A stretch of DNA of 35,268 nt from an uncultured Solirubrobacteraceae bacterium. Its GTDB lineage: Bacteria; Actinomycetota; Thermoleophilia; Solirubrobacterales; Solirubrobacteraceae. This document shows positions 1-35,268 of the stretch, piece by piece; position 1 is the stretch's first letter; the number at the start of each line of letters is the position of its first letter. A program made the position numbers and the translations under genes. The notes under the pieces are model-generated. The model worked only from the letters and a program-made list of their open reading frames with translations. It did not search any database and was not told the origin of the DNA. Location: positions 1 to 35,268 of the forward strand of contig CADCVQ010000022.1 of assembly GCA_902806175.1 (NCBI GenBank), written 5' to 3'.

Positions 1-976
1 CGCCCGCGGCGGCGGGCGCCTCCGCCACCGGCGACGCCTGCGTCTCGCCGTCGGGGTCGCTCGCCGTCGCGCCCTGCAGCGCCGTCGGCGCGGTCGCGCT
101 GGCGATCGGGGCCGCCTGGCCGCGGCCGACGTTGCGCTCGGGAACCGACGTGGCGCTGCGGCCCGCGGCACGCAAGGCCGCGAGGCCGAGGTCGCCCGCC
201 GACGGGTAGCGGTCCGACGGGTCCTTCGCGAGCGCGCGCGCGACGACCCCCTCGAACGCGGGCGGCACCTCCTCGCTCGGCGGCGGCGCGTTGAGATGCG
301 CCCACAGGGTCGCCTCGTCGGTGTCGCGCATGTACGGCGCGCTGCCAATCAGGGCGTGCACGAGCACGCAGCCCAGCGCGTAGACGTCGGTGCGAGCATC
401 GATCCGCTCGCCGCGGATCTGCTCGGGCGCGACGTAGCCCAGCGTGCCGACCCAGCCACCGGCGCGGCTCAGCGCGCCGCCGTCGGTCGTCGCCGAGCGC
501 TTCGTCAGCCCGAAGTCCGTCAGGTAGGCGTGATCCTCGTCGCCGAGCAGGACGTTGGCGGGCTTGACGTCACGGTGCACGAGCCCGTGGCGGTGCGCGG
601 CATCCAGCGCATCGCCGACCTGGGCGACGATGTGCGCCGCGCGCTCGGGATCGAGGCGCCCCTCGGCGCGCACGAGCGCCCGCAGGTCGGGGCCGTCGAT
701 GTAGCGCATGACGATGAACAGCACGCCGTCGCGCTCGCCCGCGTGGTAGACCGGGATCACGTTGGGATGCTCGATCGAGGCCGCGGCCTTGGACTCCGCG
801 ACGAAGCGCTTGCGAAAGTCCTCCTCCTGCGCGAGCACCGGGGTGATGACCTTCAGCGCGACGATCCGCTCCAGGCCGAGCTCCGTCGCGCGGTACACGA
901 CGCCCATGCCGCCGCGCCCGGCGACGCCCTCGATGCGGTGATCGGCGAAGACTTCTCCTGGTGCGAACTCGGCCAT
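1..976 (-). CDS. Ser/Thr protein kinase, PknB family (C-terminus cut by window edge)
   Basis: Eukaryotic-type (Hanks) serine/threonine kinase, probably a signalling kinase phosphorylating cytoplasmic targets. The first 325 residues are in the window. Visible kinase landmarks are the glycine loop GRGGMGVVYRA (residues 20-30), the ATP-anchoring Lys in VALKV (about residue 42), the catalytic loop HRDVKPAN (134-141), DFG (154-156), and an activation segment ending GTLGYVAPEQ. After the kinase domain (about residue 270) comes an Ala/Pro/Thr-rich linker, usual before a transmembrane helix and extracellular sensor in this family, but that part lies outside the window. The start is the ATG at 976, the only one giving a full glycine loop with a normal short lead-in. 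The gene is read away from the next features, so it is transcribed on its own or with genes to the left. Family assignment is firm; substrate is unknown. Confidence 0.93.
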   Translation of the reverse strand, partial: MAEFAPGEVFADHRIEGVAGRGGMGVVYRATELGLERIVALKVITPVLAQEEDFRKRFVAESKAAASIEHPNVIPVYHAGERDGVLFIVMRYIDGPDLRALVRAEGRLDPERAAHIVAQVGDALDAAHRHGLVHRDVKPANVLLGDEDHAYLTDFGLTKRSATTDGGALSRAGGWVGTLGYVAPEQIRGERIDARTDVYALGCVLVHALIGSAPYMRDTDEATLWAHLNAPPPSEEVPPAFEGVVARALAKDPSDRYPSAGDLGLAALRAAGRSATSVPERNVGRGQAAPIASATAPTALQGATASDPDGETQASPVAEAPAAAG

Positions 977-1037
977 GCACAACGACTTCTAGCGCGTCGA
1001 CGCGCAACCTTGTGCTGGCGGCGCGCGTTCACGTCGC

Positions 1038-1232
1038 ATGCTCATGCGCGCCGCGATCCTCCTGCCGCTCGCCGCCGCCGCCACACTGCTCGCCGCCGCG
1101 GCCGCCGTCGGCGCCTCCTACTGGTCTGCGCGGCCCGGTGTCATCGCTCGCGCCCTGGAAGGCCAGCGGACCGGCCAAGACGGCGAGCCGTTTCGCGCCT
1201 ATTACGGTCGCATCTGCTCATCGACGTGCTGA
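1038..1232 (+). CDS. Possible small membrane protein or gene fragment (low support)
   Basis: A 64-residue ORF between the divergent kinase start and the end of the diguanylate cyclase gene. It opens with a long hydrophobic Ala/Leu stretch (about residues 4-28) that could be a signal anchor, followed by a short polar part. Third codon positions are GC-rich, as in real genes here. A second hydrophobic stretch continues just downstream in another frame (about 1217-1260), so this may be what is left of a longer, frameshifted membrane protein. No family is recognised and no convincing ribosome binding site is seen. Confidence 0.2.
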   Translation: MLMRAAILLPLAAAATLLAAAAAVGASYWSARPGVIARALEGQRTGQDGEPFRAYYGRICSSTC

Positions 1233-1309
1233 TCGTGGGGCTGCTGATCGGGGTCCTCGCGGTCAGAACGGCCTGCTGGCCAGAGCGGCACGTACCCGAT
1301 TCGTGTCAG

Positions 1310-2713
1310 TCATTCGGTTTGGACTCGGTCGCGCCCGCACGCCTTAGCCGCGTACATGGCGGTGTCGGCGGCCGCGACAAGCGCATCGTTCGGCTCGCCG
1401 CTGTGCGCCGCGACGCCGATGCTGACGCTGAGCGAGATGAGCTGATCGCCGACGACAACCGGGGTTGAGGAGATTGCTTCGCGCACGCGCTCGGCGACGC
1501 GGGTTGCTCCGCTGCGACCGGTCGAGGGCAGGATCGCGAGAAACTCCTCGCCGCCCCAGCGGCCAAGTACGTCGCCTGCGCGCAACGTCGTGCGCACGAT
1601 GTCGGCAATCAGACGCAGCGCCTCGTCACCGGTGTCGTGGCCGTAGTTGTCGTTGATCTGCTTGAAGTGATCGACGTCGATCATCAGCACCGACAGCGGC
1701 TGTTCGTGTCGATGGGCGTTGGCGCTGGCTTCGTCGAGTGAGTCCTGGGCCTGCCGGCGGTTGTACAGGCCGGTCAGTGCATCGATGCGCGCGAGCTGGT
1801 CGAGGCTTTGGTTTGCGTCGCGAAGCTTTATGCGCGAGGAGAGTAGGTTGCCAACCAGCAGTGAGCAGGCAAGCCCCCCGAGCACGGCGGCCGCCCACAA
1901 CAGCCAGGGCAGGTAGCGACGCGAACCATTGATCGGCTCAAAGAGCTGGGCGCTGGGCACCGCGATCACCAGCCGCCAGGGCGCGCCGGCGACGGGCCGG
2001 GTGGAGTATTGGTAGCCACCGCCGGTCTGGCCGGCGGTGGCGCGCGTCACTGCGCGGGCAAGCTCCGGATCGGCTTGGGCGAGGGTCTTCAGCCCGAGGA
2101 GGTCGTTGCGGCTGCTCGCGACGATCGTCCCGGCGGAGTCATACAGATAGACGCGCGCGCCCTCGAGCGGGGTGACCTTGCGGAGATAGGCGCCGATCGG
2201 CGTCGTGCGAACGTCAAAGGCGCCGCTGAAGACGCGACGGCCTTGCCCGGATTCAAACGGGGTCGCAAAGGCCACGATCGGGATACCCTTTGCCGCCGAC
2301 GGAACCACCGTGGAGACCGCTGTGCGGCCGGTCGCGGCCGTGCGCAGGTGGGCGTACTTCTTGGTGAGGTCCTGGCCGATCAGCGGCGCCTTGGCCGGGG
2401 CAACGCGCAGCACGCGGCCGCGCGCATCCAGCAGCACGGCGGCTTCGTAGCCAAAGAGGTTCGTGACGCTCTCGAAATCTTGTGCGCTGACGCTGGGCGA
2501 CGACAACTCGCGCCCTGCCACACGGCGCTCCTGGTCGAGCAGATCGCGCGTATAGGTCTCCGTCAACCGAGCCGCCACGTCTGTGCGGTCCTCAAACACA
2601 CGCGTGATGTCACGCTCGCTCTGACGTTGGGCGCTCAGCAGCAGCCCACCTGACAGCACGCACAGAAGCGCCCACGCCAACAACAGCAAGACCTTGCGAG
2701 TGAGGTGGCGCAT
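1310..2713 (-). CDS. Membrane sensor diguanylate cyclase (Cache-like sensor plus GGDEF)
   Basis: Makes the second messenger cyclic di-GMP from two GTP. The 467-residue protein has an N-terminal transmembrane helix (about residues 7-27), a roughly 240-residue extracytoplasmic region of Cache type, a second transmembrane helix (about 270-292), and a C-terminal GGDEF domain that starts at [10 protein letters not shown]. The active-site motif is intact as GGEEF, and an RxxD product-inhibition site (RAGD) lies exactly five residues before it, so the enzyme should be active and feedback-regulated. The start is the ATG at 2713, just before the first transmembrane helix; the frame is open further upstream only because it runs into the decayed HD-GYP region. 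The ligand sensed is unknown. Cyclic di-GMP commonly controls exopolysaccharide, and an EPS locus begins 4 kb away, but a direct link is only an inference. Confidence 0.9.
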
Positions 2714-2729
2714 AGCAACGTCATCGTCA

Positions 2730-3107
2730 CTACTGGAGTACTTCGTAGGCGTTGCCCGCAGACTGGACGAACGGGGCCGGCGACGGTCTGCCGGGAGGCC
2801 GCTCTCTTCGGGCGAGCGCGCGCTCGATCGTCTCGCATCCTTGTACGGCCGCGTGTGGGTGATGGCGTCGAAGTTGTCGGCGATCGCGGCGATACGGGCG
2901 ACGAGCGGAATGTCGTCTCCCGAGACTCCATTGGGATAGCCGGACCCGTTCCATCGCTCGTGGTGGTTGAGCCCGACCTGTGCCGCCATCTGCAGCACGC
3001 TTGAGCTGCCGTCGACAAGAATCGACGCGCCGATCAGGGTGATGCTGCATCGTCGCGTACTCGGCAGCGGTGACCGGGAGCTCGCGAGCGATCAGCATGC
3101 TCCGCGG
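2730..3107 (-). pseudogene. Decayed HD-GYP cyclic di-GMP phosphodiesterase fragment
   Basis: Fragments of one HD-GYP domain occur in order on the minus strand but in different frames. A first piece contains [16 protein letters not shown] second frame continues with [43 protein letters not shown] and RPYKDA. The first frame then resumes with ETIERAL and ends in a stop at 2730. The family signature HHE...GxGYP is therefore present but split by at least two frameshifts (near 3050 and 2840), and the upstream part of the protein is missing. It probably once formed a response-regulator phosphodiesterase opposing the adjacent diguanylate cyclase. Confidence 0.8.
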
Positions 3108-3442
3108 CGAGTTGTCCTGTGCAGCTGCTGCTGGCCGTCAAGGATCCCGCTCAGCGGCGGCCGCGCGCTGACCGTCTGGTCAGGCCGGCGCGGCCCGGAC
3201 GCACGGCTCGCAGGGCCCGACGGCACGTTCAGGAAGACAGCTGCGCCGCAGGGGCCGACGCCGACGCCGTTTCAGGTCAACTCGACCAACCGCGAGCTGC
3301 GCACCGGGGCACTACGCGATCTCCGCGTGGGCGCGGGCCGGACGCGTGCGCGTGCGGGTGCGCCGCTTCTGACGCAGTAGGACGGAGCCGAGCGCACACG
3401 CCGTCCCGCACGCGCGTCCAAACGCTATCCCGACCTCGCTGG
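3108..3442. other. Non-coding or degraded stretch before the suf operon
   Basis: No ORF here resembles a protein family in any frame. The part next to the HD-GYP relic may be further decayed sequence of that gene. The right end carries the suf promoter region. Nothing else is recognised. Confidence 0.5.
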
Positions 3443-3448
3443 TAGGAT
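3443..3448 (+). promoter_or_regulatory. -10 box of the suf operon (leaderless)
   Basis: TAGGAT lies 8 bases before the GTG at 3457, the spacing expected if transcription begins at or next to the start codon. No Shine-Dalgarno sequence precedes this GTG, supporting a leaderless mRNA. The -35 element is not clear. Confidence 0.55.
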
Positions 3449-3456
3449 TAGCGGCC

Positions 3457-3954
3457 GTGTTCTTCACGACCAAAGCCGAATACGGCGTGCGCCTGCTCAT
3501 CGAGCTCGGGCGCCAGGGTCATGACCAGCCCGTGTCGCTCAAAGCGGTCGCCGACGGCGAGAACCTGCCGCTCGCCTACCTCGAGCGGATCGTCGCGCTG
3601 CTCAAGCGCGCCGACCTCGTCGAGTCCACGCGCGGCGCGCACGGCGGCTACCGCCTCGCACGACCGGCCCAGAGCATCGCGATGGACGAGGTCGTCCTCG
3701 CGCTCGAGGGCTCGCTGGCACCGATGGAGTGCTTCGTCGACGACCGCAACGACGACGGCCGCGTGCTTTGCTCGCACCACGACGACTCCGGCCGCGGTTG
3801 CGCCACGAAGCTCTTGTGGACGCGCGTGCAGGTCGGCGTGCTCAAGACGCTCGCCGACACGACGCTCGCCGAGCTGATCGATTTTCAGACCCGCAAGCTG
3901 CCGCGCGCCGGCGACCCTGCGGCGCCCGGCCCACGAACCCCCGCACCGGCCTGA
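3457..3954 (+). CDS. Rrf2-family transcriptional regulator, IscR/SufR-like
   Basis: Winged-helix DNA-binding regulator of the Rrf2 family, 165 residues, probably controlling the suf genes that follow. The N-terminus FTTKAEYGVRLLIELG and the recognition region LPLAYLERIVALLKRADLVESTRGAHGGYRLAR are typical. Three cysteines follow (about residues 92, 105 and 115) in the region where IscR-type proteins bind a [2Fe-2S] cluster, so cluster sensing is likely, although the spacing (12 and 9 residues between them) is wider than in E. coli IscR. The GTG start follows a -10 box and has no ribosome binding site. sufC begins 41 bases downstream, so the regulator is the first gene of the operon and probably autoregulated. 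Confidence 0.88.
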   Translation: MFFTTKAEYGVRLLIELGRQGHDQPVSLKAVADGENLPLAYLERIVALLKRADLVESTRGAHGGYRLARPAQSIAMDEVVLALEGSLAPMECFVDDRNDDGRVLCSHHDDSGRGCATKLLWTRVQVGVLKTLADTTLAELIDFQTRKLPRAGDPAAPGPRTPAPA

Positions 3955-3995
3955 TCCGTCAGGCCATCCCGCACGAAGGAGATTTCAAGGACACC

Positions 3996-4763
3996 ATGCC
4001 CGCGCTCGAGATCCGCAACCTTCACGTCCAGGCCGAGGACAAGCAGATCCTCAAGGGCGTCAACCTGACGGTTGCGCCCGGCGAAGTCCATGCGCTGATG
4101 GGGCCCAACGGCTCCGGCAAGTCGACGCTGGCCAACGCGGTCATGGGCCATCCGAGCCTCGAGGTCACCGACGGGCAGATCCTCTTCGGCGGCGAGGACA
4201 TCACGCAGGCCGATCCCGACGAGCGCGCCCGCATGGGCCTGTTCATGGCCTTCCAGTACCCCGTCGCGATCCCCGGCGTGACGATCACGAAGTACCTGCG
4301 GATGGTGATGAACGCCCACCGCGAGGCGCGCGGCGAGAGCGACATCTCGCTGAAGGACTTCCGCAAGACCGTCGAGGCGGCGATGGAGCTCGTCAACGTC
4401 CCGCGCGAGTTCAGCGCCCGCTACCTCAACGAGGGCTTCTCCGGCGGCGAGAAGAAGCGCCTGGAGATCCTCCAGCTCGCGCTCCAGCAGCCCAAGCTCG
4501 CCGTCCTCGACGAGACCGACTCGGGCCTGGACATCGACGCGCTGAACGTCGTCGCGCACGGCGTCAACACCATCGCCGCCGGCGCCGACATGGGCGTGCT
4601 GATCATCACCCACTACCAGCGCATCCTGCACATGGTCACCCCGACCCGCGTCTCGATCATGTTCGACGGCCGGATCGCCACAGAGGGCGGGCCCGAGCTC
4701 GTCGATCGGCTCGAGGCCGAGGGTTACGCGAAGCTTCGCGAAGAGTTCGGCGTCCCGGCGTGA
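3996..4763 (+). CDS. sufC: Fe-S cluster assembly ATPase SufC
   Basis: ABC-type ATPase that powers the SufBCD scaffold during iron-sulfur cluster assembly. The 255-residue protein carries the Walker A motif GPNGSGKST, the signature FSGGEKKRLE, and the Walker B region LAVLDETDSGLD, all in SufC form; ITHYQRIL near the end is also typical. The ATG at 3996 follows purine-rich AAGG at short distance and starts the family-typical MPALEIRNLHV. Its stop overlaps the GTG start of sufS (GTGA), indicating translational coupling. SufB and SufD, its usual partners, are not encoded in this window. Confidence 0.96.
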   Translation: MPALEIRNLHVQAEDKQILKGVNLTVAPGEVHALMGPNGSGKSTLANAVMGHPSLEVTDGQILFGGEDITQADPDERARMGLFMAFQYPVAIPGVTITKYLRMVMNAHREARGESDISLKDFRKTVEAAMELVNVPREFSARYLNEGFSGGEKKRLEILQLALQQPKLAVLDETDSGLDIDALNVVAHGVNTIAAGADMGVLIITHYQRILHMVTPTRVSIMFDGRIATEGGPELVDRLEAEGYAKLREEFGVPA

Positions 4764-5977
4764 GCACCCTCGCCGACACCCCGCTGGCGACGGACTTTCC
4801 CTGCCTGCGGCGTGAGGGGATCGTCTACCTGGACTCGGCTGCGACGTCGCAGACGCCGCAGCCGGTCATCGACGCGATGGACGACTACTACGAGAACCAT
4901 CGCGGCACCGTCCATCGCAGCGTCTACGCGCTCGCCGCCGAGGCGACGGAGCTCTTCGAGAGCGCGCGCGACCGGATCGCGGCGTTCCTCAACTGGCCGG
5001 TGAACTGCACGATCTTCACGAAGAACGCGACCGAGGCGCTGAACCTCGTGGCCTACACCTGGGGCCGCGCCAACCTCGGGCACGGCGACACCGTCGTCAC
5101 GACGCAGCTCGAGCACCACTCGAACTTCGTGCCGTGGCACATGCTCTGCGAGCAGACCGGCGCGGACTTCGAGATGGTCGAGGTCGACGACGAAGCCTGC
5201 CTGCGGCTCGACCAGCTCGACACGCTGCTCGCCAAGGGCAACGTCAAGCTCGTCGCCGTCGGCCATGTCTCCAACGCGGCCGGGACGATCAACCCGGTCG
5301 CCGAGATCATCGAGAAGGCCCACGCCGCTGGCGCGATCGTCGCCGTCGACGGCTCGCAGGCGATCCCGCAGATCCCGGTCGACCTCGGCGAGCTCGACGC
5401 CGACTTCTACGCGTGGACCGGCCACAAGCTCTACGGGCCGACCGGCGTCGGCATCCTGCACGGGCGCAAGGAGCTGCTCGACGCGATGCCGCCGTTTCTC
5501 GGCGGCGGGCACATGATCACGTCCGTCTCCGTCGACGAGATCCGCTGGGGCCAGCTGCCGGCGAAGTTCGAGGCCGGCACGTCGAACATCGCCGAGGCGA
5601 TCGGGCTCGGCGCCGCCGTCGACTTCGTCTCGGCCATCGGCATGGAGACGATCCGCGCGCACGAGCGCGACCTGTGCTCCTATGCGCTGGACCGGCTCGC
5701 CGAGCGGTCCGACGTCACCGTCATGGGCCCGCTGGACGCCGACCGGCGCGGCGCGCTCGTCGCCTTCACGCACGACATCGCGCACCCGCACGACATCGCC
5801 GAGATCCTCGGCAGCGCCGGTGTGTGCGTCCGTGCCGGCCATCACTGCGCGCAGCCGCTGATGCAGCGCTTCGGCGTGGCGGCGACGTCGCGTGCCTCGT
5901 TTGCGGTGCACAACACGCGCGCCGACGTCGACGCGTTCGTCGACGCGCTCGGCGAGGTGCGCCGGATCTTCGGATGA
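4760..5977 (+). CDS. sufS: Cysteine desulfurase SufS
   Basis: PLP-dependent cysteine desulfurase (class V aminotransferase fold) that takes sulfur from cysteine and passes it as persulfide to SufU. The 405-residue length is normal. The PLP-binding Lys is in GHKLYGPTG, the cofactor His is within TQLEHHSN, and the catalytic Cys is in RAGHHCAQP near the C-terminus. The start GTG overlaps the sufC stop and the stop overlaps the ATG of sufU, so the three genes form a coupled unit. No unusual features. Confidence 0.96.
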
Positions 5978-6480
5978 GCGACGAGCTCCCTGGCGACGAC
6001 GAGAGCAACGAGAGCGAGAGGGACGACAGCATGGACTCGATCTACCGCGAGGAGATCCTCGAGCACTACAAGCGCCCCCACAACTGGGGCCACCTGGACC
6101 CGTGCGACCTCACCTTCAAGGACTCAAATCCGCTCTGCGGCGACGAGCTGACGGTCGAGATCCGCACGACCGACGACGGCAAGATCGGCGATCTGCGCTT
6201 CTCCGGCCACGGCTGCGCGATCAGCCAGGCGTCGGCGTCGATGACGTCCGACGAGATCAAGGGCATGACGATCGACGAGCTGATCAAGCTCGACCGCCAG
6301 TACGTCCTGGACCTGCTCGGCATCAAGATCTCGGCGACGCGGATGAAGTGCGCGCTGCTGACGCTGAAGGTGCTCAAGGGCGCCGCGCTGGGCTCGCCCG
6401 TCGACTGGGAGCCCGAGACGCCGCCCAGCGAGGCCGAGGGTGGCGTCGAGCGCCACCCGACCGACGGCGATCACCTGTAG
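5974..6480 (+). CDS. sufU: Zinc-dependent sulfurtransferase SufU
   Basis: SufU of the IscU-like fold, which receives sulfur from SufS using a zinc site in Gram-positive and actinobacterial SUF systems. The zinc ligands are visible as CGDEL (Cys and Asp), HGCAIS (Cys) and MKCALL (Cys). The ATG at 5974 overlaps the sufS stop and gives 168 residues with an acidic 19-residue extension. An internal ATG at 6031, preceded by GAGAGGGA, gives 149 residues and begins [14 protein letters not shown], which matches the usual family start. Either could be used. It is the last gene of the operon; a 34-base dyad lies 12 bases after the stop codon. Confidence 0.93.
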
Positions 6481-6492
6481 ATGCGTGGCGGA

Positions 6493-6526
6493 TTGCACTG
6501 GCCCTGTGACCAGGTGTTCAGTGCAA
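6493..6526. repeat. Long inverted repeat between sufU and the EPS operon
   Basis: Perfect 8-base arms TTGCACTG (6493-6500) and CAGTGCAA (6519-6526) flank an 18-base spacer that holds its own small inverted repeat, CCTG (6503-6506) and CAGG (6511-6514). There is no T tract on either side, so it does not look like a classical intrinsic terminator. The right arm lies at the expected -35 position of the next promoter, which suits an operator, but it could also be the 3' hairpin of the suf mRNA. Confidence 0.6.
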
Positions 6527-6541
6527 AAGAGCCTGCTCGGG

Positions 6542-6564
6542 TAGCATCGCCGCGGACGGCGATG
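6542..6564 (+). promoter_or_regulatory. -10 box with overlapping palindrome before the BY-kinase gene
   Basis: The -10 candidate TAGCAT (6542-6547) overlaps a perfect palindrome with 8-base arms CATCGCCG (6545-6552) and CGGCGATG (6557-6564) and a 4-base loop. The position over the start-site region suggests a repressor site, or a hairpin at the 5' end of the mRNA. The gene's ribosome binding site GGAGG follows about 20 bases later. Confidence 0.5.
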
Positions 6565-6593
6565 TAATAAACGCACCGGCACGGAGGCGGCGT

Positions 6594-8051
6594 ATGCGTG
6601 GTCAGCAGCAAACATCCGGTCTGCTCGGGGCGCTTCGACAACGAGCATTGCTCATCGTCGCGTGCGCCGTCGTGGTCGCGAGCCTCGCCTACGTCCTGTC
6701 CGACAGGCAGGAGCCACGCTACGAGGCGACGGCCCTGCTCAACGTGATCTCCGACACCGGCCCGTCCCTGCCCGGACGCCAGGTCGAGGCCACCCCGGGC
6801 GAGGCGACGGCCGGCGCCCGGGTCTCCGGCACTGGCGCCGTGGCCGTGCGCGCGGCGCGCCGCGCCGGCGTTGCGCTGGGTCCCGCGAGCGTCAGCGCCA
6901 CGCAGCCCGAGGAGAGCAACGTGATCCGGGTCACCGCCAGCGCACCACAGCCCCGGGCCGCGGCGGACCTCGCCAACGCGTTTGCGGTGGAGTTCCGTGC
7001 GGAACGCCGCCGGCGAGCCCGCGCCGTCCTGACAAGGGCCCGGGATTCCATCAGGAGGACGCTCGCCTCCATTCAAACGCTTCGCGGGGGCCGCGAACGG
7101 CGGATCGCCCTCGGGCAGCGTCTGGATGATCTGCAACTGCAGATCGACGTGAGCACGGGGGGCTTGGAGATCGCAGATCGGGCAGTGCCACCCGCCGAAG
7201 CCGTGTCACCGCGCCCCCGTCGGGACGCCATGCTCGGCGGGCTCTTCGGGCTCGTGCTCGGCGGCGCGCTCGCGCTGCTGTGGTCGCAGGCCGATCGTCG
7301 CGTCCGCCAGCTCTCGGAGTTGCAGGACCTCAGCGGGCTGCCGGTGCTGGGCACGATCCCGCGCAGCCGTGCGCTCAGCGGCAGGGACGCGCTCACCCTG
7401 CCGGCCGCCGATGCCGAGGCGTTTCGCGTCGTGCAGGCCAACACGCGCTTCTTCAATCCCGGGCTCGATGTCCGCAGCGTCATCGTGACGTCGGCAGCGC
7501 CCGGTGAGGGCAAGACGACGCTCGCGTGGAACCTGGCCGTCGCCGCTGCGTCGGGCGGCTTGCGGGTGCTGCTGATCGAGGCCGACCTGCGCAAGCCTTC
7601 GCTTGTCGACCGCTACGGGCTCAAGGACAACGGCGGATTGAACGAGCTGCTCAGCGAGGGCTACTGCGAGATCTCAGATGTCGTGCAGCACGTGCCGATC
7701 GTCGCGGGCGTCAACGGTCACGGTCCGAAGGTGGGTATGAGCGTGGTCACCGCCGGACGCAATCCGACGAACCCCTCCGGGCTCATCGCCTCCGACCGCA
7801 TGCGCGCAATCATCGCCCGCGCCGAGACCGAACACGACCTCGTCGTGCTGGACACGCCGCCGGTCTCCGTTGTCTCGGACGCGATCCCGCTCCTGCGCGT
7901 GGTCGGCGGCGTCATCGTCGTCAGCTATCTCGGTCGCAGCACGCGCGACGGCGTCGGTGCGCTGCTCACCCAACTGCGCCACCTGGAAGTCCGCGTTCTC
8001 GGCGTCGTGGCCAACGGCGGTCGGCACGGCGACGTATATCCCTACCAGTAG
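6594..8051 (+). CDS. Wzz/BY-kinase fusion controlling polysaccharide chain length
   Basis: A 485-residue inner-membrane protein joining a Wzz-type chain-length domain to a bacterial tyrosine kinase (CpsD/CapB type), as in Wzc. Two transmembrane helices (about residues 16-36 and 215-235) bracket an extracytoplasmic part of only about 180 residues. The cytoplasmic kinase has Walker A (SAAPGEGKTTLAWN, about 302-315), Walker A' (LLIEADLRKPSL) and Walker B (LVVLDTPP). The C-terminal tail, normally a run of autophosphorylated tyrosines, is short and has only two (GDVYPYQ). The ATG at 6594 follows a good ribosome binding site, GGAGGCGGCGT. It is the first gene of the EPS locus and should set polymer length together with the Wzy-like protein. 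Confidence 0.88.
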   Translation: MRGQQQTSGLLGALRQRALLIVACAVVVASLAYVLSDRQEPRYEATALLNVISDTGPSLPGRQVEATPGEATAGARVSGTGAVAVRAARRAGVALGPASVSATQPEESNVIRVTASAPQPRAAADLANAFAVEFRAERRRRARAVLTRARDSIRRTLASIQTLRGGRERRIALGQRLDDLQLQIDVSTGGLEIADRAVPPAEAVSPRPRRDAMLGGLFGLVLGGALALLWSQADRRVRQLSELQDLSGLPVLGTIPRSRALSGRDALTLPAADAEAFRVVQANTRFFNPGLDVRSVIVTSAAPGEGKTTLAWNLAVAAASGGLRVLLIEADLRKPSLVDRYGLKDNGGLNELLSEGYCEISDVVQHVPIVAGVNGHGPKVGMSVVTAGRNPTNPSGLIASDRMRAIIARAETEHDLVVLDTPPVSVVSDAIPLLRVVGGVIVVSYLGRSTRDGVGALLTQLRHLEVRVLGVVANGGRHGDVYPYQ

Positions 8052-8053
8052 AA

Positions 8054-8066
8054 CCCGCGGCGCGGG
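8054..8066 (+). terminator. Short GC hairpin after the BY-kinase gene
   Basis: CCCGC and GCGGG separated by GGC form a 5-base-pair stem 3 bases after the stop codon. No T tract follows, so termination here is only a possibility. Confidence 0.3.
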
Positions 8067-8102
8067 CGCCTAGCGCGCTTCCCGTCGCGGTACGCGCGGC
8101 GG

Positions 8103-8108
8103 TAGAGT
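8103..8108 (+). promoter_or_regulatory. Possible -10 box for the first glycoside-hydrolase-like gene
   Basis: TAGAGT lies 26 bases before the ATG at 8135, and a strong ribosome binding site (GAGGAGG) sits between them. The -35 element is weak (TTCCCG region near 8079). The gene may instead be read through from the BY-kinase gene. Confidence 0.35.
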
Positions 8109-8134
8109 TCTTCTTCAACCCCGAGGAGGACGCC

Positions 8135-9439
8135 ATGCGCCGCCTGTCCGTGCTCGCCCTCGTCTTCCCCTTAGCACTTCCGGGGGTCGCACACGCTGTG
8201 ACCCCGATGGACGCCCGTGCGTTCGCCGACTCCGTTGGAGTCAACACGCACGTCCACTACGGCAACACCGTCTATGGCAACTACTCGCTGCTCAAGTCCA
8301 AGCTCCTCGATCTCGGCGTGCGCCATGTCCGCGACGGCTTCGCGTTCGACCACCCGCAGTGGGTCTACGACCGCACGAACGATCTCGCCGCGGCCGGGAT
8401 CAAGAGCACACTGATCTCGTGCCGCATCGTGTCCGGTGGCTGGGACGGCGCGGACATCGACGTACGCGACGCAAAAAACAAGATCCGGGGTGCGGTCGAG
8501 GCGCTCGAGGGCACGAACGAGCCGGACTTGAAGTACGCCGGCTGGGTCAGCGACACGCGCGGCTGCCAGGACCAACTCTATCGCCTCGCGAAGGGCGACG
8601 ACTACGGCGCGCCGTTGGACGTCCCGATCTACGAGCCGTCGGTGACCGGCGATCGTTACGACGAACTCGGCACGATGCTGACCGGCGCGTTGGACGGCCG
8701 GCGTGCCGATGGCGGCAACATGCACCCCTATCCGGGCAACGAGAAGCCGAGCGGGCCGGCGCACTACTCATTCGTGCAGGGCATGGCCGAGTCGCGGCAG
8801 TTCGGGTTCGGCGGCGACGCAACCCCCGTCGTCGCGACCGAAACGGGATACCACAACGCGCTCGATCACACGGGCGGGCACAAGCCGGTCAGCGAGCGCG
8901 CCTCGGGCATCTATCTGCCGCGGCTGTACTTCGAGTACGCCAAGGCGGGCGTAGCCCGCACCTTCGCCTATGAGCTGTTCGACCTCCGCTTCGACGCGAC
9001 GATGACCAACAAGCAGAACCACTTCGGCCTGTACCGCAACGACGGCACAGCCAAGCCTGCAGCGAACGCGATCAAGAACACGCTCGCGCTCGTGGACAGC
9101 CCGTCGGAGAGCGTTCGCGTGCCGCTCAGCTACACGTTGTCGAACACCGGGGACCCGGACGGAACGGGACCGCGAGGCGCCGTCCAGGACCTGCTGTTGC
9201 AGAAGGCCGACGGGTCCTGGTGGCTGGCGCTGTGGCAGGACTCCAGCGTGTGGAACACGACCAGCGGGGGCGACATCGCCAACGCCGGCACCCTCGTAGG
9301 GGTGACTCTGCCGCGAGCCATGGACGTCGCGATCTACGAGCCCGGCACGGGGACGGCGCCACTCGCCACCGCGACGGGACGCGCATCGTTCGACACGAGC
9401 GTCGGGGATGGCGTGAGGCTCGTGAAGCTGACCGGTTAG
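8135..9439 (+). CDS. Secreted clan GH-A-like glycoside hydrolase, paralogue 1
   Basis: Exported protein of 434 residues with a cleavable signal peptide ending ALPGVAHA. The mature part begins with FADSVGVNTHVHYGN, a motif shared with two other proteins in this window (28231-30012 and 31415-33139). The pattern fits a TIM-barrel hydrolase of clan GH-A: an Asn-Glu pair in EGTNEPD (about residue 128) as candidate acid/base, and the Glu of ATETGYHNA (about residue 233) as candidate nucleophile, with HPYPG between them. The C-terminal third looks like a beta-sandwich (LLLQKADGSWWLALWQD). It is shorter than its two paralogues and lacks their extra C-terminal repeat region. The setting between the BY-kinase and the initiating transferase suggests action on the exported polysaccharide, but the substrate and exact GH family are not known. 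Confidence 0.8.
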   Translation: MRRLSVLALVFPLALPGVAHAVTPMDARAFADSVGVNTHVHYGNTVYGNYSLLKSKLLDLGVRHVRDGFAFDHPQWVYDRTNDLAAAGIKSTLISCRIVSGGWDGADIDVRDAKNKIRGAVEALEGTNEPDLKYAGWVSDTRGCQDQLYRLAKGDDYGAPLDVPIYEPSVTGDRYDELGTMLTGALDGRRADGGNMHPYPGNEKPSGPAHYSFVQGMAESRQFGFGGDATPVVATETGYHNALDHTGGHKPVSERASGIYLPRLYFEYAKAGVARTFAYELFDLRFDATMTNKQNHFGLYRNDGTAKPAANAIKNTLALVDSPSESVRVPLSYTLSNTGDPDGTGPRGAVQDLLLQKADGSWWLALWQDSSVWNTTSGGDIANAGTLVGVTLPRAMDVAIYEPGTGTAPLATATGRASFDTSVGDGVRLVKLTG

Positions 9440-9495
9440 GCGCAGACTTCACGCACCGCTCAGGATCTCGCCGAGCGAGAAACCGCGAGGGCGCT

Positions 9496-11097
9496 TCAGT
9501 GCCCCCGCGCCAGCAGGATGACCGGCACGGTGCGAAGCATGAGCTTGATGTCGTTCCACAGCGACCACTCCGCCACGTAGAGGTAGTCGAGCTTGACCAT
9601 CTCCTGGAACGGGATCGCGGTGCGACCGAGCACCTGCCACGGGCCCGTCAGCCCCGGCGCCAGCCGCAGGCGGTCGCGGTGGCGTCCGATGATGTGGTGA
9701 TCCTCGTTGGGCACGAGCGGTCGCGGTCCCACGAGGCTCATCTCGCCCCGCAGCACGTTCCACAGCTGGGGCAGCTCGTCGAGGCTCATGCGCCGCAGCC
9801 GTCGCCCGATCGCCGTCAGGCGCGGATCGTCGGCGATCTTGAACATCGGGCCGTCGGCCTCGTTGAGGTGGGCGAGCTGCGGCTTGAGCGAATCGGCGTC
9901 GGCGATCATCGTGCGGAACTTGAGCATCCGAAACGGGCGGTCGTCTCGTCCGATGCGCTGCTGGGCGAACAGCACGGGACCTGGAGAGGTGAGCTTGACA
10001 GCGAGCGCGATCGCTGCCAGCAGTGGACTGATGACCAGCAGCATCATTCCGGCAAGCACCACGTCGACCGTACGCTTGAGCGCCATCGCCGAGCGCGTCC
10101 GGCTGGCGCCTCGGATGCCATGCAGGGTCATGCCCTCGATGTGGTCGACCTCGACGCGGTGTCCCATCGCCTCGAACAGACGCGGAACGACGGTGAGCTT
10201 CAGGTTCAGCGCCTTGCTGGCCGCCACCACCTCGAGCAGATCCTCATGCCCCAGGGAGCTAAAGGCGATCACGACGCGCTCCACGCCGAACTCGCGGCAG
10301 ACCTCGCTGAACCGAGCGTGGTCGCCGAGGCGGGGAGAGCCGTGTTTGGGAATGCCGTTACTCCCAGAGCCGTTGCTGGCGACGGGTTGCAGGTACGCAT
10401 CCGCCCCGCGCACGCGGACCGACCGGTCATGCTCCGCATCGGCCTCGACATCGACGAAGCCCACCAGCCTCACTCCGTACTCCGGATGTCCCGCGAGCTT
10501 CCGCGCGATCAGCTGCGCGACCGCGCCGGAGCCGACGATCAAGCACCGCTCGGGTTCATGCCAGCGCCGCACAAGCCCGCGCGCGGCGCTGCGCAGCGTC
10601 GTGACGAGGAGCAGGCCGAACCCCATGAGCCCCAACGCGTCGCCGCGGCCGAACTCCACGCCGGTCAGTGGAGGCGCGGCGATGAAGATCGAGGCGCCTG
10701 CGATGAAGACCGCCAGCGCCAGGCGGGGCACCTCGTCGAGCGTGCCGTTATGGATCAGGTGACGGTCGCGGTCATAGAGCCCCAGGAAGCGGACGAGCAG
10801 CACCCAGAGCGGAAGGCAGGCGAGGATCACGAGCGCCGTGCCCAGGCCGCCGGCTCCGATACCGGCGAGCTCGACGCAGCCGTATGCACCCAGCAGCGCC
10901 AACACGTCGACGAGCATGAGCATCCGATGCCGGCTGCGGTCCCGACCGCTCAGCGCGTTCTGCCTCGGACTGACGAGCTCGTCGTAAGCGGGCAGGGGCT
11001 GTCCCTGAGGCCTAGTGGGCTCGCTGTGCCCGGGGTCCGGTAGTTCGGTGGTTTCGTCCGCGTATCGGCGTTCCGTCGCCACTCGTGCCAGCCTCAA
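9496..11097 (-). CDS. Initiating sugar-1-phosphate transferase for exopolysaccharide (WbaP/CpsE type)
   Basis: Polyprenyl-phosphate sugar-1-phosphate transferase that starts repeat-unit synthesis by loading the first sugar on undecaprenyl phosphate. The 533-residue protein has an N-terminal block of transmembrane helices (about residues 60-165), a central Rossmann-like CoA-binding-type domain beginning CLIVGSGAVAQLIARKL, and the C-terminal catalytic domain. In the latter are KRTVDVVLAG with its membrane helix, QQRIGRDDRPFRMLKFRTM, SLDELPQLWNVL and SLVGPRPL, all hallmarks of the family. The longest frame starts at a TTG (11097) preceded by AGGAG at very short spacing; a GTG at 11082 is an alternative. 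It is divergent from the lasso operon and reads back toward the glycoside-hydrolase-like gene, with 56 bases between their 3' ends. Confidence 0.92.
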   Translation of the reverse strand: MRLARVATERRYADETTELPDPGHSEPTRPQGQPLPAYDELVSPRQNALSGRDRSRHRMLMLVDVLALLGAYGCVELAGIGAGGLGTALVILACLPLWVLLVRFLGLYDRDRHLIHNGTLDEVPRLALAVFIAGASIFIAAPPLTGVEFGRGDALGLMGFGLLLVTTLRSAARGLVRRWHEPERCLIVGSGAVAQLIARKLAGHPEYGVRLVGFVDVEADAEHDRSVRVRGADAYLQPVASNGSGSNGIPKHGSPRLGDHARFSEVCREFGVERVVIAFSSLGHEDLLEVVAASKALNLKLTVVPRLFEAMGHRVEVDHIEGMTLHGIRGASRTRSAMALKRTVDVVLAGMMLLVISPLLAAIALAVKLTSPGPVLFAQQRIGRDDRPFRMLKFRTMIADADSLKPQLAHLNEADGPMFKIADDPRLTAIGRRLRRMSLDELPQLWNVLRGEMSLVGPRPLVPNEDHHIIGRHRDRLRLAPGLTGPWQVLGRTAIPFQEMVKLDYLYVAEWSLWNDIKLMLRTVPVILLARGH

Positions 11098-11176
11098 ATC
11101 TCCTGATTTACCAAGAACAAGGTTTGCAACCGTACGTGTATAACGCGTCCGCCGCGGCGTTCTGGCGGCATTCCTA

Positions 11177-11186
11177 GACGTACGTC
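11177..11186. promoter_or_regulatory. Perfect 10-base palindrome upstream of the lasso operon
   Basis: GACGTACGTC lies about 42 bases before the -10 box of the lasso operon, in the 142-base gap shared with the divergent transferase gene. The spacing would suit an activator site, for example of the LuxR-type protein at the end of the cluster. A related CGTACG core also occurs at the precursor promoter (18582-18587). Binding is speculative. Confidence 0.3.
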
Positions 11187-11227
11187 CAGTCCCTCGCGGG
11201 TCTGCACCGGGCGTGCTCGTGGCCGTC

Positions 11228-11233
11228 TACGCT
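11228..11233 (+). promoter_or_regulatory. -10 box of the lasso biosynthetic operon (leaderless)
   Basis: TACGCT is separated by exactly 6 bases from the GTG at 11240, which places the transcription start at the start codon. The same hexamer is found at the precursor promoter (18584) and before the Wzy-like gene (33265). No clear -35 element is visible. Confidence 0.5.
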
Positions 11234-11239
11234 GCGGGG

Positions 11240-12181
11240 GTGGCCTCCGAGCAACACGCGTCGCCTTCGGCCGAGGCCAAGCTCACCGTGTGGTCGCTGC
11301 ACGTAGACGGGCTGACGGCAGAGCTCATGCGGGGCTTCGCCGAGCGAGGCGTCCCATTCATCCTGCTCAAAGGTCCCGCGATCGCCCGCTGGCTGTACGA
11401 CGACGGCAGCGTGCGCCCGTACGCCGACTGCGACCTGCTCGTCGACCCGCGCCAGATCACGGCCGCCCAAGCGATCCTGCGCGAGCGCGGCTTCGAGGAC
11501 ACCGCCAGCCCGCTGGCGCACCCGCGCAAGGACTCGCACGAGTGGCAGCGCGCCCAGCACCACGTGGATCTGCACACGACCCTGATCGGGATTCGGGCTG
11601 CCCCGCAGGAGGTGTGGGACGCTCTGTCGTCCACGACCGACAGCGAGCAGGTGGGCGGGATGGTGGTCCGGGTGCTCGACCGGCCCGGCCGCACGTTGCA
11701 CGTGGCCCTGCATGCCGCTCAGCATGGCCGCGACGAGGAGAAGCCGCTCGAGGATCTGCGCCGCGCCCTCGAACTGGTTCCGGAGCAGACGTGGCGGGAT
11801 GCCGCGGATCTGGCGCGGCGCCTGCGCGCCACGGAGGCGTTCGCCACCGGCCTACGGCTGCTGCCCGCCGGTTCGGCACTCGCGACGCGCCTCGACCTGG
11901 TCTCAGCAGCCTCGGCCGAGGCCACGCTGCGCCTCGAGCCGGTACCGCTCGCGCTCGCCTTGGAGCACCTGGCAGAGACCCGAGGATGGCGTGCTCGCCT
12001 GGATATCCTGTGGCGTGAGCTGTTCCCGACCGTGGCGTTCATGCGCTGGTGGTCGCCGTTGGCGCGTCGCGGTCGGCTGGGGCTCATCGCCGCGTACTGC
12101 TGGCGTCCGCTGTACCTCCTGCTCCATCTCGGGCCCGGGTTCGTCGCATGGCAACGTGCTCGTCGTGGCGCGGCCCGATGA
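11240..12181 (+). CDS. Nucleotidyltransferase family protein of the lasso cluster (NTP_transf_5 type)
   Basis: Protein of 313 residues resembling the uncharacterised nucleotidyltransferases (NTP_transf_5) repeatedly found in lasso-peptide clusters that also carry HprK-like kinases, such as paeninodin-type clusters. The core motif is visible as FILLKGPAIARWLYDDGSVR followed by YADCDLLVDP, with an Asp-x-Asp pair likely to bind metal and nucleotide. An HxD-like element (HHVDLHTTL) follows. A likely role is adding a nucleotidyl or related group to the phosphorylated peptide, but this is inference. The GTG at 11240 is preferred over GTG 11213 because a -10 box lies 6 bases upstream. Its stop overlaps the ATG of the ABC ATPase gene (ATGA), so it belongs to the lasso operon. 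Confidence 0.8.
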   Translation: MASEQHASPSAEAKLTVWSLHVDGLTAELMRGFAERGVPFILLKGPAIARWLYDDGSVRPYADCDLLVDPRQITAAQAILRERGFEDTASPLAHPRKDSHEWQRAQHHVDLHTTLIGIRAAPQEVWDALSSTTDSEQVGGMVVRVLDRPGRTLHVALHAAQHGRDEEKPLEDLRRALELVPEQTWRDAADLARRLRATEAFATGLRLLPAGSALATRLDLVSAASAEATLRLEPVPLALALEHLAETRGWRARLDILWRELFPTVAFMRWWSPLARRGRLGLIAAYCWRPLYLLLHLGPGFVAWQRARRGAAR

Positions 12182-12897
12182 GCGCGCGGCCGAGCGCTGA
12201 CGCCGCGCTCGTGGCAGGAGATCAACCTCGGTTCGATCCGGACGGCCGCGCCCCCGCCCTGATCGTCGAGGAAGTTACGAAGGTGCTCGGGAAGCGCGCC
12301 ATCCTCGACGGCGTCGACCTCGCGCTGCCAGCCGGCACGACGGCGTGGATCAGCGGCGGCAACGGCGCCGGCAAGACGACGCTCATGCGGCTCATGGCCG
12401 GGCTGATCGTCGCCGACCGCGGAACGGTCAGCTTCGACGGGCTGCGTGTTGACACCGATCGCCGCGCCTACCAGACAAAGGTCGGCTTTCTCGCCGCGGG
12501 CGACAGCGGGTTGTACGCCCGCCTGACGGTGCGCCAGAACCTCGACTTCTGGGCGGGCCTGGCGTTCGTCCCGCGATCGCGGCGCCGCGCGACCGTCGCC
12601 CGCGCGGTCGAGCGCTTCGGGCTGACCGATCTTGCCAGCCGGCGGGCGGACCGCCTGTCGTTGGGACAGCGCCAGCGGGTGCGCCTGGCCCTGACCTTCC
12701 TCCACGCACCCCGGCTGGTGCTGCTCGACGAGCCGTCGGCGAGCCTCGACGACGACGGGGTCGCGCTCCTGCTGAGCGCGGTGGACGAGCACGCGGCGAC
12801 CGGCGGCACGACGGTCTGGTGCGCGCCGGCGCGCCAGACCGAGGTCAGGCACAACCGCGCGTTCGTCGTGCGAGACGGACGACTGGAGCCGGTATGA
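12178..12897 (+). CDS. ABC transporter ATP-binding protein (lasso peptide export/immunity)
   Basis: ATPase subunit of a two-component ABC-2-type exporter, 239 residues. It has Walker A (GGNGAGKTT), a signature written LSLGQRQRVR instead of the usual LSGGQ, and Walker B (LVLLDEPSASLDDDG). The final switch region is short (TTVWCAPARQ, without the usual His). It pairs with the permease that follows through an ATGA overlap. In lasso clusters such a transporter usually exports the mature peptide and gives self-protection; no other substrate is suggested by the context. Confidence 0.9.
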   Translation: MSARPSADAALVAGDQPRFDPDGRAPALIVEEVTKVLGKRAILDGVDLALPAGTTAWISGGNGAGKTTLMRLMAGLIVADRGTVSFDGLRVDTDRRAYQTKVGFLAAGDSGLYARLTVRQNLDFWAGLAFVPRSRRRATVARAVERFGLTDLASRRADRLSLGQRQRVRLALTFLHAPRLVLLDEPSASLDDDGVALLLSAVDEHAATGGTTVWCAPARQTEVRHNRAFVVRDGRLEPV

Positions 12898-13706
12898 CAC
12901 GCGTGCGCGCCTACACCGGGGCCGGGGCGGCCGTGCTGCGGCGCGACTTCCAGACGGCGCTCAGCTACCGCCTGCAGCTGATCGGGACCGTTTTCGGGTC
13001 GTTCGTCAGCCTCACGATCTTCTACTACGTGTCTCGCCTGGTCCGGGTGGAACCGTTCGAGTCGCCCGACGAGTACTTCGCCTTCGTGCTCGTCGGCCTC
13101 GTCATCTTCGCGATGCTGCAGGCGCTGCTCGGCGGCGCGCCGGTCATCGTCAGGCAGGAGCTCGTGGCCGGAACCTTCGCGCGCGTCGTGCTCTCGCCGC
13201 TCGGCCCGGTGGCCGGCATCTGCGCGATGCTGCTGTTCCCGTTCGCGATCGCGCTGGTCACCGGGACCGTGACCCTGCTCTTCGGCGTGGCCGCCTTCGG
13301 GGTCGATCTCGATCTGCCACGGGCGCTGCTGGGCTTCCCGGTGGCGTTCCTCGCCGCGCTGTCGTTCGCGCCGTTCGGCCTTCTCAGCGCGTGTCTGGTC
13401 CTGATCGTCAAGCAGTCGGCGCTCGGTGTCGGGCTGCTGCTGGCCGCCATCTCGCTCGTATCGGGCCTGTACTTCCCGGTAGACCTGCTGCCCGGATGGA
13501 TCGGCTGGGCCGCTGACGTCCAGCCGTTCACGCCGGCCGTCGACCTGATGCGCCACCTGCTCGTGAACGCGGAGATGCAGAGCTCGCCGAGCGTCGCCCT
13601 CCTCAAGCTGGCCGCCTTCGGGGCAGCGATGTTGCCGCTGTCGCTGTGGCTGCTGGCGCAGACGATCGGGTTCACGCGCCGGCGGGGCACGATCATCGAG
13701 TATTGA
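12894..13706 (+). CDS. ABC-2 type transporter permease (lasso peptide export)
   Basis: Integral membrane protein of 270 residues with about six hydrophobic helices, e.g. FGSFVSLTIFYYV, YFAFVLVGLVIFAMLQALLG and LGVGLLLAAISLVSGLYF. The layout, including the short amphipathic N-terminus and YFPVDLLPGWI before the last periplasmic loop, is that of ABC-2 permeases. Start and stop both overlap neighbouring genes by 4 and 1 bases, so it is co-translated with its ATPase and the B2 gene. It probably exports the lasso peptide. Confidence 0.88.
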   Translation: MTRVRAYTGAGAAVLRRDFQTALSYRLQLIGTVFGSFVSLTIFYYVSRLVRVEPFESPDEYFAFVLVGLVIFAMLQALLGGAPVIVRQELVAGTFARVVLSPLGPVAGICAMLLFPFAIALVTGTVTLLFGVAAFGVDLDLPRALLGFPVAFLAALSFAPFGLLSACLVLIVKQSALGVGLLLAAISLVSGLYFPVDLLPGWIGWAADVQPFTPAVDLMRHLLVNAEMQSSPSVALLKLAAFGAAMLPLSLWLLAQTIGFTRRRGTIIEY

Positions 13707-14188
13707 TGGCTGCCGCGCGATCCGATCGCCGCAGGCCTCGGCCGCTCGCGGTCGCGGAGCTCGCGGCGCCGTTGCCCGCGCGCCGAAAGCTGCGGCTCAC
13801 CGGAGAGGTCCTCGCTGCCTACTGCCGCGTGCGCTGGTGGCTGCGCCAAAACGAACTGCCCGAGGTCGTGCGGCGGCTGCGCGGATGGCAACCCGTCGGC
13901 GCGGGGGCGTCGGGTCAAGCGCGCGAGCCGGGCGAGGCGGAGTACGAGAGCGGGCTGCGGTTGGGCCGGGCGGTCGTGCGCACACTGCGCCTGCTGCCGA
14001 CGGACGGCCGCTGCCTCATGCGCTCGCTCGTCCTGACGGGGCTCCTCGCTCGCCGCGGGATCTCCAGCACGCTCATCATCGGAGTGCGTCCGGCGCCGGA
14101 GTTCGCGGCGCACGCCTGGGTCGAGCACGAGCGTCGCCCGCTCCTGCCGCCGGGTGAGCGGGGCTACGGCCGCCTGACGGAGATGTAG
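13706..14188 (+). CDS. Lasso peptide leader peptidase B2 (transglutaminase-like)
   Basis: B2-type leader peptidase with a transglutaminase-like Cys-His-Asp fold that removes the leader from the precursor. The 160-residue length is typical. The catalytic Cys sits in DGRCLMRSLVLTGLLARRG and the catalytic His in FAAHAWVEHE, the two diagnostic motifs of lasso B2 proteins. The N-terminal part has the usual helix AAYCRVRWWLRQNELPEVVRR. The ATG at 13706 overlaps the last base of the permease stop codon. The gene ends GYGRLTEM followed by TAG at 14186, a normal family ending. The downstream kinase continues immediately in the -1 frame. Confidence 0.92.
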   Translation: MAAARSDRRRPRPLAVAELAAPLPARRKLRLTGEVLAAYCRVRWWLRQNELPEVVRRLRGWQPVGAGASGQAREPGEAEYESGLRLGRAVVRTLRLLPTDGRCLMRSLVLTGLLARRGISSTLIIGVRPAPEFAAHAWVEHERRPLLPPGERGYGRLTEM

Positions 14189-14301
14189 GGGCTCCCGTCG
14201 CGCACTGGGGCTTCAACGCTTTCGGCCTCGGGCTGCGCTCGGAGCTGACGTTCGCCGGTCTGACACCCTCCATCCCGCTGGAGCCCGTCGTCTCGATCCG
14301 C

Positions 14302-15108
14302 GTGATCGGTGCGGCACAGCTCGACGGCGCCTGGACCGGCGCGAAGCACACGTCGGCTGGGGTCCTGCCCGACGGCTGCCGCTGCGTGGCCGAGCGAGCC
14401 GCCGGCGGCGAGCTGCGCATCACCTACGGCGACCGGGCGACGTATCTGCTGTCGGCGGACGGGCGGACGCTCCTGTGCTCGCCGGCGCAGCTCGATGAGC
14501 AGGCATGGCGACGCTTCCTGCTCGACGCCGTCCTGCTCAAGGCCAGCGAGGCCCACGGCCTGGAGGCGCTGCACGCCAGCGCCGTCGAGGGGCCGGATGG
14601 CGTGCTCGCGTTCGCGACGCAGGCCGGCGGCGGAAAGTCGAGCCTTGCTTCGGAGCTCGTCCGCCGCGGACACCCATTCTTTGCGGATGACGCGCTGACG
14701 ATGCGACGCGACGACGCGGCGATCCGGGCGCATCCCGCCCCACCGCTCATGAACTTCCCGCTCGAGCACCCCGAGGGCTTCGCCGCCGTCGAGCTCGGGA
14801 CGGTGCTGGACGTCGTGGGTGCCGAAGCCTGGCTGGCCGTGCGCCATGCCGCCACCGGACCATGCCGGGTCGCGGCCATCCACCTCCTGGACCGGCGCCC
14901 GGGCCTGCGGCTCGGCCTCGACCTGCTGGCGCCGAGCCCGATGCCTCTGCTGGACCACGTGCTCGCAGACCGCGGGTCGCCGACGCGGATGGCCCGTCGT
15001 TTCGAGTTGCTCGCCGACCTCGTGGAAGACACGGCGATCTACCGGCTGCGCGCCGATCCGGCGACGCCGGTGCGCCGGCTCGCGGATCTCGTGGAGGGCT
15101 CCCTATGA
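14302..15108 (+). CDS. HprK-like serine kinase 1 of the lasso cluster (true N-terminus uncertain)
   Basis: Kinase related to the C-terminal domain of HPr kinase/phosphorylase; relatives in paeninodin-type clusters phosphorylate a Ser of the lasso precursor. Visible motifs are LEALHASAVEG, the P-loop TQAGGGKSSLASEL, and HPFFADDALTM with the catalytic Asp pair. From the first canonical start (GTG 14302) the product has 268 residues. However, the same frame is open from 14158, and 14188-14301 encodes a family-like N-terminus (HWGFNAFGLGLRSELTFAGL, compare RAFGIDLHANFRAAGI in kinase 2). No ATG, GTG or TTG precedes that segment. The real protein may start at a CTG (14233) or another rare codon, or be made by a -1 frameshift from the B2 gene; a sequencing error is also possible. 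It ends in an ATGA overlap with the PqqD-like gene. Confidence 0.8.
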   Translation: MIGAAQLDGAWTGAKHTSAGVLPDGCRCVAERAAGGELRITYGDRATYLLSADGRTLLCSPAQLDEQAWRRFLLDAVLLKASEAHGLEALHASAVEGPDGVLAFATQAGGGKSSLASELVRRGHPFFADDALTMRRDDAAIRAHPAPPLMNFPLEHPEGFAAVELGTVLDVVGAEAWLAVRHAATGPCRVAAIHLLDRRPGLRLGLDLLAPSPMPLLDHVLADRGSPTRMARRFELLADLVEDTAIYRLRADPATPVRRLADLVEGSL

Positions 15109-15521
15109 CAAGCGATTGGGACAACGGTGAATCCAGGCGCTACCCTTCGGCGGCTTCGAAGGACGGCCATGAGGCGTCCACCCACGAACCCGAGGAAGCG
15201 CGCATGGTCGAGGACACGCCGAACAGAGACGCGACGTTGCTGGCATCCTCCGTCCGCCTGCCCGAGCACGTCGTGCACCGAGGATTCGCGGCGGAGACCG
15301 TAGTCCTGAACCTCAAGACGGGGAAGTACCACGGGCTCAACCCGGTGGGCGGGCGCATGCTCGAGGTCCTCGAGCAGACGGAGACCGTGCAGCAGGCGGC
15401 CCGGCAGCTCGCGGCGGAGTACGAGCAGCCGATCGAGACGATCGAAGAGGATCTCTGCAGCCTGTGCGCCGACCTCGCCGCCCGTGATCTGATCGAGACG
15501 AATGCCCCCGGGGCTGACTGA
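15105..15521 (+). CDS. Lasso peptide RRE protein B1 (PqqD family)
   Basis: PqqD-like RiPP recognition element that binds the precursor leader and delivers it to the B2 peptidase. The diagnostic part is LASSVRLPEHVVHRGFAAET, VLNLKTGKYHGLNPVGGRML and a C-terminal helix pair ending LAARDLIET. From the ATG at 15105, which overlaps the kinase 1 stop, the product has 138 residues. An internal ATG at 15204 after GAGGAAG gives 105 residues, closer to usual B1 length. The extra 33 residues are polar and unlike the family, so the shorter form may be the main product. The 3' end overlaps kinase 2 by 20 bases. Confidence 0.9.
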   Translation: MTSDWDNGESRRYPSAASKDGHEASTHEPEEARMVEDTPNRDATLLASSVRLPEHVVHRGFAAETVVLNLKTGKYHGLNPVGGRMLEVLEQTETVQQAARQLAAEYEQPIETIEEDLCSLCADLAARDLIETNAPGAD

Positions 15522-16542
15522 ACCGCGCCCCGCGACGGGCGCGTCTGACTCCCGGACGCCGGCCTGGACGGGACGCGCTTTCGGGATCGACCTGCACGCG
15601 AACTTCCGCGCCGCCGGGATCGTCGAGCAGGCCGGCCCGACAGCCCCGCACGAGGACGATGGCGTCCCCGCGCGCCGCAGCCATCTGCAGCTGGTATCTG
15701 ACGTGGCGCTGGAGGCGGCCTGGCCGGCGGCGGGCACGAGGACGCTGGGCTACCTGCACGACGACGAGGGTCGCAGCGTGCTGACGATCGCCGAGCACCC
15801 GGATGCCGGCTTTCGGCTCGAGGCCTCGTACTACGGCCGGTTCGTGGTCAGCGCCGACGGGGGCCGCGTCCTGTGTGCGCCGACCCCGGTCGCGGATTGG
15901 GAGTGGCAGGCCTTCGTGGTCGGGCAGATCCTGCCGCTGCTGGTCGTGCTGCACGGCCTCGAGGGGCTGCACGGCAGCGCCGTCTCCTTCGCAGACGATG
16001 CGATCGGCCTGGTGGCGTCCTCGTGCGGCGGCAAGAGCTCGCTGGCGGTCAACCTGGTCCGCCGGGGCGCCGCGTTCGCGGCCGACGACGTGCTCGCCCT
16101 CGAGCGCGACGGCGCCGGCACCGCGCTGCACCCGGGCCCTGCCCTGGCGAGCGTGCGCCATGCCGAGGCCGACGTCATCGGGCCCGCGGGACTCGCCGAG
16201 CTGGGCACCGTGGTAGGGCGCAACGACCACGAGCTGCGGCTCGCGATGCAGCGCGACGCGCGTCCGCTGAACCTCGCCGCGCTGTACTTCATCGAGCGGG
16301 CCGAGCATGAGCCATCGCTGACGATCGAGGCCATCGAGCCCGATCCGCTTCAACTGCTGAGCGGCAGTCACAACGCCTTCGTACGGACGGCGGAGCGGTT
16401 GGTCGGCCAGCTCGACCTGTACGCGCACGTATCGCGCTCGGTGCCGGCCTTTCGTGCGGTGGTCTGGCCCGGCATCGACGCCTATGGCCTGGCTTGCCTC
16501 ATCCAGGACCACGCCCTCCAGATGATCGCGGGCTCGTCGTGA
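15502..16542 (+). CDS. HprK-like serine kinase 2 of the lasso cluster
   Basis: Second HprK-like kinase, 346 residues, clearly homologous to kinase 1 but divergent. Landmarks are RAFGIDLHANF near the N-terminus (about residues 25-35), LEGLHGSAVSF, the P-loop ASSCGGKSSLAVNL (about 171-184) and AAFAADDVLALERDG with the Asp pair. The P-loop differs from kinase 1 (CGGKSS against GGGKSS), but the Lys and Ser are kept in both, so both may bind ATP. The N-terminus is extended by about 25 polar residues. The ATG lies within the last codons of the PqqD-like gene and the stop overlaps the cyclase GTG. Having two kinases in one lasso operon suggests two phosphorylation events or one non-catalytic partner; the sequence alone cannot decide. 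Confidence 0.85.
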   Translation: MPPGLTEPRPATGASDSRTPAWTGRAFGIDLHANFRAAGIVEQAGPTAPHEDDGVPARRSHLQLVSDVALEAAWPAAGTRTLGYLHDDEGRSVLTIAEHPDAGFRLEASYYGRFVVSADGGRVLCAPTPVADWEWQAFVVGQILPLLVVLHGLEGLHGSAVSFADDAIGLVASSCGGKSSLAVNLVRRGAAFAADDVLALERDGAGTALHPGPALASVRHAEADVIGPAGLAELGTVVGRNDHELRLAMQRDARPLNLAALYFIERAEHEPSLTIEAIEPDPLQLLSGSHNAFVRTAERLVGQLDLYAHVSRSVPAFRAVVWPGIDAYGLACLIQDHALQMIAGSS

Positions 16543-18512
16543 TCCGGGCGATCGCAGGCGTCTACGATCCGAACGCCACGGACGCGCTGCGGGCCCGCGT
16601 GGTCAGCGCCCTGGAACCCGACGGTGCCGCCGAGGCGATACAGGACGGTCCGCTCGCCGTCGCCTGGACCGCAGGCCCGACGTCGTCTCCGGGCGGCGGT
16701 GAGGAGCCGCTGTGCGTGCTCGATGGTCATCTCACCAATGTCGGCGAACTCGCGGAGCGCGCGGGCCTGGCGCCGGGGCAGGACCCGGAACGCGTGCTCG
16801 TCGGCGTCTACGCGCGCTTCGGGGAGGGCATGTTCGAGCAGCTGCGCGGAGACTGGGTGGTGCTCGTCTGGGACCGGCGCACGCGGCGGCTGCTCGTCGC
16901 TCGCGATCAGGTCAACGCGCGGCCGTTGTTCGTGCGCATTGCCGGCGACCGGGTCCTCTTCGGCTCGGAGGTCCGAAACCTCCTGCGGCTGGTCGATCGA
17001 CGCCCCGCTCCGGACAGGGGCGCCGTCGCGCGGTGGTTGGGGCACAGCCGCCTGCCGCCCAACCGGACGCTGTACGACGGCATCACGCGGCTGCAGGCCG
17101 GGCATCTGCTGCGGATCGTCGACGGCCGCGCCGCGCTGCGACGCTACTGGACGCCGGTGCTGGGCCCGCGCCTGGACGGGTCGCGCGAGGATCTCGCCGC
17201 GCAGCTGCGAGCCCATGTCATCAGCGCAGTCGAGCGCCGTTGCGAGCCGGGCGTCACCGCGATCACGCTCAGCGGCGGGCTGGACTCCACCACGCTTGCC
17301 GCCGTGAGCACGCGCTGCCTGCCGCCCGAGCGCGCTGCGGGCCGCACCACCTATTCGATGACGTTCCCCGGGGACGCTGGCAGCGACGAGACCGAGCAGA
17401 TCGACACGACCATCGCCGAGCTCGGGCTCGCGAACACGCGGATCGCCGTCGAGAGCAGCGGCATCCTGTCGGGATCGCTGGAGTACCTACGCACCTGGGA
17501 GCTGCCGCCGACCGCCACAACGCTCGCCTACTGGCTGCCGCTCGGGCACCGGATCGCCGAGGACGGCATCAGGATCATCCTCGACGGCGAGGATGGTGAC
17601 GACCTGTTCGGGTACTCGCCGTGGCTCGCGGCCGACCTGCTGCGGCAGGGGCGCCCGCTGGCCATGCTGCGGCTGCTGCGCCGGACTCCCGAGCTGTCCG
17701 ACGTCCCGACGCGCAGGATGCTCGCATCGGCGTACAGGCTGGGCGTCAAGGGCAGCATGCCGCATGTCGTGCACAACGTCATGCGGCGGGTGCGCGGGCC
17801 GGGGGTCACCGTGCCCGCATGGCTCAACGACGCGTCGGCACGCGCCTACGACGAGAGCGAGGTTTCCTGGCAATGGAAGCTGCCGGGCCAGCCCTTGTGG
17901 TGGACGAGCCGCGTCGACACGCTGATGACCGGCGGGTTCCCCGCCTCGCTCTTTGACCACGCGCGCCGGCGAGCGGCGATGGCGGGACTGGAGCGTCGCC
18001 ACCCGTACGCCGACGTGGACCTGTTCGGCTTCGTGGACCGGCTGCCGCCCGAACTGGCCTTCGACGCGACGTTCAACCGGCCGCTGCTGCGTCAGAGCAT
18101 GGCCGGGCTCGTTCCCGACCGCATCCGCCTGCAGGCGCGCAAGATGGACCTCAACACGTTCGTGGACCGCTGCATCGCCGCCGACCTGCCCATCATGCGG
18201 CCCCTCATGCGCGCCGACGACGCCGAGGTTCGAGCGTACGTGCGCCCGGAGGCGCTGCAGGAGCTGTTCGCGCCGACGACCGTGCTGACGACGACGCGGA
18301 CCTCACACGGTCATCTCGGATTTCGTGCGTGGCGCCTGATGGAGATGGAGTGCTGGCTGCGATCTCAGGAGCGGCCGACGTTCGCGGACGACATGCTGGC
18401 GCGAGCGGATGGTCTCGCCCGACCCGTCTATACATTTGCCCACGTCGTCGCCCCCGGCGCCGACGCGGAACGCAAGCCGACGGCGGATCAAGGCGCGTCA
18501 CGCGGCGCCTGA
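16539..18512 (+). CDS. Lasso cyclase (asparagine synthetase B homologue)
   Basis: Lasso peptide cyclase of the AsnB-like family, which adenylates the ring-forming Asp/Glu side chain and joins it to the core N-terminus. The 657-residue product keeps the two-domain AsnB layout. The N-terminal glutaminase-like domain starts IRAIAGVY and lacks the nucleophilic Cys2 of true amidotransferases, as expected for a cyclase. The synthetase domain has the PP-loop TLSGGLDSTTLA (about residues 243-254) and the LDGEDGDDLFGY motif (about 348-359). GTG 16539 overlaps the stop of kinase 2 (GTGA). Contrast this with the true asparagine synthetase-like gene at 25004-26878, which begins MCGICG. It is the last gene before the precursor, which has its own promoter. 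Confidence 0.93.
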   Translation: MIRAIAGVYDPNATDALRARVVSALEPDGAAEAIQDGPLAVAWTAGPTSSPGGGEEPLCVLDGHLTNVGELAERAGLAPGQDPERVLVGVYARFGEGMFEQLRGDWVVLVWDRRTRRLLVARDQVNARPLFVRIAGDRVLFGSEVRNLLRLVDRRPAPDRGAVARWLGHSRLPPNRTLYDGITRLQAGHLLRIVDGRAALRRYWTPVLGPRLDGSREDLAAQLRAHVISAVERRCEPGVTAITLSGGLDSTTLAAVSTRCLPPERAAGRTTYSMTFPGDAGSDETEQIDTTIAELGLANTRIAVESSGILSGSLEYLRTWELPPTATTLAYWLPLGHRIAEDGIRIILDGEDGDDLFGYSPWLAADLLRQGRPLAMLRLLRRTPELSDVPTRRMLASAYRLGVKGSMPHVVHNVMRRVRGPGVTVPAWLNDASARAYDESEVSWQWKLPGQPLWWTSRVDTLMTGGFPASLFDHARRRAAMAGLERRHPYADVDLFGFVDRLPPELAFDATFNRPLLRQSMAGLVPDRIRLQARKMDLNTFVDRCIAADLPIMRPLMRADDAEVRAYVRPEALQELFAPTTVLTTTRTSHGHLGFRAWRLMEMECWLRSQERPTFADDMLARADGLARPVYTFAHVVAPGADAERKPTADQGASRGA

Positions 18513-18559
18513 CGCCCTCCCGCGCGCCCGCTTCCCGCCAATTGCAACTTTTTCGGTCC

Positions 18560-18589
18560 TTGCTCATGAGGGGGCAGCCGTCGTACGCT
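18560..18589 (+). promoter_or_regulatory. Promoter of the lasso precursor gene
   Basis: TTGCTC (18560-18565) and TACGCT (18584-18589) are separated by 18 bases, the best -35/-10 pair in the window. It lies in the 124-base gap between the cyclase and the precursor. The predicted mRNA has a roughly 40-base leader with the ribosome binding site AGAGGAG before ATG 18637. Confidence 0.6.
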
Positions 18590-18636
18590 CCCGCGACTGC
18601 CATCGGCCATGACGGCCAACAGACAGAGGAGCAAGC

Positions 18637-18750
18637 ATGTACGAGAAGCCCACGGTACGCGACTACGGCGACCTGACCGAGCTCACGGCGGTCGTCCAGC
18701 AGGGCAGCGAGGAAGTCGGCGTCAAGAGCAACGTCGTCAAGGTCGCCTGA
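18637..18750 (+). CDS. Lasso peptide precursor (A gene), 37 residues
   Basis: Short gene, MYEKPTVRDYGDLTELTA followed by a 19-residue predicted core. The leader fits the lasso pattern YxxPx[L/V]xxxGx5T exactly: Tyr2, Pro5, Val7, Gly11 and Thr17. Thr at -2 places the cleavage between Ala18 and Val19, giving the core VVQQGSEEVGVKSNVVKVA. Ring closure would use Glu25 or Glu26 (core positions 7 or 8). Position 1 is Val, not the common Gly, Ala, Ser or Cys, and there is no C-terminal Ser for the kinases; Ser24 lies in the ring and Ser31 in the tail. If cleavage is one residue earlier, the core starts with Ala and Glu is at 8 and 9. A ribosome binding site (AGAGGAG) precedes the ATG, and a hairpin follows the stop. 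Precursor assignment is strong; core boundaries are inferred. Confidence 0.88.
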   Translation: MYEKPTVRDYGDLTELTAVVQQGSEEVGVKSNVVKVA

Positions 18751-18757
18751 CGCCTGC

Positions 18758-18774
18758 GCGCCCGTTTCGGGCGC
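18758..18774 (+). terminator. Hairpin directly after the lasso precursor gene
   Basis: GCGCCCG and CGGGCGC form a perfect 7-base-pair stem with a TTT loop, starting 7 bases after the precursor stop. There is no T tract, so it may act as a weak terminator or protect the 3' end of a short precursor mRNA, keeping the regulator gene behind it at lower level. Confidence 0.5.
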
Positions 18775-18857
18775 ATCGCGGAAGCACCTGCGCCTCGGCG
18801 GTCTTCCGTCGGGGCGTTTTGCTGCGTGCGGTAGGTTCTCTCCACTCAAGGGATCGA

Positions 18858-19607
18858 GTGGAGGGCACCCTGAGGCAAGCTTCGACAACGGATAGTCGGG
18901 AACCCCGTGCGGATGTCAGGGAGGGCACGGCGCCAGGCGCCGGTCGCGCGCCGCAACTCGAGGTGGGGGTGACGGCGCACGAGCAAGCGGTCTCCCGGCG
19001 CATCTGCGCGGCGCTCGCCGGTGACGGGCTCGGCCCAACGCTCGAGGCGGCCACAGCCGAGCAGCTCGTCGCCGCCGCCGCGCGCGGGCGGCCGCAGGTC
19101 GTGGTGTTCGCCGGCCAAAGGTCGGGCTCCGAGCGCGCCGCGGACATCCGGCTCGTGCGCGACGCGATCGCCGGCGTCCACGCGGTCGTCGTCTCGTCGA
19201 CGCCGGGCGGTCGTGGTGTACGTAAGGCGTTGCGGGCGGGGGCCACCGGGTTCGTCTTCGAATCGCAGATCGAGTCGGCGCTGACGATCACCGTGAGAGC
19301 GGTGCTCGCGGGACAGGTCTCGATCCCCGTCCAGCTCATCCACCACACCGATCAGCCGGCGCTGTCGGCACGCGAGAAGCAGATTCTCGGAATGGTCGTG
19401 TTGGGCTTTCAGAACCAGGAGATCGCCGCGAAGCTGCATCTTGCGGAGACCACGGTCAAGAGCCATCTCTCGTCGGTGTTCAAGAAGCTCGATGTCGGCT
19501 CGCGCAAGGAGGCCGCGGCCTTGGTGCTCGATCACCGCGAGGGCCTGGGGCCGGGGATCTTGACCATGCCCGGCGCCCAAGCGCACTCCGGCGACGGGCG
19601 GCCGTGA
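18858..19607 (+). CDS. LuxR-type response-regulator-like transcription factor
   Basis: DNA-binding regulator of NarL/LuxR type, 249 residues from GTG 18858. The C-terminal helix-turn-helix is clear: LSAREKQILGMVVLGFQNQE and LAETTVKSHLSSVFKKLDV. The N-terminal part looks like a receiver domain (KALRAGATGFVFES near its end), but the strand that should carry the phospho-accepting Asp reads QVVVFAGQ. It is therefore probably a pseudo-receiver, or it is controlled by a ligand or partner. No sensor kinase is nearby. A -10 candidate, TAGGTT, lies at 18832-18837; the exact start is uncertain. Its stop overlaps the GTG of the FkbM methyltransferase gene. Position at the end of the lasso cluster makes it a candidate regulator of the peptide and/or EPS genes. 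Confidence 0.82.
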   Translation: MEGTLRQASTTDSREPRADVREGTAPGAGRAPQLEVGVTAHEQAVSRRICAALAGDGLGPTLEAATAEQLVAAAARGRPQVVVFAGQRSGSERAADIRLVRDAIAGVHAVVVSSTPGGRGVRKALRAGATGFVFESQIESALTITVRAVLAGQVSIPVQLIHHTDQPALSAREKQILGMVVLGFQNQEIAAKLHLAETTVKSHLSSVFKKLDVGSRKEAAALVLDHREGLGPGILTMPGAQAHSGDGRP

Positions 19608-20434
19608 CCACCCGCAACGTCAAGGCGTACACCCGGAAGGCCCTGCCCGCACCGTTGTATCGCCTGTATCGCAAGCGGCGGATCGCGATGCTCATCGGCG
19701 GATACGAAAACCGACAGGTGACACACATGTACGGCGGTGTGAGGCTCACGCTCGAGCTGGCCGACGGGCCATCGGAGGCCTACTACGACCGTGACTGGGC
19801 CAGGCCCGCGGAGATCGAGCATGCGCGCGGACGTGGTCTTCAGCCTGGCGCGCGGGTGTTCGACCTCGGCGCGCACCAGGGGGTGGTGGCGCTGATGCTG
19901 GCGAACCTCGTCGGTCCTACCGGCCGCGTGATCGCGCTCGAGGCGGACCCCCACAACGCGACGATGGCCGAGCGCAACCGGGTACTCAACGGGATGACCA
20001 ACCTCGAGATCGTCCACGCGGCCGCCGCGGAGACGACGGGTACCCTGCTCTTCACGGGGGGCTTGAACGGCCGCGTCGAGAATCGGGGCACAAGGTGGGG
20101 CGCCAACTGGGGCAGGCTGGAGGTGACGGCCCTCTCGGTGGACCATCTTGCTGCCCGTCACGGATCCCCCGATGTCGTGCTCATCGACGTGGAGGGTTAC
20201 GAGGATCACGTCCTGGCCGGCGCCGAGACGACGATTGCCGCGGGAGTGACGACGTTCCTCGTCGAGGTCCACGTCGGGTGCGGGCTCGATGTGCCACCCC
20301 AACGGATCGAGCGCTTCTTCGACTCCCGCTACAGCGTCGAGATGGCCACGGTCGGGAGCGCGAACGTCGAGCGCTATGACCCGCGCTCGCCGATCCTGCA
20401 CTCCCGCTTCTTCCTCTTCGCCGCGCCTCGCTGA
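19604..20434 (+). CDS. FkbM-family SAM-dependent methyltransferase
   Basis: Methyltransferase of the FkbM family, 276 residues, usually an O-methyltransferase acting on sugars or secondary metabolites. The SAM-binding motif I is VFDLGAHQGVVALMLANLVG, followed by the acidic motif VIALEADPHN, and the family hallmark VVLIDVEGYEDHVLAGA. The GTG start overlaps the LuxR gene stop (GTGA), so the two are co-translated. It stands between the lasso cluster and the Wzx flippase and could methylate either the EPS repeat unit or the lasso peptide; FkbM proteins are common in EPS loci, so the first is more likely. Confidence 0.85.
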   Translation: MTTRNVKAYTRKALPAPLYRLYRKRRIAMLIGGYENRQVTHMYGGVRLTLELADGPSEAYYDRDWARPAEIEHARGRGLQPGARVFDLGAHQGVVALMLANLVGPTGRVIALEADPHNATMAERNRVLNGMTNLEIVHAAAAETTGTLLFTGGLNGRVENRGTRWGANWGRLEVTALSVDHLAARHGSPDVVLIDVEGYEDHVLAGAETTIAAGVTTFLVEVHVGCGLDVPPQRIERFFDSRYSVEMATVGSANVERYDPRSPILHSRFFLFAAPR

Positions 20435-20446
20435 GGCGAGCGACGG

Positions 20447-21769
20447 ATGACCGAGACCGGTTTCGTTCGCGCGCTGCTCGCGCGCCCGTTCGCCCGTGAC
20501 GTCGCGCTGAGCTACGTGTTCACGGTGGCCAGCCTGGTCGCCAACCTGCTGACCGGCATCATCATCGCGCGGACGCTCGGCGCCGCCGGGCGCGGCGAGC
20601 TGGCGGCGATCCTCGCCTTCACGCAGGTCGCCACCTGGATCTTCGCGATGGGCTGCAATCAGGCGGCGTCGTTTCACCTCGCCCGTCATCCGACCGACGG
20701 CGCGCGGATCATCGGCACCTGGCTGCTGTTGCTCGCGCCGTTCGCGGTTCTCGGCGTGGCCGCGTCGATCGCAGTGCTGCCGATCGCGCTCGGCGCGCAG
20801 CGCGACGCCGTCGTGATCCTCGGACAGCTCTTCGCCACGACGCTGATCCTGGCGCTGGCCATGGAGCTGCTGCAGGGCGTCATCCTCGGAGACCATCGCT
20901 TCCTGCAGTGGAACCTGCTGCGCTTCGCCCAGCCGACCGGCGTGGCGGTGATCTACGCGGTGCTGCTGGTGCTGGACGCCCTGACGGTGACGAGCGCGCT
21001 GGTCGCGAACGGCGGGATGGTCGCCCTGATCCTGGTCGTGAGCGGCGCCGGGCTGCTGCGCCGCCACGGCCGCCCGCGCGTCGACCGCCGCCTGGCGCGC
21101 TCGACGTTCTCCTACGGCTTCCGCGTTCACGGCTCGAACGTCGCGGGGACCGTGAACGCCCGGTTGGACCTCGCCATCATCCCGGCCTTCCTGGGTGCTG
21201 CCAGCGTGGGCCTCTACTCCGTGGCCACCAACGTGGCTGCCATCGTGGGTACGCTCGCCGGATCGATCGTCGCGCTCGTCCTACCGGCCGCCGCCCGCCG
21301 CGCCGACCGCGGCCCGGCGACGGTCGTGGCGTCGATGTACATCGCGTTCGGGATCGGCGCCCTGGGCGCGCTCGTGATCGGGGCGCTGGCCGAGCCCACG
21401 CTGCGGCTGCTCTACGGGGCGGAGTTCGAGGCCGCGTCCGGACCGCTGCGCGTGCTGCTGGTCGGCTACGTCCTGCTGATGCCGGGCTTGGTGCTCTCCC
21501 AAGGCCTCAGTGCGGTCGACCGCCCGTTCACCGGCACCATCCCGCACCTCGCCGGCGCCGCCGTGACCGTCGTGGGACTGCTGCTGTTCCTGTCCGGCGG
21601 GGGGATCATGGCCGCGGCGTGGATCACCACGGCGGCCTACGCTGTGGTCGTCGTCAGCGCGCTCGTGCTCTACCGCAGCGTGACGCGCCTGCCGTGGCGG
21701 GCGCTCTCGCCGGCACGCACCTTGTCGGATCTGCGTTCGCACACGGTCCCGCGGGCCGACCAGCCCTGA
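20447..21769 (+). CDS. Wzx-like polysaccharide flippase (MATE/MVF superfamily)
   Basis: Multi-pass membrane protein of 440 residues with about twelve hydrophobic helices, starting DVALSYVFTVASLVANLLTG and IIIARTLGAAGRGELAAILA, the typical N-terminus of lipopolysaccharide/EPS flippases. It should move the undecaprenyl-linked repeat unit across the membrane. It starts 12 bases after the FkbM gene with GAGGCGAG as ribosome binding site, so the LuxR, FkbM and Wzx genes are probably one operon. Confidence 0.88.
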   Translation: MTETGFVRALLARPFARDVALSYVFTVASLVANLLTGIIIARTLGAAGRGELAAILAFTQVATWIFAMGCNQAASFHLARHPTDGARIIGTWLLLLAPFAVLGVAASIAVLPIALGAQRDAVVILGQLFATTLILALAMELLQGVILGDHRFLQWNLLRFAQPTGVAVIYAVLLVLDALTVTSALVANGGMVALILVVSGAGLLRRHGRPRVDRRLARSTFSYGFRVHGSNVAGTVNARLDLAIIPAFLGAASVGLYSVATNVAAIVGTLAGSIVALVLPAAARRADRGPATVVASMYIAFGIGALGALVIGALAEPTLRLLYGAEFEAASGPLRVLLVGYVLLMPGLVLSQGLSAVDRPFTGTIPHLAGAAVTVVGLLLFLSGGGIMAAAWITTAAYAVVVVSALVLYRSVTRLPWRALSPARTLSDLRSHTVPRADQP

Positions 21770-21834
21770 GCGGACTCGAGCCACGGTCCCGGCGACGTCG
21801 GTGCTGTGGCGGGCTACGTCCCGCTTGCGGCACG

Positions 21835-21840
21835 TAGCCT
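21835..21840 (+). promoter_or_regulatory. -10 box for the family-2 glycosyltransferase gene (leaderless)
   Basis: TAGCCT ends 6 bases before GTG 21847, with no ribosome binding site in between, the same geometry as at 11228. Confidence 0.5.
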
Positions 21841-21846
21841 GTTGGC

Positions 21847-22737
21847 GTGCCCGGCATCTCAGCGCTGGTGTTGACCAGGAACGAGGAGGCGTACATCGGC
21901 CGCTGCCTCGCGAGCGTGCAGTGGGCCGACGAGATCGTCGTCCTCGACGCCGGCAGCGAGGACGCCACCCGTGAGGTGGCAGCCCGGCAGGGCGCGGTGG
22001 TTCACGAGCAGGAGTGGCTCGGTTACGCGGCGCAGCGCAACCGCGCGGCCGAGCTCGCGGCGAACGACTGGGTGTTCTTCGTCGATGCCGACGAGATCGT
22101 CACCGACGAGCTGGCGCGGTCGATCCTCGATGTTGCGGCTGGTTCGCCAGACCCCCGCGACGGCTACAGCGTCCTGCGCCGCGGCGACTTCCTCGGAATC
22201 CTGCTGCCCAACGAGCAGCGGCGCTCTCGACGCAGGGCGTTCGTCCGGTTGTACAACCGCCGCTACGGGAGCTGGGATCCGGAGCAGCTCGTCCACGAGG
22301 GCGTCACCGTCCCCGGACGCATGCGTCCGCTCTGCGGCGTGCTGCTGCACTGGCGCGGTTACGGCATGGACGAGTACATCCCGACCTTCAACCGCTACGC
22401 GACGCTCGAGGCGGAGATGCTGGCCCTGAGCGGCGTGCGTGCCACAGGCGTCAAGCTGCTATTGCGGCCGATCCTGCGGTTTCTGTGGATCTACGTCCGA
22501 AAGGGGGGATTTCGGCTCGGCGCCCGCGGTGTGATCTGGGCGCTGCTTATCGCCAGTGCCGAGTTCTTCCGCTACGCCAAGCTATGGGAGCGCGAGCATC
22601 CCGTTGCGACACGGCATCCTCCCGCGGAGCTCACCGCTGCGGTCTCACGGGCTCGTCGCGCGCGGATCAGCGGCTGGGCCTCGCAAGCACCGCGCGGTAG
22701 GCCGCCAGCACCGCGTCGACGTGCGCCCCGAGGCTGA
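21847..22737 (+). CDS. Family-2 glycosyltransferase, WaaE/KdtX-like
   Basis: GT-A fold glycosyltransferase, 296 residues, similar to the WaaE/KdtX group. The N-terminus ISALVLTRNEEAYIGRCLAS, the motif DEIVVLDAGSEDAT and the metal-binding DxD in VFFVDADEIV are typical, and VHEGVTVPG follows where the group has its acceptor region. The C-terminus has hydrophobic stretches (LLLRPILRFLWIYV and GVIWALLIASAEFF) that may attach it to the membrane. The last 24 codons overlap the end of the convergent glycosyltransferase gene and encode an Arg/Pro-rich tail, probably read-through into low-constraint sequence. It probably adds a sugar to the EPS repeat unit. Confidence 0.87.
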   Translation: MPGISALVLTRNEEAYIGRCLASVQWADEIVVLDAGSEDATREVAARQGAVVHEQEWLGYAAQRNRAAELAANDWVFFVDADEIVTDELARSILDVAAGSPDPRDGYSVLRRGDFLGILLPNEQRRSRRRAFVRLYNRRYGSWDPEQLVHEGVTVPGRMRPLCGVLLHWRGYGMDEYIPTFNRYATLEAEMLALSGVRATGVKLLLRPILRFLWIYVRKGGFRLGARGVIWALLIASAEFFRYAKLWEREHPVATRHPPAELTAAVSRARRARISGWASQAPRGRPPAPRRRAPRG

Positions 22738-23845
22738 AGCAGTCGCTGGCGCGACGTCGTGCGCTGGACCCCATCTCCGATCGCCGCTGCGGATCGTCCA
22801 GTAGGGCGCCGATCGCCGCCGCCCACGGCGCTGGCTGCCGGGGCTCCAGCAACAGGCCGTCGCGCCCGGGACGCAGGATCTCCGCCGGGCCGCCGACGCT
22901 CGTCGCAACGACGGGCACGCCCATCGCCATCCCCTCCACGACGACACGGCCGAAGGGCTCCTCCCAGGACGGGACGAGCAGCACGTCGACGGCGCGCAGG
23001 ACTGCCGGCACATCGGCCCGCTCGCCCAGAAGCAGGACTTCGCGCCGGACGTCCAGCTCGTCGATGAGCTCGTGCAGCCTGCGGACGTAGGACTCGTTGT
23101 CATGACGCGTCGCCCGGTCCGCGAACGTCGCGGCGCCGACGAGCAGCAGCCGGACCGCGGGATGAGCTCGCCGCAGGCGGGCGACGATACGCACCGCATC
23201 GTCCTGGCCCTTCCAGGGCGTCAGCTGGCCCACGACGGCGAGGACGAACGCGTCGGGACCGATGCCGAGCTGCGCCCGCGCCGCGGCCCGCTCGTAGCGA
23301 CCGGGATCGAATCGAGACACGTCCACGGGGCTGTGGACGACGCGCATGTGCGCGCGTTGCGTTCGGACCCGCCGCTCGACGGCGCCTCGGGTGTACTCGG
23401 AATTGGCCAGGACGGCGCTCGACGCGCCGCTCAGCACGCGCAGCGTCGCCGACGAGACCGCTCCCGGCGGCAGGCAGTCGCGGACGTGGGCGATCGCCGG
23501 CGGCGCGCCACAGCGCACGGCGATAGCCGTGACGAGCCCGGCGCGTATCGAGTTGGCATGCAGGAGATCCGCACCCAGACGGTCCGCCAGCCGACGGATG
23601 ACGACGGCCCCGGCTCCCAACGCTGCCAGGCCGCGGGGGGTGTGAAGCGGATGCAGTCGCAGGCTCGCGTCGATCGCCGGCAGACGACGCCACGGAACGC
23701 CGAGAGCGCCCACGGCATCCGCGAGCGCTCCAGACGGGCAGGCGACCGCCGGCGAGACGTCGTCCGGCAGCGCGCCGAGCAGATCGAGCAGCGAGCGCTC
23801 GCCCCCGCTGATCCTGCTCGTGTGGTTGACATAGAGCACGTTCAC
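22667..23845 (-). CDS. Family-4 glycosyltransferase (a)
   Basis: GT-B fold glycosyltransferase of family 4, 392 residues. The N-terminal domain begins VLYVNHTSRISGGERSLLDL, with the family's Gly-Gly-Glu acceptor motif. The C-terminal donor domain has VVGQLTPWKGQDDAVRI and the E-x7-E motif EEPFGRVVVEGMAMGVPVVA. GTG 23845 overlaps the stop of the preceding glycosyltransferase gene by 4 bases (GTGA). It is the last gene of the minus-strand operon that starts at 27845, and its 3' end overlaps the convergent plus-strand glycosyltransferase by 71 bases. Donor and acceptor sugars are unknown. Confidence 0.9.
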   Translation of the reverse strand: MNVLYVNHTSRISGGERSLLDLLGALPDDVSPAVACPSGALADAVGALGVPWRRLPAIDASLRLHPLHTPRGLAALGAGAVVIRRLADRLGADLLHANSIRAGLVTAIAVRCGAPPAIAHVRDCLPPGAVSSATLRVLSGASSAVLANSEYTRGAVERRVRTQRAHMRVVHSPVDVSRFDPGRYERAAARAQLGIGPDAFVLAVVGQLTPWKGQDDAVRIVARLRRAHPAVRLLLVGAATFADRATRHDNESYVRRLHELIDELDVRREVLLLGERADVPAVLRAVDVLLVPSWEEPFGRVVVEGMAMGVPVVATSVGGPAEILRPGRDGLLLEPRQPAPWAAAIGALLDDPQRRSEMGSSARRRASDCFSLGAHVDAVLAAYRAVLARPSR

Positions 23846-25011
23846 GGGCCGCGGCCGGCGTATCGCATCCTCCGCCTCGACGCCGCCGGCCGCGAACGCG
23901 CTGACCAGGCCGACTGGTCGATCAGCTCCAGCAGGAGGTCTTCGACGCGGTGCGACACCGACGGCCATGCGAACTCGCGTGCCCGTCGCGCACCGGCCGC
24001 GCCGATCGCCTGGCCCCGAGAACGGTCGAGCAAGAGTTCGGCGATCGCCTCCGCCACGGCGATGTGGTTGCGCGGATCCACGAGCAGACCGGTGACCCCG
24101 GGGACGACGGCATCCAGGGCCCCGCCCTCGTCGCCCGCCACGACTGGCAACCCGTGCGCACCGGCTTCGAGGTAGACGATGCCGAACCCCTCTCCCGCGA
24201 AGCCGCCTGCCGGAATGCGGCTGGGCATGGTGAACACATGGGCGGACTGCAGGCAGCGATCGCGCTCGGCGTCGGAGATCGTCCCCAGGAAGCGAACGCA
24301 ATCCTGTAGTCCCTGGTCGCGGGCAGCGCGCTGAAGCACCGGTCGTAGCGGCCCGTCGCCGATCACGACCCACTCGACGTCGGGAACGCGAATTCGGATC
24401 AGCGCGAGCGCCCGCAACACCACGTCGTGGCCTTTATAGCGTTCGCCGACGCGCGCGACAGTGAGCACCGTAGGCCGCGCAGCGCGCCCGCCCCGGCCCG
24501 ACCGGTGCGGGATGTCGACGCCCGGCGAGATGAGGTGGACGCGGCCCGGATCGGCACCGGCGGCGAGTGCCAGGTCTCGCGTGTAGCGGCTGACAGCGAC
24601 GACGCCGTCCGCCCGCCGCACCGCGAACGCGGCCAGCGCCGGATGGGCGCCCACCTCCTTGGCATGCAGGTACTGGACCATCGGCACGCGCAGCGCGGCG
24701 CCGACCACTGCGGCGGCGGGCGCCGTGACGATGTGCGCGCTGAGCACGGCCGCTGGCCGCAGACGCGCGGCCTGCGTCAAAGCGAGCGCGTTGAGCGCGC
24801 CGATCGCCGGCCTGTGCCCCGCGCGCGAACGTACGCGCAACACGTCCAGATCGCGGGCGTCGTCGTACGCGCTTGCGCCGGGGCCATCGATCGTCAGCAC
24901 GCGTGGGCGCAGCCGGCTCATGTGCTCGACGATGCGCCCCACGAGCAGCTGGATGCCGCCCGCGGCGGGCGGATAGTCCGGCGTGAGCACCAGCACGCGC
25001 GGCTCAGGCAC
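23842..25011 (-). CDS. Family-4 glycosyltransferase (b)
   Basis: GT4 glycosyltransferase, 389 residues, of the PimB/mannosyltransferase-like type. It begins RVLVLTPDYPPAAGGIQLLV and carries VLTVARVGERYKGHDVVLRA and the E-x7-E motif GEGFGIVYLEAGAHGLPVVA. GTG 25011 lies 8 bases inside the end of the asparagine synthetase gene, so the start is chosen by overlap and by the first conserved strand. The last 20 residues are Arg/Ser-rich and non-conserved in appearance. It works in EPS repeat-unit assembly; sugar specificity is unknown. Confidence 0.9.
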   Translation of the reverse strand: MPEPRVLVLTPDYPPAAGGIQLLVGRIVEHMSRLRPRVLTIDGPGASAYDDARDLDVLRVRSRAGHRPAIGALNALALTQAARLRPAAVLSAHIVTAPAAAVVGAALRVPMVQYLHAKEVGAHPALAAFAVRRADGVVAVSRYTRDLALAAGADPGRVHLISPGVDIPHRSGRGGRAARPTVLTVARVGERYKGHDVVLRALALIRIRVPDVEWVVIGDGPLRPVLQRAARDQGLQDCVRFLGTISDAERDRCLQSAHVFTMPSRIPAGGFAGEGFGIVYLEAGAHGLPVVAGDEGGALDAVVPGVTGLLVDPRNHIAVAEAIAELLLDRSRGQAIGAAGARRAREFAWPSVSHRVEDLLLELIDQSAWSARSRPAASRRRMRYAGRGP

Positions 25012-26878
25012 CGTCGTGACCTCGCCGCCGGTCCAGCCATAGGCCGAGCGCCAGCAGGGGCCAGAGCACCTGGGTGTGGTCGTGCCGGCCGGTGGCGTGT
25101 TCGTCGGCCAGGCCGCGGGCTGCGGCTCTGTCGATCCAGCCCTCGCCGTACAGGCAGCCCGCGTCCAGCTGGTGGGCCAGGGTCGGCGCGAGCGGCCCAC
25201 GCAGCCACTGCGCTGCCGGCACTCGAAACGCCGTCTTGGGACGGGGTGCGGCGTCGGCGGGCAGCACGTCGGACAACAGCGCCCGCAACAGGGCCTTGCC
25301 GCCGTCGGCGAGGTGCACGTCGGGCGAAACCGTCGCGGCGAACTCCGCCAGCTCGCGATGCAGGTACGGCGTGCGGATCTCCAGCGAGACGAGCATGCCA
25401 GCGCGATCGGCCTTGCACAGCACGTCGTCGGGCAGCCAATGGCGCTGATCGAGATTCATGAGCCCCCCGGGGACCGAAAGGGCGAGCCTGCCGTCGACGC
25501 GGTTGCGCAGGTCGTCGACCAGGTTGCTCCCCGCCGCCCGATCGGCCAGGCGCGGCCCATACAGCTGCGTGCGCAGCGCCGGCCGGCGTTCTGTCACCCA
25601 GTCGAGGTGACGCTCCAGCAGCGGGCGCCCGTCGACCAGCAGGCCAACTCGCCGTGCACGCCCCGCCAGCGGAGAGGCGCGCAGCGCGCGTGCGCCCTGC
25701 GCGCCCAGCGAGGCCGGGATGTGGCGCTGCCAGCGCGCCGCGCGGTCCAGCCAGCGGTAGCGCGGATAGCCTCCGAAGAGCTCGTCGGCGCCCTCCCCGC
25801 CGATTGCGACAGTCACCTCCCGGCGGGCCAGCTCGGCCACCGCGTGCAGGGCCGGCAGCGCCTGGTCGGCGAGCGGTTGGTCGAGGTTGGCGAGCAGGGC
25901 CGGCACGCGTTCGGCCACGTCGGCCGAGGACAGCACGAGCTCGTGATGCTCGGCGCCCAGCGCGGTCGCGGTCGCGGCTGCGGGCTGCGTCTCGCTGACC
26001 GCTCCGACGTCGTAGCCCACGGTGAACGTCTTGATCGGCGTCCGAGAATGCTTGGCTGCGATCGCGGCGATGAGCGTCGAATCGATGCCGCCGCTGAGCA
26101 GGACGCCGAGCGGCACGTCTGCGATCATCCGGCTGCGGACCGAGCCCTCCAGCAGCCGCTGGGTCTCGGCGACGAGCTCACCCCGGGGCTCGGCCGGACG
26201 CGGCGCGTAGGACGGCGGCGACCAGTACGGGCGGACCACGGCGGACTGGCCGGGCTCCCAGGTCAACAGGTGCCCGGGAGATAGCTGTCGTACGCCTGCG
26301 ACGATTGCGCCGGGACCCGGCACATACCCGAACACGAAGAACGCGTCGACGGCCGCTTCCTCGAGCTCGCTGTCGAGCTCTGCGCCGGCGCTGAGGGCAG
26401 TCAGCTCGGAGGCGAAGCTCAGCACCCCCGCCCGCTCGGAGTAGAACAGCGGCTTCTCACCGAAGCGGTCGCGGGCCAGCAGCAGGCGGCGGCGGCGCTC
26501 GTCCCACAGCGCGAACGAGAACATTCCCTCCAGCGCGTGCACGAGCTCGTCGCCGTACTCCTCGTAGAGGTGCACGAGGACCTCGGTGTCGGTCCCCGTG
26601 GCGAGGTGGTGCGCGCGCTCGCGCAGGTGGCGCTGCAGGAACGGATGGTTGTAGATCTCGCCGTTGAGCACGGCCCAGACGTTGCCGTGCTCGTTGGAGA
26701 GTGGCTGATGGCCTCCGGCGACGTCGATGATGCTCAGCCGGCGCGCTCCGAGGGCGAGGCCCGTGGCGGTGTCGACGTAGACCCCGCCGTCGTCGGGGCC
26801 GCGATGGCGAAGCGCGTCGTTCATCGCGGCGACCGCCGCGCCCTCGTGATCCGACGTTCGCCCGCAGATGCCGCACAT
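25004..26878 (-). CDS. asnB: Glutamine-hydrolysing asparagine synthetase homologue of the EPS locus
   Basis: Class II amidotransferase of the AsnB family, 624 residues. The product begins MCGICG, so the nucleophilic Cys2 needed for glutamine hydrolysis is present, in contrast with the lasso cyclase at 16539. The glutaminase domain includes RLSIIDVAGGHQPLSNE and LNGEIYNH; the synthetase domain has the PP-loop VLLSGGIDSTLIAAI and the motif GGEGADELFGGY. Homologues in polysaccharide loci are thought to amidate sugars, often uronic acids, or to be locus-associated with unclear substrate; simple asparagine synthesis is also possible. It sits 25 bases after the family-2 glycosyltransferase gene and overlaps the next GT4 gene by 8 bases, so it belongs to the same operon. 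Confidence 0.9.
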   Translation of the reverse strand: MCGICGRTSDHEGAAVAAMNDALRHRGPDDGGVYVDTATGLALGARRLSIIDVAGGHQPLSNEHGNVWAVLNGEIYNHPFLQRHLRERAHHLATGTDTEVLVHLYEEYGDELVHALEGMFSFALWDERRRRLLLARDRFGEKPLFYSERAGVLSFASELTALSAGAELDSELEEAAVDAFFVFGYVPGPGAIVAGVRQLSPGHLLTWEPGQSAVVRPYWSPPSYAPRPAEPRGELVAETQRLLEGSVRSRMIADVPLGVLLSGGIDSTLIAAIAAKHSRTPIKTFTVGYDVGAVSETQPAAATATALGAEHHELVLSSADVAERVPALLANLDQPLADQALPALHAVAELARREVTVAIGGEGADELFGGYPRYRWLDRAARWQRHIPASLGAQGARALRASPLAGRARRVGLLVDGRPLLERHLDWVTERRPALRTQLYGPRLADRAAGSNLVDDLRNRVDGRLALSVPGGLMNLDQRHWLPDDVLCKADRAGMLVSLEIRTPYLHRELAEFAATVSPDVHLADGGKALLRALLSDVLPADAAPRPKTAFRVPAAQWLRGPLAPTLAHQLDAGCLYGEGWIDRAAARGLADEHATGRHDHTQVLWPLLALGLWLDRRRGHDGA

Positions 26879-26903
26879 CGATGATCTCGCTCCCAGATGC
26901 CGA

Positions 26904-27845
26904 TCAGGACCGAGCGCCGGCCACCCGCCGCGCCTCGACCCGTGCCCGTTTCGCGATGCGCCAGCGGCGCCAGCTGCGGCGGCCGACCGCCGGTGTGAAC
27001 CGGACCGCTTGCGCGAGCCCGGGCGAGTCGCGGTGGCCCACCAGGGCTGACCATAGGCGGTACGTCAACCCGCGCGCACCGTTGAGATGCTCGGTCAGCG
27101 TCAGTGCCTCGTTGAAGACGGCGTCAGCAAAAGCCGCGTCCTGCACGCCGCGCGTACCCATCCGCGTAGCGTTGACTCGCGGAGCCTCCTCATGGTCGAC
27201 GCGGATGGCGGGGTCGTACACCAGGCGCCCTCCCAGACGCACGATCGCCAGCCCCAGCGCCAGCTCGTGGTAGTGCTGGTTGTCGCCGCGCAGCCGGTTG
27301 TCGTATCCGACCTGCTCGAGAACCGAGCGTCGATAAGCGCAGTTGACGCCCTTGAGGACGTGCACGTCGCGAGCAGGGCCGACGCCGGAGTGATGGTTGC
27401 CCGTGACGCGCCCGTACCAGGCAAGCCTGCCTACCTTCTGCTTCTCCACGACGCTTTCGCTGCCCGCACGCACGTGCAGGTCGCGACCTCCGACCCCCGC
27501 GATGGCGCTGTCGCCGCAGAACGTGGCGTGCAACCGAGCAAGCCAATCGCGATGCGGTCGCGCGTCGTCGTCGGTGAAGGCGATCAGGTCGCCGCTCGTC
27601 TCTCGCAGGCCGTTTGCCAGCGCTCGCACCACCCCAGGGCGATCGACGGTCGCCAGCCTCACCAGAGCGCTGTGGCGCTGGATTTCGGCCACCGTCGCCT
27701 GGGTGGGCTCGTCGTCGATGCGCGCGACTATGACGATCTCCAGTGGCGCCAGCAGCTGGTCGAGCAGCGCGTCCAGGCACCGTCGCAGGGTCGCGGGGCG
27801 TTGGTAGCTGGGCACCACGACACTGCATGTCAATTCGTCTGGCAC
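26904..27845 (-). CDS. Family-2 glycosyltransferase
   Basis: GT-A fold glycosyltransferase, 313 residues, first gene of a four-gene minus-strand operon. The N-terminus CSVVVPSYQRPATLRRCLDA, the acidic metal site LIAFTDDDARPHRDWL and LKGVNCAYRRSVLEQVGYD are typical of family 2. A -10 box TATGAT lies 9 bases before GTG 27845, again without a ribosome binding site. The C-terminal tail is Arg-rich and probably non-catalytic. Sugar specificity is unknown. Confidence 0.88.
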   Translation of the reverse strand: MPDELTCSVVVPSYQRPATLRRCLDALLDQLLAPLEIVIVARIDDEPTQATVAEIQRHSALVRLATVDRPGVVRALANGLRETSGDLIAFTDDDARPHRDWLARLHATFCGDSAIAGVGGRDLHVRAGSESVVEKQKVGRLAWYGRVTGNHHSGVGPARDVHVLKGVNCAYRRSVLEQVGYDNRLRGDNQHYHELALGLAIVRLGGRLVYDPAIRVDHEEAPRVNATRMGTRGVQDAAFADAVFNEALTLTEHLNGARGLTYRLWSALVGHRDSPGLAQAVRFTPAVGRRSWRRWRIAKRARVEARRVAGARS

Positions 27846-27854
27846 AGGGCCGTG

Positions 27855-27860
27855 ATCATA
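27855..27860 (-). promoter_or_regulatory. -10 box of the minus-strand glycosyltransferase operon
   Basis: TATGAT on the minus strand lies 9 bases before GTG 27845. The same hexamer precedes the short ORF at 31294. Confidence 0.5.
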
Positions 27861-27924
27861 GGCGGCGTGTTGGCGTTGTCCGACCAGGAGCCGGGCCCGG
27901 CTCGATCGGCCTCAAGCGTGGCGC

Positions 27925-28050
27925 GGCACGCGCGCAACCTCGGCCACGAACCTGGGTTGGACCGCCTGCCAGCACAAGCGCTCCGCCTGCACGCATGCGT
28001 CCTGCGAACGGAAGCGATAGAGATCCGTTCTCTCAGCGCGTCGACATCAC
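27925..28050 (-). pseudogene. Relic of a duplicated GT4 gene (3' end only)
   Basis: About 125 bases align with the 3' end of the intact GT4 gene (30024 to about 30170). In the antisense reading frame the relic gives DRLPAQALRLHACVLRTEAI, and the intact copy gives ERLPAEALRLRARVLRPEAI. The relic has small deletions and no open frame for the glycosyltransferase. It lies 180 bases after the end of a glycoside-hydrolase-like gene, whereas the intact GT4 gene lies upstream of that gene and 300 bases after the end of the third paralogue. The pattern shows a former tandem duplication. The remaining sequence between 28050 and 28230 holds nothing recognisable. Confidence 0.75.
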
Positions 28051-28230
28051 GCTCGTGACACTCCGGTGCGAGCCCGAGCGCTCGCGGGCGGACGGCTCCT
28101 GTTCTGACGACTTGACCGGCATTCCCACGCCATGCGGCGTGTAACGCAGACATCATGGTCGAGCGGACTCGCCGAGCGGCGACCGGTTCGGATCGAGCCA
28201 CTCCCGCCGAGTAGTCTCGCCCCGCCGGGA

Positions 28231-30012
28231 TCATGGACTCGCTCGCGGCGAGCCGTGGCGGCGCACGCCGCTCGTTCGACGGCCAATCATCGAGCGGGTC
28301 ATCGTCAGACGGCGGCGCACCGCCAGACGCCTGCCTGCGCGGTTGACGAAGGCCACATGCAGCACCAGTCGCGCGCCGGGGCGCAGCAGCCGCCTGCCGC
28401 GCGGCGAACGGCGCAGCGCGACGCGCTTCGTGCTCGCGCTGCCGAAGTACCGAGAGCCCCGTGCAACGACGACCCTGCGATCGAGGCGGATGGCGTAGCG
28501 ACCGGCTCTCACCGCCCGCGACGCAATCGGGACGATGCCGCGGTTTCGCAGCTGCATCGCGCCGACGCGCCGCAGTCGACGGGCGGCGTTGTCCGCAGTC
28601 CAGGCAAGCGCGTCACGCACGCTCTCAGGCACCACTGGTCCGGCGACGCCAGTCGGCAAGGCATTGGTCGGTGAGGCGTTCGCTTGTGAGGCGTCGCCGT
28701 GCGTCGGCGTTGCGCTCGACGGGTCGATCATGACCACGAGCATGCCGTCGGTCAGCTCGAGTCGCTGGACCGTCGAGCTGTCACGGCTGACCGAGTCGCT
28801 GGAGCGGGCGGGGTCGAAGACCTCGAGGGTGCTGCGCGTCGGCAGTCGCAGTTGCACCTGTTGCGGGGGTGTGCTGCGATCGCTGCGGGTCGACGCGTTC
28901 CATACCGATGTCTCAGCCCACACGGCGAGGTAGTACGCGCCGCTGGTCTTGCGCAGCAAGACGTGGCGCAGCGGCGCGCCACAGTCGGACTCACAGCCGA
29001 GCTCGAAGGAGAGGCCTCCGCTTGCCGCGCCGCTGTCGGCGAGGATCGTGAGCAGGTTGCGGGTCGCCGTGAAGGCGGGCTTGGGCGTGCCGTCGTTGCG
29101 CAGCAGGCCGAAGTTGCGCTGCGGATCCCGACGCGGCGGATCGCTACGTCCGTCGATCAGTTCGTAGGCGTAGGTGCGCGGGATTCCGCGGCGGAAGTGC
29201 TCCATGAACATCCGCGGCACGTAGACGCCGGCGGCCGTTTCGGAGATGGGGTCGTGGCCGCAGGAGCAGTTGATCGCGTTGTGGTAGCCGCTCTCGGTGA
29301 TCCAGATCGGCTTGCTGGCCGACACCTTCCGTGCGCCGTTGATCTGGACCGACAGATCCCCGACGTTCGAGGTGTTCGGTGCCCATGCGCCGGGATAGGG
29401 ATGCAGGTTTCCCGCGTCCAGGCAGGCGGTCAGATCGCCCAGCGTGTCAAAGCCGACGCCGCCGGGGGCCGGGCCGATTACGGGCTTGTCGCCCAGCACC
29501 GGGTCAGCGCGGATCTTCTGCGCCCACTCGCACTGGTACGTCCTCAGGGTCTGCTCCCAGTCCGGGTCGTTCGACGGGTCGTCGTATTCGTTGGGGCCCT
29601 CCAGCGAGTCGACGAAGTCGGGCACGTTCTTCTTCACCCACGCCAGATGCTCGTCGATCGTGCCGGATCCGTAGCGCATCAGCGGGTCGCCAGAGAGCAA
29701 ATTCCCGCGGATCCCCAGCTCCGTGAGCTCGCGCATGTGCGGTACGACGTCCGTCAGGCGGGTGCCGTCGCGGTAGGAGGCGTCGCGGACGTGCTTGACG
29801 CCGAGCTCGACGAGCCGGTCGCGGACAAGCGGCCATGCGGTGCCGTAGGGCTGGTTCTTGTAGCCCAGGTGCGTGTTGACCCCGACGCTGTCGGTGAACG
29901 CGCTGGCGCTTTGGGCTTCGACGCAGCCCGATGACGCGGCGCATTCGTCCGCCTCGGCGCAGCCCACAGCCACAAGAGCGAAGACCAGCGCGGCGGCGAC
30001 GCCGAAGGTCAT
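28231..30012 (-). CDS. Exported clan GH-A-like glycoside hydrolase, paralogue 2 (possible lipoprotein)
   Basis: Protein of 593 residues from ATG 30012 (GTG 30036 is an alternative). The N-terminus FGVAAALVFALVAVGCAEAD is a signal peptide with a lipobox-like VAVGC, so it may be lipid-anchored. The catalytic part repeats the features of paralogue 1: FTDSVGVNTHLGYKNQPYG, SLEGPNEYD as candidate acid/base and ITESGYHNAIN as candidate nucleophile, with LHPYPGAW between. A beta-sandwich domain follows (LLRKTSGAYYLAVWAE), then a Ser/Thr/Ala/Pro linker and an Arg/Leu-rich beta-repeat tail common in secreted proteins of this group of actinobacteria. It is nearly identical to paralogue 3 in the central 400 residues; N- and C-termini have diverged. 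Substrate is unknown, EPS remodelling is inferred. Confidence 0.8.
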   Translation of the reverse strand: MTFGVAAALVFALVAVGCAEADECAASSGCVEAQSASAFTDSVGVNTHLGYKNQPYGTAWPLVRDRLVELGVKHVRDASYRDGTRLTDVVPHMRELTELGIRGNLLSGDPLMRYGSGTIDEHLAWVKKNVPDFVDSLEGPNEYDDPSNDPDWEQTLRTYQCEWAQKIRADPVLGDKPVIGPAPGGVGFDTLGDLTACLDAGNLHPYPGAWAPNTSNVGDLSVQINGARKVSASKPIWITESGYHNAINCSCGHDPISETAAGVYVPRMFMEHFRRGIPRTYAYELIDGRSDPPRRDPQRNFGLLRNDGTPKPAFTATRNLLTILADSGAASGGLSFELGCESDCGAPLRHVLLRKTSGAYYLAVWAETSVWNASTRSDRSTPPQQVQLRLPTRSTLEVFDPARSSDSVSRDSSTVQRLELTDGMLVVMIDPSSATPTHGDASQANASPTNALPTGVAGPVVPESVRDALAWTADNAARRLRRVGAMQLRNRGIVPIASRAVRAGRYAIRLDRRVVVARGSRYFGSASTKRVALRRSPRGRRLLRPGARLVLHVAFVNRAGRRLAVRRRLTMTRSMIGRRTSGVRRHGSPRASP

Positions 30013-30023
30013 GTGACGTGCCC

Positions 30024-31115
30024 TCAGTCGCCGCACGCGCGCGCCACCTCGGCGATCATCCGGTGCTGGAACGCCTGCCGGCAGAAGCGCTCCGCCTGCG
30101 CGCGCGCGTCCTGCGGCCGGAAGCGATCGAAGTGGGTCTCTCTCAGCGCCTCGGCCAGCGCGTCCACGTCGCCGGCCTTGACGAGCACCCCCGTGCGCCC
30201 ATCCACGACGGTCTCACGGGTGCCCCCCTCGTCGATGCCCACGACCGGCCGGCCGGCGGCCTGACTCTCGACGGCCGCGATCCCGAACTCCTCGACGTTG
30301 GGGACGATGAGCGCGCGCGATCGCCCGTACAAGGTCGCAAGCTCCTCGTCTGAGATGCGCCCGAGGAACTCGACGCCGCGGCTGTGCAGCGTGCGTAGGC
30401 GCTCCAGCTCTGGCCCCGTCCCCACGACCTTGACTGGCACATGCGCCCGCTCCGCGGCCCGCAGCGCGACCTCCACCCGCTTGTGCGACACGAGCTCGGT
30501 CACGACGAGGAAGAAGTCCTCAGGCACGCCGATGGCGAAGCGGTCCGTGTCGACGGGAGGGTGGACGATCGTCGCGTCACGGTCCCAGAACTCGGCGATC
30601 CTGCGGCGGGTGATCTGCGAGTTGGCGACGTAGTGGGTCACGCGCCGCGATGCCCGCTCGTCCCAGCGGCGGATGCCGTCGAGCGTGCGCGCCAGCAACG
30701 GGCGCAGGACGCGCGGGCTCTCGCGCAGCGCCGTCGCGCGCTCGTGCCAGGCATAGCGAAACGGCGAGTGGCAGTAGCAGACGTGCAGCGCGCCGCCGGC
30801 AGGACGAACGCCGTGGGCAAAGGCGCTGCTGCTCGAGATCACGACATCGTGGTCCGCAACGGGCAACCGCTGGGCTGCCAGCGGGAAGAGCGGCAGCAGG
30901 CGCCGGAAGCCGCGCTGCCCGACGTGCAGACGTTGCAGCGGCGATGGGCGTACGTCGCGGCCGACGAAGCGGCCGTTCGTGCCCACGGGGTCATAAAGAA
31001 GCGTGTGGATCGGCGCGTCCGGCCAGCATGCCGCGAGCGCGGCGAATGTCCTTTCCGCACCTCGCATCACGAGCAGGTAGTCGTGCACCAGCCCGGGCGT
31101 GATCGGAGCGCTCAT
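30024..31115 (-). CDS. Family-4 glycosyltransferase (c)
   Basis: GT4 glycosyltransferase, 363 residues, resembling WbaZ/RfbU-type mannosyltransferases. It begins GLVHDYLLVMRGAERTFAAL and contains HVCYCHSPFRYAWHE, THYVANSQITRRRIAEFW and VHPPVDTDRF, all typical of this subgroup, plus the E-x7-E motif EEFGIAAVESQAAGRPVVG. ATG 31115 overlaps the TGA of a 60-codon leaderless ORF (ATGA). Its stop lies 11 bases before the paralogue 2 hydrolase gene, so the two are co-transcribed. A relic of a second copy lies at 27925-28050. Confidence 0.9.
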   Translation of the reverse strand: MSAPITPGLVHDYLLVMRGAERTFAALAACWPDAPIHTLLYDPVGTNGRFVGRDVRPSPLQRLHVGQRGFRRLLPLFPLAAQRLPVADHDVVISSSSAFAHGVRPAGGALHVCYCHSPFRYAWHERATALRESPRVLRPLLARTLDGIRRWDERASRRVTHYVANSQITRRRIAEFWDRDATIVHPPVDTDRFAIGVPEDFFLVVTELVSHKRVEVALRAAERAHVPVKVVGTGPELERLRTLHSRGVEFLGRISDEELATLYGRSRALIVPNVEEFGIAAVESQAAGRPVVGIDEGGTRETVVDGRTGVLVKAGDVDALAEALRETHFDRFRPQDARAQAERFCRQAFQHRMIAEVARACGD

Positions 31116-31294
31116 GACCCCAATCCGCCGCGCGCGGGTCGGCCGCTGTGGCTCACCGGGTCGGCGATATTCATCCGCTCGGCGATTTCGGCGGGCGCCG
31201 GGTGTTGACAGAGCGGCGCCTCCAGATCATCTTCCGACGGCGTCGATGCGACGGTAGCTGGGCGCCGCGACGGCGGACGTCGGTTCGTCAGCAC
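31112..31294 (-). CDS. Leaderless 60-codon ORF coupled to the GT4 gene
   Basis: GTG 31294 stands 6 bases after a TATGAT box, the geometry of a leaderless mRNA, and the ORF ends in an ATGA overlap with the GT4 gene. The product has no recognised domain; its middle part is acidic to mixed (SEDDLEAPLCQHPAPAEIAE) and the ends are Arg/Pro/Gly-rich. It may be a small protein, or a leader ORF whose translation feeds ribosomes into the glycosyltransferase gene. Confidence 0.45.
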   Translation of the reverse strand: MLTNRRPPSRRPATVASTPSEDDLEAPLCQHPAPAEIAERMNIADPVSHSGRPARGGLGS

Positions 31295-31300
31295 AGGCGG

Positions 31301-31306
31301 ATCATA
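31301..31306 (-). promoter_or_regulatory. -10 box for the short ORF and GT4 gene
   Basis: TATGAT on the minus strand with a 6-base gap to GTG 31294. Upstream lies the GC hairpin region at the end of the paralogue 3 hydrolase gene. Confidence 0.5.
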
Positions 31307-31321
31307 GGCTCAGCGCGCCCC

Positions 31322-31353
31322 GCCGGCAGGTGCCCCGCCGGCACGCCGCCGGC
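31322..31353 (-). terminator. Triple GCCGGC hairpin region after paralogue 3
   Basis: The self-complementary hexamer GCCGGC occurs three times (31322-31327, 31337-31342, 31348-31353), so alternative GC stems can form 60-90 bases after the stop codon of the hydrolase gene at 31415. No T tract follows. Together with the new -10 box at 31301-31306, it marks the likely boundary between two transcripts. Confidence 0.35.
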
Positions 31354-31414
31354 GCACATGACTGCGAGCTGGCGGCACGTCTGCGATCGCCTGGACCCGC
31401 CGACCGGCGCGGTC

Positions 31415-33139
31415 TCAGCGCGTCGTCGTCACAGCGCGACGCACCGACAGGCGGTCCCCCGCGCGGTCTGCGAACGTCACCTGCAGAACCAGACGCCGCC
31501 GCGAGCCGGGGCGTATCAGCCGCATGCCGCCGGACGACCGACGCAGGACGAGGCGCTTCCTGCCCGCGCTGACAAAGGACCGGCGGCCACGGGCAATCGC
31601 GCCCTGGCCATCGAGTCGCACCGTGTACCGCCCCCGTGTCGCTGCGCGTGCCGTGATGTTCACGGCGCCCGGGCGTCGTAGCCGCGAGGTCCCCGAGCGC
31701 CGCAGCTGCCGGGCGGCCCCGTCCGCCGTCCAGGCGAGCGCGGAGCGGACCGCCGAAAGACCGTCGGTCAGCGGCTCGCCGGCGGACGCGCTCTTGGCGC
31801 TCAGCTTCGCGTTGCGCGCCGGTGCGATCTTGATGACGAGCATGCCGTCGGTCAGCTCGAGTCGCTGGACGGTCGATGTGCTGCGACTCGTCGCGGCGCT
31901 GGAGCGGGCGGGGTCGAAGACCTCGAGGGTGCTGCGCGTCGGCAGTCGCAGTTGCACCTGTTGCGGCGGGGTGCTGCGATCGCTGCGGGTCGACGCGTTC
32001 CATGCCGATGACTCCGCCCACACGGCGAGGTAGTACGCGCCGCTGGTCTTGCGCAGCAAGACGTGGCGCAGTGGCGCCGAGCACCCGGATTCACAGCTCA
32101 GGCCAAAGGCGAGTCGTCCGCTTGCCGCGCCGCTGTCGGCGAGGATCGTGAGCAGGTTGCGGGTGGTGGTGAAGGCGGGTTTGGGTGTGCCGTCGTTGCG
32201 CAGCAGGCCGAAGTTTCGCTGCGGGTCGCTGCGCTGCGGATCTGGTAGCCCGTCGATCAGTTCGTAGGCGTAGGTGCGCGGGATTCCGCGGCGGAAGTAC
32301 TCCATGAACATCCGCGGCACGTAGACGCCGGCGGCCGTTTCGGAGACGGGGTCGTGGCCGCAGGAGCAGTTGATCGCGTTGTGGTAGCCGCTCTCGGTGA
32401 TCCAGATCGGCTTTGCGCCTGACACCTTCTGCGCCCTTGCGATCTGGACCGACAGATCCCCGACGTTCGATGTGTTCGGTGCCCAGGCACCGGGATAGGG
32501 ATGCAGGTTTCCCGCGTCCAGGCATCCGGTCAGATCGCCGAGGGTGTCGAAGCCGACGCCTCCGGGGGACGGGCCGATCACGCGCTTGCCTGCGAGCACC
32601 GGGTCAGCGCGGATCTTCTGAGCCCATTCGCACTGGTAGGCCCTCAGCGTGCGCTCCCAGTCAGGGTCGTCGGATGGGTAGTCGTACTCGTTGGGCCCCT
32701 CCAGCGACTCGACGAAGTCGGGCACGTTCTTCTTCACCCACGCCAGATGCTGATCCATCGTGCCCGACCCCCAGCGCATCAGTGGATCCGAGGACAACAG
32801 GTTGCCACGGATTCCGCGCGACGCGAGCTCTCGCATGCGGGGAGCGACGTCTGTCAGCCGGGTGCCGTCGCGGTAGGAGGCGTCGCGGACGTGCTTGACG
32901 CCGAGCTCGACGAGTCGGTCGCGGACAAGCGGCCACGCGGTGCCGTAGGCCTGGTTGTCGTAGCCCAGGTGCGTGTTGACCCCGACGCTGTCGGTGAACG
33001 CGCCGGCGCTGCGGGCGTCCTCGGTGCAGCCCGATGGCGTTGCGCAGGCGTCGGTCGTCTGCGCGTGAGCGAGGGACGGTAGAGCGACGCTCAGCGCGGC
33101 GGCGAGCGTGAAGGCGATACGGGCGGCCAAGATCTGCAT
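31415..33139 (-). CDS. Secreted clan GH-A-like glycoside hydrolase, paralogue 3
   Basis: Exported protein of 574 residues from ATG 33139, which opens a clean signal peptide ending VALPSLAHA. The frame is open further upstream but only the 33139 start gives a normal signal peptide. The mature part has FTDSVGVNTHLGYDNQAYG, SLEGPNEYDYPSDDPDWE (candidate acid/base), LHPYPGAW and ITESGYHNAINCSCGHD (candidate nucleophile), then the beta-sandwich with LLRKTSGAYYLAVWAE and an Arg/Leu-rich beta-repeat tail. It differs from paralogue 2 mainly in the signal peptide (no lipobox) and the tail. It is transcribed divergently from the Wzy-like gene, with a 147-base shared intergenic region. Confidence 0.82.
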   Translation of the reverse strand: MQILAARIAFTLAAALSVALPSLAHAQTTDACATPSGCTEDARSAGAFTDSVGVNTHLGYDNQAYGTAWPLVRDRLVELGVKHVRDASYRDGTRLTDVAPRMRELASRGIRGNLLSSDPLMRWGSGTMDQHLAWVKKNVPDFVESLEGPNEYDYPSDDPDWERTLRAYQCEWAQKIRADPVLAGKRVIGPSPGGVGFDTLGDLTGCLDAGNLHPYPGAWAPNTSNVGDLSVQIARAQKVSGAKPIWITESGYHNAINCSCGHDPVSETAAGVYVPRMFMEYFRRGIPRTYAYELIDGLPDPQRSDPQRNFGLLRNDGTPKPAFTTTRNLLTILADSGAASGRLAFGLSCESGCSAPLRHVLLRKTSGAYYLAVWAESSAWNASTRSDRSTPPQQVQLRLPTRSTLEVFDPARSSAATSRSTSTVQRLELTDGMLVIKIAPARNAKLSAKSASAGEPLTDGLSAVRSALAWTADGAARQLRRSGTSRLRRPGAVNITARAATRGRYTVRLDGQGAIARGRRSFVSAGRKRLVLRRSSGGMRLIRPGSRRRLVLQVTFADRAGDRLSVRRAVTTTR

Positions 33140-33264
33140 GGCCGTGTGGTCGACGCTTCCGAGCCGCGCCGCGAGCGTCGGCGCGGGTCGCGGACGGCTG
33201 TCCGATCTGACGCCTGCCTGCCCATTGGTATGGGTTGCCCGCGCGCAGCCGGCGGGTTTGGGTC

Positions 33265-33270
33265 TACGCT
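33265..33270 (+). promoter_or_regulatory. -10 box for the Wzy/O-antigen-ligase-like gene
   Basis: TACGCT lies 16 bases before ATG 33287, giving a leader of about 10 bases. The shared intergenic region (33140-33286) also holds a small palindrome, CCCAT (33221-33225) and ATGGG (33230-33234), that could serve either direction. Confidence 0.45.
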
Positions 33271-33286
33271 GACGCAATGACTGCGG

Positions 33287-35268
33287 ATGAGCCCGCGGGA
33301 GCAGACGGCGAGTGGTGACGGTCCTGGCGCCTCGCGAACGAACGACGAGCTAGTGGTGGCCGACCGCCAGGCCGCGCTGCTGGTCGGCGGATCCTTGGCC
33401 AGCGCCGTGGCGCTCGCCGGCGTGACCGTCGTCTCGATGCAGCTCGCCTGCGCCCTCGTGCTCGTCGGCGCGGTGCTCGTGCTCTTCGCCTCGTCGCGCA
33501 CGACGGGCCTCATCGCGCTGTGGATGCTGTGGCTCGCCGCGCCGCTCATCCGGCGGGTCTTCGGGCTGATCGACGGCTACGTCAGTGCCGATCCGCTGGC
33601 CCTCGCGCCGTTCGTGGCGACTGCGGGCGTTGCGGTGCTGCAGCTGATGCGGGTCGGCCTGAGCCGGCGCGTCACGTTGGTGCTGAGCGTTGCCCTCTTG
33701 GGCGTCGCGCTCGGGGTGCCGGCCGCCGTCGGCGAGCCGCGTGCGGGCATCTTCGGCCTGGCCGCCTACGGCAGCGCCGTGCTCTGCATCGTGCTGGGCT
33801 ACGGCGAAGGCCCCGCGTCCGGGGGGAGCGGATTCACGCTGCGCCGGGCGCTGTTCCTCGCCACGCCGCTCATCGCGGTCTACGGCATCCTGCAGTACTT
33901 CCTGCCGCTGACCGAGTGGGACGAGCGCTGGCTGAGCACGGTCGACATCGTGAGCATCGGAGCTCCGGAGGAGGACCACATCCGCGTCTTCTCGACGCTG
34001 AACTCGCCGGGAACGCTCGCGGTCGTCCTGGCCATCGCGGTCCTGTTCGCCATGTCCTCCGGGCGCCTGTCGCTCGCGCGCGCCGGCATGATCGCTCTGC
34101 TCATGACCGCCCTCGGCCTGACCTTCGTGCGCAGCGCGGTGGTCGGCCTGGTCGGCGGGCTCGCCGGTCTTGCGCTGGCGACGCGAGGCCGGGCGACGGC
34201 GCGGATCGTCGTCCTCCTGCTGGCCACCGCTGTTCCCGTGCTCGCGCTCAGCGCCGTCAGTCCCACCGGCCAGGCGATCGTCGACCGGGTCACCACGCTG
34301 GGCGACCTCGAGGACGATGCGTCCGCCGACGCGCGCCTCGACAAGCCGCTCGAGCTGCTGCCTGCAGCGATCAGGGAGCCGCTGGGCCATGGGCTGGGCT
34401 CCGCCGGTGAGGCGACGAAGCTGCGCGACTCGGCGGGCCTGCGCGTCACCGACAACGGCTATCTCGCGATGATCTGGCAGCTGGGCCCGGTCGGCTTCCT
34501 GCTGCTGGTGGGGGCGGCGCTGGGGGGCGTCGCCATGCTTGCGCGCGCCCGCCCGCCCGAAGCCGATCACCGCCAGCTCAAGGGCCTGCTCATGTCGGGG
34601 CTCGTCCTGCTGCTGGTCCTGGCGTTCGGCGGGGACATCTTCTACGGCGCGAGCGGGGCGATCTTCTGGTACCTGGTCGGCAAGGCGCTGTGGCTGGCCG
34701 ACCACGCCCCGGCCCCGAGCCCGGCACGGGTCCCACGGTGGGCGCCGGGACCCCTCCTCGCCGCCGCCGGCGGCCCTGCGCCAAGAGGAGCGTCCTTCTT
34801 CAGCGGCGGCTCCTCGCCGCGGCTGCTGGCCGCGGCCCGCAACGATCCCCGGCGCGCCCCGGCGTCGTCCGAGCTTCCTCCCCCCGTGCAGCTTCCGGAG
34901 GTGCCGTGGGAGTCGCCGCCGCCGGCGGGCCGGCGCGTACGGCGACCCCGACCGCGGGTGCCGTGGAAGTCGCCGCCGCCGTCCGGCCGGCGCCGCCTGC
35001 CCCCGAATGTGCTGTTGACCGCGGCCGTGGTGGGCACCACCATGATCCTCGGGCTGGCATGGGCCGGCGGGCTGTTCTCCGGCGGGGCAGACAGTTCGCC
35101 CGGCCCGCGACCCGCCCAGCTGCCCGACGACAGTCGGACGGTGCCCCTCACGTCGTCGGGCACCCCGGTCACCGGACCGCCGACCCTGGCCGCGGGCGAG
35201 ATGCAGCGCGCCGAGCGTCGGCGCGCCCGCGAACGCCGCGCGCGAGAGCGCCGCGCGAGCGAACGCCG
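33287..35268 (+). CDS. Wzy/O-antigen-ligase-like membrane protein with long C-terminal tail (cut by window edge)
   Basis: Multi-pass membrane protein, at least 660 residues, reading through the right edge. About ten hydrophobic helices cover roughly residues 30-470, with the O-antigen ligase/polymerase-type region VFSTLNSPGTLAVVLAIAVL, the downstream LTFVRSAVVGLVGGLAGL and GHGLGSAGEATKL, and the late TDNGYLAMIWQLGPVGFLLL. It would polymerise the repeat units. Unusually, a Pro/Arg-rich stretch follows with a repeated VPWxSPPPxGRR unit (about residues 540-572), then another transmembrane helix (LLTAAVVGTTMILGLAWAGG) and a highly charged Arg/Glu tail. ATG 33287 is in frame; GTG 33353 is an alternative. 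Because the end is missing, fusion to a further domain cannot be excluded. Confidence 0.82.
   Translation, partial: MSPREQTASGDGPGASRTNDELVVADRQAALLVGGSLASAVALAGVTVVSMQLACALVLVGAVLVLFASSRTTGLIALWMLWLAAPLIRRVFGLIDGYVSADPLALAPFVATAGVAVLQLMRVGLSRRVTLVLSVALLGVALGVPAAVGEPRAGIFGLAAYGSAVLCIVLGYGEGPASGGSGFTLRRALFLATPLIAVYGILQYFLPLTEWDERWLSTVDIVSIGAPEEDHIRVFSTLNSPGTLAVVLAIAVLFAMSSGRLSLARAGMIALLMTALGLTFVRSAVVGLVGGLAGLALATRGRATARIVVLLLATAVPVLALSAVSPTGQAIVDRVTTLGDLEDDASADARLDKPLELLPAAIREPLGHGLGSAGEATKLRDSAGLRVTDNGYLAMIWQLGPVGFLLLVGAALGGVAMLARARPPEADHRQLKGLLMSGLVLLLVLAFGGDIFYGASGAIFWYLVGKALWLADHAPAPSPARVPRWAPGPLLAAAGGPAPRGASFFSGGSSPRLLAAARNDPRRAPASSELPPPVQLPEVPWESPPPAGRRVRRPRPRVPWKSPPPSGRRRLPPNVLLTAAVVGTTMILGLAWAGGLFSGGADSSPGPRPAQLPDDSRTVPLTSSGTPVTGPPTLAAGEMQRAERRRARERRARERRASER

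What the first reader, a model, noticed from the sequence alone, without database searches (positions are those of the whole stretch)
11240..19607. Lasso-peptide cluster with two kinases and a nucleotidyltransferase inside an EPS locus
All core lasso functions are present (precursor, B1/RRE, B2 peptidase, cyclase, ABC exporter), together with two HprK-like kinases and an NTP_transf_5-type protein, and they are packed as one coupled operon with the precursor last. Seen in sequence: motifs and start/stop overlaps. Known: B1, B2, cyclase, kinase and nucleotidyltransferase families in lasso clusters of paeninodin type. Inferred: the product is a lasso peptide carrying phosphate-based modifications. 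The combination of two kinases with this gene order and core is, as far as I know, not a described system.
Basis: partly seen in the sequence, partly recalled or inferred. Interest (0 to 1): 0.85.

Follow-up and report, generated by a model that had tools for sequence, protein, structure and literature searches.

The report
Lasso-peptide cluster with two kinases
A soil actinobacterium carries, inside its sugar-coat gene region, a complete set of genes for a knotted 'lasso' peptide with two different kinase genes instead of the usual one; related bacteria share the set, but no kinase activity has been tested and the peptide lacks the end-of-chain serine that known lasso kinases modify.

Summary
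Window 11213-18750 encodes a complete lasso-peptide cluster: NTP_transf_5 protein, two-gene ABC exporter, B2 peptidase, kinase K1, B1/RRE, kinase K2, cyclase and a 37-aa precursor (MYEKPTVRDYGDLTELTA|VVQQGSEEVGVKSNVVKVA). The precursor follows the cyclase by a 124-nt gap and is not translationally coupled. Both kinases carry the His-Lys-Asp-Asp motif and give HprK/PEPCK-fold models (K1's at low confidence). They are not a recent duplication: K1 forms its own clade, distinct from K2 and from single kinases of sister clusters. K1+K2 clusters occur in 5 of 232 Solirubrobacterales genomes (three family groups). Sister clusters usually sit in polysaccharide loci. Single-kinase relatives have Ser/Thr within the last three core residues, as known lasso kinases prefer; precursors of two-kinase genomes end in Pro or Ala, and this core's only hydroxyls are Ser6 and Ser13. 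Paeninodin-type C-terminal Ser phosphorylation is therefore impossible; phosphorylation of internal Ser is the best guess, untested. I found no published two-kinase lasso cluster in the open-access library; the nearest described case is Bacillota lasso/LPP loci in capsule regions, with HprK kinases and NTP transferases. Verdict: a real new variant of a known kind, recurrent but rare.

The parts
11213..12181 (+). NTP_transf_5 protein (N); start at GTG 11213 or GTG 11240
   Evidence: Pfam PF14907, 102 bits
12178..12897 (+). ABC exporter ATPase (CcmA-like)
   Evidence: TIGR01189 139 bits; ATGA overlap with the NTP_transf_5 gene
12894..13706 (+). ABC-2 type exporter permease
   Evidence: PF01061 61 bits; ATGA overlap
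13706..14188 (+). B2 leader peptidase; Cys and His conserved in all six aligned sequences
   Evidence: NF033537 72.9 bits; alignment
14158..15108 (+). kinase K1, HprK-like; open frame 14158-15108, homology from about 14209, first canonical start GTG 14302
   Evidence: H130, K151, D168-D169 of the translation from 14185 invariant in A6; HprK in PDB at 6e-8 for the K1 profile; separate clade 97/94
15105..15521 (+). B1 / RRE (PqqD-like)
   Evidence: PF05402 58 bits
15502..16542 (+). kinase K2, HprK-like
   Evidence: H157, K178, D195-D196 invariant in A7; model pLDDT 83.5 with HprK and PEPCK as top PDB folds
16539..18512 (+). lasso macrolactam cyclase (asparagine-synthase family); SGGLDS motif present, no Cys at the start of the glutaminase domain
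   Evidence: NF033535 178 bits, below its 525 cut-off; PF00733 107 bits
18637..18750 (+). precursor peptide, leader MYEKPTVRDYGDLTELTA, predicted core VVQQGSEEVGVKSNVVKVA
   Evidence: NF033521 24 bits; hold-out HMM E=2.7e-9; leader motif shared with relatives
18790..18817 (+). 12-bp stem hairpin reaching a short T run after the precursor, terminator-like
   Evidence: fold z=-3.9 for 18748-18850; the consensus terminator scan did not list it
18930..19607 (+). LuxR-type regulator; start not determined; near the cluster in several relatives
   Evidence: PF00196 67 bits; similar genes near the cluster in L033, L036, L037, L126, L127, L129

Best explanation
A lasso-peptide cluster of a Solirubrobacterales lineage. 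B1 binds the YxxPxV leader, B2 cuts two residues after the conserved Thr begins the T-A pair (between Ala18 and Val19 of the precursor), and the cyclase joins core Val1 to Glu8 (or Glu7) to give a 19-residue lasso, which the ABC-2 pair exports. K1 and K2, two old and separate HprK-type lineages, most likely phosphorylate the precursor on hydroxyls inside the core (Ser6 and/or Ser13), possibly one site each, and the NTP_transf_5 protein may add a group to the phosphate. The cluster is part of a polysaccharide locus and is probably regulated with it. Shown here by sequence: gene content, conserved kinase motifs, clade structure, recurrence and EPS linkage. Inferred: cleavage site, ring closure, phosphorylation, its sites and its purpose.
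For: Family matches. Relatives with the same gene set, with the precursor after the cyclase and a YGDLxELTA-type leader. Asp9 in all 15 relatives' cores that were compared. His-Lys-Asp-Asp in both kinases, the motif that mutagenesis showed essential in lasso kinases (PMC9266682). HprK fold. K1 is one side of a branch in all 200 bootstrap trees, with K1 and K2 both kept in five clusters. A precedent for an HprK-like RiPP kinase acting on a non-terminal Ser is LppK on Ser3 (PMC13381572). A precedent for NTP transferase after kinase is pseudomycoidin (PMC8498205). Polysaccharide genes flank most sister clusters.
Against: No C-terminal Ser/Thr in this core, and no Ser position is conserved across the two-kinase cores. 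This core departs from the Asp9 rule (Val9, with Glu at 7 and 8), and Val1 is an unusual first residue (own knowledge). Similarity of this core to the EDG cores is weak (93 of 2000 shuffles score as high). K1 lacks a canonical start codon for its N-terminal part. No expression or product data exist.
Confidence: 0.6

Rival explanations
1. Only one kinase acts on the peptide. The other (K1 or K2) is a regulatory or partner subunit, or phosphorylates something else such as a sugar or another protein of the polysaccharide locus.
For: This core has few hydroxyls; K1 starts oddly in the window; K1 occurs alone in G091, without lasso genes nearby and with Asp-Glu in place of Asp-Asp.
Against: Both kinases keep His-Lys-Asp-Asp in all five two-kinase clusters, K1 is always within a few kb of the other lasso genes there, and no other substrate is encoded in a constant position.
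Confidence: 0.3
2. Two RiPP pathways overlap here, each with its own kinase, as in Bacillota loci where an LPP cluster adjoins a paeninodin-like lasso cluster.
For: Those loci lie in capsule regions and each pathway has an HprK kinase and an NTP transferase (PMC13381572); G228 has several precursors in and outside its cluster.
Against: The window has one RRE, one B2, one cyclase and one precursor, and the genome shows no archaeal-type signal peptidase (TIGR02228: 0 matches in G000).
Confidence: 0.08
3. The precursor is degenerate or a decoy: the cluster is inactive, or its real substrate lies elsewhere in the genome.
For: Short, divergent core without Asp9; in G008 the precursors lie about 700 kb from the cluster.
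Against: Intact leader motif and ribosome-binding site, the same position as in relatives, and intact frames for the other genes except the K1 start; the own genome has only one other leader-like hit, beside its own second cluster.
Confidence: 0.12

Closest known systems
Paeninodin-type lasso clusters (PadeK, ThcoK, SyanK)
   Same: Split B1/B2, cyclase, HprK-like kinase with His-Lys-Asp-Asp, sometimes an NTP_transf_5 gene
   Different: One kinase and a C-terminal Ser target there; YxxP rather than WxxP leader, a two-gene ABC-2 exporter and two kinases of separate clades here
Pseudomycoidin cluster
   Same: Kinase plus nucleotidyltransferase (PsmN), which adds hexoses to the phosphate
   Different: One kinase, a C-terminal Ser and a Bacillota host
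LPP (linear polyphosphorylated peptide) clusters beside lasso clusters in Bacillota capsule loci
   Same: Polysaccharide locus, HprK kinase, NTP transferase, YxxP leader, phosphorylation of a non-terminal Ser (Ser3)
   Different: Archaeal-type signal peptidase as leader peptidase, two RREs, no cyclase for the LPP itself; none of that here
HprK_rel_A/B cassettes (TIGR04352, TIGR04355)
   Same: HprK-like kinase with a PqqD-like protein
   Different: K1 and K2 score 14-23 bits against cut-offs of 200, so they are not members

Membership tests
Lasso-peptide biosynthetic cluster | B2 leader peptidase | tested here: met
   NF033537 72.9 bits, cut-off 33
Lasso-peptide biosynthetic cluster | PqqD-like B1/RRE | tested here: met
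   PF05402 58.2 bits, cut-off 23.4; below the lasso-specific NCBIfam cut-offs
Lasso-peptide biosynthetic cluster | Asparagine-synthase-type cyclase | tested here: met
   PF00733 107 bits; best NCBIfam lasso cyclase model 178 bits, under its strict cut-off of 525
Lasso-peptide biosynthetic cluster | Precursor with YxxP leader motif and penultimate Thr | tested here: met
   NF033521 24 bits, cut-off 19; conserved YxxP..YG...LTA
Lasso-peptide biosynthetic cluster | Asp/Glu at core position 7-9 for the ring | tested here: met
   Glu7 and Glu8 if the core starts after LTA; relatives have Asp9. The cleavage site itself is inferred
Lasso-peptide biosynthetic cluster | Threaded lariat product | not testable with these tools
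   Needs mass spectrometry and NMR
Paeninodin-type phosphorylated lasso peptides | HprK-like kinase with His-Lys-Asp-Asp | tested here: met
   Both kinases; motif from PMC9266682
Paeninodin-type phosphorylated lasso peptides | C-terminal Ser on the core | tested here: not met
   Core ends in Ala
Paeninodin-type phosphorylated lasso peptides | WxxP leader motif | tested here: not met
   Leader has YEKP; WxxP rule from PMC13381572
LPP / lasso composite locus | Archaeal-type signal peptidase and a second RRE | tested here: not met
   TIGR02228 no match in the own genome; one PqqD-like gene seen in the cluster

The most novel reading that the evidence does not exclude
K1 and K2 phosphorylate two different internal serines of one lasso peptide (ring Ser6 and tail Ser13), and the phosphates are then used by the NTP_transf_5 protein and the neighbouring polysaccharide enzymes to attach sugars or to tie the peptide to the cell's exopolysaccharide: a lasso peptide that is part of, or a signal for, the polysaccharide coat.
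Probability: 0.1. Interest if true: 0.8.

Novelty: new variant of a known kind. Interest (0 to 1): 0.52.

Why it matters
Lasso kinases are known to act on a C-terminal Ser. Here two separate kinase lineages are kept together with cores that have no such Ser, in a rare but repeated cluster type of a barely studied soil order. If both kinases act, this predicts a lasso peptide with phosphate at new positions and gives a direct test of how lasso kinases choose their site. The repeated placement in polysaccharide loci, also reported for Bacillota lasso and LPP clusters, makes a link between phosphorylated lasso peptides and cell-surface polysaccharide testable.

Tried and rejected
A genome-contig scan with the cyclase alone found nothing. 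Reading the two kinases as a recent tandem duplication was rejected: they are 31-33% identical and K1 forms its own clade. An LPP composite locus was rejected: no archaeal-type signal peptidase and no second RRE. A sigma-70 promoter before the precursor was not found by the consensus scan. The AlphaFold model of K1 was poor (pLDDT 57.8), so its fold matches are supporting evidence only. Core similarity to the EDG cores was tested by shuffling and is only suggestive.

Full report
Setting. The window is contig C22 of a 4.12-Mb draft genome of 183 contigs. Named relatives of the cluster all come from Solirubrobacterales or unclassified Actinomycetota records, so the host is taken as a member of Solirubrobacterales.

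What is there. Reading left to right: NTP_transf_5 protein (11213-12181), ABC ATPase (12178-12897), ABC-2 permease (12894-13706), B2 peptidase (13706-14188), kinase K1 (frame 14158-15108), B1/RRE (15105-15521), kinase K2 (15502-16542), cyclase (16539-18512) and precursor (18637-18750). Six junctions overlap. The B2/K1 junction is odd: the K1 frame is open from 14158 and its N-terminal homology begins near 14209, but the first ATG/GTG/TTG is GTG 14302. A rare start codon, a sequence error or a real N-terminal truncation are all possible; I cannot tell which. The precursor has its own 124-nt upstream gap and a good ribosome-binding sequence. A strong hairpin follows it, but the consensus scans found neither promoter nor terminator.

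Is the precursor real? The leader passes the curated lasso leader model. In relatives the precursor lies at the same place after the cyclase, and the leader consensus YxxPxVxDYGDLxELTA is strongly kept. An HMM built from seven relatives, without the window sequence, finds it at E=2.7e-9 in the six-frame window, and the next hit is at E=2.5. All 15 relative cores compared have Asp at position 9, if the core starts after the residue that follows the conserved Thr. This one has Glu at 7 and 8 and Val at 9, so I predict a Val1-Glu8 ring (or Glu7). The core shares a GxE[DE]xxxK pattern with precursors of G228 and G008, but shuffling shows that this is weak by itself (93 of 2000 shuffles as good).

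The two kinases. Sequence models place both near HPr kinase but below curated cut-offs. A K1 profile finds HPr kinase in the PDB at 6e-8. The K2 model (pLDDT 83.5) matches HPr kinase and PEPCK; the weak K1 model does too. Both keep the His-Lys-Asp-Asp residues that mutagenesis showed essential in known lasso kinases (PMC9266682). In a tree of 21 kinases, K1 forms one clade (97/94 support, one side of a branch in all 200 bootstrap trees), separate from K2 and from the kinases of single-kinase relatives. So the pair is not a local duplication.

How common. In 232 genomes of the order, K1+K2 clusters occur in five: G000, G094, G008, G192 and G228, from three family groups. Broader samples of the class (399 genomes) and phylum (396 genomes) gave no K1-level match outside the order: best outside 120 bits in the class and 79 in the phylum, against about 268 or more for K1 members. 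The six other genomes of the same genus lack the cluster. A pattern scan of about 85,000 species genomes with the B1 profile returned only eight loci, all Solirubrobacterales or unclassified Actinomycetota; that scan can miss members.

Substrates differ between one- and two-kinase clusters. The six single-kinase cores end ...TFSN...LTFS...GYSG...GRLS...LTFT and ...FSLP: a Ser or Thr lies within the last three residues in all six. The nine precursors from the other four two-kinase genomes all end in Pro (KSTP, TSNP, PATP, PAAP, QLLP, QLFP, GMLP, GLLP, GILP), and this one ends in Ala. The numbers are small, the genomes are related, and linking the distant precursors of G008 and G228 to their clusters is inference. 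In this core only Ser6 and Ser13 carry a hydroxyl. A C-terminal Ser target as in paeninodin is therefore excluded here. An HprK-like RiPP kinase acting on a non-terminal Ser is known: LppK on Ser3 (PMC13381572).

Surroundings. The window flanks hold an initiating sugar transferase, FkbM methyltransferase, flippase and glycosyltransferase. Polysaccharide genes also lie beside the clusters of G192, G094, G228, G054, G085, G088 and L129, while none turned up in the two G008 flank genes tested. A LuxR-type regulator lies near six of the relatives. Bacillota lasso and LPP clusters have also been reported in capsule loci (PMC13381572).

What it most likely does. It makes and exports a 19-residue lasso peptide, with the two kinases phosphorylating internal Ser of the precursor and the NTP_transf_5 protein perhaps extending the phosphate, as PsmN does in pseudomycoidin (PMC8498205). 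The lasso part is well supported; the kinase chemistry is inference at about 0.6.

Known or new. Searches of the open-access library found no lasso cluster with two kinases and no Solirubrobacterales lasso study. Subscription papers and large genome-mining supplements could not be checked. I file it as a new variant of a known kind.

Noticed in passing
L075:7213-12761 (G000 contig C70): The same genome has a second, single-kinase lasso-like cluster; its precursor core (after ADHTF: DNPGQGNKSATPMATDKFGEFSHPFTSP) has no acid at positions 7-9.
   Followed up: partly
L092:7408-7758; L094:7593-7745; L125: G008 and G228 carry lasso precursors with an EDG-type core far from any biosynthetic genes (about 700 kb away in G008), suggesting several precursors served by one cluster.
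   Followed up: partly
window 14158-14302: K1 lacks a canonical start codon for its conserved N-terminal stretch; ATG 14183 is followed at once by the B2 stop TAG.
   Followed up: partly
L039:7023-8150: G091 has a lone K1-type kinase without lasso genes nearby and with Asp-Glu in place of Asp-Asp, perhaps a relic.
   Followed up: partly
window 25004-26878 (- strand): A second asparagine-synthase gene of the ordinary type (PF00733, 282 bits) sits further along the polysaccharide locus.
   Followed up: no
L073:8722-14236: The G228 cluster contains three precursors with different cores within and after one operon.
   Followed up: partly

What the first reader, a model, noticed from the sequence alone, without database searches (positions are those of the whole stretch)
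14302..16542. Two different HprK-like kinases but no C-terminal Ser in the core
In characterised kinase-containing lasso systems (paeninodin type), the HprK-like enzyme phosphorylates the C-terminal Ser of the precursor. Here the peptide ends in Ala. The only Ser residues are core position 6 (in the ring, before the Glu pair) and 13, and there is no Thr in the core. Both kinases keep the P-loop Lys/Ser and the Asp pair, so both look able to bind ATP. They may target two internal Ser residues, act as a heteromer, or act on something else such as a nucleotide or sugar.
Basis: partly seen in the sequence, partly recalled or inferred. Interest (0 to 1): 0.7.

Follow-up and report, generated by a model that had tools for sequence, protein, structure and literature searches.

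The report
Two-kinase lasso-peptide gene cluster
A soil actinobacterium's gene cluster for a knotted (lasso) peptide carries two related but distinct kinase genes, a pairing found again in four other genomes of the same order, and they probably put phosphate on serines inside the peptide rather than at its end.

Summary
A lasso-peptide cluster (NTase, ABC transporter, B2, kinase 1, B1, kinase 2, cyclase C, precursor A) encodes two different HprK-like kinases. The core, VVQQGSEEVGVKSNVVKVA, has only Ser6 (ring) and Ser13 (tail), no Thr and no C-terminal Ser. Both kinases model confidently with the HprK/PEPCK fold and keep the His-Lys-Asp-Asp residues.

The "missing C-terminal Ser" is not anomalous. 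Only 13 of 42 kinase-linked precursors surveyed here end in Ser, and published kinases (BsfK, LppK) phosphorylate core Ser3.

What looks new is that kinase 1 and kinase 2 form two sister clades confined to this order, found together in five genomes. Their shared C clade also contains seven single-kinase clusters that keep only a kinase-2-type enzyme. Single-kinase cores carry a hydrophobic residue followed by Ser/Thr near the C-terminus (7 of 7 clusters); two-kinase cores never do (0 of 5).

Best reading: both are precursor kinases acting on internal hydroxyls before lasso folding. Assigning kinase 1 to Ser6 and kinase 2 to Ser13 is a guess. No Ser-ended second precursor was found in the genome.

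Caveat: kinase 1 has no canonical start codon upstream of its predicted N-terminal strands.

The parts
11213..12181 (+). Nucleotidyltransferase-like protein (PF14907 NTP_transf_5), common partner of lasso kinases
   Evidence: Pfam 102 bits, cut-off 31
12049..12897 (+). ABC transporter ATPase (ORF bounds; real start probably later)
   Evidence: PF00005
12894..13706 (+). ABC-2 type permease
   Evidence: PF01061
13706..14188 (+). B2 leader peptidase
   Evidence: NF033537 lasso_biosyn_B2, 73.8 bits, cut-off 33
14185..15108 (+).
   Evidence: PF07475 sub-threshold; alignment with K1 relatives; AlphaFold2 pLDDT 92.9; HprK fold Z 13.5
15204..15521 (+). B1 (PqqD-like RiPP recognition element); an in-frame upstream ATG lies at 15105
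   Evidence: PF05402 E 1e-15
15502..16542 (+). Kinase 2 (K2), HprK-like
   Evidence: PF07475 sub-threshold; AlphaFold2 pLDDT 90.0; HprK fold Z 15.3
16539..18512 (+). C, asparagine-synthetase-like lasso cyclase
   Evidence: PF00733; NF033535 178 bits, below its 525-bit cut-off
18637..18750 (+). Precursor A; leader 18637-18690, core from V1 at 18691; Ser6 codon 18706-18708, Ser13 codon 18727-18729, Glu7/Glu8 18709-18714
   Evidence: NF033521 lasso_leader_L3

Best explanation
K1 and K2 are two paralogous HprK-like tailoring kinases of one lasso-peptide pathway. Together with B1, which holds the leader, they most likely phosphorylate hydroxyl residues inside the core of the linear precursor; B2 then cuts after the leader and C closes the ring on Glu7 or Glu8. 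The only possible core sites here are Ser6 in the ring and Ser13 just behind it. Shown here: cluster membership, near-continuous overlap of the genes from B2 to C, the HprK fold, intact catalytic residues, two ancient co-occurring clades, and the absence of a C-terminal Ser in every two-kinase precursor found. Inferred: that both enzymes act on this peptide, and on internal Ser. Guess: K2 takes tail Ser13, because its single-kinase relatives pair with tail Ser and because this position is Ser/Thr in most related cores; K1 takes ring Ser6.
For: Gene ends overlap: the permease stop overlaps B2 (TGATG), the K1 stop overlaps an ATG in the B1 frame (ATGA), B1 and K2 overlap by 20 nt, K2 and C share GTGA. 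His-Lys-Asp-Asp is kept in both. HprK/PEPCK fold for both: HprK Z 13.5 and 15.3, rmsd 2.0-2.2 A over 126-134 residues. K1 is one clade (96/89) and K2 plus single-kinase relatives another (96/89); together 100/98, and none of 20 or so added Actinomycetota kinases falls inside. K1 and K2 occur together in the window, G014, G054, G331 and G449. Cores with a hydrophobic residue plus Ser/Thr in the last six residues: 7 of 7 single-kinase clusters, 0 of 5 two-kinase (Fisher about 0.001, post hoc). Every two-kinase core has a ring Ser/Thr (9 of 9). Ser13 aligns with the Ser/Thr after Lys in 4 of 6 G054/G014 cores with a GxEDGxxK motif. Internal-Ser precedents: BsfK, LppK.
Against: No biochemical or expression data. 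Ring Ser/Thr is also common in single-kinase cores (6 of 8), so the ring-kinase idea has little statistical weight. Ser6 is not conserved among related cores. K1 has no canonical start codon and a Thr for the first Walker A glycine, so it could be damaged in this assembly or organism. In G014 the precursors lie about 700 kb from the kinases and no B2 was found beside them. The C-terminal motif comparison was devised after seeing the data and the clusters are related.
Confidence: 0.6

Rival explanations
1. Both kinases act on the same residue (most likely Ser13): one adds the first phosphate and the other extends it to a polyphosphate or prepares it for the nucleotidyltransferase.
For: Known lasso kinases polyphosphorylate one Ser and an NTase adds hexoses to it in pseudomycoidin; an NTase is in this cluster. 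Ser13 is the better conserved position.
Against: Single known kinases already polyphosphorylate alone. No NTase was detected beside the G331, G449 or G014 two-kinase clusters.
Confidence: 0.2
2. K1 and K2 form an obligate hetero-oligomer in which one subunit catalyses and the other binds substrate or regulates.
For: Sister paralogues; HprK works as a hexamer (own knowledge); K1 was found in a lasso cluster only with K2.
Against: Both keep all four catalytic residues, and K2-type enzymes occur alone in seven related clusters.
Confidence: 0.15
3. One kinase, probably K1, acts on something other than this peptide, such as a sugar, a nucleotide or another protein.
For: The cluster sits beside polysaccharide-type genes; HprK-fold enzymes have varied substrates (own knowledge).
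Against: K1 is in the overlapping lasso gene run here and in lasso clusters in all five genomes; it is the sister of K2.
Confidence: 0.1
4. K1 is a decaying gene in this organism and only K2 works.
For: No canonical start codon before the predicted N-terminal strands; Thr in place of the first Walker A glycine; a degenerate orphan K1 relative (DE for DD, no lasso genes around it) exists in G261.
Against: About 310 codons remain open with all conserved residues; a single indel in a draft assembly would explain the missing start.
Confidence: 0.12

Closest known systems
Paeninodin-type lasso kinases (PadeK, ThcoK, SyanK, PsmK)
   Same: HprK-like kinase beside B1, B2 and C; His-Lys-Asp-Asp motif; NTase partner as in pseudomycoidin
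   Different: Those have one kinase and a C-terminal Ser target; here two kinases and a C-terminal Ala
BsfK of Bradymonas sediminis (PMC10368454)
   Same: Lasso precursor kinase with no C-terminal Ser on its substrate; target Ser inside the ring
   Different: One kinase; target Ser3 (Gln here); BsfK lies outside the K1/K2 clade and has a long branch
LppK of linear polyphosphorylated peptides (PMC13381572)
   Same: HprK-like kinase with RRE and NTase; internal Ser3 phosphorylated
   Different: No macrolactam cyclase in that family; cyclase and B2 present here
G563 locus (L167), another actinobacterial family
   Same: Several HprK-like genes near lasso genes
   Different: Three HprK-like genes between two cyclases and two precursors; not orthologous to the K1/K2 pair

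Membership tests
HprK/PEPCK-fold kinases | HprK core fold | tested here: met
   K1 Z 13.5 (126 residues, 2.0 A) and K2 Z 15.3 (134 residues, 2.2 A) to 1kkl_A
HprK/PEPCK-fold kinases | Catalytic His, P-loop Lys and Asp pair | tested here: met
   H130, K151, D168, D169 in K1; H157, K178, D195, D196 in K2
Pfam PF07475 Hpr_kinase_C | Score over the gathering cut-off of 33.3 bits | tested here: not met
   26.7 and 22.9 bits
True HPr(Ser) kinase/phosphatase (TIGR00679) | Equivalog cut-off of 240 bits | tested here: not met
   24.4 and 16.2 bits
HprK-related kinase A/B (TIGR04352, TIGR04355) | Equivalog cut-off of 200 bits | tested here: not met
   14 to 23 bits
Lasso peptide clusters | A, B1, B2 and C genes together | tested here: met
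   Leader and B2 models over cut-off; PqqD and Asn_synthase domains
Lasso peptide clusters | Asp/Glu at core 7-9 after leader T(-2) | tested here: met
   Glu7 and Glu8
Lasso peptide clusters | Threaded lariat product | not testable with these tools
   Needs NMR or MS of the product
Paeninodin-type phosphorylated lasso peptides | C-terminal Ser in the precursor | tested here: not met
   Core ends in Ala
Paeninodin-type phosphorylated lasso peptides | Kinase phosphorylates the precursor | not testable with these tools
   No assay
BsfK type | Ser/Thr at core position 3 | tested here: not met
   Gln3
Linear polyphosphorylated peptides (LPP) | Absence of macrolactam cyclase | tested here: not met
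   C present at 16539-18512

The most novel reading that the evidence does not exclude
A lasso-peptide class in which two dedicated, anciently diverged kinases phosphorylate two different residues, one in the macrolactam ring and one in the tail, giving a doubly phosphorylated lasso peptide; K1 was lost where the target returned to a single Ser near the C-terminus.
Probability: 0.35. Interest if true: 0.65.

Novelty: new variant of a known kind. Interest (0 to 1): 0.45.

Why it matters
No conserved two-kinase lasso cluster turned up in the open literature searched, though subscription papers were not available. The pair gives a natural test of what decides site choice by HprK-like peptide kinases: related clusters with and without K1 differ consistently in where their core Ser/Thr residues lie. 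The survey also shows that C-terminal Ser is a poor general rule for predicting kinase-modified lasso peptides.

Tried and rejected
Unseen precursor ending in Ser: genome searched with the leader model and B2 model; only the C70 cluster was found, its precursor ends in Pro and it has its own kinase. K1 without a lasso cluster: one case (G261), degenerate and next to sucCD. The same pair elsewhere in the phylum: none in a spread of 396 genomes; G563 has three HprK-like genes but of other clades and beside two cyclases. Single loss of K1: the C tree mixes one- and two-kinase clusters and needs three changes, so repeated loss (or gain) is likelier; the B1 tree is unresolved. G014 precursor: absent from its kinase locus, found about 700 kb away. 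A dehydroalanine route through phosphoserine was considered; no lyase-like gene was noted and nothing supports it. The primary papers on paeninodin and pseudomycoidin are not held, so reviews were used.

Full report
WHAT IS THERE. The window holds a lasso-peptide cluster on the + strand: a nucleotidyltransferase-like gene, an ABC transporter pair, B2, kinase 1 (K1), B1, kinase 2 (K2), cyclase C and, 124 bases further on, the precursor A. Genes from the permease to C overlap or nearly so (TGATG, ATGA, a 20-nt overlap, GTGA), as in one translationally coupled operon. The genome appears to belong to the order Solirubrobacterales, class Thermoleophilia; this is inferred from the named contigs nearest in sequence.

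THE PRECURSOR. A reads MYEKPTVRDYGDLTELTA-VVQQGSEEVGVKSNVVKVA. The leader passes NCBIfam lasso_leader_L3 and has Y-17, P-14, V-12 and T-2 in the register used for lasso leaders (PMC10368454). The core therefore starts at V1, with Glu7/Glu8 as ring acceptors.

THE KINASES. Both are HprK-like but remote: below the Pfam cut-off and far below the HPr kinase and HprK-related equivalogs. Profiles of each find HprK in the PDB by sequence. AlphaFold2 models are confident (pLDDT 92.9 and 90.0) and match HprK over 126-134 residues at 2.0-2.2 A, as well as PEPCK, a known structural relative. The His, P-loop Lys and last Asp are invariant and the first Asp nearly so in 17 relatives. K1 needs about 39 residues before GTG 14302 to complete its fold, but the frame there has no ATG, GTG or TTG. 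K1 also has Thr in place of the first Walker A glycine.

IS THE MISSING C-TERMINAL SER STRANGE? Not by itself. Reviews describe C-terminal Ser as the hallmark of paeninodin-type systems, but BsfK phosphorylates ring Ser3 of a precursor ending in Asp and LppK phosphorylates Ser3 of a linear relative. In the loci gathered here, 45 leader-matching ORFs lie within 8 kb of an HprK-like gene and 15 end in Ser. Removing three evident false matches (L074 5845, L168 4547, L171 5064) leaves 13 of 42. This is a convenience sample, not a census.

THE TWO-KINASE PAIR IS REAL AND OLD. Searches of the order (232 genomes) and of a spread of the class (399) and phylum (396) found K1 with K2 in five genomes: the window's, G014, G054, G331 and G449. 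L030, the named MAG contig JAJKHV010000123, appears to be the same contig as G449:C123. Gene order varies: K1-ABC-ABC-B1-B2-K2-C-A in G331 and G449, K1-ABC-A-ABC-B1-K2-B2-C-A-A in G054, K1-B1-K2-C in G014, and B2-K1-B1-K2-C-A here. In a tree of 44 kinases K1 is one clade (96/89) and K2 with the single-kinase enzymes its sister (96/89); the two together have 100/98. One long-branched sequence (L092) attached to the K1 side in that tree and was left out of the second. Adding kinases from other Actinomycetota leaves both clades intact. In the cyclase tree the 12 clusters of this group with a C sequence form one clade (100/100), with one- and two-kinase clusters mixed, so K1 was probably ancestral and lost more than once. 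This is inference; several forks are weak.

CORES AND KINASE NUMBER. Seven single-kinase clusters (eight precursors) all have a hydrophobic residue followed by Ser/Thr within the last six residues (LTFS, LTFT, AFSLP, GYSG, GRLS and so on). None of nine precursors from two-kinase genomes does; shuffled cores give 18-25%. By cluster this is 7/7 against 0/5, Fisher about 0.001, but the motif was chosen after looking and the clusters are related. All nine two-kinase cores have a Ser/Thr in the ring, but so do six of eight single-kinase cores. Six cores from G054 and G014 share a GxEDGxxK motif, with Ser/Thr following the Lys in four; the window's GSEEVGVKS aligns with it, placing Ser13 at that position.

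MECHANISM. The best reading is that both kinases act on the linear precursor, with B1 presenting the leader as shown for BsfB1, and place phosphate on Ser6 and/or Ser13 before B2 and C act. K2 on the tail and K1 on the ring is the simplest division, since K2 relatives acting alone go with tail Ser and two such cores have no ring hydroxyl at all. I hold that split at about one in three. Rivals are relay phosphorylation of one Ser, a K1/K2 hetero-oligomer, a non-peptide substrate for one kinase, and a decaying K1.

The genome (97% complete, draft) has one other lasso-type cluster, on contig C70 (L029), with its own B1, B2, C and kinase. Its precursor ends ...FTSP and its kinase is outside the K1/K2 clade. 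No precursor ending in Ser was found, though small genes on unassembled parts could be missed.

VERDICT. A new variant of kinase-tailored lasso peptide clusters. The paradox as framed is weak; the conserved pair of kinases is the interesting part.

Noticed in passing
14158-14302: The K1 frame is open through here and codes for predicted N-terminal strands, but has no ATG, GTG or TTG and is out of frame with the end of B2: possible assembly indel, unusual start, or early decay.
   Followed up: partly
L029 (G000:C70:9000-28000): Second lasso-type cluster in the same genome; precursor YEAPEIADYGSIADHTF-DNPGQGNKSATPMATDKFGEFSHPFTSP has no Asp/Glu at positions 7-9. Related leaders (GSI[AS]DHTF) in L089, L090, L169 and L170 mostly lack the ring acid too, and L029, L089 and L090 share a TDKFGE[FY]S motif.
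   Followed up: no
L151 (G014:C1 about 3249500) and L152 (G054:C25 about 80700): Precursors with the GxEDGxGK[ST] core lie far from their enzymes: about 700 kb away in G014, and on a different contig as a stand-alone copy in G054.
   Followed up: partly
L030 11991-12191 and L074 5575-5835: Two-kinase precursors with core ACLGG[ST]GGD...GC.S.P carry two conserved Cys (position 2 and near the end), suggesting a disulfide.
   Followed up: no
L075 9023-10150 (G261): Orphan K1 relative with DE instead of DD, next to sucC/sucD and no lasso genes: likely a relic.
   Followed up: partly
L167 (G563:C1:2611000-2630500): Two cyclases, two precursors and three HprK-like genes within about 14 kb in another actinobacterial family.
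   Followed up: partly
9496-11097 and 19604-22737: Polysaccharide-type genes flank the cluster (a sugar phosphotransferase-like protein, an FkbM-like methyltransferase, a flippase-like membrane protein, a glycosyltransferase; named by eye from the translations).
   Followed up: no
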